From Nocardioidaceae bacterium SCSIO 66511 (GTDB lineage: Bacteria > Actinomycetota > Actinomycetes > Propionibacteriales > Nocardioidaceae), in the NCBI GenBank assembly GCA_023100825.1, contig CP095846.1, forward strand, positions 3,038,001 through 3,102,000: a DNA stretch of 64,000 nucleotides, in the 5' to 3' direction. The notes below the pieces were generated by a model that was given only the letters and a program-made list of their open reading frames with translations, was not told the origin of the DNA and made no database searches. Below, piece by piece: positions 1 through 64,000 of this stretch. Position numbers and translations under genes: made by a program. Numbering within the stretch: the stretch's first letter is position 1; each line of letters starts with the position of its first letter.

Positions 1-692
1 CCCGACAGTTGATCGAGGAGGCCGCGGCGAACGCGAGAGCGACCCTCGTTCCTGAGCCGAGCCTCGACGGCGGGCTCAAGACCGCACGCAAGGGCGGCGG
101 AATCTACCAAGTCCGACTTGAAGGACGCGAGGCACATGCAGGTCTAGAGCCAGAGCGCGGGCACAACGCACTCGTCGAGCTGGCCCATGTAGTGACCCAT
201 GTCTGCGAGCTGGCCGATCCGGAACGCGGTACGACGGTCACACCCACGACCGCGCGTGCCGGAACGACGACGAACACCGTTCCGGCGCATGCACAGGTGG
301 GGATCGACGTACGCGCTCGCAGCCTTAGCGAACTGGAGCGTGTCGACGCCGCTTTACGTGACATGACGAGTCACAACTCCAACGTGGGAATGCGGCTCGA
401 CGGCGGGATCAACCGCCCACCGCTTGAGGCGAACGCGAGTGAGGAGCTGTTCGCCCTCGCGACCAAAGTAGCGGCGGAGGCCGGGCTGCAGCCCCTGACG
501 CGCCACTCGGTGGGCGGTGCATCCGACGGCAACTTCACCGCCGCACTCGGCGTACCCACCCTCGACGGACTCGGCGCCATCGGGCACGGCGCGCACACGC
601 CGTACGAATGGATCGACATTGCGACTCTCCCCGACCGTGCTCGTCTGATCGCAGCCGTTCTCACTGCACTGACCACAAATCAGTGCCATTGA
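1..692 (+). CDS. M20-family metallopeptidase (glutamate carboxypeptidase type), C-terminal part
   Basis: The frame is open from base 3, so the gene starts before the window and the first metal ligands are not visible. The visible 230 residues cover most of the dimerisation domain (NTVPAHAQVGIDVRARS) and the end of the catalytic domain. GGASDGNFTAALGVPTLDG and GHGAHTPYE match the carboxypeptidase G2 branch of M20, where the last His binds zinc. Members hydrolyse C-terminal Glu or other amide bonds in the cytoplasm or outside. It ends 94 bases before a substrate-binding protein gene on the same strand, so it may process what the importer brings in. Family is well supported; substrate is unknown. 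Confidence 0.85.
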   Translation, partial: RQLIEEAAANARATLVPEPSLDGGLKTARKGGGIYQVRLEGREAHAGLEPERGHNALVELAHVVTHVCELADPERGTTVTPTTARAGTTTNTVPAHAQVGIDVRARSLSELERVDAALRDMTSHNSNVGMRLDGGINRPPLEANASEELFALATKVAAEAGLQPLTRHSVGGASDGNFTAALGVPTLDGLGAIGHGAHTPYEWIDIATLPDRARLIAAVLTALTTNQCH

Positions 693-713
693 CTATCTAA
701 TTGCCCATACCTA

Positions 714-743
714 TTGCATACGACCGATAGCCGGCCTTATGCT
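714..743 (+). promoter_or_regulatory. Candidate sigma-70 promoter of the importer operon
   Basis: TTGCAT (714-719) and TATGCT (738-743) are separated by 18 bases and lie 44 bases before the chosen start of the binding-protein gene. The region is AT-rich compared with its surroundings. Seen by eye only. Confidence 0.3.
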
Positions 744-786
744 CCCGTCATTCACGCTTCGGCGCGGGGGACCAATGGAGGCCACG

Positions 787-2487
787 ATGCCCACGACCCG
801 CAAGACTGTCCGCCGACTCGCCCACCCCCGCACCATCGCCGCAGGATTCACGATCGCCATCCTCGGCGTCGTCGGCTGCACCGGCGGAGGATCGACCTCC
901 GACAGCCAGAGCGCGGCCGCGGACGTACCCGTACGCGACGGCGGCGACATCGTGATCGGCGCCGAACAAGAACCCGCGTGCGCGGACTGGGTATCGACTT
1001 GCTCGGGATCGATATGGGGCGACTGGATCATGCGCCGGCCCACGATCCCCGTCACCTTCGACATTCGTAAAGAGGGCGACGACTGGGCAGCCGAACCATC
1101 CGACCTACTCACGGGCGAGCCAAAGGTCGAGTCAACCGGCGACTCGATGACGATCAAGTACTCGATCAATCCCGAGGCCGTCTGGTCTGACGGTGAACCC
1201 ATCACATCGGCCGACTTCAAGTACACGGCCCTGCAGATCCGCGACGGCAAGAACATATTCGACAAGACCGGGTACGACAAGATCACAAACGTCGAGACTC
1301 CAGACGAGAAGACCGCGGTCGTGAACCTCGATGAGCAGTACGCAAGCTGGCGAACATTGTTCAGCAACACCTATGGTGTGCTGCCTTCGCACCTACTCGA
1401 GGGCAAAGACCGCGCCGAGATCATGCGCGACGGCTACGCGTTCAGCGGCGGCCCGTGGATCATCGAGTCGTGGAAACGCGGCACCAGCGTCACCCTCGTA
1501 CCCAATGAGAACTATTGGGGCGACAAACCGCATCTCGACAAGGTGACGTTCACGTTCATCCCGGACACAGCAGCGGCCTTCCAGGCGCTCAAGAGCGGCC
1601 AGGTCGACGCCCTTTACCCGACTCCGCAGCTGAACGCGATGAGCCAGATCGAAGCAGGTCTGCCCGGCATCAACTCACAAGTAGACACCCAGAGTGGCAA
1701 CCTCGAGGCGCTCTGGGTCAACAACGAAGCATTTCCCTTCGACTCTGAGGCCGTGAGGCAGGCCACCTCATACTCCGTCGACCGCGCGGCCCTCGTCGAC
1801 CGGATCTACGGCGCGGTCGGGGTCGATGAGCCGGCACAGAGCTTCTCATCCCCGCTCGTGTCCACGTACGCAAACGACTCGTTCAGTCAATACGAACTGG
1901 ACCTCGACCAGGCCGCGGATCTGATGGAGTCCGACGGCTGGAGCAAGAACGGTGACGGAGTCTGGACCAAGGATGGCCAACAAGCCGCATTCGTCATCCA
2001 CTCACTCGCGGGCAACAAGCGACGCGACCTGATGCTGCAGATCCTCCAGCAGCAGTACGCGGATGCCGGGTTCGAGGTGAGCATCAAGACGACGACACCT
2101 GCCGACCTCTTCACCAAGATCGCGCCGTCCGGCGATCTACAGATGGGTCTGTGGACACTGGTCGACTACTTCCCGGAACCCGCTCCGGCATTCAACTCCG
2201 ACGACATTCCCACCAAGGCGAACGACTACTCGGGCTTCAACTTCAGCCGCGTCGACGATCCGGAGGTCGACCGTCTCCTCAAACAGGTCGACACCGACCT
2301 AGACACGAACAAGCGGATCGAAGCAGCGAAGGAAGCCGACAGCGTGCTCGCCGACTCAGCGGCATCCCTCCCATTGGTCGCCATCCCGAACATCCTGCTC
2401 TGGAACCAAGAGATCGGCGGACCCGTGAGCATCAATCCGGCCGAGGGGCCGTTCTGGAATCTGCAGGCCTGGGGACTTGCCAAGTGA
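787..2487 (+). CDS. ABC transporter substrate-binding lipoprotein, family 5 (oligopeptide/dipeptide type)
   Basis: A 566-residue extracellular binding protein that should be lipid-anchored: after a basic start and a hydrophobic stretch comes the lipobox-like VVGC near residue 32. The body is a typical SBP_bac_5 protein (for example FKYTALQIRDGKN and VPNENYWGDKPHLDKVTF, with a family-typical C-terminal half). ATG at 787 is chosen because GGAGG lies five bases upstream; two earlier in-frame ATGs (739, 775) lack such a site. It heads an operon with two permeases and two ATPases. Family 5 also binds nickel, opines and other small solutes, so peptide transport is not proven. Confidence 0.9.
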   Translation: MPTTRKTVRRLAHPRTIAAGFTIAILGVVGCTGGGSTSDSQSAAADVPVRDGGDIVIGAEQEPACADWVSTCSGSIWGDWIMRRPTIPVTFDIRKEGDDWAAEPSDLLTGEPKVESTGDSMTIKYSINPEAVWSDGEPITSADFKYTALQIRDGKNIFDKTGYDKITNVETPDEKTAVVNLDEQYASWRTLFSNTYGVLPSHLLEGKDRAEIMRDGYAFSGGPWIIESWKRGTSVTLVPNENYWGDKPHLDKVTFTFIPDTAAAFQALKSGQVDALYPTPQLNAMSQIEAGLPGINSQVDTQSGNLEALWVNNEAFPFDSEAVRQATSYSVDRAALVDRIYGAVGVDEPAQSFSSPLVSTYANDSFSQYELDLDQAADLMESDGWSKNGDGVWTKDGQQAAFVIHSLAGNKRRDLMLQILQQQYADAGFEVSIKTTTPADLFTKIAPSGDLQMGLWTLVDYFPEPAPAFNSDDIPTKANDYSGFNFSRVDDPEVDRLLKQVDTDLDTNKRIEAAKEADSVLADSAASLPLVAIPNILLWNQEIGGPVSINPAEGPFWNLQAWGLAK

Positions 2488-2514
2488 ACGACGAGCGATG
2501 AGTACGGGGCAAAC

Positions 2515-3483
2515 ATGATCGGCTACGTGATCCGGCGACTCGTCTACTCGGTGCCGGTCGTGCTCGTCGCGTCGTTCGTTCTGTTCTGCGCCGTGCGCGC
2601 CGCATTCGACCCGCTTGCGAAGCTACGACAGTCGCGAGACCCGGGCCTCGTAGCACGTGAGACAGAACGACTCGGTTTGGACCGGCCGATACCCGAGCAG
2701 TACGGCCTATGGCTCAAGGAGTTCGTCACCGGCAACTGGGGGGTCAGCACGCGTACCAGCGGAGACGTCGGCCCGATGATCATTGACGCCGTCTGGCCGA
2801 CGGTTCAGTTGATCGCCTGGGCTCTGCTGTTCGGCATAGTGATCGCGGGTTCGATCGCAGTGTTCTCCGCCGTACACCGGTACTCATGGGGCGACCATCT
2901 GCTGACGGGGCTCTCCTACGTCGGTGTGGCGATGCCGGCATTCTGGTTCGGCCTGATTCTGATCCAGCTGCTGGCGGTCGGACCGCTGCAATACCTCGAT
3001 ACCGACGAGCCGCTCCTCTACTTCATCGGATTGCACTCCCCCGGCCAGTCCGGATTCAATCTCGACTACCTGCGTCATCTCGTCCTCCCGGTGCTCACCC
3101 TGACGATCGCACTCGTCGCGAGCTGGAGCAGATACGGCCGGGCGGCAATGCTGGACAGCCTGTCGAGCGACTACATCCGCACCGCCCGCGCCAAGGGCGT
3201 CCACCGCCGACGAATCATTTGGAACCATGCGGCCCGCAACGCATTGGCCCCGTTCGTCACGGTCGTCGCGCTCGACGCGGCGCTACTGTTCGGCGGCCTT
3301 GTCGTCACCGAGCAGATCTTCTCGATCCCCGGCATGGGCAGACTGTTCCTCGACTCGCTGCAGGCAGGCGACGTGTACGTCCTGATCCCCTGGATGATGA
3401 TCGTCGCGGTGGCAGTCGTCGCCTGCAACCTCATCGCTGACCTGAGCTACGCGATCCTGGATCCGAGAGTGAGGCTGCGATGA
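2515..3483 (+). CDS. ABC importer permease, DppB/OppB type
   Basis: A 322-residue inner-membrane permease. It begins with a transmembrane segment (VYSVPVVLVASFVLF), a periplasmic loop, and then five further hydrophobic segments of the BPD_transp_1 domain. The EAA-like coupling helix is visible near residues 220-240 (RTARAKGVHRRRIIW). Length and order are usual for DppB. The stop codon overlaps the next start as ATGA, implying translational coupling. Confidence 0.92.
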   Translation: MIGYVIRRLVYSVPVVLVASFVLFCAVRAAFDPLAKLRQSRDPGLVARETERLGLDRPIPEQYGLWLKEFVTGNWGVSTRTSGDVGPMIIDAVWPTVQLIAWALLFGIVIAGSIAVFSAVHRYSWGDHLLTGLSYVGVAMPAFWFGLILIQLLAVGPLQYLDTDEPLLYFIGLHSPGQSGFNLDYLRHLVLPVLTLTIALVASWSRYGRAAMLDSLSSDYIRTARAKGVHRRRIIWNHAARNALAPFVTVVALDAALLFGGLVVTEQIFSIPGMGRLFLDSLQAGDVYVLIPWMMIVAVAVVACNLIADLSYAILDPRVRLR

Positions 3484-4352
3484 CCGCTGAAACGTCAGCC
3501 GCTACGACGCTGGCCGGCGCGGCGTTCGTACGCCGCTTCACCCGACATCGGCTGGCAGTGGTCGGCCTGGGCATCCTGATCGTCCTCGCCATCGCGACAT
3601 TCGGCGCCGAATGGGTCGCCCCATCGCCCCGTGGCGCTCAGGATCTCGCACTCGGCCCGACACCACCGTCGCCCGAGCACTGGTTCGGAACCGACGAGCT
3701 CGGCCGCGACTACCTGAGCGAGCTGCTGTACGCGGGGCGGGTCTCGCTGTCGGTCGGGCTCGCGGTGGCAGTGTTGTCGACAGCGTTCGGCACGTTGGTG
3801 GGAACCATCGCCGGGTACGCGGGCGGGATCATCGACGAGCTGGTCATGCGATTGACCGACCTGTTCCTCATCGTCCCTGCGATCGCGATTCTCGCGCTCG
3901 CACTGGAGTCACTCGGACGGTCGACTCCAGCGATCGTCTTCGTACTCGCAGCGATCGGGTGGACGTACGTCGCGAGGATCGCGCGTGCCCAGGTGCTGAG
4001 CCTGCGCGAGAAGGAGTTCGTCGATGCCGCGCGCTCCATAGGCGCATCCACGCCCCGAGTCGTCGTACGCCACATCCTCCCGAACCTCGCCGGGATCATC
4101 GCAGTCAACATGTCGCTGACCGTGGCGACGGCGATCATCATCGAGTCGACCTTGAGCTTCCTCGGGTTCGGGGTACAACCACCGTCGTCGAGTTGGGGAT
4201 CGTTGCTGAGCACAGCGTCCGGACTCGTCGGCACTTCGGAGGCCTACCTTCTGTACTTCCCCGGCCTGATGATCCTGACGACAGTTCTCGCCGTCAACTT
4301 CGTCGGGGACGGGCTACGAGATGCACTCGACCCACAAGGCAAGAACCTATGA
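3480..4352 (+). CDS. ABC importer permease, DppC/OppC type
   Basis: A 290-residue permease, partner of the preceding one. It has the N-terminal OppC segment (RHRLAVVGLGILIVLAIATF), the conserved HWFGTDELGRDYLSELLY motif, and the BPD_transp_1 domain with DAARSIGASTPRVVVRHI as coupling helix. Start and stop overlap both neighbours by four bases (ATGA), so the importer subunits are likely made together. Confidence 0.92.
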   Translation: MTAETSAATTLAGAAFVRRFTRHRLAVVGLGILIVLAIATFGAEWVAPSPRGAQDLALGPTPPSPEHWFGTDELGRDYLSELLYAGRVSLSVGLAVAVLSTAFGTLVGTIAGYAGGIIDELVMRLTDLFLIVPAIAILALALESLGRSTPAIVFVLAAIGWTYVARIARAQVLSLREKEFVDAARSIGASTPRVVVRHILPNLAGIIAVNMSLTVATAIIIESTLSFLGFGVQPPSSSWGSLLSTASGLVGTSEAYLLYFPGLMILTTVLAVNFVGDGLRDALDPQGKNL

Positions 4353-5356
4353 GTACCGATTTGAATGATCCCCTGCTGTCCGTGAACGACCTGCGTGTCA
4401 CGTACGGTCGGGCCGAACACGAGGCGGTCACTGTCGACGATCTGAGCTTCGCCGTTGCTCCCGGCGAGACACTCGGCATCGTGGGTGAGTCGGGTTCGGG
4501 CAAGAGCATGACCTCGCTCGCCGTCCTCGGACTGCTGCCTCGTGGAGCGCGCGTCACGGGCTCGGTGCGATTCCACGGCGAGGAGCTCCTCGACCGCTCG
4601 GACGATTCGATGCGTACCCTGCGCGGCAACGAAATCGCGATGGTGTTCCAGGACGCACTCACCGCGCTCAACCCGGTGCACACAGTGGGAGACCAGCTAC
4701 TCGAGGCGATACGCGCACATCGCACGGATCTGTCCCGCGCCGCGATGCATGACCGCGCGATCGAAACACTCGAGCTCGTAGGCATCCCTGCAGCACGGGA
4801 GCGTATGGGCCAATACCCGCATGAGTTCTCCGGCGGCATGCGACAGCGAGCGATGATCGCCATGAGCATCATCAACGAGCCGGCCCTGCTGATCGCCGAC
4901 GAGCCGACGACTGCGCTCGACGTCACTGTGCAGGCACAGGTGCTCGACGTGTTTCGCCGTATTCGCGAGCGGACAGGAACGGCGATCATCTTGATAACGC
5001 ACGACCTCGGAGTCGTCGCCGGCGTGGCCGATCGAGTGCTCGTCATGTACGCCGGCCGGCAGGTCGAGGTTGCTGATGTCGACTCGCTCTTCTACGAGAC
5101 CGCGCATCCCTACACCGCCGGCCTACTCGCCTCGCTGCCTGGGCTCGAAACGACGAACCCCCGTCAGCGCCTGTTTCAGATCGACGGTCAACCGCCTGAC
5201 TCGACCGTATTGCCTCCGGGCTGTCGGTTCGCTCCTCGCTGCCCACACACCGTGGATGCGTGCACTGGCTCACCACCGGCGGAGGCGATGCTGTCCGACG
5301 GTCACTCGGTGTACTGCGTACGCGCCGACGAACTGCAGAACGGACTGCTGCGATGA
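4349..5356 (+). CDS. ABC importer ATPase, DppD/OppD type
   Basis: A 335-residue ATP-binding subunit. Walker A is GESGSGKSM, the signature is FSGGMRQRA, and Walker B is LLIADEPTTALDV followed by the switch His in ITHDLGVV. The oligopeptide-type C-terminal extension is present (HPYTAGLLASLPG, then the Cys-containing PPGCRFAPRCPHTVDAC, a region that holds an iron-sulfur cluster in some relatives). The ATG at 4349 overlaps the previous stop; the frame is open further upstream, but that part is antisense-like and out of register with the family. Confidence 0.93.
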   Translation: MSTDLNDPLLSVNDLRVTYGRAEHEAVTVDDLSFAVAPGETLGIVGESGSGKSMTSLAVLGLLPRGARVTGSVRFHGEELLDRSDDSMRTLRGNEIAMVFQDALTALNPVHTVGDQLLEAIRAHRTDLSRAAMHDRAIETLELVGIPAARERMGQYPHEFSGGMRQRAMIAMSIINEPALLIADEPTTALDVTVQAQVLDVFRRIRERTGTAIILITHDLGVVAGVADRVLVMYAGRQVEVADVDSLFYETAHPYTAGLLASLPGLETTNPRQRLFQIDGQPPDSTVLPPGCRFAPRCPHTVDACTGSPPAEAMLSDGHSVYCVRADELQNGLLR

Positions 5357-6354
5357 CGCTCGAACTCTCGGATGTGGTGAAGACCTATCCTGTGCGGCAC
5401 GGCGTCCTCGGACGCCGCACCGCATCAGTGCAAGCGGTCTCCGGTGTCAGCCTGAGCGTGCCCGCCGGGACGACGTACGGGCTCGTCGGCGAGACGGGGT
5501 GTGGCAAAAGCACCCTCGGAAGGTGCGCCGCGCGTCTGAACGAACCCGACGACGGCGTCGTCTCTGTCGACCAGGCCGAGATCACGCACCTGCGCGGTGC
5601 CCACCTGCGTGGGGTACGTCGCAAGGTGCAGACGGTCTTCCAAGACCCCTTCGCATCCCTCAACCCGCGGATGTCGATCCAGGCGATCCTCCGCGAACCG
5701 CTCATCATCCACAAATTGCATCCCGGTCGACACGATGAGCGCGTGGGCACGTTGCTCGAGCAGGTCGGGCTGAATCCCAGTTGGGCTGGACGCTACCCAC
5801 ACGAACTCTCCGGTGGGCAGCGACAGCGCGTCGGCATCGCCCGGGCCCTCGCGGTCGAACCGGACGTCGTCGTCTTGGATGAGCCGGTCAGCGCGCTCGA
5901 CGTGAGTGTCCAGGCGGGCGTACTCAACCTCCTCTGCGATCTGCAGGAGAAGCTCGGACTCACGTACCTGTTCATCTCCCACGATCTGTCGGTCGTCCGG
6001 CACCTGAGCCACCAGGTGGGTGTCATGTACCTCGGCAGGATCGTCGAGAGCGGGCCCGCTGAGCGGGTGTACGCGTCGCCGAAGCACCCGTACACCAAAG
6101 CGCTGCTGTCGTCGATTCCGATGCCTGATCCGCGCGCGGAACGCGCCCGCGAGCGCATCGTGCTGAGCGGCGACCTGCCGAGTCCGATGAGCCCACCGTC
6201 TGGTTGTCATTTCCACACGCGCTGCCCGCTAGCGACGGAGATCTGCTCGCAGATCGTTCCGGAGACCCAGATAGCCGACACCGGCCAGGCGGTCGCGTGC
6301 CACCACGCCGACCTTGCGACACATATGCCCACCAATCGACACAAGGAGCGGTAA
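5353..6354 (+). CDS. ABC importer ATPase, DppF/OppF type
   Basis: A 333-residue second ATPase of the importer. Walker A is GETGCGKST, the signature LSGGQRQRVGIARAL, Walker B VVVLDEPVSALDV, and the switch His is in FISHDLSVV. The C-terminal extension PPSGCHFHTRCPLATEIC parallels that of the DppD partner. It starts on ATGA with the previous stop and ends one base into the next start (TAATG), which ties the transporter to the downstream dehydrogenase. Confidence 0.93.
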   Translation: MTLELSDVVKTYPVRHGVLGRRTASVQAVSGVSLSVPAGTTYGLVGETGCGKSTLGRCAARLNEPDDGVVSVDQAEITHLRGAHLRGVRRKVQTVFQDPFASLNPRMSIQAILREPLIIHKLHPGRHDERVGTLLEQVGLNPSWAGRYPHELSGGQRQRVGIARALAVEPDVVVLDEPVSALDVSVQAGVLNLLCDLQEKLGLTYLFISHDLSVVRHLSHQVGVMYLGRIVESGPAERVYASPKHPYTKALLSSIPMPDPRAERARERIVLSGDLPSPMSPPSGCHFHTRCPLATEICSQIVPETQIADTGQAVACHHADLATHMPTNRHKER

Positions 6355-7430
6355 TGGCGACCCATTCGATTGCGGTCATTCCAGGTGACGGCATCGGCAA
6401 AGAGGTGATGCCCGAGGGGGTACGCGCGGTCAAGGCCGCGGCGCAACGATATGACCTCGCGCTCGAGTTCACCGAGTTCGACTTCGCGTCGGCCGAGTAC
6501 TACGAGAAGCACGGCGCCATGCTTCCGCCAGACTGGTACGACGTACTGGCGGAGTTCGACGCCATCCTGTTCGGAGCGGTCGGCTGGCCCGAGATCGTGC
6601 CCGATCACATCTCCCTGTGGGGCAGCTTGCTGAAGTTCCGGCGCGGCTTCGACCAGTATGTGAATCTGCGCCCGTGCCGATTACTCCCCGGCGTACCCAG
6701 CCCACTCGCCGGTCGCGAACCCGGCGACATCGACTTCGTCGTCGTCCGGGAGAACACCGAGGGTGAGTATTCGAGCATCGGCGGGCGAATGTTCGAGGGT
6801 ACCGAGCGCGAGTTCGTCGTACAGGAGACCGTCATGACCCGGGTGGGCGTCGACCGGGTTCTGCGGTACGCCTTCGACTTGGCCAATCGTCGCGAGGCGA
6901 AGCACCTGACGTCAGCGACGAAGAGCAACGGCATCTCGATCTCGATGCCCTATTGGGATGAGCGCGTCGCAGAGGTCGGCGCGCGCTACGCCGACGTGCG
7001 ACGCGACCAGTTCCACATCGACATCTTGACGGCGAACTTCGTACTGCGCCCTGACCACTTCGACGTGGTCGTCGCCAGCAACCTGTTCGGCGACATCCTG
7101 TCCGACCTCGGGCCCGCGTGCACGGGAACGATCGGCGTCGCGCCAAGCGCGAATATCAATCCGGAGCGTACGCACCCTAGCCTGTTCGAGCCCGTGCATG
7201 GGTCGGCTCCTGACATCGCCGGCAAGGGCATCGCCAACCCCATTGGGCAGATCTGGAGTGCGGCGATGATGCTCGAGCACCTCGGTCATGCCGTCGCCAG
7301 CCAGTCAATCCTCGACGCGATCGAATCAGTGCTTGCCGATGGTGTATCTGACGTCATCACACCCGATCTCGGGGGTTCCGGCACGACGTCCTCACTTGGA
7401 GCAGCGATTGCCGAGCGACTCGACTCGTAG
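6354..7430 (+). CDS. Tartrate / D-malate type beta-decarboxylating dehydrogenase
   Basis: A 358-residue NAD-dependent enzyme of the isocitrate/isopropylmalate dehydrogenase family. It begins IAVIPGDGIGKEV and carries the tartrate/D-malate subgroup motif VPDHISLWGSLLKFRR, then FDQYVNLRPCRL, RENTEGEYSSIGG, and the metal-binding NLFGDILSDL. LeuB enzymes lack the HISLWG stretch, so leucine synthesis is unlikely; leuA, leuC and leuD lie elsewhere in the window. Expected reaction: oxidation and decarboxylation of tartrate, D-malate or a similar 2-hydroxy acid. AAGGAG precedes the start, which overlaps the dppF-type stop. Confidence 0.88.
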   Translation: MATHSIAVIPGDGIGKEVMPEGVRAVKAAAQRYDLALEFTEFDFASAEYYEKHGAMLPPDWYDVLAEFDAILFGAVGWPEIVPDHISLWGSLLKFRRGFDQYVNLRPCRLLPGVPSPLAGREPGDIDFVVVRENTEGEYSSIGGRMFEGTEREFVVQETVMTRVGVDRVLRYAFDLANRREAKHLTSATKSNGISISMPYWDERVAEVGARYADVRRDQFHIDILTANFVLRPDHFDVVVASNLFGDILSDLGPACTGTIGVAPSANINPERTHPSLFEPVHGSAPDIAGKGIANPIGQIWSAAMMLEHLGHAVASQSILDAIESVLADGVSDVITPDLGGSGTTSSLGAAIAERLDS

Positions 7431-7502
7431 GAAGAAGACTTCAGTGGCGTTCGAACGGCTCGTCGCACTCGTCAATGGCCCTACGCCCCAGGAGGCACGT
7501 TC

Positions 7503-8153
7503 GTGACCGTCCACAGATACGACGCAGTTCTCTTCGATCTACTCACTGCCCTATTGGACTCATGGACGCTTTGGACCGATGTCGCCGGGAGCCCTGCGGT
7601 TGGCCGGAGGTGGCGCGACGAGTACCTGCGCAGAACCTACGCCGCTGGAGACTACCGCCCCTACGACCAACTGGTTGCTGAAGCCTCGTCAGCGCAGGGG
7701 CTCGACAGCGCGCTCCAAGACGAGCTCACTCACCGATGGGGCGAGCTGCGCGCATGGCCCGAAGTACCCGACGTCCTACGAGAGCTGTCGGCGGCCGGAG
7801 TCAGACTCGGCGTCGTCACGAACTGCTCGGAGGCCTTGGGTCGCTCGGCCGCGGCAAAGCTCGGCGATGCGCTCGAGGTCGTCGTGACGTCGGAGGCGGC
7901 TGGAGCGTACAAGCCACGCCCCGAGCCCTACGAACTGGCGCTGAGCCGACTCGAGCTGCCCGCCGAGCGTGTCCTGTTCGTCGCCGGCTCGAAGTTCGAC
8001 CTCCCCGGCGCTGCCTCTGTGGGCATGCCTGTCTGGTGGCACAACCGCGTCCGCATGGACCGCGGCGATTTGCCCGCCCCAGTGGCTGAGCACGACACAC
8101 TCACCCCATTACTCCAGGACGTCCTCGGCCGTGATGGTGGCATTCCCTCGTAG
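7503..8153 (+). CDS. HAD-superfamily hydrolase, 2-haloacid dehalogenase-like subgroup
   Basis: A 216-residue cytoplasmic HAD protein starting at GTG, with GGAGG seven bases upstream. Motif I is FDLLTALLDSW: the nucleophile Asp is kept, but the second Asp and the Thr of DxDGT are replaced (DxLTA). Motif II is VVTNCSE, the Lys is in GAYKPRPEPYELAL, and motif III is VAGSKFDLPGA. The missing second Asp argues against ordinary phosphatase chemistry and resembles the dehalogenase side of the family. Placed 72 bases after the dehydrogenase, it is probably in the same operon. Substrate unknown. Confidence 0.78.
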   Translation: MTVHRYDAVLFDLLTALLDSWTLWTDVAGSPAVGRRWRDEYLRRTYAAGDYRPYDQLVAEASSAQGLDSALQDELTHRWGELRAWPEVPDVLRELSAAGVRLGVVTNCSEALGRSAAAKLGDALEVVVTSEAAGAYKPRPEPYELALSRLELPAERVLFVAGSKFDLPGAASVGMPVWWHNRVRMDRGDLPAPVAEHDTLTPLLQDVLGRDGGIPS

Positions 8154-8172
8154 CTTGGAGCTTTACTGAGGC

Positions 8173-8197
8173 GGAACATGCCAGCGTCGCATGTTTC
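8173..8197. terminator. Bidirectional hairpin between the HAD gene and tRNA-Asn
   Basis: GGAACATGC (8173-8181) pairs with GCATGTTTC (8189-8197): nine pairs with one G-T and a seven-base loop. It lies 20 bases after the HAD stop and 17 bases beyond the 3' end of tRNA-Asn on the other strand. There is no long T run. Confidence 0.45.
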
Positions 8198-8213
8198 GGA
8201 CGAACTCTTTGTG

Positions 8214-8286
8214 CTCCCCCGACTGGACTCGAACCAGTAACCTGCCGGTTAACAGCCGGCTGCTCTGCCAATTGAGCTACAGGGGA
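8214..8286 (-). tRNA. tRNA-Asn (GTT)
   Basis: A 73-base cloverleaf on the minus strand. Acceptor TCCCCTG pairs with CGGGGGA, the anticodon stem is GCCGG/CCGGC around loop CTGTTAA, and the T arm contains GGTTCGAGTCC. CCA is not encoded. A tRNA-Asn near dnaG and dgt is also known from mycobacteria. Confidence 0.97.
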
Positions 8287-8358
8287 TCGCGGCATCGTGA
8301 TGCCGTGCGCAAGACAGCGTAGCAAGTCGGTCGGCCGAACGTGAAAACGGCCGGTTGC

Positions 8359-8874
8359 TCACAGGCCGAGGTCGACGCGGGCGAGTTCGAGCCCGCGGCG
8401 GCGCGCCTCGCGTACGGCGCCGGAGGCCGGGTCGAGGCCGTTCGCGAGCAGGAACGAGAACTCCACATCGCCGGTACGCACGGGTGAGCGGCGGGCGACG
8501 ATCTGCAGGCCCTTGCTGCCCTCGATGGGGACGTTGCGGGTGAGCAGAATGCTTGCCGTCACTCGTTCGTTGATCAGCTGCAGGAGCCGCCGCGGGTCAT
8601 CGAGGTGTACGACGTGGCGAGGGTGCGGTTCGCCGAAATCGGCTACCTCGTCGACCACCAGGGCGGATTCGTCGCGGTCCCAGGTCGCATGCTCAACGTG
8701 CTCCCAGGGGATCCCGACGAACGTATCGCTGCCGAGGTAGAGGGATCGATCGGTGCCGACCAGCCATACCCCGTCGTCGGCGCGTCCGAACGCAAGCACC
8801 CGCTCTCCGCGGGTCAGGTCAAGCGCTGAGAGCACCTCACGAGGCAGTCGGTCTCGACGTGGCTTCCATCCCAT
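8359..8874 (-). CDS. Conserved protein of unknown function
   Basis: A 171-residue soluble protein starting MGWKPRRDRLPREVLSALDL. I do not recognise a named domain. It looks like a beta-rich N-terminal half (GERVLAFGRADDGVWLVGT, LVVDEVADFG) and ends with an LDPASGAVREARRRGLELAR helix, a pattern seen in small actinobacterial proteins of no known role. ATG at 8874 has GGAG just upstream; an in-frame TTG at 8895 would overlap the sigma gene. It lies 17 bases after the sigma factor stop, so it may be co-transcribed with it. No signal peptide or membrane segment. Confidence 0.65.
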   Translation of the reverse strand: MGWKPRRDRLPREVLSALDLTRGERVLAFGRADDGVWLVGTDRSLYLGSDTFVGIPWEHVEHATWDRDESALVVDEVADFGEPHPRHVVHLDDPRRLLQLINERVTASILLTRNVPIEGSKGLQIVARRSPVRTGDVEFSFLLANGLDPASGAVREARRRGLELARVDLGL

Positions 8875-8891
8875 GTCTCCATGATGCCTGA

Positions 8892-9794
8892 TCAATCATC
8901 ACCCACGAGCGCGGTGACGTATCGCGTACGGCCGATGCGGTCGAGGGCTTCATCCTCGAGTCGGCGCGCGACATGCCGGGTGATGCCGAGCCGCGTCGCG
9001 GCCTGCGCCAACGTCAACGGCGAGCCGTCGAAGCCGAACCGCAACCGGATGAGTGAGCGGTCGGGCTCGACGAGCTCGGCGATGATCGACTCGAGACGTC
9101 GGCGGGTCTCTCGTCGATGCGCTACCACCCAGGGGTCGTCGGCGTCGCCCATCAGCTCATCTGCCGTCTCATCGCCGAACTCGAGCGACAGGAGCGGCTG
9201 GTCGGAGCGCATCAGGTCTTCGACGCGATGCTCGCTCAACCCGACCGCCGCGGCGATCTCACTCGAGGTGCCGGGCACACCTGTCGCCTCTTCAATCGCA
9301 TCACGGGCCTTGCGGCAGCGGTTGAGCTGCTCGTACGACTGCTGCGGCACCCGAATCGTGCGGTGCTCCGGGATCGCCCGCGAGATCGCCTGCCGGATCC
9401 ACCACGTCGCGTACGTGGAGAAGCGGAAGCCGAGCGACTCGTCGTACTTCTCGACAGCGCGCATCAGCCCGACGTTGCCCTCCTGGACCAGATCGAGCAA
9501 CGGGACCTGGCGTACGCCGATGCGGCGCGCCAGCGTGACCACGAGTCGCAGGTTCGCGCTGATCATCGCGCTCCGCGCGGCATCTCCAGCGGCGACTGCG
9601 GCTCGCAGCTCTTCCTCGTCGCCGCCGGTCGACGCCGCGAGCCGACGTCGCGCACGCTGGCCGGCAGCCACCAACGCGCCGAGCCGGCGCTCGTCTCGCG
9701 GAGACAACAGCGGGATCCGCCCGATCGCGTTCAGGTACGCGTGGAGCCCCGGATCCGTCGTGTCGTACGTGGTGCGTGCCGTCTCGCCGGCCAT
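8892..9794 (-). CDS. Sigma-70 family alternative sigma factor (group 2-like)
   Basis: A 300-residue sigma factor. Region 1.2 is [18 protein letters not shown]. Region 2 is well kept ([48 protein letters not shown]), and region 3 follows [12 protein letters not shown]. Region 4.2 is less usual: [19 protein letters not shown] instead of the common TxERIRQIE, which may alter -35 recognition. Region 1.1 is absent, so it is not the primary sigma factor. ATG at 9794 has GGGGAGG five bases upstream; the longer open frame upstream is not supported. It follows a universal stress protein gene, in keeping with a stress role (inferred). Confidence 0.88.
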
Positions 9795-9918
9795 CGTTGC
9801 CTCCCCGATCGTGTCGTCGCGCCAAGTCTCGACCGAGGACTGCGGAGGCAAAAGCGTCATCAGGCCGCCTGTGGACCGACTCTCGTACGGCGGCGACCGA
9901 CTGTGGAGCTCCCTGTGG

Positions 9919-10812
9919 TTAGCGCACGATCTCCACAGGGCAGGTGGCATGCTGCAACACCGATTGGCTCACGGAGCCGAGCAGCAAACCCTTGAAGCCG
10001 CCGCGGCCGCGCGACCCGACGACCACAACCGACCCTTCGACCGCCTGAGCGAGGATGGCCTTGGCCGGGTGATCACGTACGAAGCGACGGTGCACACTCA
10101 CCTCGGGATAGCGCTCATCCCAGCCGTCGAGCGCCTCGTCGAACAACCGGGACTCCTCCTGTTCGATGACCTCGACGTCGTAGACCGTCGGCAGCGGATC
10201 GTACGGTCCGGTCGAGACCGGGTCGGTCCAGCCGTGTACGGCGATGAGATCGGTGTCGAGGTCCTGGGCCCGGTCGAACGCGCGCTCGACGGCACGACCC
10301 GAGGCATCCGACCCGTCGACTCCGACGATCACCGGACCCGTGAGCCGAGGGTCACGGGCTTGGTCAGCGTCCCCGGCGCCCGATGGGACAACGAGGACAG
10401 GGCATGCGGCGTGCGCTGCGACCTGAACGGTGACCGAACCGAGCAGGAGGCCCTTGAACCCGCCGAGTCCGCGCGAACCGAGCACGATGAGGCTCGCCGA
10501 TTCGGACTCGCTCCGCAGCGCAGGCGCCGGTGGACTCGTCGCCAGAGCCGTCGACACGGTGAGGCCAGGGTGGCGCTCGGTCACGTACGCAGCCGCTTCG
10601 GAGAGCACCCTCTCCGCCTCGGCACGGAGGTAGTCCAAGGTGCCGGCCTCGAGGATGACTTCGGGCGCGGCGTACGCCTGCGACAAGATGAGCACGTGCA
10701 CGATTCGTAGCGGTGCGCCGCTACGAGCCGCCTCGACGGCCGCCACGTCGAGCGCCGGCTGACTCGTTGCGGATCCGTCCGTTCCGACGACGATCGGCCG
10801 CATTTCGTCCAT
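9919..10812 (-). CDS. Universal stress protein with two UspA domains
   Basis: A 297-residue cytoplasmic protein made of two UspA domains (about 5-145 and 155-297). Each carries the ATP-binding loop: [17 protein letters not shown] in the first and [17 protein letters not shown] in the second. Each begins with the usual Asp (VVGTDGS and VGVDGSD). Tandem, ATP-binding Usps are common in actinobacteria under hypoxia or stationary phase. The start has GGGAGG six bases upstream. It sits 15 bases after dnaG and 124 bases before the sigma factor. Confidence 0.93.
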
Positions 10813-10827
10813 GGTGTCCTCCCTTGT

Positions 10828-12699
10828 CTACGCCACTCCCCCGACGGCGCGCTCCCGCAACGTACGGCGCTGCTGCTCGAGAGCGACCAACTCGCCGAAC
10901 ATCCGGTTGTAGTCACTCACCTCGTCGACCGGGTTCGTGCGCTGCAACCTCGACTTGAGCTCGGCGATGCGACGGAGCGTCGTGAGCTCCTGCACCCGGG
11001 CGACGAGGGCCGACATGAGGGGTTCGGTGACGTCGCCGTTCGTGCGCAACGGCTGCGTCGCCAGTGCCGCGAGCACCGACCGCGTCGCGTCGTCGGACGC
11101 CGCGTCGCGCAGTTCGGGCACCCAAGCGGCATCGGACGCCGCCGACGGTGGGTGCTTCTCGATCAAGGTCCACACGGCCGCAGCCGTGGGATGGGCGAAG
11201 TCGTCCGCGTCGATCCCGTCGAGCCGGCCCGCGGCGACCTGCGGGTACTGCACGATCGCCTGCAGCAGTTCGCGCTCGTCGGCGAACCGCTCCTCGCCGA
11301 GCGACGGAGCATCGGGCGCCGGCGGTCGTACGTCGGCCTGCTCGCGTTGCTGCCGATCGCCACTGCCGCGTTGACCTGCGCGGCGGATCTGCGCACGTAC
11401 GTCATCGACGTCGACCCCGATCGTCGAGGCGATCTCGCGCGCGAACGCGTCGACCTTCGAACGGTCGCGGATCGCCGAGACGAGTCGGGCAGCCTCCGCC
11501 GTCGCGTCGACCCGCTGGTCGGCGCGGTCGAGGTCGTACTTGCGGGCGACGTTGGCGAGTACGAAGCGGTACAACGGCACCCGCTTGGCGATCAGCTCTC
11601 GTACGGCGGCGTCACCCTGCTGCAGCCTGAGATCGCACGGGTCGAGACCCTCGCTCTCGACCGCGACGTAGGTCTGGGCAACGAACTGCTGGTCGCCCTC
11701 GAAGGCGCGCATCGCGGCGTTCTGGCCGGCTTCGTCGCCGTCGAAGGTGAAGATGACCTCGCCACGGAACTCATCGTGATCGAGCATGAGCCGGCGCAGA
11801 ATGCGCGCGTGGTCGGGGCCGAACGCCGTGCCACAGGTTGCAATCGCGGTCGTCACACCGGCCTGATGGCAGGCCATCACATCGGTGTATCCCTCAACGA
11901 CGACGGCTTGCGATGCCTTCGAGATCGGCCGTCGGGCGAGGTCGACGCCGTACAGGACCTGGCTCTTCTTGTAGATCGGTGTCTCGGGTGTGTTGAGGTA
12001 CTTCGCCTCGATCCGGTCGTCGTCGAACAACCGTCGCGCACCGAACCCGACGACATCTCCGGCGACATCGCGGATCGGCCAGATCAGCCGGCCGCGGAAC
12101 CGGTCGTACGCTCCGCGCGACCCGGATGCGACGAGTCCGGACTTGAGCAGCTCGTCGTCGGAGAACCCGGCCGCGCGCAGGTGGGCGAGCAGCGCCTCTC
12201 CGCCGCGCGGGGCGAACCCGACGCCGAAGGTCTCGGCAGCCTCGCGGTCGAACCCGCGGTCGGTCAGGAACTGTCGGCCCGTACGCGCGTCGCTGGCCGA
12301 GGTGAGCTGCTCGACGTAGTACGCGGCGGCGCGACGGTTTGCCTCGACCAACCTCGCGCGCTGGTTCGGGTCGCGACGCGGCCCGCCCCCGCCGTCGACG
12401 TACCGCAGCTGGACGCCGACGCGACCCGCGAGCCGCTCGACCGCCTCGGTGAAGGTGATGCCTTCGACCTCCTGCAGGAATGTGAACGCATCACCCCCGG
12501 CACCGCAGCCGAAGCAGTAGTACATGCCCCGCGAGGGCGTTACGTTGAACGACGGCGACTTCTCGTCGTGGAAAGGACAGAGGCCCTTGCGGCTCCCGCC
12601 GCCGGCGTTGCGCAGCGTGACGTGCTGCTCGATCACCTCGTCGATGCGCACGCGCTCGCGTACGAGTGCGATGTCTTCGTCACGAATCCGGCCGGCCAC
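10828..12699 (-). CDS. dnaG: DNA primase DnaG
   Basis: A 623-residue primase that makes RNA primers at the replication fork. The N-terminal zinc finger is visible (CPFHDEKSPSF then YYCFGCGAGGDAF). The TOPRIM core follows with VVVEGYTDVMACHQAG and FTFDGDEAGQNAA, whose acidic residues bind metal. The last 150 residues form the DnaB-interaction region. The GTG start lies six bases after TACACT, so the mRNA may be leaderless. In relatives dgt is directly upstream of dnaG; here 613 bases of repeat DNA separate them. Confidence 0.97.
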   Translation of the reverse strand: MAGRIRDEDIALVRERVRIDEVIEQHVTLRNAGGGSRKGLCPFHDEKSPSFNVTPSRGMYYCFGCGAGGDAFTFLQEVEGITFTEAVERLAGRVGVQLRYVDGGGGPRRDPNQRARLVEANRRAAAYYVEQLTSASDARTGRQFLTDRGFDREAAETFGVGFAPRGGEALLAHLRAAGFSDDELLKSGLVASGSRGAYDRFRGRLIWPIRDVAGDVVGFGARRLFDDDRIEAKYLNTPETPIYKKSQVLYGVDLARRPISKASQAVVVEGYTDVMACHQAGVTTAIATCGTAFGPDHARILRRLMLDHDEFRGEVIFTFDGDEAGQNAAMRAFEGDQQFVAQTYVAVESEGLDPCDLRLQQGDAAVRELIAKRVPLYRFVLANVARKYDLDRADQRVDATAEAARLVSAIRDRSKVDAFAREIASTIGVDVDDVRAQIRRAGQRGSGDRQQREQADVRPPAPDAPSLGEERFADERELLQAIVQYPQVAAGRLDGIDADDFAHPTAAAVWTLIEKHPPSAASDAAWVPELRDAASDDATRSVLAALATQPLRTNGDVTEPLMSALVARVQELTTLRRIAELKSRLQRTNPVDEVSDYNRMFGELVALEQQRRTLRERAVGGVA

Positions 12700-12705
12700 A
12701 ATCGG

Positions 12706-12711
12706 AGTGTA
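12706..12711 (-). promoter_or_regulatory. Candidate -10 box for leaderless dnaG mRNA
   Basis: TACACT on the minus strand ends six bases before the dnaG GTG, the TANNNT-plus-start spacing typical of actinobacterial leaderless promoters. No convincing -35 box is seen. It lies between dnaG and palindromic element copy A, so dnaG could be transcribed independently of dgt. Confidence 0.4.
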
Positions 12712-12752
12712 GTGCGCCCGATGAGGCGCGGCGTCTCCGCTTCCGTACCGTA

Positions 12753-13285
12753 CGACTACTCGCCTGCCCGACTCGGCTTCGCTGTCGGCTTTCCGGCTTC
12801 TGCGGTGCGACTACCCGCTTGCCCGACTCCGCTCGCTGTCGGCGTTGCCGCTTCTAACCGCACGACTACCCGCTTGCCCGATTTCGGCCCGCTGTCGGCT
12901 TTCCCGCTACTCGGGCTAGGCAAAAGACGCGGCGACGCGGGAGCCGCAGCTACGATTTCGGGTTCCTTGCCGGCTAACCCGCTCTGGTCGGCTGTTGCGG
13001 GGTCGGTGGGTGGTGGTTCACCAAGTAAACATGGTGAAGTACCGCTTTGCATGGCAGGGACATCGTGCAAAGTGACACGTTGCCGTGCCCGTCGGTACGC
13101 CAGCGACTACCGGTACGGATGTGACCCCGAAAACCGAACATTAGCCCGCTCCAATATTGAAGTGGCACGTACGCCGCCAAGCAACCCGAGCCGAAGAGCC
13201 GCCTCCGCGCGTCGCCGCGTCCTTTGCCTAGCCCAAGTAGCAGCGAGAGCCGACAACGAACGCCGAGCCGGGCAGGCGGGTAGTC
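12753..13285. repeat. Composite palindromic element, copy A
   Basis: This fills the 613-base gap between dgt and dnaG, which has no gene. It has three tandem 55-bp units (12753-12807, 12808-12862, 12863-12917), each starting CGACTAC and containing CTGTCGGC. A left arm (about 12864-12975) is repeated in inverted form at 13172-13285; shared blocks include GGGCTAGGCAAA and GACGCGGCGACGCG. The roughly 195 bases between the arms hold a two-hairpin core. The right arm begins 27 bases after the dgt stop. A second copy lies at 50494-51157. No coding potential is seen; frames through it read repeat translations. Confidence 0.88.
13012..13072. other. Two-hairpin core of element copy A
   Basis: Hairpin 1: TTCACC (13017-13022) pairs with GGTGAA (13033-13038) around AAGTAAACAT, and GGT/ACC pairs again outside an internal mismatch. 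Hairpin 2: CTTTGCA (13045-13051) pairs perfectly with TGCAAAG (13066-13072) around a 14-base loop. The same two hairpins occur in copy B with changes that mostly keep pairing. Confidence 0.7.
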
Positions 13286-13312
13286 ACACGGACCATCCCC
13301 GCTGGGATGCGC

Positions 13313-14575
13313 TCAGAGCAGTCGCCGCGCCCAGTCGCGAGCGGAGTCGTCGGTGAGCGAGGCGACCTGGTCGACCACGACCCGCAGGCGCGCGGAGTCG
13401 TCTGCCGCGAGCTCGAAGTCGGCCGCGAACGACGCCTCCAGCACGTCGGCGCCGCGTGCTCGGCCGACGTCGACGAGGCCGTGGATCAACGCTCGTTGAT
13501 CACGCAGCTGGGTGATCCGGTCATCTGCTCGCATCACGAAGTGCGCCACGATCGCCTTCAGGACGGCGATCTCGGCGCGCGTCGGCGCGGGCACGACGAG
13601 GTCGGCCGCGTAGCGGCTCAGACCGTGGTTGCCGTACGCCTCACGCGTCGCGGCACGCGCCGACAGCGCGAACCTCCCGATCAGCGCACTCGTCAGGCTC
13701 TTCAGCGCCGCGAGGTCGCCTCGCAAGCCGGCGTACGGCGCGGTCGGCCATTCGTCCATCCCGCGCAGCCGGTCGAGCGCGGCATCAAGCTCGTCGGCGG
13801 TCGCGTCGCGTACGTACCAGTCGCGCGCCGTCTCCCACACACCATTGCGGTCGTCGTCGATCTGGTCGAGGCGCATGCGGCCGCCGACCACGGCATCCTC
13901 GAGGTCGTGTACGCAGTACGCGATGTCATCGGACAGATCCATCACCTGCGCCTCGATGCAACGCGCCCGACCTTCGGCACTCTTACGTGCCCAGCGGAAC
14001 GCGTCCAGGTCGTCCTCGTACGCCCCGAACTTGCGGATGAGCTTCGGTGAACCGTCGGCGTGCGACCCCGCTGGTGTCGGCGCATCCGAGCGCAGCCACG
14101 GGTACTTCACGCAGGCATCCATTGACGCGCGGGTGAGGTTGAGCCCGACGCTGGACCCGTCGGATGCGAACGTCTTCGGCTCGAGCCGCGCAATGATCCG
14201 CAGCGTCTGAGCATTGCCTTCGAACCCGCCGCACTCCGCCGCGGCCTGGTTGAGCGCACGCTCACCGTTGTGTCCGAACGGCGGATGCCCGAGGTCATGC
14301 GCGAGCGCCGCCGTCTCGACAAGATCCGGGTCGCAGCCGAGCGCCTTGCCGATCTCACGCGCGATCTGCGCGACCTCCAGCGAATGCGTGAGCCGGTTGC
14401 GGACGAAGTCGTTCGTCGCCGGACCGACGACCTGGGTCTTCGACGCGAGCCGACGAAGCGCGGCAGAATGCAGCACCCGCGCCCGGTCGCGCTCGAAAGG
14501 CGTGCGGTCCGGTCGCTTCGACGGCTCGGGTACGCGGCGCTCGCGCGCCTCGTCGCCGTACATGGGCTCATTCAT
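13313..14575 (-). CDS. dgt: dGTP triphosphohydrolase-like HD protein
   Basis: A 420-residue HD-domain enzyme that splits triphosphate from deoxynucleotides, chiefly dGTP. The N-terminal half shows RNRLTHSLEVAQIAREIG and ALAHDLGHPPFGHNGE, giving the His, HD pair and flanking ligands of the metal site; a later Asp is in DLSDDIAYCVHDLEDA. Length fits the type-2 family of actinobacteria, normally next to dnaG. TACTCT lies seven bases before the ATG, which suggests a leaderless transcript. Palindromic element copy A follows the stop by 27 bases. Confidence 0.93.
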   Translation of the reverse strand: MNEPMYGDEARERRVPEPSKRPDRTPFERDRARVLHSAALRRLASKTQVVGPATNDFVRNRLTHSLEVAQIAREIGKALGCDPDLVETAALAHDLGHPPFGHNGERALNQAAAECGGFEGNAQTLRIIARLEPKTFASDGSSVGLNLTRASMDACVKYPWLRSDAPTPAGSHADGSPKLIRKFGAYEDDLDAFRWARKSAEGRARCIEAQVMDLSDDIAYCVHDLEDAVVGGRMRLDQIDDDRNGVWETARDWYVRDATADELDAALDRLRGMDEWPTAPYAGLRGDLAALKSLTSALIGRFALSARAATREAYGNHGLSRYAADLVVPAPTRAEIAVLKAIVAHFVMRADDRITQLRDQRALIHGLVDVGRARGADVLEASFAADFELAADDSARLRVVVDQVASLTDDSARDWARRLL

Positions 14576-14582
14576 CGAATGC

Positions 14583-14588
14583 AGAGTA
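14583..14588 (-). promoter_or_regulatory. Candidate -10 box for leaderless dgt mRNA
   Basis: TACTCT on the minus strand ends seven bases before the dgt ATG, and no ribosome-binding sequence is visible. This matches the leaderless pattern of dnaG, ndgR and the XRE gene in this window. Confidence 0.4.
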
Positions 14589-14655
14589 TCCGCACAGCGA
14601 TCTGTTGGAGGCTCCGCTCACTCCCCGATCCCGGACACGTGCTCGCCGGGACGGC

Positions 14656-14686
14656 TTGACCTTAAGTCAACATGAGGTTTGAGACT
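14656..14686 (+). promoter_or_regulatory. MerR-type promoter with 19-nt spacer and dyad
   Basis: TTGACC (14656-14661) and GAGACT (14681-14686) are 19 bases apart. The spacer is filled by an imperfect dyad, ACCT...AGGT (14659-14678), in which 14 of 20 positions are symmetric. Overlong spacers holding a dyad are the hallmark of MerR/SoxR-family activation, in which the regulator untwists the DNA. It is 24 bases before the metallo-beta-lactamase-fold gene. No MerR-family gene is seen in the window. Confidence 0.6.
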
Positions 14687-14710
14687 TGGTGCCGATCGTG
14701 AGGAGACGCG

Positions 14711-15565
14711 ATGGATCATTCGGGTTCGGCAGGGACGACACGGCCTCTTTCCGTGTCGCAGTGCACGGTGTGCGGAGTCGAGTACGACGCGAAGGCTCTT
14801 CCGGAGGTGTGCCCCATCTGCGCAGACGAGCGGCAGTATCTGGCCGACGATCGGCGACAGCGCTGGGTCGATCCCGCGGAGTACGGCGGGATCGACGTGT
14901 TTCCCAGCGAGCCCGGGCTGTGGTCGATCGCCGTCGACGGCGGTCCCGGAATCGGCCAGCAGGCCAAGGTCATCGTGACCGAGGCAGGCAACGTGATGGT
15001 CGAAGCGCCCGCGTCAATCACCGACGAGGCGGTCGAGGCCGTGCGCGCACTCGGCCCGCTTCGGGCAATCATCGCGTCGCACCCGCACATGTACGGACTC
15101 CAGTCGCAGTGGTCCCGCGCGCTCGACGACGCCAGGGTCTACATCTCGTCCCTCGACCGGGAGTGGCTCGGTCTCACGCCATCGTCGGTTGTCATCTGGG
15201 AGAAGGAAGTCGAGCTCGTCCCGGGCGTCGTCGCCTCGCAACCGGGCGGGCACTTCCCCGGCAGCGCGGTGGTGCACTGGTCGGGGGAAGACGGCGCAGG
15301 GGTGCTGCACACCGGCGACACGGTGGCCGTCAACCCCGATGGCGAATCGCTGGCGTTCATGCGGTCCTATCCGAACCGGATCCCGCTCTCCCCAACGGTC
15401 GTCCTTCGCATCGCCGACCACATCGAGCGCTACGACTTCGACCGTATCTACGGCAACTTCGGTCGATCGATCACCCGCGATGCGAAAGCCCGAGTACGAA
15501 GGTCCGCACACCGGCACGCAGCCTGGGCGCGCGGGGACCACGACCATCTGACCGGCCCGGGCTGA
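14711..15565 (+). CDS. Metallo-beta-lactamase-fold hydrolase with N-terminal zinc ribbon
   Basis: A 284-residue protein. Residues 18-38 form a rubredoxin-like zinc ribbon (CTVCGVEYD and CPICADE). The rest looks like a metallo-beta-lactamase fold, with SHPHMYG where the HxHxDH metal motif is expected, GGHFPGSAVVHW, and HTGDT. The Asp and last His of HxHxDH are missing, so binding of two metals is doubtful. Similar proteins with SHPHxYG are known and uncharacterised. GAGGAG precedes the ATG. Expression is probably driven by the MerR-type promoter upstream. Reaction unknown. Confidence 0.75.
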   Translation: MDHSGSAGTTRPLSVSQCTVCGVEYDAKALPEVCPICADERQYLADDRRQRWVDPAEYGGIDVFPSEPGLWSIAVDGGPGIGQQAKVIVTEAGNVMVEAPASITDEAVEAVRALGPLRAIIASHPHMYGLQSQWSRALDDARVYISSLDREWLGLTPSSVVIWEKEVELVPGVVASQPGGHFPGSAVVHWSGEDGAGVLHTGDTVAVNPDGESLAFMRSYPNRIPLSPTVVLRIADHIERYDFDRIYGNFGRSITRDAKARVRRSAHRHAAWARGDHDHLTGPG

Positions 15566-15691
15566 CTCACACTTGCATCCTCTCAAACACATGCCAGGGC
15601 CAGGATGTCCTGGGATAGCGCGGGCCTGGTTGCGATCGCCCAACTGCAGGAGGCTTTCCGAGGATGACCCGCAAAACGAAGGAAGAGACGC

Positions 15692-16489
15692 ATGAAATCC
15701 ATGGCCACGGTGGACGGAGTCGACATCCCCTACGAGCAGACCGGCCACGGTCCCGGGCTGGTGCTGGTCCACGGCACCGGACCGGGGGCAGACATCGCGT
15801 TCGGACACTTGCTCGGTGATCTGCAGAAGTCCTTCACCGTGGTGATGCCGGAACTATCCGGCACGCCAGCCGTGGACGACGGCGACGCCGAGCTCACGGT
15901 CGAGCTGCTGGCCGCGCAGGTCCTTGGGGTCGCCGATGCCAGCGGATTGTCGGACTTCGTCGTCCTCGGATTCTCCCTGGGCGGCCCCGTCGCCGTCACC
16001 ATCGCGGCCACAGCGCCGGACCGGGTGAACGGCCTGGTCGTGGCGGCCAGCTGGGCCAACACAGCAGACGACCCCTACCTGTCCCTGCTCTACGACGTGT
16101 GGCTGCGGACGGCCTCCGATGCCGATGCCTTCGGCAGGTTCTCCACCCTCACCGGGTTCAGTCCGGCACACCTGGCCAGAATGCCCCATGCCGATGTCGA
16201 GGCTCTGGTGCCGAACCTGACCCCGACCTCCGCGCTTATGCGGCAGATCCGGCTGGGTTCACGCATCGACGTCACCGGGTACGCGCAGCGGGTCAGCGTC
16301 CCGACGCTACTGATCGCCGGCCGCCATGACGCGACCATCCCTGCGCACGCCGTCGCAGCACTCGCCCGGCTGATCCCCGACAGCCGCACGTCGACGCTGG
16401 ACAGCGGGCACGTGATGACGTTCGAGAGGCCGGACGAGTTCACCGAGCTCGTCTCCGACTTCGCCCTCGCGCTCCCCGGCCGGCCGTGA
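15692..16489 (+). CDS. Alpha/beta-fold hydrolase
   Basis: A 265-residue serine hydrolase. The oxyanion strand is VLVHGTGPG, the nucleophile elbow GFSLGG (Ser about residue 97), the acid is in GRHDATIP, and the His in SGHVMTFE near residue 240. There is no signal peptide, so it is cytoplasmic. GGAAGAG precedes the ATG. Substrate cannot be told from sequence; esterases, lactonases and haloperoxidase-like enzymes all share the fold. It and the XRE regulator downstream are poor in the word GTAC compared with flanking genes, which may mean a foreign origin. Confidence 0.85.
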
Positions 16490-16633
16490 CGGCCTGATCG
16501 CTCCCGCCGATCATCGCGCTGGCGCACGCACTGGGTCACGTCGGCCTACGCTGTCGCCTACGGCGGGTTCCTGCTGCTCGGCGGTCGGCGCGGCAGTGGT
16601 GCTGCTCAGCGGTGCTGCGGGTCGCTCCGGACG

Positions 16634-16639
16634 TAGGCT
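16634..16639 (+). promoter_or_regulatory. Candidate -10 box for leaderless XRE gene
   Basis: TAGGCT ends six bases before the ATG at 16646, and no ribosome-binding site is present. The spacing places the transcription start at or next to the A of the start codon. Confidence 0.45.
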
Positions 16640-16645
16640 TGTCCA

Positions 16646-17437
16646 ATGACCGTCAAAGGCCCGAGCCGTGTCCAACAGCTCGGTGAGTTCCTCCGCGCTC
16701 GGCGCGAGGCACTGCCCGCGCCGGCGCGCAGCCGCGCCAGGACTCCGGGCCTGCGGCGGGAAGATGTCGCGGCCCTGGGGGCCATTTCGGTGGACTACTA
16801 CACGCGGCTGGAGCAAGGCCGGGCAGCATCGATGCCCTCCCCCGCCGTCACCGACGCCTTGGCCGATGCACTCGAACTTACCGCTGCGGGGCGGGCGCAC
16901 TTGCACAGGCTGACCGGGCGCGCTGCGCCTGAAGCCACCCAAGCGGACTCGCCCGTGCCCGGGCTGGTCTTCCTGATGGACAACCTCGGCGACGTCCCCG
17001 CCCAGGTAGTCAACGACCTCGGCGACGTACTCGCCCAGAACTCCGCCGCAGATCGCCTGTTCCCCTGGATCGTCGCAGAAGGGCTGGGCCGCGCCAACGT
17101 CTACGAGCGCTGGTTCTGCCACGAGCCAGTCCGCGCCGCCTTCCCCGCCGACCAGCGCGATGCGTACTCCGCAGCGCAGGCAGGCGAACTGCGCGCGGCG
17201 GCCACTCGCCGCGACCTCGCCGGAGACCCACGCGGCCGGCAATTCGTGAGCGCTCTGATGGAACGCAGCGGCGAGTTTCAGCGCGCCTGGGACGCCCAGC
17301 ACGTCTACGACGGGCGCGACAAGCAGATCTGGACAGCCAGCAACGGCGGTTCAGCATTGCATGCCCACGTCACCGTCGACGACCACACCAATCAGCGCCT
17401 CATCGCCTTCGAGTACTCCGTCGCCAGCGACATCTAG
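16646..17437 (+). CDS. XRE-family transcriptional regulator (MmyB-like)
   Basis: A 263-residue regulator. Residues 5-80 are a helix-turn-helix domain (LGEFLRARREALPAP, GLRREDVAALGAISVDYYTRLEQGR). The remaining 180 residues match the MmyB-like ligand-binding domain that usually follows this HTH in actinobacteria and resembles a PAS fold (for example VNDLGDVLAQNSAADRLF). Such proteins often control a neighbouring reductase or hydrolase, so the preceding alpha/beta hydrolase is a possible target. Confidence 0.87.
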   Translation: MTVKGPSRVQQLGEFLRARREALPAPARSRARTPGLRREDVAALGAISVDYYTRLEQGRAASMPSPAVTDALADALELTAAGRAHLHRLTGRAAPEATQADSPVPGLVFLMDNLGDVPAQVVNDLGDVLAQNSAADRLFPWIVAEGLGRANVYERWFCHEPVRAAFPADQRDAYSAAQAGELRAAATRRDLAGDPRGRQFVSALMERSGEFQRAWDAQHVYDGRDKQIWTASNGGSALHAHVTVDDHTNQRLIAFEYSVASDI

Positions 17438-17487
17438 GCGTTGCCGCTGCCTACCCCGCCAAAGAAGCTTCCGCCGCTGACGAATCC

Positions 17488-18339
17488 CTACCAGCGTGCG
17501 CGTCGCGGCCGCGGCTGGCACCGGGGGCAGGTGTACGACGAACGGTTCATGAACGCGTCACGCCGGATCGGCGTACCGCAACGACGGCAAGGCTCGTCAT
17601 CGCGACCGTAGACGTTCAGCGAGCGCTCGAAGTAGCCGCTCTCGCCGTTGACGTTGACATACAAGGCATCGAACGACGTGCCGCCCGCCGCAAGCGCTTC
17701 GTTCATGACTGCGCGCACCGCGTCGAGTACGCGCGCGATCTCGGTACGGCGGAGGGTCTCCGTCGGTCGGGCGTAATGCAGCCGGGCGCGCCACAGCGCC
17801 TCGTCGGCGTAGATGTTGCCAATGCCCGAAACGAGCGACTGATCCAGGAGCGCACGCTTGAGCCCCGTGTGTTTACTCCGCAACCGCTCGGTGAACTCCG
17901 CGTCGTCGAACTGCGGATCGAGCGGGTCACGCGCGATGTGCGCGATCTCGGCGGGGAGCACGGCGCCCTCCTCGCTGAGGGACAGCCCACCGAACATCCG
18001 CTGGTCGACGTAGCGCACGTCGTACGGCGCATCGAGCTCCAAGACGACCCGCAAGTGCTTCTCCGGTGACTCCGATGAATCACGTACGAGCACCTGGCCG
18101 CTCATGCCGAGATGGACGAGCACGGCGTCGCCGTCGTCGAGCGGCAGCCAGAGGTATTTGCCGCGACGGCGGGCGGCGGTGAAAGAGCGCCCGACGAGGC
18201 GGTCCGCGAAGTCTCGCGGCCCGGCGATGTGTCGGCGCACCGGCCGCGGATGCAGGACGCTCACCCGCTTGATGCTGTGGCCGACCGCATATCGTTCGAG
18301 GCCGGCGCGTACGACCTCGACCTCGGGAAGCTCAGGCAT
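17488..18339 (-). CDS. mutM: Formamidopyrimidine-DNA glycosylase (Fpg/MutM)
   Basis: A 283-residue base-excision repair enzyme that removes 8-oxoguanine and cuts the abasic site. The protein starts [10 protein letters not shown], where Pro1 after Met removal is the nucleophile and the following Glu is catalytic. The H2TH region is around residues 150-175, and the C-terminal zinc finger is CRRCG...YTCPRC. The start at 18339 is set by this conserved N terminus and overlaps the rnc stop by eight bases. Part of the conserved yceD-rnc-mutM group. Confidence 0.97.
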
Positions 18340-19075
18340 TGGCGCCCGGCTCAGCGACCGGGAGCTGCTCCTTGATCGTGCGCCACGCGGTCTCGGCGAC
18401 CTGCTGCTCGGCCTCCTTCTTCGAACGCCCGACGCCCTCACCGAAGACCTCGGCGCCGACGCGTACCTTCGCCGTGAACGTCTTGGCGTGGTCGGGCCCG
18501 CTCTCGGAGATGAGGTACTCCGGAACGCCGAGATTGTTGTCGGCCGCGATCTCCTGCAGGCTCGTCTTCCAGTCGAGGCCGGCGCCGAGGTTCGCGGCGA
18601 CGTCGAGCAGCGGGTCGAACAACCGATGCACGACCTCAGCCGCCCGGTCGAATCCGAACTGCAGGTAGATCGCGCCGAGCAGCGCCTCGACAGTGTCGGA
18701 CAGGATGGACGCCTTCTCGCGCCCGCCCGTAGTCTCCTCGCCGCGGCCGAGCCGGATGTACGCGCCGATGCCGACCGTGCGAGCGACGTCGGCGAGCGCG
18801 CGTGCGTTGACGACCGCCGCGCGAAGCTTCGCGAGCCGCCCCTCCGACAGGTCGGGGTGCGCGTTGTAGAGGGTGTCGGTGATGATCACGCCGAGCACGG
18901 AGTCTCCGAGGAACTCCAACCGCTCGTTGTTGGGCACTCCGCCGTGTTCGTACGCGTACGAACGGTGCGTGAGCGCATGCGACAGCCGCTCGGGCTCGAG
19001 CGAGGGCACGCCGAGTGCTTCGGCGAGCTCGCGAGTGTCCTCCAGATGGCCCGGTGCGACGTCGCCTGCGGTCAC
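18332..19075 (-). CDS. rnc: Ribonuclease III
   Basis: A 247-residue double-strand RNA endonuclease for rRNA and mRNA processing. The catalytic signature [13 protein letters not shown] is at about residues 49-61, with the second acidic pair in [12 protein letters not shown] dsRNA-binding domain fills residues 165-240 ([30 protein letters not shown]). The GTG start overlaps the yceD stop (GTGA), with GGAG upstream. rpmF, normally between yceD and rnc in actinobacteria, is missing. Confidence 0.97.
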
Positions 19076-19656
19076 GATGACTCCTTCTCCTCCGGTGTGT
19101 CCCCCTGAGTGGACGCGGAGTCATCCCCGACGTCGAGATCGCGCAGCGCCGCCCATCGGGGGTCGAGCGCCGCTTCGTGACTGTGGCTCGGATCGTCGGC
19201 CAGGCGGAACCCGCACACCGGGCACAGCCCCTGACAGTCAGGGGTGCACAGGGGGTTCTGCGGCAGCGACAACACGATGGCATCGCGGACGGCGGGCTCG
19301 AGGTCGAGCAGCTCGCCCTCCATCCGGCTGGTCTCCTCGTCCTCGTCGGGATCGGCGTCGTCGTAGAGGTAGAGCTCTTGGATGTCGGCGGTGAACGAGT
19401 CGGTCAGCGCCGTCAGACAGCGCACGCATTCACCGACCAGGTCGACGCTCGCCGTGCCGGTGACGAGTACGCCCTCCATGACCGATTCGAGCCGCAGCGT
19501 GAGCGCGATCGGGTCGCCCTCGGGCACGCGCAGCATGTCGACGCCGAGATCTGCGGGTGCGGGTGCGTCGAGCACGACCTCGCGCTCGGCTCCGGGCCGG
19601 CGGCCGAGTTCATGGGTGTCGAGCACCAGCGGTGCTCGCGAGTCGAGGGTCGCCAA
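19072..19656 (-). CDS. yceD: YceD-family protein (DUF177)
   Basis: A 194-residue protein of the YceD family, associated with 23S rRNA and L32 accumulation in other bacteria and plastids. It shows the conserved Cys motif ECVRCL and the C-terminal zinc-like [13 protein letters not shown]. An acidic segment [10 protein letters not shown] sits in the middle. In most actinobacteria the next gene is rpmF, but here the stop overlaps rnc directly. Confidence 0.93.
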
Positions 19657-19741
19657 ATCTCACTTCCGAGTTAGGGGTCCGTGGTCCGGACCGGTTCTGG
19701 GCACCGTCCAGGTTACCGATCGGGGCCGACAGCGTGCACGG

Positions 19742-20221
19742 TCAGGCGCTCGAAAGCCGCGTTCTGAGGGCACCGAGTACCTGTGGAGGTACGAGAGCCG
19801 AGACGTCTCCGCCATGGCGCGCAACCTCCTTCACCAGGCTCGACGCCAGGAACGAATAGTCAGGACTCGTCGGTACGAAGACCGTATCGACCTCGGCCAG
19901 GCTGCCGTTCATCTGCGCCATCTGCAGCTCGTAGTCGAAGTCCGTGACCGCGCGAAGACCCTTGACGATCGCGTGTATGTCGTTGTCGGTGCAATAGCCG
20001 ACCAGCAGCCCCGTGAACGAGTCGACGCGTACGTTGGGGTAGTCCGCGACGACCGACTCGAGCAGCTCGATCCGCTCCGCGACGTCGAACAGTCCACGTT
20101 TGCTCTCGTTGGCGCCGACCAGCACGACGACCTCGTCGAACAGCTTCGCGGCCCTCGAGATGATGTCCAGGTGTCCGTTCGTCACCGGGTCGAACGATCC
20201 CGGGCACACCGCCTTGCGCAT
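19742..20221 (-). CDS. coaD: Phosphopantetheine adenylyltransferase
   Basis: A 159-residue enzyme of coenzyme A synthesis that joins ATP and 4'-phosphopantetheine to give dephospho-CoA. It has the nucleotidyltransferase motif PGSFDPVTNGHLDII, the substrate-binding region KGLRAVTDFDYELQMAQMN, and the C-terminal SFLASSLVKEVARHGG. Length is exactly as usual. It lies 21 bases after rsmD, the common rsmD-coaD pair. Confidence 0.97.
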   Translation of the reverse strand: MRKAVCPGSFDPVTNGHLDIISRAAKLFDEVVVLVGANESKRGLFDVAERIELLESVVADYPNVRVDSFTGLLVGYCTDNDIHAIVKGLRAVTDFDYELQMAQMNGSLAEVDTVFVPTSPDYSFLASSLVKEVARHGGDVSALVPPQVLGALRTRLSSA

Positions 20222-20242
20222 TCTCGACCTTCCTGCTCGACG

Positions 20243-20803
20243 TCAGGCACGGTGACCGTACCAAAGCACGGTGGATCCGTACTTCTTCGAACGAGTCGCC
20301 TCGACGTGGTCGGGCCACTGCGGCTCGTTCGAACGTCGGCCACGCTCGACCACCACGATCGCGTCCTCGGCGAGGACTCCCCGGCTCTCGAGCGCGCCCA
20401 ACAGCGTGCCGAGCGATTCGTCGGCGTAGTCGTACGGCGGGTCGAGGAGCACAGCGTGGTACGCGGCGCTCAGCCGCTCGACGGCCGTCGAAGCCGATGC
20501 CGCGACGACCTCTGCGGCAGCCCCGAGACCCAAGCTCTCGGCGTTGCGGGAGATGAGCGCCGCTGCCTTTCGGTCGGCCTCGACGAAGGTAGCGTGGACG
20601 GCTCCGCGCGACAGGGCCTCGAGGCCGTTCGCGCCAGAGCCCGCGAACAGGTCGAGGAACCGTACGTCGTCCCAGCCGCCGAGCTGGGATTCGAGCGAGG
20701 AGAACAACGCCTCACGTACGCGGTCGGTCGTCGGGCGGGTTGCGTCGCCGGGCGGTGTGGCGATGCGGCGACCACCCGCGGTACCCGCGATGATGCGCGT
20801 CAC
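20243..20803 (-). CDS. rsmD: 16S rRNA (guanine-966-N2)-methyltransferase RsmD
   Basis: A 186-residue SAM-dependent methyltransferase acting on assembled 30S particles. It starts VTRIIAGTAGGRRI, has the SAM motif FLDLFAGSGANGLEA, and the catalytic LLDPPYDYA. The GTG at 20803 overlaps the recG stop as GTGA; the open frame upstream is antisense-like and was left out. Confidence 0.95.
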   Translation of the reverse strand: MTRIIAGTAGGRRIATPPGDATRPTTDRVREALFSSLESQLGGWDDVRFLDLFAGSGANGLEALSRGAVHATFVEADRKAAALISRNAESLGLGAAAEVVAASASTAVERLSAAYHAVLLDPPYDYADESLGTLLGALESRGVLAEDAIVVVERGRRSNEPQWPDHVEATRSKKYGSTVLWYGHRA

Positions 20804-22983
20804 GAGCGCTCCAGATAGTCGGCCTGGTCGGTGCGTTCGAGGTCGAGCACGGCGTCGAGCAGCGCCGGCTGCCCGTCGAGCTCGGGGTCGGTCTCGATGG
20901 TCTGCCAGGAGTCGGCCCGGGCCTGCTCGATGACGTCTTCGTCGCGTACGACCGATAGGAAATGGAACGCCGACCGCCCACCGGACTGTCGGAACCCCAG
21001 CACGTCGCCCTCGCGCCGCAGCTCGACGTCGAGGCGAGCCAGCTGGAACCCGTCGGTGGTCGCCGCGACCGCCTCGAGGCGCTCTCGGGACGGGCCGTCG
21101 GGTTCGGTGGCGGTGACGAGGAGACACAGGCCGGGCGCGTCGCCGCGACCGACTCGGCCGCGCAGCTGGTGCAGTTGGGAGACGCCGAAGCGGTCGGCGT
21201 CCATCACGACCATCACCGACGCGTTGGGTACGTCGACCCCGACCTCGATCACGGTCGTCGACACGACGACGTCGAGCTCGCCGTCGGCGAACCGACGCAT
21301 CGTGGCGTCCTTCTCGTCTGCGTGCATCCGGCCGTGCAGCACGGCGATGCGCAGACCGGACAGCGGGCCGTCGGACAGCTGCTCGTACAGCGCGAGTACG
21401 GAGATCGGCGTCGGGCGGTCTTCGGCCTCGTCGTCCTCGAGGTCTGGCGAATCGGCCGGCTCTTCGGAGGCGGGCCCGTCGTTGTCACCGATGCGCGAGC
21501 ACACGACGTACGCCTGCCGGCCGCGCTCGACCTCCTCTCGTACGCGCTGCCACGCGCGTACGAGCCAGTCGGGTTTGTCTCGAACCGAGACGACGTTCGT
21601 CTGGATCGGCTGTCGCCCGGCGGGAAGCTCGCGCAGCGTGGACGTCTCGAGGTCACCGAAGCTCGTCATGGCCACCGTGCGAGGTATCGGCGTCGCCGTC
21701 ATCACGAGTACGTGCGGCTTCGCGGCGGCCTTCTCCGCGAGTGCGGCGCGTTGTTCGACACCGAATCGGTGCTGCTCGTCGATCACGACCAGCCCGAGGT
21801 CGGCGAACTGGACGGGGTCTTCGAGAAGTGCGTGCGTACCGATGACGATGCCGGCTTCACCGGACGCCGCGTCGAGGAGCGACTCCTTACGTGCCTTCGC
21901 CCCCATCGAACCCGTGAGCAACCGCACCCGGGTGGCTCCGGGCTCGCCGCCGAGCATGCCGCCCGCCGCGAGTGAACCGAGCATGCCGGTGATCGAGCGC
22001 TGATGCTGCTGCGCGAGCACCTCGGTCGGCGCGAGCAGAACAGCCTGGCCGCCGGAGTCGACAACCTGCAGCATCGCGAGCAGTGCGACGATCGTCTTGC
22101 CGGACCCGACTTCGCCCTGTAACAGGCGCTGCATCGGAACCGTGCCCGCGAGCTCGTCGCTCAACTGGGCGACGACCTCACGCTGGCCGTCGGTGAGCTC
22201 GAACGGCAACCGCTCCTCGAAACGCGTACGCAACCCGTCGGCGGTGACCGGCCGCGAGACGGCGGACTCGTGTGCGGTCGCGTACCTGCGGCGAGCCAGG
22301 ACCGTCTGGGTGACGAAGGCTTCTTCGTACTGCAGCCGGCGCTGCGCCTGTTTGAGCTGAGACCGGTCTTCGGGGCGGTGTACGCCCTCGAGCGCTTCCT
22401 TGGCGCCCACGAAACCATGGCGCTCGCGGACGTCGGCGGGCAGCACATCGGGAAGGTCGCCGACCTGGTCGAGCACGATCTCGACCGACTTCGCGATCTG
22501 CCACGAAGCGAGTTTGGTGGCGGCCGGGTAGATCGGAATCACCGACCGGGTGAGGCGGGATCCCTCCTGGTCGCCGCCGAGGATCTCGAACTCCGGATGG
22601 GTCAGCTGCAGGTTGCCGCGATAGGAGTCGACCTTGCCCGCGAAGAGTCCCTGAACGCCCTCGTGCACGGTCTTGGTCAGCCAGCGCTGGTTGAAGAAGG
22701 TCAGCAGCAGACGTCCGGTGCCGTCGGTGATGACCACCTCGGTGCGCATGCCGCGGCGGTTCTTGAACCGGTAGTCCTTCGCACTGAGGACCCGGGCGAT
22801 GACCGTGACGTGCTCACCCTCACGCAGTGCCGACAGATCCGTGAGCGAGCCGCGGTCGAGGTAGCGGCGCGGGTAGTGGTGGAGCAGGTCGCCGACGGTC
22901 TCCAGCTCGAGCTTCTTCTTCAGCGGGTTGGCCGTACGCGCGCCGAGCTCGCGCTCGAGGCTGGTCGCCAGGTCGATGCTCAC
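20800..22983 (-). CDS. recG: ATP-dependent DNA helicase RecG
   Basis: A 727-residue superfamily 2 helicase that remodels stalled forks and branched DNA. The N-terminal wedge and OB fold (residues 50-150) is followed by Walker A QGEVGSGKTIVALLA, the DExH-type VIDEQHRFG, motif III VMTATPIPR, and the C-terminal helicase domain with TTVIEVGVDVPNAS and QLRGRVGRG. A Glu/Asp-rich insertion lies between motifs IV and V. The GTG start is seven bases after the DAK2 gene stop. Confidence 0.97.
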   Translation of the reverse strand: MSIDLATSLERELGARTANPLKKKLELETVGDLLHHYPRRYLDRGSLTDLSALREGEHVTVIARVLSAKDYRFKNRRGMRTEVVITDGTGRLLLTFFNQRWLTKTVHEGVQGLFAGKVDSYRGNLQLTHPEFEILGGDQEGSRLTRSVIPIYPAATKLASWQIAKSVEIVLDQVGDLPDVLPADVRERHGFVGAKEALEGVHRPEDRSQLKQAQRRLQYEEAFVTQTVLARRRYATAHESAVSRPVTADGLRTRFEERLPFELTDGQREVVAQLSDELAGTVPMQRLLQGEVGSGKTIVALLAMLQVVDSGGQAVLLAPTEVLAQQHQRSITGMLGSLAAGGMLGGEPGATRVRLLTGSMGAKARKESLLDAASGEAGIVIGTHALLEDPVQFADLGLVVIDEQHRFGVEQRAALAEKAAAKPHVLVMTATPIPRTVAMTSFGDLETSTLRELPAGRQPIQTNVVSVRDKPDWLVRAWQRVREEVERGRQAYVVCSRIGDNDGPASEEPADSPDLEDDEAEDRPTPISVLALYEQLSDGPLSGLRIAVLHGRMHADEKDATMRRFADGELDVVVSTTVIEVGVDVPNASVMVVMDADRFGVSQLHQLRGRVGRGDAPGLCLLVTATEPDGPSRERLEAVAATTDGFQLARLDVELRREGDVLGFRQSGGRSAFHFLSVVRDEDVIEQARADSWQTIETDPELDGQPALLDAVLDLERTDQADYLERS

Positions 22984-22990
22984 GTACGCG

Positions 22991-24586
22991 TCACTCCACT
23001 GCCAACAGCATCGGGTAGCGGCTCTGACCGCCTTCGTACACGACTGTGTCGACGTCGGGGCGTACGCCGTGCAACCGCTCACGCAGCGCGTCGACGAGAC
23101 CGTCGTGGCAATCCTCGCCACACACCACCGTGATCATCTCCGTGCTGCCCGTCCAGAGGCGGTCGATGACGTCGTACGCGACACTGACCAGATCGTCTCC
23201 GACCATCGCGAACTCACCCTCGATGACGCCGAGCACGTCACCCGGCTCACAAGGCCCGGCCATCGTCATACCGTGCTCTCGCGCCACTGTTACGGCGCCG
23301 TGGTGGGTGTGCCCGGCGGCCGTCGTCATCGCCACGACGTCGTCGTCGAAGCCGCGGCCGGGCTCGTGCACCGCCAGCGCCGAGAGACCTTGCACCTGGG
23401 TATGAGTCGGAATCACTGCCACCCGCAGCCCTGCCGCCCGGGCCTGGATCGCGGCCGCCTCGCAGACCGGCACGTACGGACCGTGGTTGGGCAGCACGAT
23501 CACCTCGGCGGCGTCGCTCGCGGTCATCTCGCGGAGCACGTCGGCCGCCACGAGCCGCTGCCCGAGGCTGAACTCGAGTACGTGGCCGCCCGCCTCCGCG
23601 CACAAGGCTGCAAGGCCGGGTCCGGCCGCCGCGAACACGACCGCCCGACCGGAGGTCGATCGGCCGTCGTGCGTACGACCTGCCGCCGCGTCGGCGAAAT
23701 GGGTGACCTCGATCCGGTGCGGTCTACCTGCGGCGATACCGGCTTCGACCGCGGCACCGACATCGTCGACGTGCACATGGACGTTCCACAGCCCGTCACC
23801 GCCGACGACGACCAGCGAGTCGCCCAACGGCGCAAGGGCATCCCGCAGGTCGGGTATAGCGGTATCGGGTGCGTCGAGGAGGTACATCACCTCATAGCTG
23901 GGGCCATCGGGGTCGCCCGGGGCGTCGAGCGAGGGAGTGGGGATCTCCCGATCGCCGAGCGCGCCAGCCGGCGGGGCGTGCCAACGGCCGGTGAACACCT
24001 TCTCGGTCGCGTCGAGGACCACCACCAACGCTCGCCCGCCGGCGTCGACGACGCCTGCGTCGCGAAGTCGGTCGAGTTGCTCGGGGGTGTGCGTCAGCGC
24101 CTCTCGGGCAGCGCCCGAGGCCGCCGTCAGCACCTCGACGAGAGTGGCACCCGCAGCTGCACGTGCGCTGGCGGCCGTGGCGGCGGAGCGCGCCACCGTC
24201 AGCATCGTGCCTTCGACGGGCGTACCGACCGCGTCGTACGCCGCGCGGCTGGCATGCTCGAGTGCCGCCGCGAGTCCCCCGGGGTCGATCGTCTCGGTCA
24301 GATCGCGTGCGACCGCGCGTACGAACTGCGCCATGATCACGCCCGAGTTGCCCCGGGCGCCGAGCAGTGCGCCGTCGACGAACGCCGCCATCATGGGCGC
24401 CAGCTCATGCTCCTTGCCGGCCGCAGACGCAGCGGCCTCGAAGGTGAGATAGACGTTGGTGCCGGTGTCGCTGTCGGGCACGGGGAACACGTTCAGTGCA
24501 TCGATCTCGGCCCGCGCCGCACCCAATGCGTCGACGCACGCACGCGCCCAGCGTGCAAATCCGTCGGGAGTGAGCGTCACGGCCAT
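22991..24586 (-). CDS. DAK2-domain protein (YloV/FakA-like)
   Basis: A 531-residue protein. Residues 1-200 form a DhaL/DAK2 kinase domain with FPVPDSDTGTNVYLT and LLGARGNSGVIMAQF, the metal and nucleotide loops. The C-terminal half is the YloV/FakA middle and end domain. In firmicutes FakA phosphorylates fatty acids bound to FakB (DegV) proteins; whether this holds in actinobacteria is not established, and no DegV-type gene is in the window. The ATG at 24586 (MAVTLTPDG) lies eight bases after TAGTCT; an ATG at 24592 is equally in frame. Divergent to rpmB. Confidence 0.88.
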   Translation of the reverse strand: MAVTLTPDGFARWARACVDALGAARAEIDALNVFPVPDSDTGTNVYLTFEAAASAAGKEHELAPMMAAFVDGALLGARGNSGVIMAQFVRAVARDLTETIDPGGLAAALEHASRAAYDAVGTPVEGTMLTVARSAATAASARAAAGATLVEVLTAASGAAREALTHTPEQLDRLRDAGVVDAGGRALVVVLDATEKVFTGRWHAPPAGALGDREIPTPSLDAPGDPDGPSYEVMYLLDAPDTAIPDLRDALAPLGDSLVVVGGDGLWNVHVHVDDVGAAVEAGIAAGRPHRIEVTHFADAAAGRTHDGRSTSGRAVVFAAAGPGLAALCAEAGGHVLEFSLGQRLVAADVLREMTASDAAEVIVLPNHGPYVPVCEAAAIQARAAGLRVAVIPTHTQVQGLSALAVHEPGRGFDDDVVAMTTAAGHTHHGAVTVAREHGMTMAGPCEPGDVLGVIEGEFAMVGDDLVSVAYDVIDRLWTGSTEMITVVCGEDCHDGLVDALRERLHGVRPDVDTVVYEGGQSRYPMLLAVE

Positions 24587-24625
24587 GAGCATGAAGACTA
24601 GTCACCGCAACCGACCGGATGCCGA

Positions 24626-24656
24626 TTGGCGTGCCGAGTGGTGGATCGGATATCCT
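24626..24656 (+). promoter_or_regulatory. Candidate rpmB promoter
   Basis: TTGGCG (24626-24631) and TATCCT (24651-24656) are 19 bases apart, about 100 bases before rpmB. A small hairpin, GATCCCG-CGA-CGGGATC (24674-24690), would lie in the 5' untranslated region. Nothing else is seen in this divergent gap. Confidence 0.35.
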
Positions 24657-24754
24657 GTTCCGGTTGCTCGCATGATCCCGCGACGGGATCGGCCGACTCG
24701 GCCGCTTCGAGCGACATCCGAACGAGTCTTTTCGATCAACTGGGAGTGTGTGCG

Positions 24755-24940
24755 GTGGCTGCGGTCTGCGACATCTGTGCCAAGGGACCTGGCTTCGGCA
24801 ACAACGTGTCCCACTCGCATCGGCGTACGCGCCGTCGGTTCAACCCGAACATCCAGCGGGTGCGGGCAACCGTCAACGGCACGCCGAAGCGCCTCAACGT
24901 GTGTACCTCCTGCCTGAAGGCCGGCAAGGTCACCCGCTGA
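24755..24940 (+). CDS. rpmB: 50S ribosomal protein L28, zinc-binding (C+) form
   Basis: A 61-residue ribosomal protein. It starts at GTG ([15 protein letters not shown]) with GGGAG upstream, and carries two Cys pairs (CDIC and CTSC) as in zinc-binding L28 proteins. [14 protein letters not shown] is typical. The open frame extends upstream without homology, so 24755 is chosen. It is followed by a strong terminator and then an unusual repeat array. Confidence 0.96.
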
Positions 24941-24954
24941 GCTGAACATCCACG

Positions 24955-24979
24955 ACGGCCCCGCCACCGGCGGGGCCGT
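24955..24979 (+). terminator. rpmB terminator
   Basis: A perfect 11-bp stem, ACGGCCCCGCC (24955-24965) with GGCGGGGCCGT (24969-24979), and loop ACC, starting 14 bases after the rpmB stop. The T run is short. Confidence 0.85.
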
Positions 24980-24993
24980 TCGTATGCCCGCTC

Positions 24994-25152
24994 GCGGCGT
25001 GAAATACCACGGGCCCACAGCAAACCCCGCCACTCACCAGCAAACTTGCTACGTAGCGGCGCGGAATACCACGGGCCCATAGCAAACCCCGCCACTCACC
25101 AGCAAACTTGCTACGTAGCGGCGTGAATTACCACGGGCCCGTGGTAATTCAC
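24994..25152. repeat. Two 62-bp tandem units plus a 30-bp perfect palindrome
   Basis: Units 24994-25055 and 25056-25117 are almost identical; each runs from GCGGCG through ATACCACGGGCCC and AGCAAACCCC to ACTTGCTACGTA. A third, partial unit (25118 on) turns after CCACGGG into its own reverse complement, giving a perfect palindrome at 25123-25152 with 15-bp arms (GTGAATTACCACGGG and its complement). It lies between the convergent rpmB and thiL genes, right after the rpmB terminator. No spacers or cas genes, so not a CRISPR. Confidence 0.92.
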
Positions 25153-25185
25153 GGGGCAACGTCGGCCCAGGCGCGAGTCGGCGGA

Positions 25186-26145
25186 CTATCTGAAGTGCTC
25201 GTGGCCGGCGGCGTCCTCGTACTCCTCGCCGTCGACGGTGACACCGGTGCCTTCGCGTACCTCACCGATACGGGTCCAGCCATCCGGCAGCGGTGTGCCC
25301 TCCGGGAACGTCGCCGCCAGCGGGTGGTCGTCGCCGCCGGTGAGCATGAACGACCTCGGATCGACCCCGATCGCAGCTCCCACCGACACGAGCGGTTCGG
25401 TGACCTCGAACGCCCCCGACTCGACGTCGATCGCGACGCCGCTGCTGTCGGCGATGTGACCGAGGTCGGCGAGCAGTCCGTCGCTGACGTCGATCATGCT
25501 CGTCGCGCCGGCATCGGCCGCCTGCGGCCCCGCGTCGTACGGGGGCTCCGGCCGCCGATGCGCCTCGACCACGATCCGCGGTGACCGGAACCCTCGCCCC
25601 AACACGGCGAGTCCGGCGGCGGCCCAGCCGATACGCCCACGTAGTCCGACGACCTCACCGGGCTGCGCACCGCTGCGGCGTACGACCCGCTCACCCGCGC
25701 GCCCGATGACCGTGATGCACACCATCACTTCGTCGGCAGCGGTGACGTCGCCGCCGACGATATGCGCGCCGACGAGCGCGGCTTCATCCGCGATGCCCTG
25801 CGACAGGTCGACCGCCCAGGAGGATTCGAGATCTCCGGGAGCGGCGAAGCCGATCGTCAGGGCCGTCGCGACTCCGCCCATCGCGGCGATGTCGGCGAGG
25901 TTGGCCGCAGCGGCACGTCGTCCGACGTCGTACGCGCTGGACCAGTCGAAGCGGAAGTGCCGGCCAGAGACCATCGTGTCGGTCGAGATCAGAATCGACC
26001 CGCCCGGTGTGGCGACCTGGGCCGCGTCGTCGCCCGGACCGATCAGCACCTGCGGCGCGTCCGAGCGTCCGGCGGTCACCGCGTCGATCAAGCCGAACTC
26101 GCCGAGATCCGAGATGGTCGTTGCCGCTCCCGATGCAGAACTCAT
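25186..26145 (-). CDS. thiL: Thiamine-monophosphate kinase
   Basis: A 319-residue enzyme making thiamine diphosphate from thiamine monophosphate and ATP. Family motifs are GPGDDAAQV (Mg/ATP), STDTMVSGRHF, NLADIAAMGGVATALTIGF, IVGGDVT, and C-terminal LTGGDDHPLAATF. The start at 26145 (MSSASGAAT) is set by the conserved N terminus; an upstream extension is antisense to the next gene. Divergent from the Lrp-type gene. Confidence 0.95.
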   Translation of the reverse strand: MSSASGAATTISDLGEFGLIDAVTAGRSDAPQVLIGPGDDAAQVATPGGSILISTDTMVSGRHFRFDWSSAYDVGRRAAAANLADIAAMGGVATALTIGFAAPGDLESSWAVDLSQGIADEAALVGAHIVGGDVTAADEVMVCITVIGRAGERVVRRSGAQPGEVVGLRGRIGWAAAGLAVLGRGFRSPRIVVEAHRRPEPPYDAGPQAADAGATSMIDVSDGLLADLGHIADSSGVAIDVESGAFEVTEPLVSVGAAIGVDPRSFMLTGGDDHPLAATFPEGTPLPDGWTRIGEVREGTGVTVDGEEYEDAAGHEHFR

Positions 26146-26220
26146 GCGAGTATCTTGTCCCACCATCCGGGCACCTGTCCGGTAGGGTGACGGGGCCAGT
26201 CGACGAGCGGAGGATTTCCC

Positions 26221-26457
26221 ATGGTGGTGCAGGCGTACATCCTGATCCAGACCGAGGTCGGTCGCGCGGCGGATGTCGCGGCGGCCATCGCCGGAGTCAA
26301 GGGCGTCACCTTGGCCGAAGACGTCACCGGCCCCTACGACGTGATCGTGCGCGCCGAGGCGACCAACGTCGATGAGCTCGGCGCCCTCGTCGTCGAGAAC
26401 GTCCAGAACGTCGACGGCATCACCCGTACGCTCACCTGCCCGGTCGTCCACATCTGA
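26221..26457 (+). CDS. Stand-alone Lrp/AsnC ligand-binding domain protein
   Basis: A 78-residue protein consisting only of the RAM (Lrp/AsnC effector) domain: VQAYILIQTEVGRAADVAAAI and GPYDVIVRAEA are typical. There is no DNA-binding domain. Such single-domain proteins form rings and bind amino acids, and are conserved near thiL in actinobacteria; their role is unsettled. GGAGG lies eight bases before the ATG. Confidence 0.92.
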   Translation: MVVQAYILIQTEVGRAADVAAAIAGVKGVTLAEDVTGPYDVIVRAEATNVDELGALVVENVQNVDGITRTLTCPVVHI

Positions 26458-26478
26458 CCACCGGGCGCGGCGGCACGC

Positions 26479-27597
26479 TCAGCGCAGACCCGTGTCGCGG
26501 GCCGATGCGAGCGCGATCAGCCGCTCGACGAGTGCCGGGTAGTCGATGCCCGACGCCGCCCACAGCTGCGGGAACATCGACGTCGGCGTGAAGCCCGGCA
26601 TCGTGTTCAGCTCGTTGATGACGACCCGGTCGTCGGGGAGTACGAAGAAGTCGACCCGGCTCAGCCCTTCGCATCCGAGCGACTCGAACGCGCGTACGGC
26701 GTAGGAGCGGATTCGGTCGGCGACGGCGTCGGGGATGTCAGCGGGAATGTTCAATGTGGTCGACCCGTCGAGGTACTTCGCGTCGAAGTCGTAGAAGTCG
26801 TGACCTTCACCCGACGCGACGACCAACTCTCCGGCAACGCTCGCATGCGCCCGCCCGGTCAGGTCTTCCAGTACGCCGCATTCGACCTCGCGCGCACCTT
26901 GTGCGGCGGCCTCGACGATCACCTTCGGATCGTGCTCTTGCGCCAGTGCGACCGCGTCGCCGAGCGCATCGGGTGTGCGTACGAGTGACCCGCCGAAGCT
27001 CGAGCCTGCCCGTGCCGGTTTGACGAACACCGGATAGTGCAGCGACGCCACCGACTCGCGCACGGCGTCGGGGTCGTCCTTCCACTCCCGTGGACGGATC
27101 ACGACGTACGGGAGCTGTGGCAGCCCCTCGGCGGCGAACACGAGCTTCATGTACTGCTTGTCCATACCAACGGCGCTCGCGAGCACTCCCGGGCCGACGT
27201 AGCGGGTGCCGGCCATCTCCAGCAGACCCTGAAGGGTGCCGTCTTCGCCCCATGGCCCGTGCAGGAGCGGGAACACCACGTCGACCGCGCCGAACGTCGA
27301 CGGGGCCGACGCAGACTCGCGTACGACGACCTCGTTGCGCCGCGGGTCGTTGCTGATCGCGATGTCCGGACCGTCCTCGGTGAGCTCAGGGAGCCCGCCG
27401 GCCTCCAGTACCTGCGGCTCACCGGGCTGCAAAACCCAGCGGCCCTCCCTCGTGATGCCGATCGGCACGACCTCGTACCGATCTGTGTCGATGGCGCGCA
27501 TCACCTCCCGCGCGGTCAGGCAGGAGACGCCGTGCTCGCTCGACTTGCCGCCGAAGACGACGGCGATACGGGGGCGGTGGGTGGATTCGCTACTCAT
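26479..27597 (-). CDS. ddl: D-alanine--D-alanine ligase
   Basis: A 372-residue ATP-grasp ligase supplying D-Ala-D-Ala for peptidoglycan. Motifs include VVFGGKSSEHGVSC, PLLHGPWGEDGTLQGLLE, FVKPARAGSSFG (ATP-binding loop), and FFVLPDDRVVINELNTMPG with the metal-binding Glu and Asn. The start MSSESTHRPRIAV at 27597 is supported by family length. It diverges from the cystathionine gamma-lyase-type gene with a 55-base gap and meets the Lrp-type gene tail to tail. Confidence 0.96.
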   Translation of the reverse strand: MSSESTHRPRIAVVFGGKSSEHGVSCLTAREVMRAIDTDRYEVVPIGITREGRWVLQPGEPQVLEAGGLPELTEDGPDIAISNDPRRNEVVVRESASAPSTFGAVDVVFPLLHGPWGEDGTLQGLLEMAGTRYVGPGVLASAVGMDKQYMKLVFAAEGLPQLPYVVIRPREWKDDPDAVRESVASLHYPVFVKPARAGSSFGGSLVRTPDALGDAVALAQEHDPKVIVEAAAQGAREVECGVLEDLTGRAHASVAGELVVASGEGHDFYDFDAKYLDGSTTLNIPADIPDAVADRIRSYAVRAFESLGCEGLSRVDFFVLPDDRVVINELNTMPGFTPTSMFPQLWAASGIDYPALVERLIALASARDTGLR

Positions 27598-27652
27598 CCC
27601 GCACGAGACTACCCGCCCGCGGCGGCCGCGGGCCGCGCGACACAATGTGGCC

Positions 27653-28720
27653 ATGGATGACCCGTTCTCGCCCGAAACCGTCGCCGTCACCGCGGGCCGC
27701 CCGGCCCGGGAGATCGACAACCCGCTCAACACCGCGATCACCCCGGCGAGCACGTACGTCGCCGGTGGCGACCGTGAGTACGGGCGATATGCCAACCCGA
27801 CGTGGGAGGCCTTCGAGGAGGTGCTCGGGCGGTTGGAGGGCGGTCGCGCGCTCACCTTCGCCAGCGGGCTCGCAGCGGTGAGCGCGATCGTCGACCTGAT
27901 CACCCCGGGCGAGAAGGTCGTGGTGCCACGCCACGCCTACCTCGGGGTGCTGACCATCCTGAGCGAACGCGAGCAACGCGGCCTGCTCAACGTCGTACGA
28001 GTCGACGTCGAGGACACCGCACAGGTGGTTGCCGCCTGCGACGACGCGGCGATCGTGTGGCTCGAGTCGCCGACGAACCCGATGCTCGAGGTCGCCGACA
28101 TCGAGGCCATCGCGGCGGCGGCCCACGAGGCGGGCGCCAGAGTCGTCGTCGACAACACCTTCGCCACTCCCCTGGTGCAGCGTCCGCTCGACCTCGGCGC
28201 CGACATCGTCGTGCACTCGGCGACCAAGTACCTCGCCGGTCACAGCGACGCCGTGATCGGCGCGGTCGTCACCCGCGACGACGAGGTGCACAAGGCCATC
28301 GACGAACGGAGGGGCACGCTCGGGTCGACGCCCGGAGTACTCGAGTCCTGGCTGGCCGCCCGCGGCGTACGTACGCTCCATCTGCGCCTCGAGCGCGCCC
28401 AGTCGAACGCCGCCGAACTCGCCCGACGACTCGACGCGCACGATGCGATCGAACGCGTACGCTACCCGGGCTTCGGCTCGATGATCGCGATCGAGGTACG
28501 CGGTGGCGCACCCACTGCGGAACTCCTGACGCGGTCGGGACTCCTGTGGGTGAACGCCACCAGCCTCGGCGGCGTCGAGTCGACCTGGGAACGCCGGCGC
28601 CGATGGTCATCGGAGTCCGACACCGTTCCCGAGAACCTGATCCGGATGTCGGTCGGCATCGAGGACGTCGACGACCTATGGCGAGATCTGGAGACCGCCC
28701 TGGATGGGCTGCCCGACTGA
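27653..28720 (+). CDS. Cystathionine gamma-lyase / synthase family PLP enzyme
   Basis: A 355-residue Cys/Met-metabolism PLP enzyme. The PLP Lys is in [30 protein letters not shown] and [24 protein letters not shown] (shown in parts) are family landmarks. The C-terminal SLGGVEST is present, though the following HP-type loop is altered ([11 protein letters not shown]). It is shorter than typical CGL/CGS by about 25-30 residues. Likely splits cystathionine or a similar thioether, but lyase, synthase and methionine gamma-lyase cannot be told apart here. An in-frame GTG six bases upstream is an alternative start. Confidence 0.85.
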
Positions 28721-28762
28721 GGCTGGTGCCGTACGCCCGCCCACACCGATGCACGTTGATGC

Positions 28763-29248
28763 TCAGGTCCGGCGATCACCCGCGGCATTGCTCCCCGCTT
28801 GCGCCACGCGGCTCAAGAACGCGTCTATCGTCTCGAGCTGTTCGGCGGTGAAGTCGGCGCACAGCGCGTCGACCGAGTCGTTCATCCCTCGATAACCAGC
28901 GTAGAGCTCCGGGAGTCGATCCGGCAGCGCGCGTACGACGACGGTCCGACGGTCGGCGGCATCGGGATCACGGGACCGCTCAATCCAGCCGCTCTTCTGG
29001 AGTCGGTCGAGGATCCCCGTCAGGGTCGCCGGGTGCAGCCCGGACAACCGGCCTACCGCACTCGGCGTCATCGGCCCACGGCGGGAGATGATATCGAGGC
29101 ACTCCAGGTCGATGGACTTCAGCCCGACGCCGCTACCCACCCGCAGATCGAGCATGGTCAGCTCGTTGTTCAGCGCGCGTAGCGAGTCCTTCACCCGCTG
29201 CTGCAGCCGACGTCGGTTGGCATCTCCCGAACTTCGTCCTGATGTCAT
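28763..29248 (-). CDS. MarR-family transcriptional regulator
   Basis: A 161-residue regulator with a winged helix (MTPSAVGRLSGLHPATLTGILDRLQKSGWIER in parts; wing SRDPDAADRRTVVV). It diverges from the NmrA-type gene across 79 AT-rich bases. CATATGTTA and CATACGTTA (29246-29254, 29262-29270) form a 16-bp-spaced direct repeat overlapping its own ATG, a plausible binding site for autoregulation and control of the reductase. Confidence 0.9.
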   Translation of the reverse strand: MTSGRSSGDANRRRLQQRVKDSLRALNNELTMLDLRVGSGVGLKSIDLECLDIISRRGPMTPSAVGRLSGLHPATLTGILDRLQKSGWIERSRDPDAADRRTVVVRALPDRLPELYAGYRGMNDSVDALCADFTAEQLETIDAFLSRVAQAGSNAAGDRRT

Positions 29249-29270
29249 ATGTTACGGTTTTCATACGTTA
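29246..29270. promoter_or_regulatory. Candidate MarR operator (direct repeat)
   Basis: CATATGTTA and CATACGTTA match at eight of nine bases and are one and a half turns apart (16 bp). The first copy overlaps the MarR start codon. Seen by eye; binding not shown. Confidence 0.35.
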
Positions 29271-29327
29271 TTGGTTTCACACTAAATGGTATCAGTTCCC
29301 GGGCGTCCGGGACGGAGAGGAAGACAG

Positions 29328-30194
29328 ATGACGATCGTTGTGACGGGGGCGACCGGCAACGTCGGCCGATTGCTGGTCAGGCAGCTGATCGCGGGAGGCC
29401 ATCGGGTGCGTGCCGTGACCCGGAGCCGCCTCGGTGCGTCGGCGCTACCCGACCAGGCCGAGATTCACCTCGGTGACCCGAGTAACCCGGACATCATCGG
29501 CGAGGCCATCGACGGGGCGGCTGCGATCTTCGTGAATCCACGCGCGGTCGGAATGGGAGCCGACCGACTGCTTGCCATGGCCGCAGAACGAGGGGTCGGC
29601 CGCGCGGTCGTGCTCTCCGCGACCAATGTGGACGACAATCCGGCACAGCAACCGTCCCGACTCAACGGCGACCGCAACGCGGAGGTCGAGAGAGCCGTCG
29701 TCGACTCGGGGATGGAGTGGGTCGCTCTGCGACCGACGTGGTTCCCGACCAACGCCATCGGCATGTACGCCCCCCAGATTCGCTCGGGCGACGTCGTACG
29801 AGGTGCGTACGCGGACTTCGCCGAGTCGCCTATCGACCTCGCCGATCTCGCGGAGGTCGCCACGCTCGCGCTCACGCACAGCGACCTGGTCGGCCGGAAG
29901 GTAGCGCTGACGGGGCCCGAGTCACTGAATCAGAGAGAGCTCGTCGACCGGCTGGGACAGGCGCTCGGGCGGCCGCTGACCTTCGAGGAGGTGCCGCCGG
30001 AGATCGCCCGTCAAGGGATGCTCGCCGCCGGCCTGAACGAGGACTTCGTCGACGCCTACTTCGCCCGCATGCGGCGAGGCATCGGTGTGCCGGCAGCAGT
30101 CGGCCCGGAGCTCGAACGACTCCTCGGGCGGCGGCCGGCCACGTTCGCCGAGTGGGCCGTACGCCATACTCACGCCTTCGACACGGCGGCGTGA
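29328..30194 (+). CDS. NAD(P)-binding NmrA/epimerase-like oxidoreductase
   Basis: A 288-residue atypical short-chain dehydrogenase. The Rossmann motif is VVTGATGNVGRLLVRQL at the N terminus, with DPSNPDIIGEAIDGAAAIFV and VEWVALRPTWFPTN-like segments of the NmrA/quinone-reductase group. ATG at 29328 has GAGAGGAAG upstream. NAD-dependent epimerases of this kind are one of the three partner types reported for ECF41 sigma factors, and an ECF41-type gene lies 3.6 kb away. Confidence 0.85.
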   Translation: MTIVVTGATGNVGRLLVRQLIAGGHRVRAVTRSRLGASALPDQAEIHLGDPSNPDIIGEAIDGAAAIFVNPRAVGMGADRLLAMAAERGVGRAVVLSATNVDDNPAQQPSRLNGDRNAEVERAVVDSGMEWVALRPTWFPTNAIGMYAPQIRSGDVVRGAYADFAESPIDLADLAEVATLALTHSDLVGRKVALTGPESLNQRELVDRLGQALGRPLTFEEVPPEIARQGMLAAGLNEDFVDAYFARMRRGIGVPAAVGPELERLLGRRPATFAEWAVRHTHAFDTAA

Positions 30195-30236
30195 TGTCCG
30201 GCGTTGATGCCCCAATCCGAGTTGGCTGATGCGAAC

Positions 30237-30283
30237 GTGCGAGCCGTACCACCACCCCCCTGCCGCGGTGGTACGGCTCGCAC
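30237..30283. terminator. Strong bidirectional terminator
   Basis: A perfect 17-bp stem: GTGCGAGCCGTACCACC (30237-30253) with its complement (30267-30283) and a 13-base loop. It separates the convergent NmrA-type and AhpD-type genes. Confidence 0.85.
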
Positions 30284-30297
30284 CCGATCGACGTCGG

Positions 30298-30777
30298 CTA
30301 TGCCGAGTGCGCCTGACCGGGCTGGTAATCGCCGGCGGGCTGCTTGTTGATGACGTTGAAACGGTTGAAGCTGTTGATGATCGAGATCTGCGCGAGCAGA
30401 GCACCGACCTCTTCCTCGTCGAAGTTCGCAACGACGTCCGCCCACGCATCGTCGGTAACGCCTCCGGCGCCGTCGGCAATGCGCGTACCCTGCTCGGTCA
30501 GCTCGAGGGCGGCGCGCTCCGCCGGGGTGAACACCGTTGCCTCCCGCCAGGTCGCAACCAGGTTGATCCGTGCGGCGGTCTCACCGGCATGCGCTAGGTC
30601 CTTTGCATGCATGTCGGTGCAATAGCCACAGCCGTTGATCTGGCTGGCCCGAAGGTTGACGAGCTCTCGCGTCGAAGCCGGCAGTTTCGAGTTGATGACC
30701 GCCTGCCCGGCGGCGCCGATGTGCTTGAACACCTTCATGGCCGTCTCGTTCTGGAATGGGTTGATACGCGGTTCCAT
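30298..30777 (-). CDS. AhpD-like carboxymuconolactone decarboxylase family protein
   Basis: A 159-residue helical protein with the AhpD active-site signature NGCGYCTDMHAKD: a CxxC pair with a His five residues after the second Cys. Such proteins act as alkylhydroperoxidases with the CxxC as thiol relay. AAAAAAGGAG lies five bases before the ATG, an exceptionally clear start. Carboxymuconolactone decarboxylase-like proteins are the commonest partners of ECF41 sigma factors. Confidence 0.92.
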   Translation of the reverse strand: MEPRINPFQNETAMKVFKHIGAAGQAVINSKLPASTRELVNLRASQINGCGYCTDMHAKDLAHAGETAARINLVATWREATVFTPAERAALELTEQGTRIADGAGGVTDDAWADVVANFDEEEVGALLAQISIINSFNRFNVINKQPAGDYQPGQAHSA

Positions 30778-30852
30778 TACTTCTCCTTTTTTGTGATTGC
30801 CAGTTGCGCGGGAGATGCGCAACCGTCTGATCGGGTCGGGCCTGAGCCGCGT

Positions 30853-31290
30853 CTACGACTCACCCGAGCCGAGCTGCTTCAGCAGGGCAAGGACGTTGAC
30901 GACGCCTCGCGTCTCGGCGATTCGTCCCTCGACGAATCGGAGGATGAAGATCTCGTCGTACGTGACCGACGCACCGGCCGCAGGTACGCCCATGTAGTCG
31001 TCACCGGTGTGCGTGCCGCGTACGGTCTGTCGCGAGACGACTTTGTCGTCCTTGGCGATCAGATCCTCGCTGGTGATGAGCAGGTCAGGAAATGCTCGGT
31101 GGAGCATCAGATTGACCTGCTTCACCGCCTCCGCCCCGGTCGCTTCGATCGGCAGCGGCGTGCCCATGTCGACGTCGGGTTCGAAGATCTCATCGATCGT
31201 CTCGGCGATCAGATCCTCGTCATGGGTGTTGCTCGCATCGAGCATCCGCTGGTAGATCGCGGTGTTCGCTGCTTCCTCGGGTGTTGACAT
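30853..31290 (-). CDS. SnoaL/NTF2-like protein (ester cyclase type)
   Basis: A 145-residue single-domain NTF2-fold protein, closest in feel to SnoaL-like polyketide cyclases (EAVKQVNLMLHRAFPDL, GTHTGDDYMGVPAAG, YDEIFILRFVEGRIAE). AAAGGAG precedes the ATG. No biosynthetic gene cluster is present, so a small-molecule binding or redox-stress role with its neighbours is as likely as cyclase activity. Confidence 0.85.
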   Translation of the reverse strand: MSTPEEAANTAIYQRMLDASNTHDEDLIAETIDEIFEPDVDMGTPLPIEATGAEAVKQVNLMLHRAFPDLLITSEDLIAKDDKVVSRQTVRGTHTGDDYMGVPAAGASVTYDEIFILRFVEGRIAETRGVVNVLALLKQLGSGES

Positions 31291-31457
31291 CCGAGCTCCT
31301 TTCGTTGCGGCCCGCATGGGGCTCGTACCTGATCGACGAACGCGGGGCCCGTCAGGGGACCGGATGCGCGGGCTAAGAGGCAGGAACCGGGGTCGGGATC
31401 GGTGCCTCGACCCGGCGACAAATCGGTTGCGGGTAGATGCCGTTGCGGACAGGCCGA

Positions 31458-32615
31458 TCAGAGTCGTTCTAGCCGGTTGGCAAGAAACCGGCGCTCGGGG
31501 ATTGATGTCGCGAGCTCGAGTGCTTGGCGATAGGCAACGCGGGCTTCATCACCGCGCCCGAGGCGCCGCAACAGCTCTCCACGGGTCGAGTGGAAGTACA
31601 GATAGCCATCCAGACCGAGGTGGTCGACGGCACGAAGAGCCGAGAGCGGGTCACCGGCCTCGGCGATGGCCACGGCCCGATTGAGCTCCACGACCGCAGA
31701 ACCGGTGAGCTCGGCGAGCCGCTCGTACAGCGTGGCGATCTGCGGCCAGTCGATTCGCTCCCGGGTCTGCAACGACGCGATCGCCGCCTGCACGACGTAC
31801 GCACCGTGACCGCCCGATGCCAACGCGCGGTCGAGCATCGCCCGCCCGGCCAGGAGCTCGTCGGTGTCCCACAGCGAACGATCCTGATCCTCGAGCAGCA
31901 CGAGGTCGTCGCCGGAGAATCGGGCATGTCGGCGGGCATGGTGAATCCGCATCAGGGCCAGCAAACCCTGTGCCTCCGGCTCGCCGGGCAGCAACGCGAC
32001 CAGTACCTGCGCCAAGCTGATGGCTTCGGCGGCAAGGTCGACGCGGCCGCCGTAGCCCGCGTTGTAGATCAGGTAGATGACGGCGAGCACCGCATCCAGG
32101 CGATCCGGCAGCACGTGCTCTCCGGGTACAGCGAACGGGATGCCCGTGGCCTTGATCTTCGCCTTGGCCCGGCTGAGCCGCCGCTTCATCGTCTCCGGCG
32201 CAACCAGGAACGCACCGGCGATCTCAGCGGTCTCCAGTCCGCCGAGAGCCCGCAGCGTCAACGCCACCTGCCCATCCAAAGGAAGCGCGGGATGACAGCA
32301 GGTGAAGATCAGTTCGAGTCGTTCGTCTTTGATCACGGTGTCAGCTGTCCCGTCAGTCGCGGCCTCCTGCGCCGCCAACAAGTGCAGCTTGGAGGTCAGG
32401 GTGCGCTCTCGCCGGATCCGGTCGATCGCCTTGTTCCGGCCGGTTGTCACCAACCACCCACCAGGGTTCGACGGAACACCCGACCTCGGCCACTGGGCCA
32501 CTGCGATCGCAAACGCTTCCTGGGCGGCCTCCTCGGCCCGGTCGAAGTCGCCCAGGTAGCCGATCAGGGAGGCGAGAACCCGGCCCCATTCGTCGCGGAA
32601 GACCTGCTCCAGCAC
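31458..32615 (-). CDS. ECF sigma factor with long C-terminal extension (ECF42 type)
   Basis: A 385-residue protein. Residues 1-165 hold sigma region 2 (GDFDRAEEAAQEAFAIAVAQW, NPGGWLVTTGRNKAIDRIRR) and region 4 (LGGLETAEIAGAFLVAPETMKRRLSRA in parts). The remaining 220 residues are the helical, TPR-like extension typical of the ECF42 group. It is eight bases downstream of a DGPF-motif gene, the known genetic partner of ECF42; no anti-sigma factor gene is present, as usual for this group. Confidence 0.93.
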   Translation of the reverse strand: MLEQVFRDEWGRVLASLIGYLGDFDRAEEAAQEAFAIAVAQWPRSGVPSNPGGWLVTTGRNKAIDRIRRERTLTSKLHLLAAQEAATDGTADTVIKDERLELIFTCCHPALPLDGQVALTLRALGGLETAEIAGAFLVAPETMKRRLSRAKAKIKATGIPFAVPGEHVLPDRLDAVLAVIYLIYNAGYGGRVDLAAEAISLAQVLVALLPGEPEAQGLLALMRIHHARRHARFSGDDLVLLEDQDRSLWDTDELLAGRAMLDRALASGGHGAYVVQAAIASLQTRERIDWPQIATLYERLAELTGSAVVELNRAVAIAEAGDPLSALRAVDHLGLDGYLYFHSTRGELLRRLGRGDEARVAYRQALELATSIPERRFLANRLERL

Positions 32616-32623
32616 GTTCGGCC

Positions 32624-32956
32624 TCAGCGCTGCGCCAAGGGCCTGACCTCGACGACACCGTGCCGTGCAGTCGGCACCCGCACGGCGAGTTCAATCGCCT
32701 CGTCGAGATTGGCGGCTTCGATCAGCGCCACGCCCCCGAGAACTTCCTTGGTGTCCGCGAACGGACCGTCTGTCATCAGCGTCCGACCGCCGCCGACCCG
32801 AACACTGGTGGCCATCTCGGGCGTCGCCAACTGCGCGGCATGGAGCAGGCGGGGGTCGTCGGCCAGTGCGGCATACTCCGCATCGGCCGTTTCTCGCTCC
32901 GCGTCCGACCACGCGTGTTCGGAGCCGGGCACTGCGTAGAACATCAACGCGTACTG
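32624..32956 (-). CDS. YCII-related protein with DGPF motif
   Basis: A 110-residue dimeric alpha-beta-barrel type protein with the family hallmark TDGPFADTKEVLGG and the ending ARHGVVEVRPL. ATG at 32956 has GGAGG five bases upstream. DGPF proteins are typically the targets and partners of ECF42 sigma factors; their biochemical function is unknown. Confidence 0.94.
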   Translation of the reverse strand, partial: QYALMFYAVPGSEHAWSDAERETADAEYAALADDPRLLHAAQLATPEMATSVRVGGGRTLMTDGPFADTKEVLGGVALIEAANLDEAIELAVRVPTARHGVVEVRPLAQR

Positions 32957-33053
32957 CATCGCTTCCTCCATTGCTCAGAGCTCGTCGTACAAGCGACGAA
33001 CGGACTGTTGGTCGTGGGACATCTACGCGATGTCGGTTTCCGGGTCGGGATCG

Positions 33054-33692
33054 TCAGAAGCCGATCGCCTCGCGCAGCAACAGCACCGTGCCGCGCCCGG
33101 GGAAGAACTCCGGGCTGAGTGCGTTCAGGATCAGGATCCGGTTGACGGCGCTGGGCTTCCCGAACGCGTTCATGACGCGGTCGTTCTCCAGCGGGAGACA
33201 GTGCTCCTCGATGCGACGCAGTGCCGTATCGAGGTCGGGTACGACCTTCTGGGCACCGACGACCCAGATGGCGTGGGCGGCGCCGCCGGCGTACCCGACC
33301 AGTTGGCTTCCGCTTGCCGATGCGATCACGAGACTGCCGGACTCCGTGACGGCGTGGACACTGCCGACGATGACATCCGGGCTGGCGATCATCCGCCGCA
33401 TCTCGTCGCGTTGGGTGGTGCGATCCATCGTCAGCCCGCGCGGCCGGACGGCGTCGTATCGTCCGCTGCCGTTGATGTCCGCATCGATTCCCGACAGCCG
33501 GAGGGTCTCGCTCGCCCCGGTGAGTACGCTCGCGCCCTCTGGGATCAGGTCGTTGATGCGGACTCGTGCGGACGCCACGTCGTCGAGAATGTCAACCGTG
33601 AAACCATTCGCAGCGAGTGCGGCGGATGTCCGGTTGAGGCGCTCGGCCGACGCCGGGTCATCAAACGCGGGCGCGGAAGCTGTCGTTGTCAT
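33054..33692 (-). CDS. LUD-domain protein (LutC/YkgG type)
   Basis: A 212-residue protein matching the LUD domain: ASVLTGASETLRLSGI, DVIVGSVHAVTESGSLVIASASG, VVGAQKVVPDLDTALRRIEE. LutC takes part in lactate use in Bacillus, but lutA and lutB are absent here, so lactate oxidation is not supported. It faces the ECF41 gene across a 144-base gap with a palindrome, and GAGGAG precedes its ATG. Confidence 0.87.
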   Translation of the reverse strand: MTTTASAPAFDDPASAERLNRTSAALAANGFTVDILDDVASARVRINDLIPEGASVLTGASETLRLSGIDADINGSGRYDAVRPRGLTMDRTTQRDEMRRMIASPDVIVGSVHAVTESGSLVIASASGSQLVGYAGGAAHAIWVVGAQKVVPDLDTALRRIEEHCLPLENDRVMNAFGKPSAVNRILILNALSPEFFPGRGTVLLLREAIGF

Positions 33693-33751
33693 GCAGTCGT
33701 CTCCTCATGATCGGGTTCCTCTGATCGGGACGACAATGCAGCTCGACGAAA

Positions 33752-33777
33752 TGTCAGGTTGGTGCAGACCTGACGTT
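33752..33777. promoter_or_regulatory. Inverted repeat between the LUD and ECF41 genes
   Basis: GTCAGGT (33753-33759) and ACCTGAC (33768-33774) are perfect inverted copies eight bases apart. Read on the plus strand, TGTCAGG-N15-CGTT resembles the TGTCACA-N16-CGTC promoters reported for ECF41 factors, with one base less spacing. It could be an operator, an autoregulated ECF promoter, or both. Confidence 0.45.
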
Positions 33778-33836
33778 CGTTGGCCCTGTCGTGTCGAATG
33801 GATAGGGCGTAGCGGCGACTGAGGAGAGGAATATCG

Positions 33837-34781
33837 ATGGCGACCAGATCCGAGACTGAACCCGACGGATCCGATCCGCACCTGAGCGCGATCATGAGGG
33901 AACGACGTCGGCTCATCAATCTCGCGTACAGGCTTCTCGGCTCCCTGTCCGAGGCCGAGGATGCCGTCCAGGAGGCGTACGTACGGTGGTATGCCATGTC
34001 TGCGCAGGAGCAGGCGGCCATCGAGTCGCCTGGCGCCTGGCTGAGCACCGTCACCAGTCGCATCTGCCTCAACGTGCTGCGTTCAGCTCGGGCGCGGCGT
34101 GAGACCTACGTGGGCGAGTGGATCCCCGAGCCCCTACCCGACCGCACGGAGTGGGGTGCCGGACCGTCGGCCGCCACCGTCGACGGGACCGACCCCGCGG
34201 ATCGGGTGACCCTCGACGAGTCGATCAGTATGGCGTTCCTCGTGGTCCTCGAGGCGATGACGCCGGCCGAAAGGGTCGCCTTCATCCTGCACGACGTGTT
34301 CCACTATCCGTTCGCCGAGGTGGCCGAGATCGTCGGCCGTACGCCCGCCGCGTGTCGCCAACTCGCCTCGTCGGCACGCCGCCGGATCAGTGCGGCGCAG
34401 TCCACAGCGGCTCCCCGGCCCGAGCAGGCCGACATCGTCCGGGCGTTCAAGCTGGCCTGGCAGGCAAAGGACATCGATGCTCTCCTCGGTCTGCTCGACC
34501 CCGAGGTCCGAGCGATCGGCGACGGCGGCGGCATCGTCAACGCGGTCCTGGATCCGGTCGAAGGACGTGAACAGGTCGCCCAGGCGTGCGTCCACGTCGC
34601 ATCCCAGGGCGCCGCCCTCACGGTGCTCGAACGCACCGTGAACGGCCAGCCCGGCCTGGTCGCTCAGCGCGGCGGCGTCACGGTTGCCGTGTTGGCCTTC
34701 GACATCGTCGACGACCGGATCAAGCAACTGTGGACCGTGCTCAACCCCGAGAAGCTCCAGCAATGGATGACGGACTTCTGA
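33837..34781 (+). CDS. ECF sigma factor with SnoaL-like C-terminal domain (ECF41/SigJ type)
   Basis: A 314-residue sigma factor. Region 2 is YRLLGSLSEAEDAVQEAYVRW, then the linker WIPEPLPDR, and region 4 AERVAFILHDVFHYPFAEVA followed by ACRQLASSARRRI. Residues about 195-310 are an NTF2/SnoaL-like domain with the ECF41 signatures DGGG and NPEKL. In studied members the C-terminal domain both activates and restrains the sigma factor in place of an anti-sigma protein. Confidence 0.94.
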   Translation: MATRSETEPDGSDPHLSAIMRERRRLINLAYRLLGSLSEAEDAVQEAYVRWYAMSAQEQAAIESPGAWLSTVTSRICLNVLRSARARRETYVGEWIPEPLPDRTEWGAGPSAATVDGTDPADRVTLDESISMAFLVVLEAMTPAERVAFILHDVFHYPFAEVAEIVGRTPAACRQLASSARRRISAAQSTAAPRPEQADIVRAFKLAWQAKDIDALLGLLDPEVRAIGDGGGIVNAVLDPVEGREQVAQACVHVASQGAALTVLERTVNGQPGLVAQRGGVTVAVLAFDIVDDRIKQLWTVLNPEKLQQWMTDF

Positions 34782-34790
34782 CTCAGGACA

Positions 34791-35804
34791 CTAGGCCCAT
34801 TCGGACTTCGTCTCGCGGGTGATCAGCGACTTCAACATCTGTTCCGGACTCAGCTCACCGCGGATCAGCGCGGCCACATGGTCGACGATCGGCATGTCGA
34901 CGCCGTGTGCGGCGGCGAGCTGGGCGATCGCCTCGCACGATTTGACGCCCTCGGCGACCTGTCGGGTCGATGCGGCGACCTCGTCGACGGTCATGCCCTT
35001 ACCGAGCTTCTCACCGAACGTACGGTTGCGCGACAGCGGCGAACCGCAGCTCGCCACCAGGTCACCGAGACCCGCGAGCCCCGACAGCGTCTTGGGGTCG
35101 GCGCCCATTGCGGTCGCCAATCGAGCGGTCTCGGCAAGACCGCGGGTGATCACGGTCGCCTTGGCGTTGTCGCCGAAACCGAGCCCGGTTGCCATGCCGA
35201 CCGCCAGCGCGATGACGTTCTTCGTCGTCCCGCCGAGCTCACAGCCCACCACGTCGGTGTTGGTGTACGGCCGGAACGCCCGACTGTGGCAGCGGTCCTG
35301 TACGCGCGTCGCAACGTCGATGTCAGCGCAGGCGACGACGCTCGCGGCGGGTTCGCGGCGCGAGATCTCATGCGAGAGGTTGGGACCCGAGACGACTGCG
35401 ATCCGGTCGTCGCCGGCGCCGGTCAGTTCCGCGATGACCTCGCTCATCCGCTTGAGGCTGCCGAGCTCGACGCCCTTCATCAGGCTGACGATCACGGCGT
35501 CGTCTGCGATGAGGTGCGCCCAGCTCTCGAGGTTCGCCCGCAGCTGCTGCGACGGCACGGCGAGCACAACGAGGTCGGCACCGTCGAGTACGACGGCAGG
35601 GTCATGGCTGGCGAGCATTCCGTCCGGTAGTTCGATGCCCGGGAGGTACTCGGTGTTCTCGCGCTTCTCGTTGATCGCGTCGCACACCTCCTGCCGGCGC
35701 CCCCAGATGTGCACATCGTTGCCGGCGTCGGACAACACCAGCGAGAACGCCGTGCCCCAGGATCCCGCCCCGAGTACGGCGACCATCGGTCGGCTCGACG
35801 CCAT
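34791..35804 (-). CDS. gpsA: Glycerol-3-phosphate dehydrogenase [NAD(P)+]
   Basis: A 337-residue enzyme reducing dihydroxyacetone phosphate to sn-glycerol 3-phosphate for phospholipids. VLGAGSWGTAFSLVLSDAG is the dinucleotide site; SGPNLSHEI, CELGGTTKNVIALAVGM with the catalytic Lys, and GLAGLGDLVASC follow. The ATG at 35804 has GGAG five bases upstream; a GTG three bases earlier is possible. It overlaps the plsC stop, so both phospholipid steps are co-translated. Confidence 0.96.
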   Translation of the reverse strand: MASSRPMVAVLGAGSWGTAFSLVLSDAGNDVHIWGRRQEVCDAINEKRENTEYLPGIELPDGMLASHDPAVVLDGADLVVLAVPSQQLRANLESWAHLIADDAVIVSLMKGVELGSLKRMSEVIAELTGAGDDRIAVVSGPNLSHEISRREPAASVVACADIDVATRVQDRCHSRAFRPYTNTDVVGCELGGTTKNVIALAVGMATGLGFGDNAKATVITRGLAETARLATAMGADPKTLSGLAGLGDLVASCGSPLSRNRTFGEKLGKGMTVDEVAASTRQVAEGVKSCEAIAQLAAAHGVDMPIVDHVAALIRGELSPEQMLKSLITRETKSEWA

Positions 35805-36586
35805 CACGACTCCTTCTCGTCTCGATCATCGTCGGCTTCGTCCGTGCGCTTGTGCGCGGCCGGATCGTACGGTTCGGCGGGCGGCTTCTCGCCGCGGATG
35901 TCTCCGAGGAGTCTGCTGATCTCGCGCATCAACCGGTCCGTCGCCTCTCGTACGGTCGCCGGTGTCACGGGCTGGGCACGCAGATCGTCGAGGTCGAGCG
36001 GAGCGCCCATCGTGAACGACACTGTCTTGCGTGGGATGAGATGTGGCCGCTTGGTGTACGGGTACAGCACCTCGTTCGACCCCCACTGCGCAACGGGTAC
36101 GAGCGGGCAGCCGGTCTCGAGAGCGACGCGCGCGGCTCCGCTCTTGCCGCGCATCGGCCACAGGTCGGGATCGCGACTGATCGTGCCCTCGGGATAGAAG
36201 ATCACGCAGCCGCCGTCTCTGACGGCGTCTTCGGACGCCGCGAACGCGTCGGCAGCGGAACGCGTGTTGCGCAGCACCGGAATCTGCCCCGACACCCGCA
36301 TGATCCAGCCGAGCACGGGTACGTCGAACAGCCCTTGCTTGGCCAGAAACCTCGGCGACACGTCCATGTCGTACAGGAAATGCGACACCATCAACGGGTC
36401 GATGTGCGCTATGTGATTGATCGCGAGCACGAATCCACCGTCGGGCAGGTTCTCCTGGCCCTTCCAGCGGCGCCGCACAGCCACCATCAGAATCGGCCGG
36501 AGGATCAGACCGATGACTCGAATCGAGCGCCATCTGCGCCGTACGTCACGTGCCACCGATGCTCCTGTCGTTTCGTCCCCGTCCAC
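35804..36586 (-). CDS. plsC: 1-acyl-sn-glycerol-3-phosphate acyltransferase
   Basis: A 260-residue membrane-associated acyltransferase (PlsC domain). The HX4D motif is NHIAHID, the second motif FYPEGTISRD, with a third block VPVAQWGSNEVLYPY. The C-terminal 40 residues are acidic and disordered (DEADDDRDEKES). GTG start. Immediately upstream of gpsA and divergent from cofC, an order common in actinobacteria. Confidence 0.94.
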   Translation of the reverse strand: MDGDETTGASVARDVRRRWRSIRVIGLILRPILMVAVRRRWKGQENLPDGGFVLAINHIAHIDPLMVSHFLYDMDVSPRFLAKQGLFDVPVLGWIMRVSGQIPVLRNTRSAADAFAASEDAVRDGGCVIFYPEGTISRDPDLWPMRGKSGAARVALETGCPLVPVAQWGSNEVLYPYTKRPHLIPRKTVSFTMGAPLDLDDLRAQPVTPATVREATDRLMREISRLLGDIRGEKPPAEPYDPAAHKRTDEADDDRDEKES

Positions 36587-36673
36587 GTGTTGTTAGAGCG
36601 TAGGCCATTGCCGCTGCCGTCCGAGACAGCGCCGCGAGTCACGGCCAACCATCAGTACGGCACAATCGAACGA

Positions 36674-37351
36674 GTGACAGCCAACTCCGATGCCGGATGG
36701 ACCGTCATCATCCCGGCAAAAGCGGCCGAGCGCGCCAAGACCCGCCTCGCGCCGACGTACGAAGGTCTGCGCCCCTCGATGGCGCGCGCGTTCGCTCTCG
36801 ACACCATCCGCGCAACGTGTGAGTGCGACCGGGTCAACCGGGTCGTCGTCGTGACCGATGACGAGGTGCTCGGCGATACGGTACGCGGCTGGCGCGCCGT
36901 CACGGTTGTCGCCGATCCCGGTGGTGACCTCAACGCCGCGATCCGTGCCGGCGCCGACGCTGCGCCCGCCCGCGCACGCACGGCAGTCGTGCCCGCCGAT
37001 CTCCCAGCGCTCACTGCAACGATGTTGGCCAGCACCCTCGATCTCGCTGCACCACATGACCGTGCCGTCGTGGCCGACGGCGAAGGCGTCGGCACGACCT
37101 TGCTCAGCGCCCGTACGCCTGCACAGCTGAGGCCCGCGTACGGACCCGGCTCGTTCGCGGCCCATCGCGACAGTGGCGCGATCGTGATCGACATCAGAGC
37201 CGATGCAGGCATCCGCCGTGATGTCGACGTTCCCCGTCACCTCACCGAAGCGGCCATGCTCGGCGTCGGGCCATCGACCCGGCGAGTTCTCGAGCGCATC
37301 CGCAAACGCGAGGAGACCGAGCCCACAACGGACCCGGTCTCCTCGAGATGA
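36674..37351 (+). CDS. cofC: 2-phospho-L-lactate (phosphoenolpyruvate) guanylyltransferase
   Basis: A 225-residue nucleotidyltransferase of coenzyme F420 synthesis (CofC/FbiD), making lactyl- or enolpyruvyl-diphosphoguanosine. Features: TVIIPAKAAERAKTRLAP, VVVVTDDEVLGD, GGDLNAAIRAGAD, and AVVPADLPALT; late GPGSFAAH is typical. The GTG at 36674 fits the family N terminus. It indicates that the organism makes F420, although no other F420 gene is in the window. Confidence 0.92.
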   Translation: MTANSDAGWTVIIPAKAAERAKTRLAPTYEGLRPSMARAFALDTIRATCECDRVNRVVVVTDDEVLGDTVRGWRAVTVVADPGGDLNAAIRAGADAAPARARTAVVPADLPALTATMLASTLDLAAPHDRAVVADGEGVGTTLLSARTPAQLRPAYGPGSFAAHRDSGAIVIDIRADAGIRRDVDVPRHLTEAAMLGVGPSTRRVLERIRKREETEPTTDPVSSR

Positions 37352-37360
37352 TGCTCGGCG

Positions 37361-38029
37361 TCAGCGCTTTCGCGCTGTCGTCTTCTTCGCGGTGCTCTTC
37401 TTGGCTGGCGCCTTCTTCGCGGCCGTCTTCTTGGCCGTGGTCTTCTTGGCTGGCGCCTTCTTCGCGGCCGTCTTCTTGGCCGTGGTCTTCTTCGCGGGCG
37501 CCTTCTTGGCGGTGCTCTTCTTCGCAGCCGTCTTCTTCGCAGGCGACGCCTTCTTGGTCGTCGTCTTCTTGGCGGTGCTCTTCTTCGCAGCCGTCTTCTT
37601 CGCAGGCGACGCCTTCTTGGTCGTCGTCTTCTTCGCGGTGCTCTTCTTCGCAGCCGTCTTCTTGGCCGTGGTCTTCTTCGCAGGCGACGCCTTCTTCGCG
37701 GTCGTCTTCTTCGCAGCCGCCTTCTTCACCGTCGGCGGCTTCGGGAGCTTCTTCGCGCCAGACACGACATCCTTCAGCTCGGCTCCGGCTCGGAACTTCG
37801 GAACCGCCGTCTTCTTGGCTCGTACTCGTTCACCGGTTGCCGGATTACGAACCATTCGAGCCGGCCGGTTGACCTTCTCGAAAGCACCGAAACCGGTGAT
37901 GGCGACTTTCTCCCCCTTGCTGACCTCGCGGGCGATCGTGTCGATCACCGCGTCGAGCGCCTTGCCCGCCTGCTTCTTGTTGCCCTCGAAGTGGGCCGCG
38001 AGCGCTTCAATGAACTGACTCTTGTTCAC
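37361..38029 (-). CDS. hupB: HU-family DNA-binding protein with Lys/Ala-rich tail
   Basis: A 222-residue nucleoid protein. Residues 1-90 are a canonical HU domain ([32 protein letters not shown]). Residues about 105-222 are a repetitive, strongly basic tail of PAKK, TAKK and AAKK units, like the histone H1-type tails of mycobacterial HupB and streptomycete HupS. The tail DNA is itself repetitive and gives a false hydrophobic frame on the plus strand. The GTG start has AAGGGAAG upstream. It is tail to tail with cofC. Confidence 0.95.
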
Positions 38030-38138
38030 TGTCTTCCCTTCCCGTGAACTCGGCCGAGCGCGCGCCCGACTCACAAGTGACCGTAAGCAATACACGGCGC
38101 ATAGACAATCACCGTACGGCGTTTCGCCATGGTGTGTT

Positions 38139-38165
38139 GCGATCTGAGTTAGCGCCTCAGATCGC
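38139..38165. other. Perfect 10-bp hairpin upstream of hupB
   Basis: GCGATCTGAG (38139-38148) and CTCAGATCGC (38156-38165) are perfect inverted copies with a seven-base spacer, 110-136 bases before the hupB start. It could be an operator or a second terminator after leuD. The rest of this 214-base gap is AT-rich and holds no gene. Confidence 0.5.
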
Positions 38166-38207
38166 CGTATCGGGCGGAGAATCCATTCGGAAAGCAGAAT
38201 GAAAATG

Positions 38208-38237
38208 CTCAGGTTACATAAATAGTTGAAACCTGAG
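38208..38237 (-). terminator. leuCD terminator
   Basis: CTCAGGTT and AACCTGAG pair over eight bases with a 14-base loop, seven bases after the leuD stop. On the minus strand it is followed by CATTTTCATTC. Confidence 0.7.
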
Positions 38238-38243
38238 GACCGG

Positions 38244-38852
38244 TCATACTCCGACTGTCGTCACAGGTTTGTACGCGGGGCGGTTCGACTCGTACGTAGC
38301 GACATCTTCTTCATGCGACAGGGTGATTGCGATGTCGTCGAGGCCCTCGAGCAGTCGCCAACGTGTGTAATCGTCGATGTCGAAGGAGTCTTCGAGCCGA
38401 TCCGGACCCTCACCGACGCGGATCGTTCGCTCGATGAGGTCGACCGTTACCTCCGTGCCGGGGGCGTCCTCGAGCCGGCGCCAGATGTCTCGCACAGTCT
38501 TGTCGTCGACCTGAGCAGCGAGCAGCCCGGCCTTGCCGGAGTTGCCCCGGAAGATGTCGCCGAAGCGCGAAGCGATCACAACCCGGAAACCGTAGTTCTG
38601 CAATGCCCAGACTGCATGCTCACGAGACGATCCGGTGCCGAAGTCGGGGCCCGCGACCAGCACACTGCCGTTCGCGTACGCCGGATCGTTCAGGACGAAC
38701 TCCGGATCATTGCGCCATGCGGCGAAGAGGCCGTCCTCGAAGCCCGATCGCGTTACACGCTTGAGGTAGACGGCAGGAATGATCTGGTCGGTGTCGACAT
38801 TGCTCCGCCGCAGCGGTACGCCGACGCCGGAGTGGGTTTCGAACTTGTCCAT
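38244..38852 (-). CDS. leuD: 3-isopropylmalate dehydratase small subunit
   Basis: A 202-residue swivel-domain subunit of isopropylmalate isomerase. It shows [34 protein letters not shown] and [13 protein letters not shown]. The start [11 protein letters not shown] at 38852 fits the family; a GTG six bases earlier is an alternative. GGAG lies upstream. It follows leuC by 18 bases and completes the second step of leucine synthesis. Confidence 0.96.
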
Positions 38853-38870
38853 TGTCACGTGCTCCTGACG

Positions 38871-40292
38871 TCAGCTGTTGCTGAGTTGGTCGGTACGAAG
38901 ATCGGACGGCGCGGCGAGGTGACCGAGAACCGCTGTTGCGACAGCGACCTGCGGCGAAACCAAGTGCGTACGACCGCCCTTGCCTTGTCGACCCTCGAAG
39001 TTGCGGTTGGACGTCGATGCGCTGCGCTCCCCCGGGGAGAGCTGATCGGGGTTCATGCCAAGGCACATGGAGCAACCGGCACCGCGCCATTCGGCGCCGG
39101 CGTTCTTGAACACCACGTCGAGGCCTTCGTCCTCGGCCTGCAGACGTACGCGCGCCGAACCCGGCACGACCAGCAGACGGGTGTCGGGGTCTACCTGGTG
39201 ACCCTCGATGATCTGCGCGGCGGTCCGAAGGTCTTCCATCCGACCGTTGGTGCAGGACCCCACGAAGACCGTGTCCACCTTGATGTCTCGAAGGGGCGTA
39301 CCTGGTTCGAGCGCCATGTACTCCAGCGCGCGCTCGGTCGCGATCCGCTCGTTGGCGTCGTCGAAGTCGTCGGGCGACGGAACCGTCGAGCCGAGCGGCC
39401 TGCCCTGCCCGGGGTTCGTACCCCAGGTGACGAACGGCGTCAGGGATGACGCGTCGATGGTCACCTCGCGATCGAACTCGGCGTCGGGGTCGGTCGCGAG
39501 ACCACGCCAGTACGCGACCGCGTCGTCCCACTGCTCGCCCTTCGGCGCGTGCTCACGCCCCTCGAGGTAGGCGAACGTCGTCTCGTCGGGAGCGATCATT
39601 CCGGCCTTCGCGCCCCATTCGATCGACATGTTGCAGATCGTCATCCGCGCTTCCATCGACAGCTCGCGGATCGCCTGGCCGCGGTACTCGACGATGTAGC
39701 CCTGACCGCCGCCGGTGGACTCCTGGGCGATCAGCGCGAGCACGAGGTCCTTCGCCGAGACGTCGTCCGGCAGCGACCCCTCGACGTTGACCGCCATGGT
39801 CTTCGGCCGCGCCTGCGGGAGCGTCTGCGTCGCGAGCACATGCTCGACCTCGCTCGTACCGATGCCGAACGCGAGCGCTCCGAACGCACCATGTGTCGAG
39901 GTATGGGAGTCGCCGCATACGACGGTGGTGCCCGGTTGGGTCAGCCCGAGCTGCGGTCCGACGACGTGCACGATTCCCTGGTCGACGTCGCCGAGCGGAG
40001 CCAGGCGTACGCCGAACTCCTCGCAGTTGCGCCGCAGCGTCTCGACCTGCGTACGAGAGACCGGATCGGCGATCGGCTTGTCGACATCGATCGTCGGAAC
40101 GTTGTGGTCCTCGGTAGCGAGCGTGAGGTCAGTGCGGCGCACTCGTCTGCCCGCGAGCCGAAGGCCCTCGAACGCCTGCGGGCTCGTCACCTCGTGTACG
40201 AGATGCAGATCGATGAAAAGCAGGTCTGGTTCGCCGTCGGCGCTTCGGACCACGTGCTCGTCCCATACCTTCTCTGCGAGGGTTCTGCCCAT
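38871..40292 (-). CDS. leuC: 3-isopropylmalate dehydratase large subunit
   Basis: A 473-residue aconitase-family subunit converting 2- to 3-isopropylmalate. The 4Fe-4S ligands are visible in FVGSCTNGR and [30 protein letters not shown] and RNFEGRQG are further landmarks. The start [15 protein letters not shown] at 40292 has AAGGAG upstream; the open frame further up belongs to the divergent promoter region. Expected to be controlled by the adjacent NdgR regulator. Confidence 0.97.
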
Positions 40293-40339
40293 CGGTTCTG
40301 CTCCTTGGAAGAGTTGTCTGACTCGCACTCGTGTCGCAC

Positions 40340-40368
40340 TTGCATTCCAGTATGCGAGACGGCAGTAT
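40340..40368 (+). promoter_or_regulatory. Candidate ndgR promoter (leaderless), overlapping the leuC control region
   Basis: TTGCAT (40340-40345) and CAGTAT (40363-40368) are 17 bases apart, and the -10 ends six bases before the ndgR ATG, so the transcript may be leaderless. The 82-base divergent gap also contains CGCACT twice and CTCGCA/TGCGAG inverted copies, possible NdgR contacts. Confidence 0.4.
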
Positions 40369-40374
40369 CGAGGC

Positions 40375-41094
40375 ATGGACAACTCTAGCGGAGTCGGCGT
40401 TCTTGATAAAGCCGCACTCGTGCTTACTGCACTCGAGTCGGGACCGGCGACACTCGCGGGGCTCGTCACGAACACCGGCCTTGCCCGCCCGACGGCACAC
40501 CGACTCGCGGTTGCGCTCGAGCATCACCGGTTGGTCGCTCGCGATATGCAGGGCCGTTTCATACTCGGGCCACGACTCTCCGAGCTGTCCGCAGCCGCGG
40601 GCGAAGACCGGCTCCTCGCCGCCGCGGGTCCGGTGCTCGCACGCCTGCGCGACATCACCGGCGAGTCGGCTCAGCTCTTCCGCCGCCAGGGCGACGTACG
40701 CGTGTGTGTCGCGGCCGCCGAACGCCCCACCGGCTTGCGCGACACAGTGCCGGTCGGCAGCCAGCTGACCATGACGGCCGGGTCCGCAGCGCAGATTCTC
40801 CTTGCCTGGGAGGATCCTGAGCGGATGAACCGCGGGCTGCAGAACTCCGCGTTCTCCGCCGCGGCGCTGGCCGGCGTACGCAGGCGAGGCTGGTCACAGA
40901 GCGTCGGTGAGCGTGAGGCAGGCATCGGATCGGTGTCGGCAGCGGTCAGATCGCCGTCTGGCAAGGTGATTGCTGCCGTGTCCGTATCGGGTCCGCTCGA
41001 GCGGCTTTCTCGCCAGCCCGGCCGTATTCATGCACCTGCTGTGGTCGCTGCAGCCGAGCGACTCAGCCAGTCGCTGCGTCGCACCGGAGACTGA
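40375..41094 (+). CDS. ndgR: IclR-family regulator NdgR/LtbR
   Basis: A 239-residue regulator divergent from leuC. The winged helix is at residues 10-70 ([22 protein letters not shown] in parts); the IclR effector domain covers 85-235 ([36 protein letters not shown]). In Streptomyces (NdgR) and Corynebacterium (LtbR), the ortholog at this position controls leuCD and other branched-chain and sulfur amino acid genes. Confidence 0.92.
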
Positions 41095-41105
41095 CCGCCG
41101 CCGCG

Positions 41106-42044
41106 CTAGCGACTCAACACCTCGTACGCTGCGGCCGCGACGGCGAGATCCTGCCACGACATTCCGGTGCCCTTGAACACGGCCGGACGGTCATTCGGTA
41201 CGTGCGCGTCTCCCCGCACGAGATCGCGAAGCGTTGTCGTTGCGGCGATGTCGAGCACGCCATCCGCCGCCGCGAGTACAACATCGCCGGCCTCCCGGCG
41301 AGCTGTGTCGTGGTCCTCGACGATGACGGTGCTACGACCCATCAGTGCGGCATCGACCTCACGATGGTCGGGCGTGTGCGCACCGATCGCAAGCACGCAA
41401 GCGTTCTGGCGTACGAGCGCACCGTCGAACAGCGGCGTCGCGGCCGTGGTCGCACACGCGATGACGTCGGCCTCGCGTACGTCGTCCACCTCACCTGCGG
41501 AAGCATCGAACCCCTTGTGCCGAAGGTCGTCGGCGAGTGCGTCGGCCTTCGAACGGTCGCGTCCGACGATCCGTACGCTCCCGATGTCTCGGATCGCCCC
41601 GAGCGCCTCGACGTGACCGCCTCCCTGCGGACCGCTGCCGAACACCACAAGCCGGTCGATCCGCTCAGGTGTCAACGCTCTTGCGGCAGCCGCCGACACG
41701 GCAGGCGTACGTAGCGTGGTCAGCGCGGTGCCGTCGAGGAGCGCAACCGGCGACAGCGTCGCCTGGTCGAACAGCACGTACACCGCTTGGATGCGGGGCA
41801 GCCCTCGTGCCGGGTTGTCGGGCGCGACCGTCGCGAGTTTGACCCCCGCGTACGCCCCGCCTGAGGACGGCATCAGCAACAGCTGACCGGCAGCTGCCTC
41901 GACGAACGACCGCGCCGGGTCACTCGCTGGGTCGACGTCGCCGCGCAGCGCTTCCTCGATCGACTCGACCGCGGCAGCGTACGGAACGGCTCGGGTGATC
42001 TCGTCGGCCGAGTAGGTCGGCAGGTCGGCGAATGCTGTGCTCAT
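41106..42044 (-). CDS. Ornithine cyclodeaminase / mu-crystallin family reductase
   Basis: A 312-residue NAD(P)-binding protein. Near the N terminus is GAYAGVKLATVAP with the conserved Lys; ALLDGTALTTLRTPAVSA and the Rossmann loop VVFGSGPQGGGHVEAL follow. Relatives include ornithine cyclodeaminase, ketimine reductases and delta-1-pyrroline-2-carboxylate reductase. Its ATG overlaps the stop of a proline racemase-family gene, which favours the pyrroline-2-carboxylate reductase role in hydroxyproline or proline-type metabolism. The start MSTAFADLP at 42044 is set by that coupling. Confidence 0.87.
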   Translation of the reverse strand: MSTAFADLPTYSADEITRAVPYAAAVESIEEALRGDVDPASDPARSFVEAAAGQLLLMPSSGGAYAGVKLATVAPDNPARGLPRIQAVYVLFDQATLSPVALLDGTALTTLRTPAVSAAAARALTPERIDRLVVFGSGPQGGGHVEALGAIRDIGSVRIVGRDRSKADALADDLRHKGFDASAGEVDDVREADVIACATTAATPLFDGALVRQNACVLAIGAHTPDHREVDAALMGRSTVIVEDHDTARREAGDVVLAAADGVLDIAATTTLRDLVRGDAHVPNDRPAVFKGTGMSWQDLAVAAAAYEVLSR

Positions 42045-43039
42045 CTCAGCGTGAATCCCGTCTGCAGTGGGTCGTCTGGGTCGAGTACGAATAGGTGCTC
42101 GCCCGTACGGTACGCCGAGCCGGTCACCTCGGGCACGACCGTGCCCGGCTCCGACCCCGCAGACCCTGTTGCCGTGAATCGAGAGCCGATGATCGAATCG
42201 TGCGTCAGCGTCTCGCCAGAGCCGAGCGACCCGTCGTCGACGAGCAGCGCAACGCGGGCGCCAGTGCCCGATCCGCACGGTGAGCGGTCGACCTCTCCGT
42301 CTGCGAACACGGTGACGTTGCGCTGATGCGGCCCATGCTCGGTACGACCGAGATCGTCGTACAGGATCGTGCCGTAGATGCCCGACAGGCGCGCGTCGCT
42401 GCGATGCTCTGCATACGGGGAGCCTGCGAGTAGGGCCTTCACCTCCCGACCGAACGCGATCAGGTCGGCGTACTCACCCGGGACGACCGCGAGGCCGGCG
42501 TCGCGCGCCGCGACGGATGCATAGATCGCACCGCCGAAGCTCACGTCGACGTCGATCGATCCCCTCGACGTCGCGAGCGTCACCCCGCGCGCGATCACGT
42601 AGGAGTCGACATTCCGGAAGGTCACGGAGTGGATACGACCGGCCCGACGGTGGACGGTGCCGACGACTCGACCCGACGGTACGTCGATCGTGACCTCGGT
42701 GTCGCCGTCTGGTGGAGCGTTCAACGCACCGGTCTCAACCGCCCAGGTGGCAAGGGCAATCGTCCCGTGACCGCAGGCGGTCGAGTAGCCGTCCTTATGC
42801 CAGAACACCACGCCGAGGTCGGCATCGTCGTCATCCGGATCGACCACGAAACAGCCGTACATGTCAGCGTGCCCGCGCGGCTCGTGGACGAGCAGCCTTC
42901 GTACCAGATCGGCGTCGGCGTCACCCTGCGCGTACACGCGTCGTTCGGCAACGGTCGCGCCGCTGAGCTCGGGCGCACCGTCAGTGACGATCCGGAACGG
43001 CTCACCCGCCGTGTGGTAGTCGATCGTGTGGATGCGCAT
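42041..43039 (-). CDS. Proline racemase / hydroxyproline epimerase family protein
   Basis: A 332-residue cofactor-free enzyme. Both catalytic Cys positions are filled: ACGHG (about residue 92) and DRSPCGSGTGA (about residue 254). Two Cys are the mark of racemases or 2-epimerases, while trans-3-hydroxyproline dehydratases have Thr at the second site. The start MRIHTIDYHTAGEPFR at 43039 is typical. Coupled by ATGA to the OCD-family reductase. Likely substrates are hydroxyproline or a related imino acid. Confidence 0.88.
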   Translation of the reverse strand: MRIHTIDYHTAGEPFRIVTDGAPELSGATVAERRVYAQGDADADLVRRLLVHEPRGHADMYGCFVVDPDDDDADLGVVFWHKDGYSTACGHGTIALATWAVETGALNAPPDGDTEVTIDVPSGRVVGTVHRRAGRIHSVTFRNVDSYVIARGVTLATSRGSIDVDVSFGGAIYASVAARDAGLAVVPGEYADLIAFGREVKALLAGSPYAEHRSDARLSGIYGTILYDDLGRTEHGPHQRNVTVFADGEVDRSPCGSGTGARVALLVDDGSLGSGETLTHDSIIGSRFTATGSAGSEPGTVVPEVTGSAYRTGEHLFVLDPDDPLQTGFTLR

Positions 43040-43064
43040 GGCGCCGATCGTACGTGCCGTGCGC

Positions 43065-43541
43065 TCAGAACAGCGTGTCTTCTCGCCCCTGTGACTCCAG
43101 CTGCAGGAGCAGCCGCTTGTTGTCGAGACCACCGCCGTAGCCGGTGAGCGATCCGTCGGCGCCGATCACTCGGTGACACGGGACGACGATGGAGATGGGG
43201 TTTGAGCCGTTGGCCAGGCCGACCGCCCTGGATGCCGACAGCGGAAGGCCGAGCCGCGTCGCGACCTCGCCGTAGCTGGTTGTCTCGCCGTAGCGGATGT
43301 TCAGCAACTCGCCCCAGACCCGGCGTTGGAAGTCCGTGCCGGCAGGATCGAGCGGTAGGTCGAACTCGTTGCGCTCACCGGCGAAGTACGCATCGAGCTG
43401 GCGTTGCGCCTCCAGCAGGATCGGCGAGTCCGACGGCTCCTCGGGCTCGCGTACGAACATCACCTCGGTGAGGTTTCGGCCGTCGGTACGCAGGCGCAGG
43501 GGTCCGACAGGCGATGTCATCACCAGTTGCGACTCACTCAT
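43065..43541 (-). CDS. ogt: Methylated-DNA--protein-cysteine methyltransferase
   Basis: A 158-residue suicide repair protein that removes O6-methyl from guanine. The acceptor Cys is in IVVPCHRVIG; FQRRVWGELLNIRYGETTSYGE (in parts) is the recognition helix region and YGGGLDNKRLLLQLE the end. Its ATG overlaps the Ada-AlkA stop (ATGA), forming a two-gene alkylation-repair operon. Confidence 0.96.
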   Translation of the reverse strand: MSESQLVMTSPVGPLRLRTDGRNLTEVMFVREPEEPSDSPILLEAQRQLDAYFAGERNEFDLPLDPAGTDFQRRVWGELLNIRYGETTSYGEVATRLGLPLSASRAVGLANGSNPISIVVPCHRVIGADGSLTGYGGGLDNKRLLLQLESQGREDTLF

Positions 43542-45001
43542 GCTCGCACCTCGCTCTCATGCCGCCACAGATGCAGAACAGCGTACGAACGCCACGGCGC
43601 CCACGTCTCGATGTGACTGTCGTCGGCACCGATCGAGGCCATCGCCTTGCGCACGACGAGGTCGCCGTCGAGGAAGACATCGGGATCGGACAGCGCCCGC
43701 ATGGCAACGTATGCGGCTGTCCAGGGGCCGATGCCAGGAACGCCGAGCAGCTGGGCGCGGGTGTCCTCGCGGTCGGCGCCGGGGTCGAGTGCGACCTCGC
43801 CCGCAGCCACCGCCGTTGCGAGTCCGACGAGTGCGCGGCCACGCTGGCGCGGTACGCCGAGGTCGGACGGATCCGCCGCGGCGATCGTTTCGGCGGTCGG
43901 GAAGGCCCGTCGGAGCCCGGTGCCGACAGCGTCGTCGATCTCCGCGCCGAACCGCTCGGCCAGCTTTGCCGCCGTCGTACGCGCACCCGCCACCGAAACC
44001 TGCTGACCGAGGATCGCGCGAACGGCCACTTCGAAGCCGTCGACGTGCCCGGGCACTCTCAGACCGGGAGCCGAGGCGACAAGTGGCGCCAGTGATTCGT
44101 CGGCGCTGAGCGCATCGTCGATCGCGAGTGCGTCGGCGTCGAGATCGAGCAACTGCCTGCACCGCTGCACGGCGACCGACAGATCGCGTAGGTCGGGCAT
44201 CGACGGAACCATCGTCACGCCCTCGTCGCGCACCTGCAGGCGGACAACCGAGGTGCCGTGGTGGAGACGCAGCACCCGGGCGTACGTGTCGCGGTGGACC
44301 TCCTCGACGCCCGGAACCGCACGTGCTGCAAGGAAGTCGAGCAACCTGCGCGAGTCGAACGGCTGGCGTACCGGCAGCCGCAGCGACAGCTGCCCGCCTC
44401 CGGTCGTGGGTCGCCGCTTCGAACGCAGCTGCGACGGCGACGCCGCGTACACCTGTCTGATCGTGTCGTTGAACTGGCGTACGGATGCAAACCCCGCGGC
44501 GAACGCGACGTCGGCGAACGTCATCGGAGTGGTCTCGATCAGCGTGCGTGCTGTCGTCGCGCGCTGGCTGCGAGCGAGCGCGAGCGGACCGGCGCCGAGC
44601 TCGGCGCTCAGCAGCCGGTTCAGATGCCGGGTCGAGTAGCCGAGCTTCGCGGCGAGCCCGTCGACCCCGTCGCGCTCGACGACTCCGTCGCGGATGAGGC
44701 GCATCGCGCGACCCGCAGCATCGGCGCGTACGTCCCACTCGGGTGAGCCCGGCGTCGTGTCAGGCCGGCAGCGACGGCAGGCGCGGTAACCCGCCTCATG
44801 TGCCGAGGCGGCGGTGCGGTGAAACGTCACGTTCGTCGACTTCGGCGTCACGGCGGGGCACGACGGACGGCAGTAGATCCCGGTCGTACGCACGGCCACG
44901 AAGAAGACGCCGTCGAACCGCGCATCCCTCGAGGCCGCAGCGCGATAGAGGCGCGCATGCTCGTCGGGATCGAGCTCGGCGGCGTTCATCGTCGTTGTCA
45001 C
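43538..45001 (-). CDS. AdaA-AlkA fusion: methyl-sensing activator and 3-methyladenine DNA glycosylase
   Basis: A 487-residue fusion. Residues 10-85 are the Ada zinc/methyl-acceptor domain (TGIYCRPSCPA and YRACRRC); 90-190 an AraC-type helix-turn-helix pair (DGLAAKLGYSTRHLNRLL, FADVAFAAGFASVRQFN); 205-487 AlkA with the helix-hairpin-helix LLGVPGIGPWTAAYVAMRA and catalytic Asp in DVFLDGDLVV. The acceptor Cys senses methyl phosphotriesters and should switch on this operon. The GTG at 45001 is a weak choice; ATG at 44989 is possible. Same fusion as in other actinobacteria. Confidence 0.94.
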   Translation of the reverse strand: MTTTMNAAELDPDEHARLYRAAASRDARFDGVFFVAVRTTGIYCRPSCPAVTPKSTNVTFHRTAASAHEAGYRACRRCRPDTTPGSPEWDVRADAAGRAMRLIRDGVVERDGVDGLAAKLGYSTRHLNRLLSAELGAGPLALARSQRATTARTLIETTPMTFADVAFAAGFASVRQFNDTIRQVYAASPSQLRSKRRPTTGGGQLSLRLPVRQPFDSRRLLDFLAARAVPGVEEVHRDTYARVLRLHHGTSVVRLQVRDEGVTMVPSMPDLRDLSVAVQRCRQLLDLDADALAIDDALSADESLAPLVASAPGLRVPGHVDGFEVAVRAILGQQVSVAGARTTAAKLAERFGAEIDDAVGTGLRRAFPTAETIAAADPSDLGVPRQRGRALVGLATAVAAGEVALDPGADREDTRAQLLGVPGIGPWTAAYVAMRALSDPDVFLDGDLVVRKAMASIGADDSHIETWAPWRSYAVLHLWRHESEVRA

Positions 45002-45062
45002 GTACTCATCATGCCTCCCGCAACCGACAGATCCTCGCGGGAATCAGACATGGACGGTGGCC

Positions 45063-45683
45063 TCAGCGGATCGCACCCAGCTCCCGCGCACGCGCGACAG
45101 CAGCGGTACGCGATGAGACACCGAGCTTGGTGAAGATGTGTACGAGATGGCTCTTGACCGTCGCCTCGCTCAGGAACAGCGCTCGCCCGATGGCGCGGTT
45201 CGACTGCCCGTCGGCCACACCGGTGAGCACTTCGACCTCACGCGCAGTGAGCCGACTCGTGGGGTTCGCCATCTGATTCATCAGCCGAGTCGCGATCTCC
45301 GGCGCGAGCGCGCTCTTGCCGGCGGCGGCCGCGCGTACCCCGCCGACGAGGTGCTGCGGGTCGGCATCCTTGAGCAGGTAGCCGCTCGCGCCGGCCTCGA
45401 CGGCCTCCAGGATGTCGGAGTCGGTGCCGTAGTTCGTCAGGATCAGCACCTGCGAACCGGCCTCGCCTCCGCGGATCAGGCGGGTCGCCTCGACACCCTG
45501 CATCCCCGGGCCGAACTGCAGATCCATCAGCACCACGTCAGGAGTCAGACGTGCAGCGGAGTCGACCGCTTCGCGTCCGGTGCTCGCCTCCCCCACGACC
45601 TCGATGTCGTCCTCGGCCTCGAACATCGCCCGCAGTCCGGTGCGTACGACCGGGTGGTCGTCGGCGATCAGCAGCCGAATCAT
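45063..45683 (-). CDS. LuxR-type (NarL) response regulator
   Basis: A 206-residue response regulator. The receiver has the acidic pair ADDHP, phospho-acceptor Asp in DVVLMDLQF, Thr in LILTNYG and Lys in YLLKDAD. The output domain is LTAREVEVLTGVADGQSNRAIG with ATVKSHLVHIFTKL. Overlaps the histidine kinase stop by four bases. Confidence 0.96.
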   Translation of the reverse strand: MIRLLIADDHPVVRTGLRAMFEAEDDIEVVGEASTGREAVDSAARLTPDVVLMDLQFGPGMQGVEATRLIRGGEAGSQVLILTNYGTDSDILEAVEAGASGYLLKDADPQHLVGGVRAAAAGKSALAPEIATRLMNQMANPTSRLTAREVEVLTGVADGQSNRAIGRALFLSEATVKSHLVHIFTKLGVSSRTAAVARARELGAIR

Positions 45684-46840
45684 GGCAGGCTCCCGAACGC
45701 GGCCGCGACCGCGACACCGGTCCCGTCGCGAGACTCGATCGAGAAGGAACCACCGAGCTCCTCGACCCGGGCTTGCATCCCGGCGATGCCGAACGGACGA
45801 CCTCCGGCGTCATCGAGGTCACCCGGCTCGAAACCTCGTCCGTCATCGACCACATCGAGTGAGACGGCGGCGCCCATATAGGTGAGCGTGATCGCCGCAC
45901 GTGCCGCGTCCGCGTGTCTGTGTACGTTCGTCAATGCCTCTTGGGCAACGCGTAGCAGTGCGGTCTCGATCGGCATCGGCAGACTGCACGGCTCGCCGTC
46001 GACGGTCACTGTGACCTGCGGTGTCGCATCCGGAGCGGCCAGCCGCTCGAGCGCCTTGGCGAGCGACTGGTCCTGCAATGCCGCCGGAGTCCGCGCCTCG
46101 ATGAAGCGGCGGGTCTCGGCGAGGTTCGCCGCCGCGGTCTCGCGTGCCAGCCGAATGTGTTCCAGGGCGCCGTGGTCGGCGTCCGCGCGCTCTGCCGCGT
46201 GCAGTAGCAGCTGGATGCTCGACAGGCCCTGCGCAACCGTGTCGTGGATCTCTCGCGCGAGTCGGGAGCGTTCGGCGAGGACACCGGCCTCGTGCTCGCG
46301 GAGGGCGAGCTCATCGCGCGCTTCGACCAACTCGTCGATCAACTCCTGGCGGTGTCGGACCTCGCGCTGCAGCGTACGAAAGCCACCGACGAACGCGACC
46401 GCGACGGCCGCGCCGACGATCGGGCCGATGACGGCACCGACGTCGTAGCCGCGGTGCCATCCGTAGAGCACCACCACGACAGCCGTCGCAAGGGCGACGG
46501 CAGGAAGTGCCCAGCGCGGCGGCAGCGCGTACAGGTAGAGAAAGAACAGCGGGAACGCGAGGAACGCTGCCGTCGGACTCAGTACGAACATCGCGACCCA
46601 CTCGGCGCTCAGTACGAGCAGCCCGGTTGCCACCATCCAGAGCGGAGCGTCTGGGCCGAACAGCGCGACCCCCGCCGCGTACGACATGAGGGTGACGACG
46701 GCAAGTGCGACAACGGCTCCCGCGTGATCGGCCGGGCGAACGAGCGCATCGACTCCGACGAAGACCGTGAGACCGACGAACAGTACGTGCAGAGCCGTAC
46801 TCAGCGCGGCTGAGACCCGCGTCAGCGTCATCCGGTCCAT
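45680..46840 (-). CDS. Sensor histidine kinase, HisKA_3 family
   Basis: A 386-residue membrane kinase. Five to six hydrophobic segments fill residues 10-155 with no large outer loop, suggesting sensing within the membrane. The phospho-acceptor is in RSRLAREIHDTVAQGLSSI, and the ATPase domain shows ALLRVAQEALTNVHRHA and VVDDGRGFEPG. It diverges from an ABC exporter pair, the usual arrangement of envelope- or antibiotic-stress systems. Confidence 0.95.
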   Translation of the reverse strand: MDRMTLTRVSAALSTALHVLFVGLTVFVGVDALVRPADHAGAVVALAVVTLMSYAAGVALFGPDAPLWMVATGLLVLSAEWVAMFVLSPTAAFLAFPLFFLYLYALPPRWALPAVALATAVVVVLYGWHRGYDVGAVIGPIVGAAVAVAFVGGFRTLQREVRHRQELIDELVEARDELALREHEAGVLAERSRLAREIHDTVAQGLSSIQLLLHAAERADADHGALEHIRLARETAAANLAETRRFIEARTPAALQDQSLAKALERLAAPDATPQVTVTVDGEPCSLPMPIETALLRVAQEALTNVHRHADAARAAITLTYMGAAVSLDVVDDGRGFEPGDLDDAGGRPFGIAGMQARVEELGGSFSIESRDGTGVAVAAAFGSLP

Positions 46841-46891
46841 GTCGGGTCGAGTCTAGTTCGCTCACGGCACTTGCCCATGGATCGAAAGTTG

Positions 46892-46922
46892 GAGTCTCGA
46901 CCCATCGATCGACCCTCGACTC
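46892..46922. promoter_or_regulatory. Candidate response-regulator site before the ABC exporter
   Basis: GAGTC (46892-46896) and GACTC (46918-46922) flank a centre with two TCGACC-like copies, giving a partly palindromic 31-bp block in the gap between kinase and permease genes. Confidence 0.3.
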
Positions 46923-47006
46923 CCTCCGTTCCGACGATGGAAACCGCCCGCGCGAGCACGAGTCTGGAGATGTACCTACCGCGGATCAGAAGGTGAGAGA
47001 AGAACG

Positions 47007-48065
47007 GTGTTCATCGCATGGCGCGACATCCGGTTCGCCCGAGGAAGGTTCCTGCTCGTCTCCACGATCGTGGTCCTGATGACCGTGCTCGTCGGATTCA
47101 TCAGCGGACTGACCCGCGGACTGGCCCAGGAGAACACCTCGGCGATCGAGGCGCTGGGCGCCGATCGGATCGTCTTCTCCGACGCCGGCGGAGACCCGTC
47201 ATTCGCCGACTCGACGATCAGCGCCGCTCAAGCCGAGCACTGGGCGGGGACCCCGGGCGTGAACGCGGTCGACCCGATCGGGATCTCCACGACGCCCGCG
47301 TCGGCCGGCGACCGCCAAGAGACCATCGCGGCCTTCGGCGTCAACCCCGCGGCGTCGATGGGCGACGTACCGACAGTGCCCGACAAGGACGGCGCAATCG
47401 TCCTTTCCGAGCCGGCGGCCGATGCATTGGGGGTCGGCACCGGTGACCGGGTGACGATCGCCGGGCAGTCGTACGACGTCGCATCGGTCTCCGGAGACGC
47501 GAGGTTCTCGCACCTGCCGGTCGTGTGGATGCCGATCTCCACGTGGCGCTCCGACATCGCAACCGCTCCGACCCACGCGACCGTACTCGCCGCTTCGACG
47601 AACGGCGATGTCGGCGACGACCGGGACGGGACCGTATCGACGACCACCGAGGACTCGTTCTCCGCCATCGGATCGTACGCTGCCGAGAACGGCTCGCTCA
47701 TGATGATGACGGTGATGCTCTATGCGATCTCGGCACTTGTGGTCGGCGCCTTCTTCGTCGTGTGGACGCTGCAACGTGTCGGAGACCTCGCCGTGCTCAA
47801 AGCTCTGGGCGCGACGACTGCCTCGCTCGTGCGCGGCATGCTCGGCCAGGCGCTCATAGTGGTCGCTGTCGGTGTGACCATCGGGATCGCGCTCATCGCT
47901 GCGGCGGGCACAGTCATCTCCGGGTCGGTGCCGTTCGTACTCGACGTGTCGACGACGCTCGTGCCCGGTCTGATCCTGACCGCTCTGGGTCTTGTCGGCG
48001 CGGCGGCGTCGGTGCGGGTCGTCACCTCATCCGACCCACTACACGCCCTGAACCGGGCGGCCTGA
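47007..48065 (+). CDS. ABC transporter permease, FtsX/MacB type
   Basis: A 352-residue permease. One transmembrane segment near residues 13-35 is followed by a large outer MacB-like domain, then three membrane segments (from about 232, 283 and 318). GTG start. The stop is 19 bases before the ATPase gene. Such two-gene systems export peptides, lipoproteins or antibiotics or transmit signals; the facing two-component system is the likely regulator. Confidence 0.9.
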   Translation: MFIAWRDIRFARGRFLLVSTIVVLMTVLVGFISGLTRGLAQENTSAIEALGADRIVFSDAGGDPSFADSTISAAQAEHWAGTPGVNAVDPIGISTTPASAGDRQETIAAFGVNPAASMGDVPTVPDKDGAIVLSEPAADALGVGTGDRVTIAGQSYDVASVSGDARFSHLPVVWMPISTWRSDIATAPTHATVLAASTNGDVGDDRDGTVSTTTEDSFSAIGSYAAENGSLMMMTVMLYAISALVVGAFFVVWTLQRVGDLAVLKALGATTASLVRGMLGQALIVVAVGVTIGIALIAAAGTVISGSVPFVLDVSTTLVPGLILTALGLVGAAASVRVVTSSDPLHALNRAA

Positions 48066-48084
48066 CTGACAAGGAGGAGGAACC

Positions 48085-50082
<1,998 letters not shown>

Positions 50083-50138
50083 TCACCTCACTGCTCGACG
50101 GTCGAGCCAGCGTACGCAAAATCGCCGCGAACGAGAAC

Positions 50139-50171
50139 GGCTCCCGGTCTGCGTCTTGCAGACCGGGAGCC
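50139..50171 (-). terminator. Terminator after tRNA-Glu
   Basis: A perfect 14-bp stem, GGCTCCCGGTCTGC (50139-50152) with its complement (50158-50171), and a five-base loop. On the minus strand it starts 11 bases past the tRNA 3' end and is followed by GTTCTCGTTC. Confidence 0.88.
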
Positions 50172-50182
50172 GGTGAGTCTCT

Positions 50183-50258
50183 TGGTAGCCCCGACCGGAT
50201 TCGAACCGGCGCTACCGCCTTGAGAGGGCGGCGTGCTAGGCCGCTACACAACGGGGCC
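50183..50258 (-). tRNA. tRNA-Glu (CTC)
   Basis: Acceptor GGCCCCG pairs with CGGGGCT (one G-T), the anticodon stem is CCGCC/GGCGG around CTCTCAA, the T arm contains GGTTCGAATCC, and CCA is encoded (50183-50185). Confidence 0.97.
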
Positions 50259-50305
50259 AAGAGCGAGCAGAACATTACCGGACAAACCCGAAATGTCCCA
50301 AATCG

Positions 50306-50377
50306 CTGGGGTACTAGGACTCGAACCTAGACTAACTGGACCAGAACCAGTCGGGCTGCCAATTACCCCATACCCCA
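50306..50377 (-). tRNA. tRNA-Gln (CTG)
   Basis: A 72-base cloverleaf. Acceptor TGGGGTA pairs with TACCCCA, the anticodon stem is ACTGG/CCAGT around TTCTGGT, and the T arm contains GGTTCGAGTCC. CCA is not encoded. It lies 47 bases upstream of tRNA-Glu, probably in one transcript. Confidence 0.97.
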
Positions 50378-50776
50378 TGGGATCGACTCTTGCGAGCCGA
50401 GCGATGACTTTACCGGATGGGCGATCCGGCACCAAAACCGGGCTCGGGTGCGTGGTACCTACCGCAGCACCACCCACCGCTTTGGTTCCGATGCCCTGTC
50501 GGCTTCCCCAACTTCTTCGGTGCGACTACCCGCTTGCCCGACTCCCCTCACTGTCGACTTCCCCAACTTCTTCGGTGCGACCACCCGCGTGCCCGAGTCC
50601 AGCTCGCTGTCGGCTTTCGCTTCCTACTGTGCGACTACTCGCCACTCCGGCCCTCGTCCCTGTCGGCTTCCCCTCGCCTTCTGAGTCGGTAAAGACGCGG
50701 CGACGCGGGAGACGCGGCTACGACCTGGGGTCGCTTGCCGGCTCTCCCACTTCGGTCGGCTTTTGCGGGGTCGGTG

Positions 50777-50839
50777 GTGGTGCTTCACCAAGTAGACATG
50801 GTGAAGCACCACTTTGCATGGCAGCTACACCGTGCAGAG
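50777..50839. other. Two-hairpin core of element copy B
   Basis: Hairpin 1 has a perfect 13-bp stem, GTGGTGCTTCACC (50777-50789) with its complement (50800-50812), around AAGTAGACAT. Hairpin 2 pairs CTTTGCA (50812-50818) with TGCAGAG (50833-50839) including one T-G pair. Both loops match copy A in length, and the first differs at one base. Confidence 0.75.
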
Positions 50840-50893
50840 TGACAGGTTGCCGTGCTCGTTGGTACGTACGTGGCCACCGTGACAGGAGTCCAC

Positions 50894-50989
50894 TCACTGG
50901 CGTCGCGCGCGCGACGTCACTGGTGCGATTTGCCTTGGGACCAAGGCAAACGGTCACTGTCCCAGGGGACACCTCCCGTGGGCAGTGAC
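50894..50989. other. Extra hairpin cluster in element copy B
   Basis: Three palindromes in a row: CGTCGCGCGCGCGACG (50901-50916) flanked by direct repeats TCACTGG (50894-50900, 50917-50923); TTTGCCTTGG-GA-CCAAGGCAAA (50929-50950); and GTCACTG...CAGTGAC (50953-50959 with 50983-50989) extended by CCCA/TGGG. Absent from copy A. Confidence 0.75.
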
Positions 50990-51183
50990 AATCGCCCTTG
51001 GGCGGCACTCAACCTTACCCTGACTCCATGTTAAGGAGATGAGGAAGCCGCCAAGCAACCGAACCGAAATGGCTGCTCCGCGCGTCGCCGCGTCTTTTGC
51101 CCGGCCGAAGGGAGGCGTAAGCCGACAGCGCACTGTAATCGGGCAGGCGGGTGGTCGCACCGAAGAATCGGGAGAGCCGCGAC

Positions 51184-52104
51184 TCACCCCATGGCACCCT
51201 GCCGCCGCGGATCCGAGACAACTCCGCCGGCGGGCGTGATCTCGGTGATGTCGACGTCCGTCGGGAGGTACTTCACGAGGGCGCAGTTGCGCCGCAGCAA
51301 CTCCTCACCGACCCGGTTGCCCGTACGACGGTCGATGACCGACCGCCAGATCTCGTTGCGGCGGAAGTACTCATCGCCGAGCCTGAGGAACTCCTCGTTT
51401 CGGGCGAAGACGCTGTAGGAGTGTTCGGGTGAGGTCGAGGCCCGCAACTCGCCTTCAAGGTAGCGATCGCCGACGCGTACGTTCAGCGTGAACGCGATGT
51501 CGGTGTCGTTGCGGAAACACAGGTCGACGTAGTTGTAGACGATCGAGCAGCCGGTACCCCATGGCAACACGCGCTCGTTGTCGGGGAACGGGTCGAAACT
51601 GTGCTCGGAGCGCTCGGTCACGGTCATCGGCGAGTGCAGCACCATCCAGTGCACGAGGTTCGCGAGCTGGCAGATGCCGCCGCCGACGCCCGACAGCGCC
51701 TCGCCGTTCGACAACCGCATTCCGTCGACGTACCCCTTGCGGCGCGTGCAGTTGCCGACGACGCGATTGAACGAGACCGTCTCGCCCGGACGCACCAACA
51801 GTCCGTCGAGCTTGGTCGATGCGAGCTCCAGATTGCGCACCTTGCCGTGCTGCAGGTGCATCTCATCCTCGCTGAGCGTACGCCGCAGCAGGGAGTTGTG
51901 GCGTTTGATCCGTACCGGCAGGCGCTCGTCGGTGTACGCCTGCGCCCAACTCGCGTCGGAGCGAATCCATCGCCACCGTCTGCGTGCCCGGTGGACGTGC
52001 ACTGCCACTGGGTAGACGGAGGGATGGCGTTCGGTGAAGCGTTGCTCGCGAGCGATCAGCCCCTGCATACGCTCCAGGTCGTCGGTGTGGTCCACGTCAT
52101 TCAT
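51184..52104 (-). CDS. VanW-family protein
   Basis: A 306-residue protein with the VanW core: RPGETVSFNRVVGNCTRRKGY (shown in parts), GMRLSNGEALSGVGGGICQLANLVHW (in parts), then ERSEHSFDPFPDNERVLPWGTG. No signal peptide is evident in the start chosen (MNDVDHTDDLE, 52104). VanW is an accessory gene of vanB clusters with unknown function, but no vanH, vanX or ligase partner is nearby, so a link to glycopeptide resistance is not supported. Confidence 0.85.
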   Translation of the reverse strand: MNDVDHTDDLERMQGLIAREQRFTERHPSVYPVAVHVHRARRRWRWIRSDASWAQAYTDERLPVRIKRHNSLLRRTLSEDEMHLQHGKVRNLELASTKLDGLLVRPGETVSFNRVVGNCTRRKGYVDGMRLSNGEALSGVGGGICQLANLVHWMVLHSPMTVTERSEHSFDPFPDNERVLPWGTGCSIVYNYVDLCFRNDTDIAFTLNVRVGDRYLEGELRASTSPEHSYSVFARNEEFLRLGDEYFRRNEIWRSVIDRRTGNRVGEELLRRNCALVKYLPTDVDITEITPAGGVVSDPRRQGAMG

Positions 52105-52182
52105 CACAACATAAGGGACGCACGATGCAACTAATTTGGTTGCTTCGGAATGTTGCGTGGCCCTGACGCGTTCGCCCCGGAC

Positions 52183-53130
52183 ATGAGCACTCGTATCGTG
52201 GCAACCGCCTTCGGTGGACCTGAGGTCCTGGAAACCGTCGAGTACGAGATGCCCGCACCCGGGCCCGGCGAGGTGGCACTGAAGGTGCGAGCCGCGGGAG
52301 TGAACCCGATCGACCACAAGCTGTACTCCGGGCAGTTCGGTACCGACTCCGACGATCTCCCCATGCCCCTGGGATTCGAGGTCGCCGGTGTCGTGACCGC
52401 CGTCGGCGACGGCGCATCGGGTCCACGTGGGCCGGTCTCCGTCGGTGACGAGGTCATCGCGTACGGCGTCAACGGCGGGTACGCGGACGAGCTGGTCGTG
52501 TCTGCCAACGCGGTCGTACCGAAACCCACCTCGCTCGACTGGGCGCCCGCGGCCGGGCTGATGCTGGCCGGTGTCACGGCCTTCCACGCCGTCACCGTTG
52601 TCGCGCCCGAGGACGGCGACACCGTGCTCATCCACTCCGGTGCCGGCGGAGTCGGCATCGTCGCCGTACAGCTCGCAGTCGCGCGTGGCGCACGCGTCAT
52701 CGCGACCGCGAGCGCGCGCAACCACGACTTCCTGCGCGAACTCGGCGCGGAGCCGGTCGCGTACGGCGACGGGCTCGTCGAGCGCGTACGCGAACTCGCA
52801 CCGAACGGCGTCGACGCGGCCATCGACCTCTACGGCGACGACTCGGCCGTCGACACCTCGCTCGCGCTGGTCTCCGACCGTACGCGGATCGTGACGGTCG
52901 CCGGATTCGAGCGCGCCCAAGCCGACGGCTTCACTGCCATCGGCAGCGGGCCCGGCGCCGATCCGGGCACCGAGCTCCGCGCCGCAGCGCGACTGGAGCT
53001 CGTCGACCTCGTCGACCGCGGCGACCTCGAGGTGGTCGTCGACAGCACGTACCCCCTACGGGAGGTCGCGGCTGCGCACACCCGCTCCATCGACGGTCAC
53101 GTACGCGGCAAGATCGTGCTGGTGCCCTGA
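52183..53130 (+). CDS. NADPH-dependent quinone reductase-like MDR protein
   Basis: A 315-residue medium-chain dehydrogenase/reductase of the zinc-free quinone oxidoreductase group. The N-terminal GroES-like half has GPGEVALKVRAAGVNPIDHK; the Rossmann half has HSGAGGVGIVAVQLA. Zinc ligands are lacking. No clear ribosome-binding site precedes the ATG at 52183. Divergent from the vanW-type gene with 78 bases between. Confidence 0.9.
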   Translation: MSTRIVATAFGGPEVLETVEYEMPAPGPGEVALKVRAAGVNPIDHKLYSGQFGTDSDDLPMPLGFEVAGVVTAVGDGASGPRGPVSVGDEVIAYGVNGGYADELVVSANAVVPKPTSLDWAPAAGLMLAGVTAFHAVTVVAPEDGDTVLIHSGAGGVGIVAVQLAVARGARVIATASARNHDFLRELGAEPVAYGDGLVERVRELAPNGVDAAIDLYGDDSAVDTSLALVSDRTRIVTVAGFERAQADGFTAIGSGPGADPGTELRAAARLELVDLVDRGDLEVVVDSTYPLREVAAAHTRSIDGHVRGKIVLVP

Positions 53131-53143
53131 GGTCGTCTGCGTC

Positions 53144-54625
53144 TCAGCCGACGTACGCGAGCGCGCCCTGCAGCCTGGCAGTCGTCTTCTCCCGGCCGAG
53201 CAGCTCGAGTGACTCGAACAGTGGCGGCGAGATCCGCTTACCGGTGACGGCTACGCGAACCGGGGCGAACGCCTTGCGCGGTTTGAGCCCCATACCGTCG
53301 ATCAGCGCACTGCGCAACGCACTCTCGATGGACTCGGTGGTCCATTGGTCGATCTCCGACAGCGCGGCGAGCGCCGTGCCGACGACCTCGAGACCGTCTG
53401 CGGTGAAGGCCTTCGCCGCCTCATCGGGGTCGACCGCGAACGCCTCGTCGCCGACGAACAGGAACCCGAGCATGTCGACCGCCTCTGACAGGACGGCCAT
53501 CCGCTCCTGCACCAGCGGCGTCGCCGCACGCAACAGCTCCTGCTGCTCTGGCGAGAGGTCGGCGCCCACGAGCCCGGCGTCGCGCAGGTGTGGAACCAGC
53601 CGGTCGGCCAGGTCGTCGACGGCGAGCTCACGGATCTTCAGCCCGTTGATCGCTTCGCACTTCTTCAGGTCGAACTGCGCGGGGTTCGGGTTGACCCGCT
53701 CGATCTCGAACGCCTCGGCCATCTCCTGCAGGGTGAACAGCTCGCGGTCGTTGCCGATCGACCAGCCGAGCAGGGCGAGGTAGTTCAGCAGGCCCTCGGG
53801 CAGGAAACCTCGGTCGCGGTAGTTCTGCAGGCCGCCGCCCGGGTCGCGTTTGGACAGCTTGCGATTGCCCGGGCCCATGACGAACGGCAGGTGCCCGAAC
53901 TGCGGTACGACGCCCCGGCTGACGCCGATGGCGATCAACGCCTCGTGCAAAGGGATCTGCCGCGGCGTCGAGCTCAGCAGGTCTTCGCCGCGCAGTACGT
54001 GGGTGATGCCCATCGTCGCGTCGTCGACGGGGTTCGTGAGCGTGTAGAGGGGCTGGCCGTTGGCACGCACGATGACGTAGTCGGAGACGTGCTCGGGCTC
54101 GAACGTCACCTCGCCGCGGACGAGATCGGTGAACGTGATCGGCGAGTCGGGCATCCGGAACCGGATGACGGGTTTGCGCCCCTCCGCCTCGTACGCGGCG
54201 CGCTGCTCGTCGCTCAGATCACGGTGCAATCCGTCGTACCCGCTCGACCGTCCCTCGGCGCGGGCGCGCTCGCGGCGCTCCTCGAGCTCCTCGGGGGTGT
54301 CGTACGCGTAGTACGCGAACCCCGCCTCGACCAGCTTGCGCGCGACATCGCCGTACAGGTCGAACCGCTCGGACTGGCGGTACGGCCCGAAACCGCCACC
54401 GACCTCGGGGCCCTCGTCCCAGTCGAGACCGAGCCAACGCAGCGAGTCGAGCAGACCTGCGTAGGAGTCTTCGCTGTCGCGTGCCGCATCGGTGTCTTCG
54501 ACCCGGAACACGAAGGTGCCGCCCGTGTGACGCGCGTATGCCCAGTTGAACAGCGCGGTACGCACATTGCCGACATGCAGGTTGCCGGTCGGCGAGGGAC
54601 AGAAGCGAACGCGTACGTCAGTCAC
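53144..54625 (-). CDS. gltX: Glutamate--tRNA ligase
   Basis: A 493-residue class I synthetase. The HIGH-type motif is [19 protein letters not shown] and the KMSKS-type motif KLSKRD; the C-terminal anticodon-binding domain follows. GTG start overlaps the stop of the fumarylacetoacetase-family gene by eight bases. In actinobacteria it usually charges tRNA-Glu and, with GatCAB, serves tRNA-Gln; both tRNA genes lie 2.8 kb away. Confidence 0.97.
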
Positions 54626-55397
54626 GGTCGACCACCGGGTTCGTGAGCGTGCCGATGCCGTCGATCGTGATGCTGACCTCGTCGCCGACCTTCATCGGGC
54701 CGACGCCCTCGGGTGTGCCGGTGAGGAGTACGTCTCCGGGCAGCAGGGTCATGAACGACGAGACGTACGCGATGAGGTCGGGCACCTTGAAGATCATGTC
54801 GGACGTACGGCCGTCCTGGCGTACGTCGTCGCCGAGCGTCGTCTGGATCGCGATGTCATCGATCTCGAGGTTCGTCTCGATCCAAGGGCCGAGCGGACAG
54901 AAGGAGTCGAAGCCCTTGGCCCGTGCCCACTGGTTGTCGGAGCGCTGCAGGTCGCGTGCGGTCACGTCGTTGGCCACCGTGTAGCCGTACACGACCTTCT
55001 CGGCCGCGTCGGCCGGGACATCGCGGCAGATCCGCCCGATCACGACGGCGAGCTCGCCCTCGAAATGGACCTCCGAGGTCTGGCTCGGGTAGAGGATCGG
55101 ATCACCCGGGCCGACGACGCTGGTGTTGGGCTTGAGGAACACCAGCGGCTCCTCCGGCAGCTCGTGGTCGAGCTCTGCCGCGTGCGCCGCGTAGTTGCGC
55201 CCGATGCCGATCACCTTGCTGCGCGGCAGCACCGGCGCGAGCAGGCGTACCTCCTCGAGCGGGATCTTCTCGCCCGTCAGGTTGATTCCGGCGTACAGCG
55301 GATCTCCGGAGACGACGGCAACGGCCGGTGTGCCGTCGTCGTCTCCGATCAGGCCGAAACGTGGGTCCTCGTCGGTGGTGAATCTGGCAATTCGCAC
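54618..55397 (-). CDS. Fumarylacetoacetate hydrolase family protein
   Basis: A 259-residue hydrolase with the FAH fold. Metal ligands appear in [13 protein letters not shown] and [24 protein letters not shown] and [16 protein letters not shown] are typical. Relatives include acylpyruvases, oxaloacetate decarboxylases and homoprotocatechuate isomerases. Its position directly before gltX is conserved in actinobacteria and suggests a housekeeping clean-up role. Confidence 0.92.
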
Positions 55398-55451
55398 GTG
55401 GCGAGACTACCCGCGGCGCCGCATTGTCGGGACGCGGGTGCGTACGCCGGC

Positions 55452-55997
55452 TCAACGACGAGAACGGCGAGCGCGGTACGCCGCCACGTGCTGACGGTTG
55501 CCGCAGTTGCCGGTGTCGCAGTAGCGCTTGGAGCGGTTGCGCGAGAGGTCGACGAACACGTCGTCGCAGTCGGGCGCGGAGCAGCGTTGTAGCCGGTCGA
55601 GGTCGTCGGCGCGGATCAGGTCGACGAACGCCATCGCACATTCCGCGGCGATCCGGTCGGCGAGCGGCGCATCGGGTTCGGAGAGGTGAAGATGCCAGTC
55701 CCACGAGCCGTGGCGGGCAAGGAACGGCCGGGCGCCCGAGTCGGCGAGCACGGCATTGACCAGCTCGACCAGCGCGTCTCGGCTGCTCGCGTCCCACCAT
55801 GCGCGAAGGCGCTCGCGTACGTCGCGTACGGCGCGGACCTCGTCGTCGTCGCCGTCGATCCGGCCGGTGTACGGATGTTCGACGAGGAAGGCGTCGAGAC
55901 CGGCCCGGTCGCCGAGGCGGTCACCGTCGGCCTGCACGGTGTTCACGAGCGCCGCGGCGGTGATCAGCCCAGCACTCGTGTCATGCGCAAATTGCAT
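55452..55997 (-). CDS. CGNR zinc-finger regulator (ABATE domain)
   Basis: A 181-residue protein with an N-terminal ABATE domain (residues 1-130) and a C-terminal CGNR zinc finger (CSAPDCDDVFVDLSRN, then YCDTGNCGNRQHVAAYRAR). These are thought to be stress-responsive DNA-binding regulators. AGGAG lies six bases before the ATG. It diverges from the EamA transporter over 72 bases that contain TGACAG three times, so that transporter is a likely target. Confidence 0.9.
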   Translation of the reverse strand: MQFAHDTSAGLITAAALVNTVQADGDRLGDRAGLDAFLVEHPYTGRIDGDDDEVRAVRDVRERLRAWWDASSRDALVELVNAVLADSGARPFLARHGSWDWHLHLSEPDAPLADRIAAECAMAFVDLIRADDLDRLQRCSAPDCDDVFVDLSRNRSKRYCDTGNCGNRQHVAAYRARRSRR

Positions 55998-56069
55998 CTT
56001 GACTCCTGACAGGTCGGCGACATACCGTCATTGGTGACAGTCTAGTTTGCTCATGACAGGGGGGCCGAG

Positions 56070-57029
56070 ATGCGCACCTCGGCGCCGCGCGGCGAAATCG
56101 GCCTCGCCCTCGCGCTCACCTCGGGCGCGACCTTCGGCCTGTCGGGCTCGTTCGGCGACGCGCTGCTGGACACCGGTTGGTCGCCGCTTGGCGTCGTACT
56201 CGCTCGGATCACCGGCGCGGCCTTGCTGCTCATGGGTCCGCTTCTCGTCGTGGTCGGGCGCGGTTGGCGTCCGCAGCGCGGCAACGTACGGGCAACGGCT
56301 GTGTACGGCGTCGTCGCGGTGGCCGGAACGCAACTGTGCTTCTTCAACGCCGTGCAGTACCTCGACGTCGGAGTCGCACTGCTGCTCGAGTTCCTCGCGC
56401 CGGTTCTGCTGCTGGGTTGGACCTGGTGGCGTACGGGCAAGCCTCCCGCTGCCCTGACCGCGGTCGGCGCCGCCGTGGCGGTCGGCGGCCTGCTGCTCGT
56501 ACTCGACATCGCCGGCGACGCCTCCATGCACCCCGCCGGTATCGCCTGGGGCCTCGGCGCCGCAGTGTGCGTATGCGTCTACTTCCAGGCCTCGACCAGC
56601 ACGGACAGCCCGCCCCCGCTGGTGCTGACCACGGCGGGCATGGTCGTCGGCGCCGCCGGACTCGCCATTGTCGGAGCACTCGGAGTACTGCCGATGACGT
56701 TCTCGACGGCCGACGCCGAACTCGCCGGGCAGCCACTGCCGTGGTGGGCGATCGTGGCGCTGATCGCGGGCATCTCGACGGCAGCCGCGTACGTCACCGG
56801 GATCATGGCGATCGCCCGACTCGGCTCACGCATCGCCTCGTCCGTCGGTTTGAGCGAAGTGCTGTTCGCCGTGCTCGGGGCGTGGTGGCTGGTAGCCCAG
56901 ACCCCCACCCTGCAGCAACTCGCCGGCGGCATCCTCGTCGTATCCGGCATCGCGATCATCAGGCACGCCGAGCGCGTACCGATCGACAACTCCCCCGACC
57001 GCCGGATGCCCGCCGAGCAGGCAGGCTGA
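56070..57029 (+). CDS. EamA-family transporter (RhtA-like)
   Basis: A 319-residue membrane protein with two EamA repeats and ten predicted membrane segments. Landmarks are FGLSGSFGDALLDTGWSPL, FFNAVQYLDVGVALLLEFLAPV (in parts) and, near the end, SSVGLSEVLFAVLGAWWL. Relatives export threonine, homoserine or other metabolites. A GGGGGG stretch precedes the ATG. It is tail to tail with a MarR-type gene. Confidence 0.9.
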   Translation: MRTSAPRGEIGLALALTSGATFGLSGSFGDALLDTGWSPLGVVLARITGAALLLMGPLLVVVGRGWRPQRGNVRATAVYGVVAVAGTQLCFFNAVQYLDVGVALLLEFLAPVLLLGWTWWRTGKPPAALTAVGAAVAVGGLLLVLDIAGDASMHPAGIAWGLGAAVCVCVYFQASTSTDSPPPLVLTTAGMVVGAAGLAIVGALGVLPMTFSTADAELAGQPLPWWAIVALIAGISTAAAYVTGIMAIARLGSRIASSVGLSEVLFAVLGAWWLVAQTPTLQQLAGGILVVSGIAIIRHAERVPIDNSPDRRMPAEQAG

Positions 57030-57032
57030 CCG

Positions 57033-57488
57033 CTACCGATACGGGTCGGTGATCTCGCGCAGCATCGTCAGCCCCTCCCGGAGCTGCCGCATGCGCCGCG
57101 GTCCGAGGTGACGCTCCCACTCGCGTTCGATCCCGTCGACGATGTCGTTCGCAACGGGTACGAGGGCCTCGCCGCGCGCCGAGAGGCACACCAGGCGAGC
57201 CCGCGCGTCAGTCGGATCCCGCCTGCGTTCCACGTACCCCTTCCGTTCCAGCTGGTCGACGAGGAACCCGGCAGTCTGCTTGGTGATGTCGGCCTGCTCC
57301 GCGAGGTCGGTCAACCGCGTGCCGTTGGGTCCGATCCGCTCGACCACCCGCGCCTGCGCGGCCGAGATGTCACCCGCACCCGCGCTCGCCAGGCCGGCTA
57401 ACACTCGCTTGCTGGTCGCTCGATACGGCAGATACATCAGTAGCGCGAGGCTCAGCTCACCGTCGCCATTATCGGAGTTCTCGCCCAT
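57033..57488 (-). CDS. MarR-family transcriptional regulator
   Basis: A 151-residue winged-helix regulator (RLTDLAEQADITKQTAGFLVDQLERKGYVER in parts; wing RRDPTDARARLVCL). It diverges from the maleylpyruvate isomerase-like gene over a 57-base AT-rich gap with two palindromes, a standard MarR arrangement. Confidence 0.92.
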   Translation of the reverse strand: MGENSDNGDGELSLALLMYLPYRATSKRVLAGLASAGAGDISAAQARVVERIGPNGTRLTDLAEQADITKQTAGFLVDQLERKGYVERRRDPTDARARLVCLSARGEALVPVANDIVDGIEREWERHLGPRRMRQLREGLTMLREITDPYR

Positions 57489-57494
57489 TTAATC

Positions 57495-57527
57495 AGTCTA
57501 TCGGACTATATTGGTCAGATACTCTGA
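57495..57527. promoter_or_regulatory. Candidate MarR operators
   Basis: AGTC (57495-57498) with GACT (57504-57507), and TCAGA-TAC-TCTGA (57515-57527, perfect), lie between the divergent MarR and DinB-like genes. Confidence 0.4.
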
Positions 57528-57545
57528 TGATTGCAGGTGGTCGAC

Positions 57546-58163
57546 ATGGACGTCGACGACGTATGGAAGGCGACCGACCGCGAACGTGCCGCCCTCGCAG
57601 ATCTGCTCGACGAACTCTCACCGGCCGAGTGGGAGCATCCGTCGTTGTGTGCCGGTTGGCGCGTACGCGACGTGGCCGCACACCTGTCGCTGGCGCAGGC
57701 CGGTCGCCTCGAGGCACTGGTCATGCTCGCGCGGGCGCGGTTCGGCTTCAACCGGATGATCAAGGACTCCGCAATACGACGCGCAGAGGCTCCGTACGCC
57801 GAGTTCGCGCCGGCGATCCGGGCGATGGTCGGGTCCCGGAAGACGGCACCCGGCATCTCCGATGTCGAGCCGCTGACCGACGTACTCGTACACACCCAGG
57901 ACATCGTCATCCCGCTCGGGCGGACGCACGCCATGCCGCTCGACGCCGCTGCCCGTGCGGCTACCCGGGTCTGGTCGATGGGATTTCCGTTCCGTGCACG
58001 CAAGAGGTTCGACGGCGTGCGCCTGGTCGCAACCGATACCGACTGGGAGGCCGGATCGGGTGCCGAAGTGCGCGGCCGGATCGCCGCGATCCTGCTCGCC
58101 CTCACCGGCAGGCGCGCCGGAGCCGACCGGTTGACGCCCGCCGGCGATCAAGCCAGACCGTAG
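57546..58163 (+). CDS. Maleylpyruvate isomerase family (mycothiol-dependent, DinB-like) protein
   Basis: A 205-residue protein. The N terminus fits the MDMPI/DinB fold: [36 protein letters not shown] (in parts) with the metal-binding His, and a later [11 protein letters not shown] with another. Such enzymes use mycothiol. The actual substrate is unknown. ATG at 57546 is preferred over an in-frame TTG at 57531. Its 3' end overlaps uppS by 16 bases. Confidence 0.87.
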
Positions 58164-58921
58164 CGCCGGCTGCGCTTTGCGTACTCCTCGATCGCCGCCC
58201 ACAGGCTCCGGCGATCGACGTCGGGCCACGTCACGTCGCTGAACACCAGTTCCGCGTACGCCGACTGCCACAACAGGAAGTTGCTCGTACGCTGCTCGCC
58301 GGACGTACGCCAGAACAGGTCGACGTCGGGCATATCCGGCTCGTCGAGGTAGCGGGCGAGCGTACGCTCGTTGACCCGCTCCGGGTTGACCCGACCAGCC
58401 GCCGCATCACGTGCGAGTGCGGCGGCGGCGTCGGCGAGCTCTGCGCGACCGCCGTAGTTGACGCACATCGTGAGCGTGAGCACGTCGTTGTTGCGGGTGA
58501 GGTCCTCGGCCACCTCGAGCTCACGGATGACGCTGCGCCACAGCCGCGGGCGACGCCCGGCCCACCGCACGCGTACGCCGAGCTCGTTCATCTCGTCGCG
58601 GCGGCGCCGGATCACGTCACGATTGAACCCCATCAGGAAACGCACCTCATCGGGCGAGCGCTTCCAGTTCTCGGTCGAGAACGCGTACGCGGAGACGTGC
58701 GTGACGCCGATCTCGATCGCGCCCTCGACTACGTCGAACAAGGCCGCCTCGCCGCGCTCGTGGCCGGCCGTGCGTGGCAGCCCGCGCTTCTTCGCCCAGC
58801 GGCCGTTGCCGTCCATCACGATCGCGACGTGCTTCGGGACCAGATCGGAGGGAACCGCCGGAGGTCGAGCGCCGGACGGATGAACGGACGGTCGGCTCGG
58901 TCGGTCGGCTCGGCGGGGCAT
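58148..58921 (-). CDS. uppS: Isoprenyl transferase (undecaprenyl diphosphate synthase type)
   Basis: A 257-residue cis-prenyltransferase making long-chain polyprenyl diphosphate, the lipid carrier for cell-wall synthesis. Motifs: [19 protein letters not shown] with the catalytic Asp, [11 protein letters not shown], and [19 protein letters not shown] (in parts). A 25-residue Pro/Arg-rich extension precedes the core. It follows recO by nine bases, the common recO-uppS pair. Confidence 0.95.
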
Positions 58922-58930
58922 GCGCAGAAC

Positions 58931-59659
58931 CTACCGATCGACGTGTGCCAGCGAGCGCAGGGCTCGTTCGAGATGCCAGGCAAGGTACGCGGCGACAAGT
59001 CCGCTCGCCTCGCGTCTGGTACGCGCGTCGGCGGCCTCCGCCGTCGGCCAGTCGCCACTCAACAAGGCAGCCAGCAGCTCAACGGTCGCGGCGGACGGGT
59101 TGGCCGATCCGGGCAGCCGGCAGTCGGTGCACAAGATGCCGCCGGCCGACGAGTTGAAGCTGCGATGCGGGCCGGGGTCGCCGCAGTGCGCACAGGTGTC
59201 GAAGCTCGGTGCGTACCCGGCGACGGCCAGCGAACGCAGCAGGAACGAGTCGAGGATCAGCGCCGGATCGTGCTCTCCACCCGACAGGGAGCGCAGCGCG
59301 GCGACCAGTAGGAGGTACTGCTGCACCGCGGGGTCGCCGTCTTCACCGACGAGCCGCTCCGCGGTCTCGAGCATCGCGGTGCCGGCGGTGTACGCCGCGT
59401 AGTCGGCCCCGAGACCCGAAGCGAACGGCGACAACGTCTCGACCTGGGTGATCACATCGAGGGAGCGGCCCTCCGCGAGCATCAAGTCGACGTGCATGAA
59501 CGGCTCCAGACGTGCGCCGAACCGCGAACTCGTCTTGCGTACACCCTTCGCGACGGCACGGATGCGGCCGTGCCGGCGGCTGAGCATGGTGACGATCCGG
59601 TCGGCCTCACCGAGCTTCTGCGTACGCAGCACGACAGCTTCGTCGCGATACAGGCTCAC
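58931..59659 (-). CDS. recO: DNA repair protein RecO
   Basis: A 242-residue recombination mediator loading RecA with RecR. The N-terminal OB fold is [21 protein letters not shown]; a zinc site follows with CAHCG and CTDCR. The GTG at 59659 is chosen from the conserved N terminus; GGGGGAG runs into the start codon, so the exact start is less certain. Confidence 0.93.
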
Positions 59660-59697
59660 TCCCCCATTGTGGCCTACGCCGCCGACGAACCCGTATC

Positions 59698-60663
59698 TCA
59701 GGTGAGCGCGGCGGCGAGCGTCGCGGCCGCGATGTTCGCACCGCAGGAGACGATTGCGACGTTCCTGCCCGCGAGAGCGTCTCCAAGCTTGATCGCACCG
59801 GCGACCGCTGCCGCGGCCGCACCCTCGACGAGCTGGTGATGCTCGTCGATCACCAGCCGGAGAGCGTTGCGGATCTCGTCCTCGCTCACGAGCACCCATT
59901 CGTCGACGAGCTGCTGACACAAGGGAAACGTGATCGCATCCGGAATCACCGATCCGGCCGTGCCATCGCTCAGGGTCGGCGCGGCATCGACCGTGGTGAT
60001 TCGACCGACCTCGACCGACGCCGCCATCGCCGCATCGTTGGCGGGCGAAACACCGATCACCCGTACGCCGCGGCTGCGATGCTTCAGCGCTGTAGCGACT
60101 CCGGAGATCAGACCACCGCCGCCAACGGCGACCACGACCGTGTCGGTGTCGGGATGCTGCTCGGCGATCTCGACACCGACAGTGCCCTGGCCGGAGATGA
60201 CGTCGAGATCGTCGTACGGGCTCACGTACGTAAGGCCTTCCGCCTCGGCCGCTTCCAGCGCGAGCACCTCGGTCTCGCCTGCGTCGTCGCCGAGCGTGCG
60301 TACCTCGGCGCCGAGGCGGCGGATGCCGGCGACCTTCACTGGCGATGCTCCACGCGGTACGCAGACAACACCGTGGCCACCGAGCGCCGACAACGCGTTT
60401 GCCACGCCGAGCCCGTGGTTGCCCGACGACGCGGTGATGACCCCGCGAGCTCGTACATCGGCGTCGAGGGAGGTCAACTTCGCAAGCGCCCCTCGCGCCT
60501 TGAATGAACCCGTGACCTGAAGATGCTCCGACTTCAGGCGCACGTCAGCACTCAGGCGCTCACCGAGAGCGGGAAAGGCCTCGAGCGGCGTACGACGTAC
60601 GTGCGGCGAGATCCGAGCATGGGCAGAGTCGATACGCGTAGCGAGATCGTCCGGCGCGGTCAT
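59698..60663 (-). CDS. Threonine/serine dehydratase-type PLP enzyme
   Basis: A 321-residue fold-type II PLP enzyme. The PLP Lys is in [20 protein letters not shown] is the substrate loop, and [15 protein letters not shown] binds phosphate. There is no C-terminal ACT domain, so it is the short catabolic type, unlike feedback-regulated IlvA. Threonine dehydratase, serine racemase and hydroxyectoine-type EutB share this architecture. Overlaps the preceding DUF1905 gene stop (ATGA). Confidence 0.9.
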
Positions 60664-60953
60664 ACGTCGACCCGTACCGACATGGCGATCTCGACCTCAT
60701 CGCCTTCGGCGATGCCGCGCGGTTTGCGCACGGCATCCTTCAACGGCAGCAGGTAGCCGCCGTCCTTGGGAAACAACGAGGTCCCGAAATCGACGTCGCC
60801 GATCCTAACCGAGACGGGGATCACCCCCCAGCCATAACTCGCAACGGTGGCGAGCTCGCGTACGTCTTCGCACTCGTCTGCGGGCAGCGGTACGAAGTAG
60901 TACGGCGCGGGGCCACGCCACTCGATCACCCGTCCGCTGAAGCTCAGATCCAC
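60660..60953 (-). CDS. DUF1905-domain protein
   Basis: A 97-residue beta-barrel-like protein with the DUF1905 pattern: FSGRVIEWRGPAPYYFVPLP, GWGVIPVSVRIGDVDFGTSL and LPLKDAVRKPRGI. Function unknown. Translationally coupled to the dehydratase downstream. Confidence 0.9.
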   Translation of the reverse strand: MDLSFSGRVIEWRGPAPYYFVPLPADECEDVRELATVASYGWGVIPVSVRIGDVDFGTSLFPKDGGYLLPLKDAVRKPRGIAEGDEVEIAMSVRVDV

Positions 60954-61099
60954 GTGTGTGCACTCGATTCGATGTCGATCATGCCTACGAGACTAAAGCA
61001 GGGTCGGGCAGTCGACGGCGAATGCGGGCGCGAAACGTGACGTTTAGACCTGACCTTCGCGGGTACCTCTCGCAATACCGAGAGACACCGGAGGTTCCC

Positions 61100-61852
61100 A
61101 TGCGAGTCGTACTCGCCGTGCTGGCCCTATTGGCCGCCGCATTCACCGCACCCGCCGTCGCATCCCCACCTGCGCCGTCGGCCGCACCCACCGCATCGAC
61201 CGTCGCCGCTGCCGACGGTTGCTACACCTGGAGCGGAGTCCTGAAGGAAGGTTCCAAGGGCGACGCCGTCAAACAACTGCAGATCCGCGTGGCCGGATAC
61301 GCCGACTACGGCGAGGTTCTGGGCATCGACGGCGAGTTCGGTCCCAAGACCAAGAAGGCAGTCGCCGGATTCCAGAAGGCATACGGCCTCGAGGCCGACG
61401 GCGTTGCCGGAGAGAAGACCTTCGCCAAGATCTACGCACTGCAGGATGACGACTGCACGCCGGTGAACTTCACCTACGGCGAGCTGAACAAGTGCAACTC
61501 GAGCTGGTCGGGCGGTCCGCTGTCGGCGAGCCAGGCCAAGGCGAACGCGCTCGTGACGATGTGGAAGCTGCAGGCCCTTCGCCATGCCCTCGGCGACAAG
61601 CCGATCACGGTGTCGAGCGGATTCCGTAGCTACTCCTGCAACTCCGCGGTCGGTGGGGCGTCGAAGAGCCGCCACCTCTACGGCGATGCCGCCGACCTGA
61701 CCGGCACCCATTCGTTCTGCACGCTGGCCAAGGAGGCTCGTAGCCGCGGCTTCTCGGAGATCCTCGGCCCGGGCTACCCCGGTCACAACGACCACACCCA
61801 CGTCGCAGCCGACCCGAGCCCGTACTGGGACGCGCCGTCCTGCGGCATCTGA
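61100..61852 (+). CDS. Secreted D-Ala-D-Ala carboxypeptidase with peptidoglycan-binding domain
   Basis: A 250-residue exported protein. A signal peptide spans residues 1-22 (ALLAAAFTAPAVA). Residues 45-115 are a PG_binding_1 domain (LKEGSKGDAVKQLQIRV, DGEFGPKTKKAVAGFQK), and 130-250 a zinc peptidase of family M15 with SRHLYGDAADL and HNDHTHVA as ligands. The layout matches the Streptomyces albus G carboxypeptidase. GGAGG lies five bases before the ATG. It trims peptidoglycan side chains. Confidence 0.95.
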   Translation: MRVVLAVLALLAAAFTAPAVASPPAPSAAPTASTVAAADGCYTWSGVLKEGSKGDAVKQLQIRVAGYADYGEVLGIDGEFGPKTKKAVAGFQKAYGLEADGVAGEKTFAKIYALQDDDCTPVNFTYGELNKCNSSWSGGPLSASQAKANALVTMWKLQALRHALGDKPITVSSGFRSYSCNSAVGGASKSRHLYGDAADLTGTHSFCTLAKEARSRGFSEILGPGYPGHNDHTHVAADPSPYWDAPSCGI

Positions 61853-61874
61853 TGCACTGACCGCCACACCGCGA

Positions 61875-61908
61875 AAAGCGGGGTTCCCGGTATCGGGAAC
61901 CCCGCTTT
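61875..61908. terminator. Bidirectional terminator between the M15 gene and leuA
   Basis: A perfect 15-bp stem, AAAGCGGGGTTCCCG (61875-61889) with its complement (61894-61908), and loop GTAT. A-run and T-run on the two sides suit both strands. Confidence 0.93.
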
Positions 61909-61941
61909 CTCCTGTGGTCAGCAGATGCGAGCCGACTCGCT

Positions 61942-63813
<1,872 letters not shown>

Positions 63814-64000
63814 CTAGGCGATGGCTCGCTTCGGGCTGGGGCCGTACTTGTTGTCACCGTGGCTGTCCAGGACGAAGAAGACGAGCAGCACGATCCAGCC
63901 GATGAACGGGATGAGTCCGATCAGGTACCACCAGCCGACCCGGCTGGTGTCGTGCAGGCGACGAATCGCAACGGCCAGACCCGGCAGGAACAGCGCCAGC
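63814..64000 (-). CDS. DUF805 membrane protein, C-terminal part
   Basis: An open frame enters from the right edge and stops at TAG (63814-63816). The visible 61 residues include AIRRLHDTSRVGWWYLI, a membrane segment (IPFIGWIVLLVFFVLD) and the ending DSHGDNKYGPSPKRAIA, a close match to the C terminus of DUF805 (YhaH-type) inner-membrane proteins. Function unknown. The N-terminal half is outside the window. Confidence 0.88.
   Translation of the reverse strand, partial: LALFLPGLAVAIRRLHDTSRVGWWYLIGLIPFIGWIVLLVFFVLDSHGDNKYGPSPKRAIA

Follow-up and report, generated by a model that had tools for sequence, protein, structure and literature searches.

REPs and RAYTs ('REPtron', TnpA-REP) form the described system that the elements reported here resemble most in their layout. 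RAYT genes are chromosomal, occur as a distinctive single copy and have their own class of palindromic repeats alongside (PMC3116915). The repeats themselves are scattered through extragenic DNA, for the most part in inverted doublets and clusters, and several gene/repeat pairs can be found per genome (PMC3116915). MITEs provide another point of comparison; BrickBuilt of Porphyromonas gingivalis is, like our elements, intergenic and repeated, its 19 copies having inverted ends and, inside, tandem units of 23 nt, although the abstract of that study describes no hairpins common with a nuclease gene (PMC4596501). Here we present a family of elements which are, in our judgment, probably the dispersed, gene-less members of the hairpin-repeat family of a resident gene for a predicted AbiEi/Vsr-like nuclease, in an arrangement similar to that of RAYT/REPIN.

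The analysed window is a 64,000-nt stretch of the genome of Nocardioidaceae bacterium SCSIO 66511 and carries two composite palindromic elements, whose ends are approximate throughout. Their features are as follows.

12729..13293, plus strand: composite palindromic element, copy 1 (all-against-all similarity with 79 other genomic copies; own-genome search)
12747..12911, plus strand: left arm of copy 1, three 55-bp direct units (repeat search)
12906..12939, plus strand: left inner inverted arm of copy 1 (partner 13208-13241, 34 nt, 94% complementary)
13208..13291, minus strand: right inverted arm of copy 1 (inner 13208-13241, outer 13262-13291; repeat search)
12985..13116, plus strand: conserved core of copy 1, modelled as R1 (alignment A1 of 29 copies)
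13012..13043, plus strand: hairpin 1 of copy 1, GGTGGTTCACCA..TGGTGAAGTACC (sequence, consensus fold, alignment)
13045..13072, plus strand: hairpin 2 of copy 1, CTTTGCATGG..TCGTGCAAAG (sequence, consensus fold)
13080..13088, plus strand: half-site TTGCCGTGC in copy 1, found also in the nuclease flank, where it follows hairpin 2 (alignment)
50469..51179, plus strand: composite palindromic element, copy 2 (own-genome search, repeat search, all-against-all similarity)
50515..50673, plus strand: left arm of copy 2, unit spacing 55 and 54 bp (repeat search)
51111..51167, minus strand: right inverted arm of copy 2 (pairs with 50568-50624, 57 nt, 88%; repeat search)
50753..50883, plus strand: conserved core of copy 2 (R1 match, 140.4 bits)
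50777..50812, plus strand: hairpin 1 of copy 2 (arms 94% complementary; repeat search)
50925..51008, plus strand: insert of copy 2, with homology to the repeat that flanks nuclease paralogue 2 (alignment)
50929-50950: hairpin TTTGCCTTGGGACCAAGGCAAA within the copy 2 insert

Copy 1 is located between dnaG (10828-12699, minus strand) and dgt (13313-14575, minus strand), and copy 2 between tRNA genes (minus strand) and a vanW-type gene (51184-52920, minus strand). In copy 1, the outer inverted arms pair 12748-12777 with 13262-13291, and hairpin 1 corresponds in the alignment to TTTACCATG..CATGGTAAA at the nuclease gene. Repeat search and all-against-all similarity confirmed both elements of the original prediction, with their tandem units of about 55 bp, inverted arms and hairpin-rich core. 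RNA folding of the two copies was far above that of shuffles (z -10.9 and -9.5). An Rfam search gave no family match for the elements, the only window matches above the gathering score being three tRNAs, and no description was found in the literature searched; the earlier view that they belong to no named family is upheld.

Searches with each window copy and with R1, a covariance model of the 132-nt core built from alignment A1 (29 copies, dispersed ones only), revealed about 81 clear copies (R1 at least 80 bits) in the 4,609,448-bp genome, besides several weaker matches. The family had been taken to comprise two copies; the genome-wide and relative searches proposed with it thus returned many more, about 81 here and about 45 in the congeneric genome G001. 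In their high copy number and extragenic palindromic character the repeats are like REPs, but their units are larger, about 100 bp in relatives and with composites of up to about 800 bp in this genome, where the median element length is about 485 bp. All 80 copies with context checked were intergenic with respect to genes called by a simple and crude codon-usage caller. Among the 160 neighbouring gene ends, 107 were 3′ ends, 94 of which faced a copy at no more than 50 bp, while the 53 gene 5′ ends were farther off (median 87 bp). The distance from copy to stop codon had a median of 17 bp (quartiles 7 and 35; 80 copies), and the 26-27 bases noted for the window elements reflect a coincidence of two copies and the choice of boundaries. 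Nor was orientation constant, as had been supposed: 34 copies were found between convergent and 7 between divergent genes, whereas in tandem gaps 23 were oriented with the genes and 16 against them (n = 80). These counts indicate that the preference for 3′ ends is real but that constant distance and orientation are not general. The idea of a specific element at 3′ ends therefore stands with respect to the many copies and the strong 3′-end preference, and not with respect to fixed spacing or direction; it is further backed by the absence of the element from one orthologous gap of G001. In 55 of 80 cores the fold was more stable on one strand, on which stem variation consisted mostly of G-U wobbles (alignment A1). 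This bias gives a hint that one of the two strands is what is recognised in the core.

Weaker R1 matches in this genome include an inverted pair 1.2 kb apart which encloses one gene, and the same was observed in G001. The gene (G000:C1:3288548-3289528) codes for a 327-aa protein, and its G001 counterpart, 74% identical, occupies a syntenic chromosomal site. R1 matched both flanks in inverted orientation (57.8 and 45.8 bits). Alignment of the core with the left flank gave a score of 54, against a shuffle maximum of 26, and spanned both hairpins and the following half-site. Paralogue 2 (G000:C1:2529871-2530830, 39% identity) is flanked by a different hairpin, and it is to this repeat that the copy 2 insert is related: the insert aligned with the upstream flank of paralogue 2 (locus L189) with a score of 66 (shuffle maximum 28) and shares 19 identical bases with the downstream flank. 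As in a REPtron, the cognate gene is flanked by its own repeat class and paralogue 2 has its own repeat. This link of the core to nuclease-gene flanks, absent from the original prediction, is not visible from the window alone. This genome encodes four diverged homologues of the protein; unlike its repeats, the gene has not multiplied. Between L189 (G000:C1:2528300-2532300) and L192 (G001:C1:4389800-4393900) the flanking genes are opposite in orientation relative to the nuclease gene, which suggests that the nuclease cassette either flipped between its repeats or was inserted anew at that site.

The N-terminus of the protein matched AbiEi_4 (PF13338) above cut-off and also the AbiEi models of PADLOC. 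Pfam recognised this N-terminal part only, NCBIfam gave nothing above cut-off, and a sequence search against solved structures returned no match. The structure model of a 50%-identical homologue (mean pLDDT 94) matched the AbiEi antitoxin structure PDB 6y8q with an E value of 2e-5. In the C-terminal domain, the homologue alignment revealed invariant E, D and E-x-D-G-x-x-K residues, and with this domain alone Vsr was the best match among nucleases, if a weak one (probability 0.98, E 0.08, TM ~0.54). Given the weak fold match and the invariant residues, a nuclease is predicted rather than proven, and the protein is modelled as an AbiEi-type winged helix fused to a Vsr-like PD-(D/E)XK nuclease. 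With Vsr and DUF559-type PD-(D/E)XK endonucleases it has in common the predicted C-terminal fold and the ExDG motif, the structural similarity being weak. Vsr repairs T:G mismatches and is not known to be linked to repeats. A single-gene nuclease paired with dispersed genomic repeats is found in the neisserial repeat-binding GIY-YIG endonuclease, which is of a different nuclease superfamily and phylum from the AbiEi-nuclease. The likeness to AbiE type IV toxin-antitoxin systems lies in the N-terminal fold and sequence models. Unlike AbiE, the protein has an invariant nuclease-like C-terminal domain, and in the loci read (L072 and L073) its gene is the sole one between the hairpin repeats, with no adjacent gene for the AbiEii nucleotidyltransferase toxin. 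A third AbiEi_4 (PF13338) gene of this genome (L209, G000:C1:2994874-2995002) seems to belong to an ordinary AbiE-type pair and is likely the true AbiE locus; no hairpin repeats were seen there on inspection by eye.

Across many actinobacterial genera, the AbiEi-nuclease gene is paired with hairpin repeats of its own. Homologues were present in 34 of the 39 relatives searched, one or more in each. Of the 24 homologues that could be tested in the first set of these, 22 had flanking inverted repeats that scored above shuffles. For the scan of named actinobacteria, an alignment of the closer protein set was used, the first alignment being too diverse. Here, the inverted repeats around 59 of 77 homologues outscored the 99th percentile of 197 shifted controls, and the remaining 18 had no flanking repeat above threshold. 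The median flanking-repeat score was 68 for the 77 homologues vs. 26 for the shifted controls; for 38 ordinary window genes the median was 24 and the highest score 38 (homologues vs. these genes, p ~2e-11). A score of 374 in one cross-locus control is most likely due to the near-identity of loci L119 and L120. The sequence of the flanking repeats differs by lineage, yet they are usually strong hairpins (median z -4.5; 44 of 56 below -2), situated about 100-250 bp upstream of the gene and, as an inverted copy, downstream as well.

Dispersal was counted in four genomes, namely this one, G001, G013 and G019. Cognate hairpins occur at about 25-30 dispersed places in G019, about 23 in G013 and about 45 in G001 (by R1). 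In these three relatives the copies read as a hairpin, half-sites, and then a hairpin or half-hairpin, and lie mostly just after stop codons. The median 3′ distance was 12 bp in G013, 33 bp in G019 and -1 in G001, the last because the match range extends past the hairpins. Inverted doublets like those of REPtrons were found in G019 and make up part of the copies in G013 and G001, while this genome has composite units. The orthologous vanW-tRNA gap of G001 was without the element, and its dgt-dnaG gap (L259:1295-1490) had an unrelated 26-bp inverted repeat (GGCCGTGTCTGTCTATGCC) in place of copy 1. The sequence between the arms of that repeat recurs at another G001 locus, L292. In the most similar pair of copies the cores were 98% identical, and near-identity extended over about 370 bp before it faded within the arms. 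As the most similar pairs diverge gradually within the arms, element ends could not be fixed and no target duplication was definable. With no target-site duplication or excision product found, mobility of the elements is likely, short of proof.

We infer that the protein recognises its hairpin, acts on it catalytically and thereby mobilises the repeats by copying. The nuclease gene keeps to one chromosomal site, and its hairpins are now found at about 80 places. The protein would recognise the cognate hairpin, probably when this is extruded or single-stranded, and nick or cut there; repair or replication from the break could then copy the repeat elsewhere. Copies would persist mainly after stop codons, being harmless at such positions.

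Inverted repeats around a gene together with dispersed gene-less copies are, at the same time, the layout of MITEs, and the core recurs in the flanks of the nuclease gene, a unit that may be autonomous. The repeats could thus be non-autonomous MITEs of an ordinary transposon moved by an unseen transposase, with the AbiEi-nuclease gene as passenger or defence cargo. We consider this unlikely: no other gene lies within the repeats at the loci read, pairings of this kind turn up in many genera although their repeat sequences are unrelated, and the gene is present as four diverged homologues and not as multiplied copies. That the hairpins are operators, through which the AbiEi winged helix regulates its own gene in the manner of AbiEi antitoxins and of which the dispersed copies form a regulon, would agree with the N-terminal fold and with the repeats upstream of the gene. 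We find it very unlikely in view of the inverted copy downstream and of the avoidance of promoters, with 107 of 160 gene ends being 3′ and the 5′ sides at a median of 87 bp; operators for promoters would not be found by the tens at 3′ ends.

The 3′-end placement in four genomes, the strong folding and the stabler fold on one strand in 55 of 80 cores could also be read as signs of transcribed 3′ structures, terminators or mRNA stabilisers, which spread by helping gene expression. Orientation does not follow transcription, with 23 copies along it, 16 against it and 34 between convergent genes, the orthologous vanW-tRNA gap in G001 does without the element, and the link with the nuclease gene would be left unexplained, which makes such an origin quite unlikely; as a secondary use, a transcribed 3′ structure may apply. 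A transcribed 3′ structure of fixed orientation was ruled out by the mixed orientations of the 80 copies. Extragenic inverted hairpin doublets resemble REPINs (PMC3116915), and ordinary REPINs would be moved by a RAYT, an IS200/IS605-like Y1 transposase. Y1_Tnp (PF01797) had no match in this genome, while the same search matched in five control genomes, and the protein found here, with its AbiEi winged helix and predicted PD-(D/E)XK domain, is no HUH/Y1 enzyme; it is hardly conceivable that a RAYT moves these repeats. Since the layout is that of RAYT/REPIN but the protein is unrelated and no Y1 enzyme was found, we propose that the hairpin family of the AbiEi-nuclease works like REP/RAYT and do not claim it as one.

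Literature searches yielded no paper describing an AbiEi-nuclease gene paired with hairpin repeats, and the AbiEi/PD-(D/E)XK proteins have so far been annotated as orphan antitoxins. If the homologues partner hairpin families, these proteins, common in actinobacteria, would gain a testable function, much of the intergenic repeat DNA of these genomes would be explained, and the REP/RAYT lifestyle would have a second enzyme, unrelated to the first. Why gene/repeat pairs persist, an open question, could then be compared between unrelated enzymes. A broader proposal, to which we give even chances, is that they form a large unrecognised actinobacterial class in which each nuclease maintains a private hairpin family and drives the copying that spreads it, as a counterpart to RAYT/REPIN but independent of it. 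Distant paralogues at L191 (G000:C1:955000-958200) and, in G001, at L193 and L194 are DUF559-like with an ExDGxxH-type motif and have their own inverted hairpin repeats.

The 55-bp arm units gave no match to any nuclease flank among the loci tested, and all 53 arm matches listed for this genome were within 900 bp of a core. The paralogue 2 hairpin lies beside the core in 19 copies. In this species, nesting and tandem duplication have probably built the units up into composite palindromes, which include hairpins of the second nuclease. At two G019 loci (L302 and L313) cognate hairpins form head-to-tail arrays with a spacing of about 61 bp, an arrangement that recalls the 55-bp arms of the window elements.
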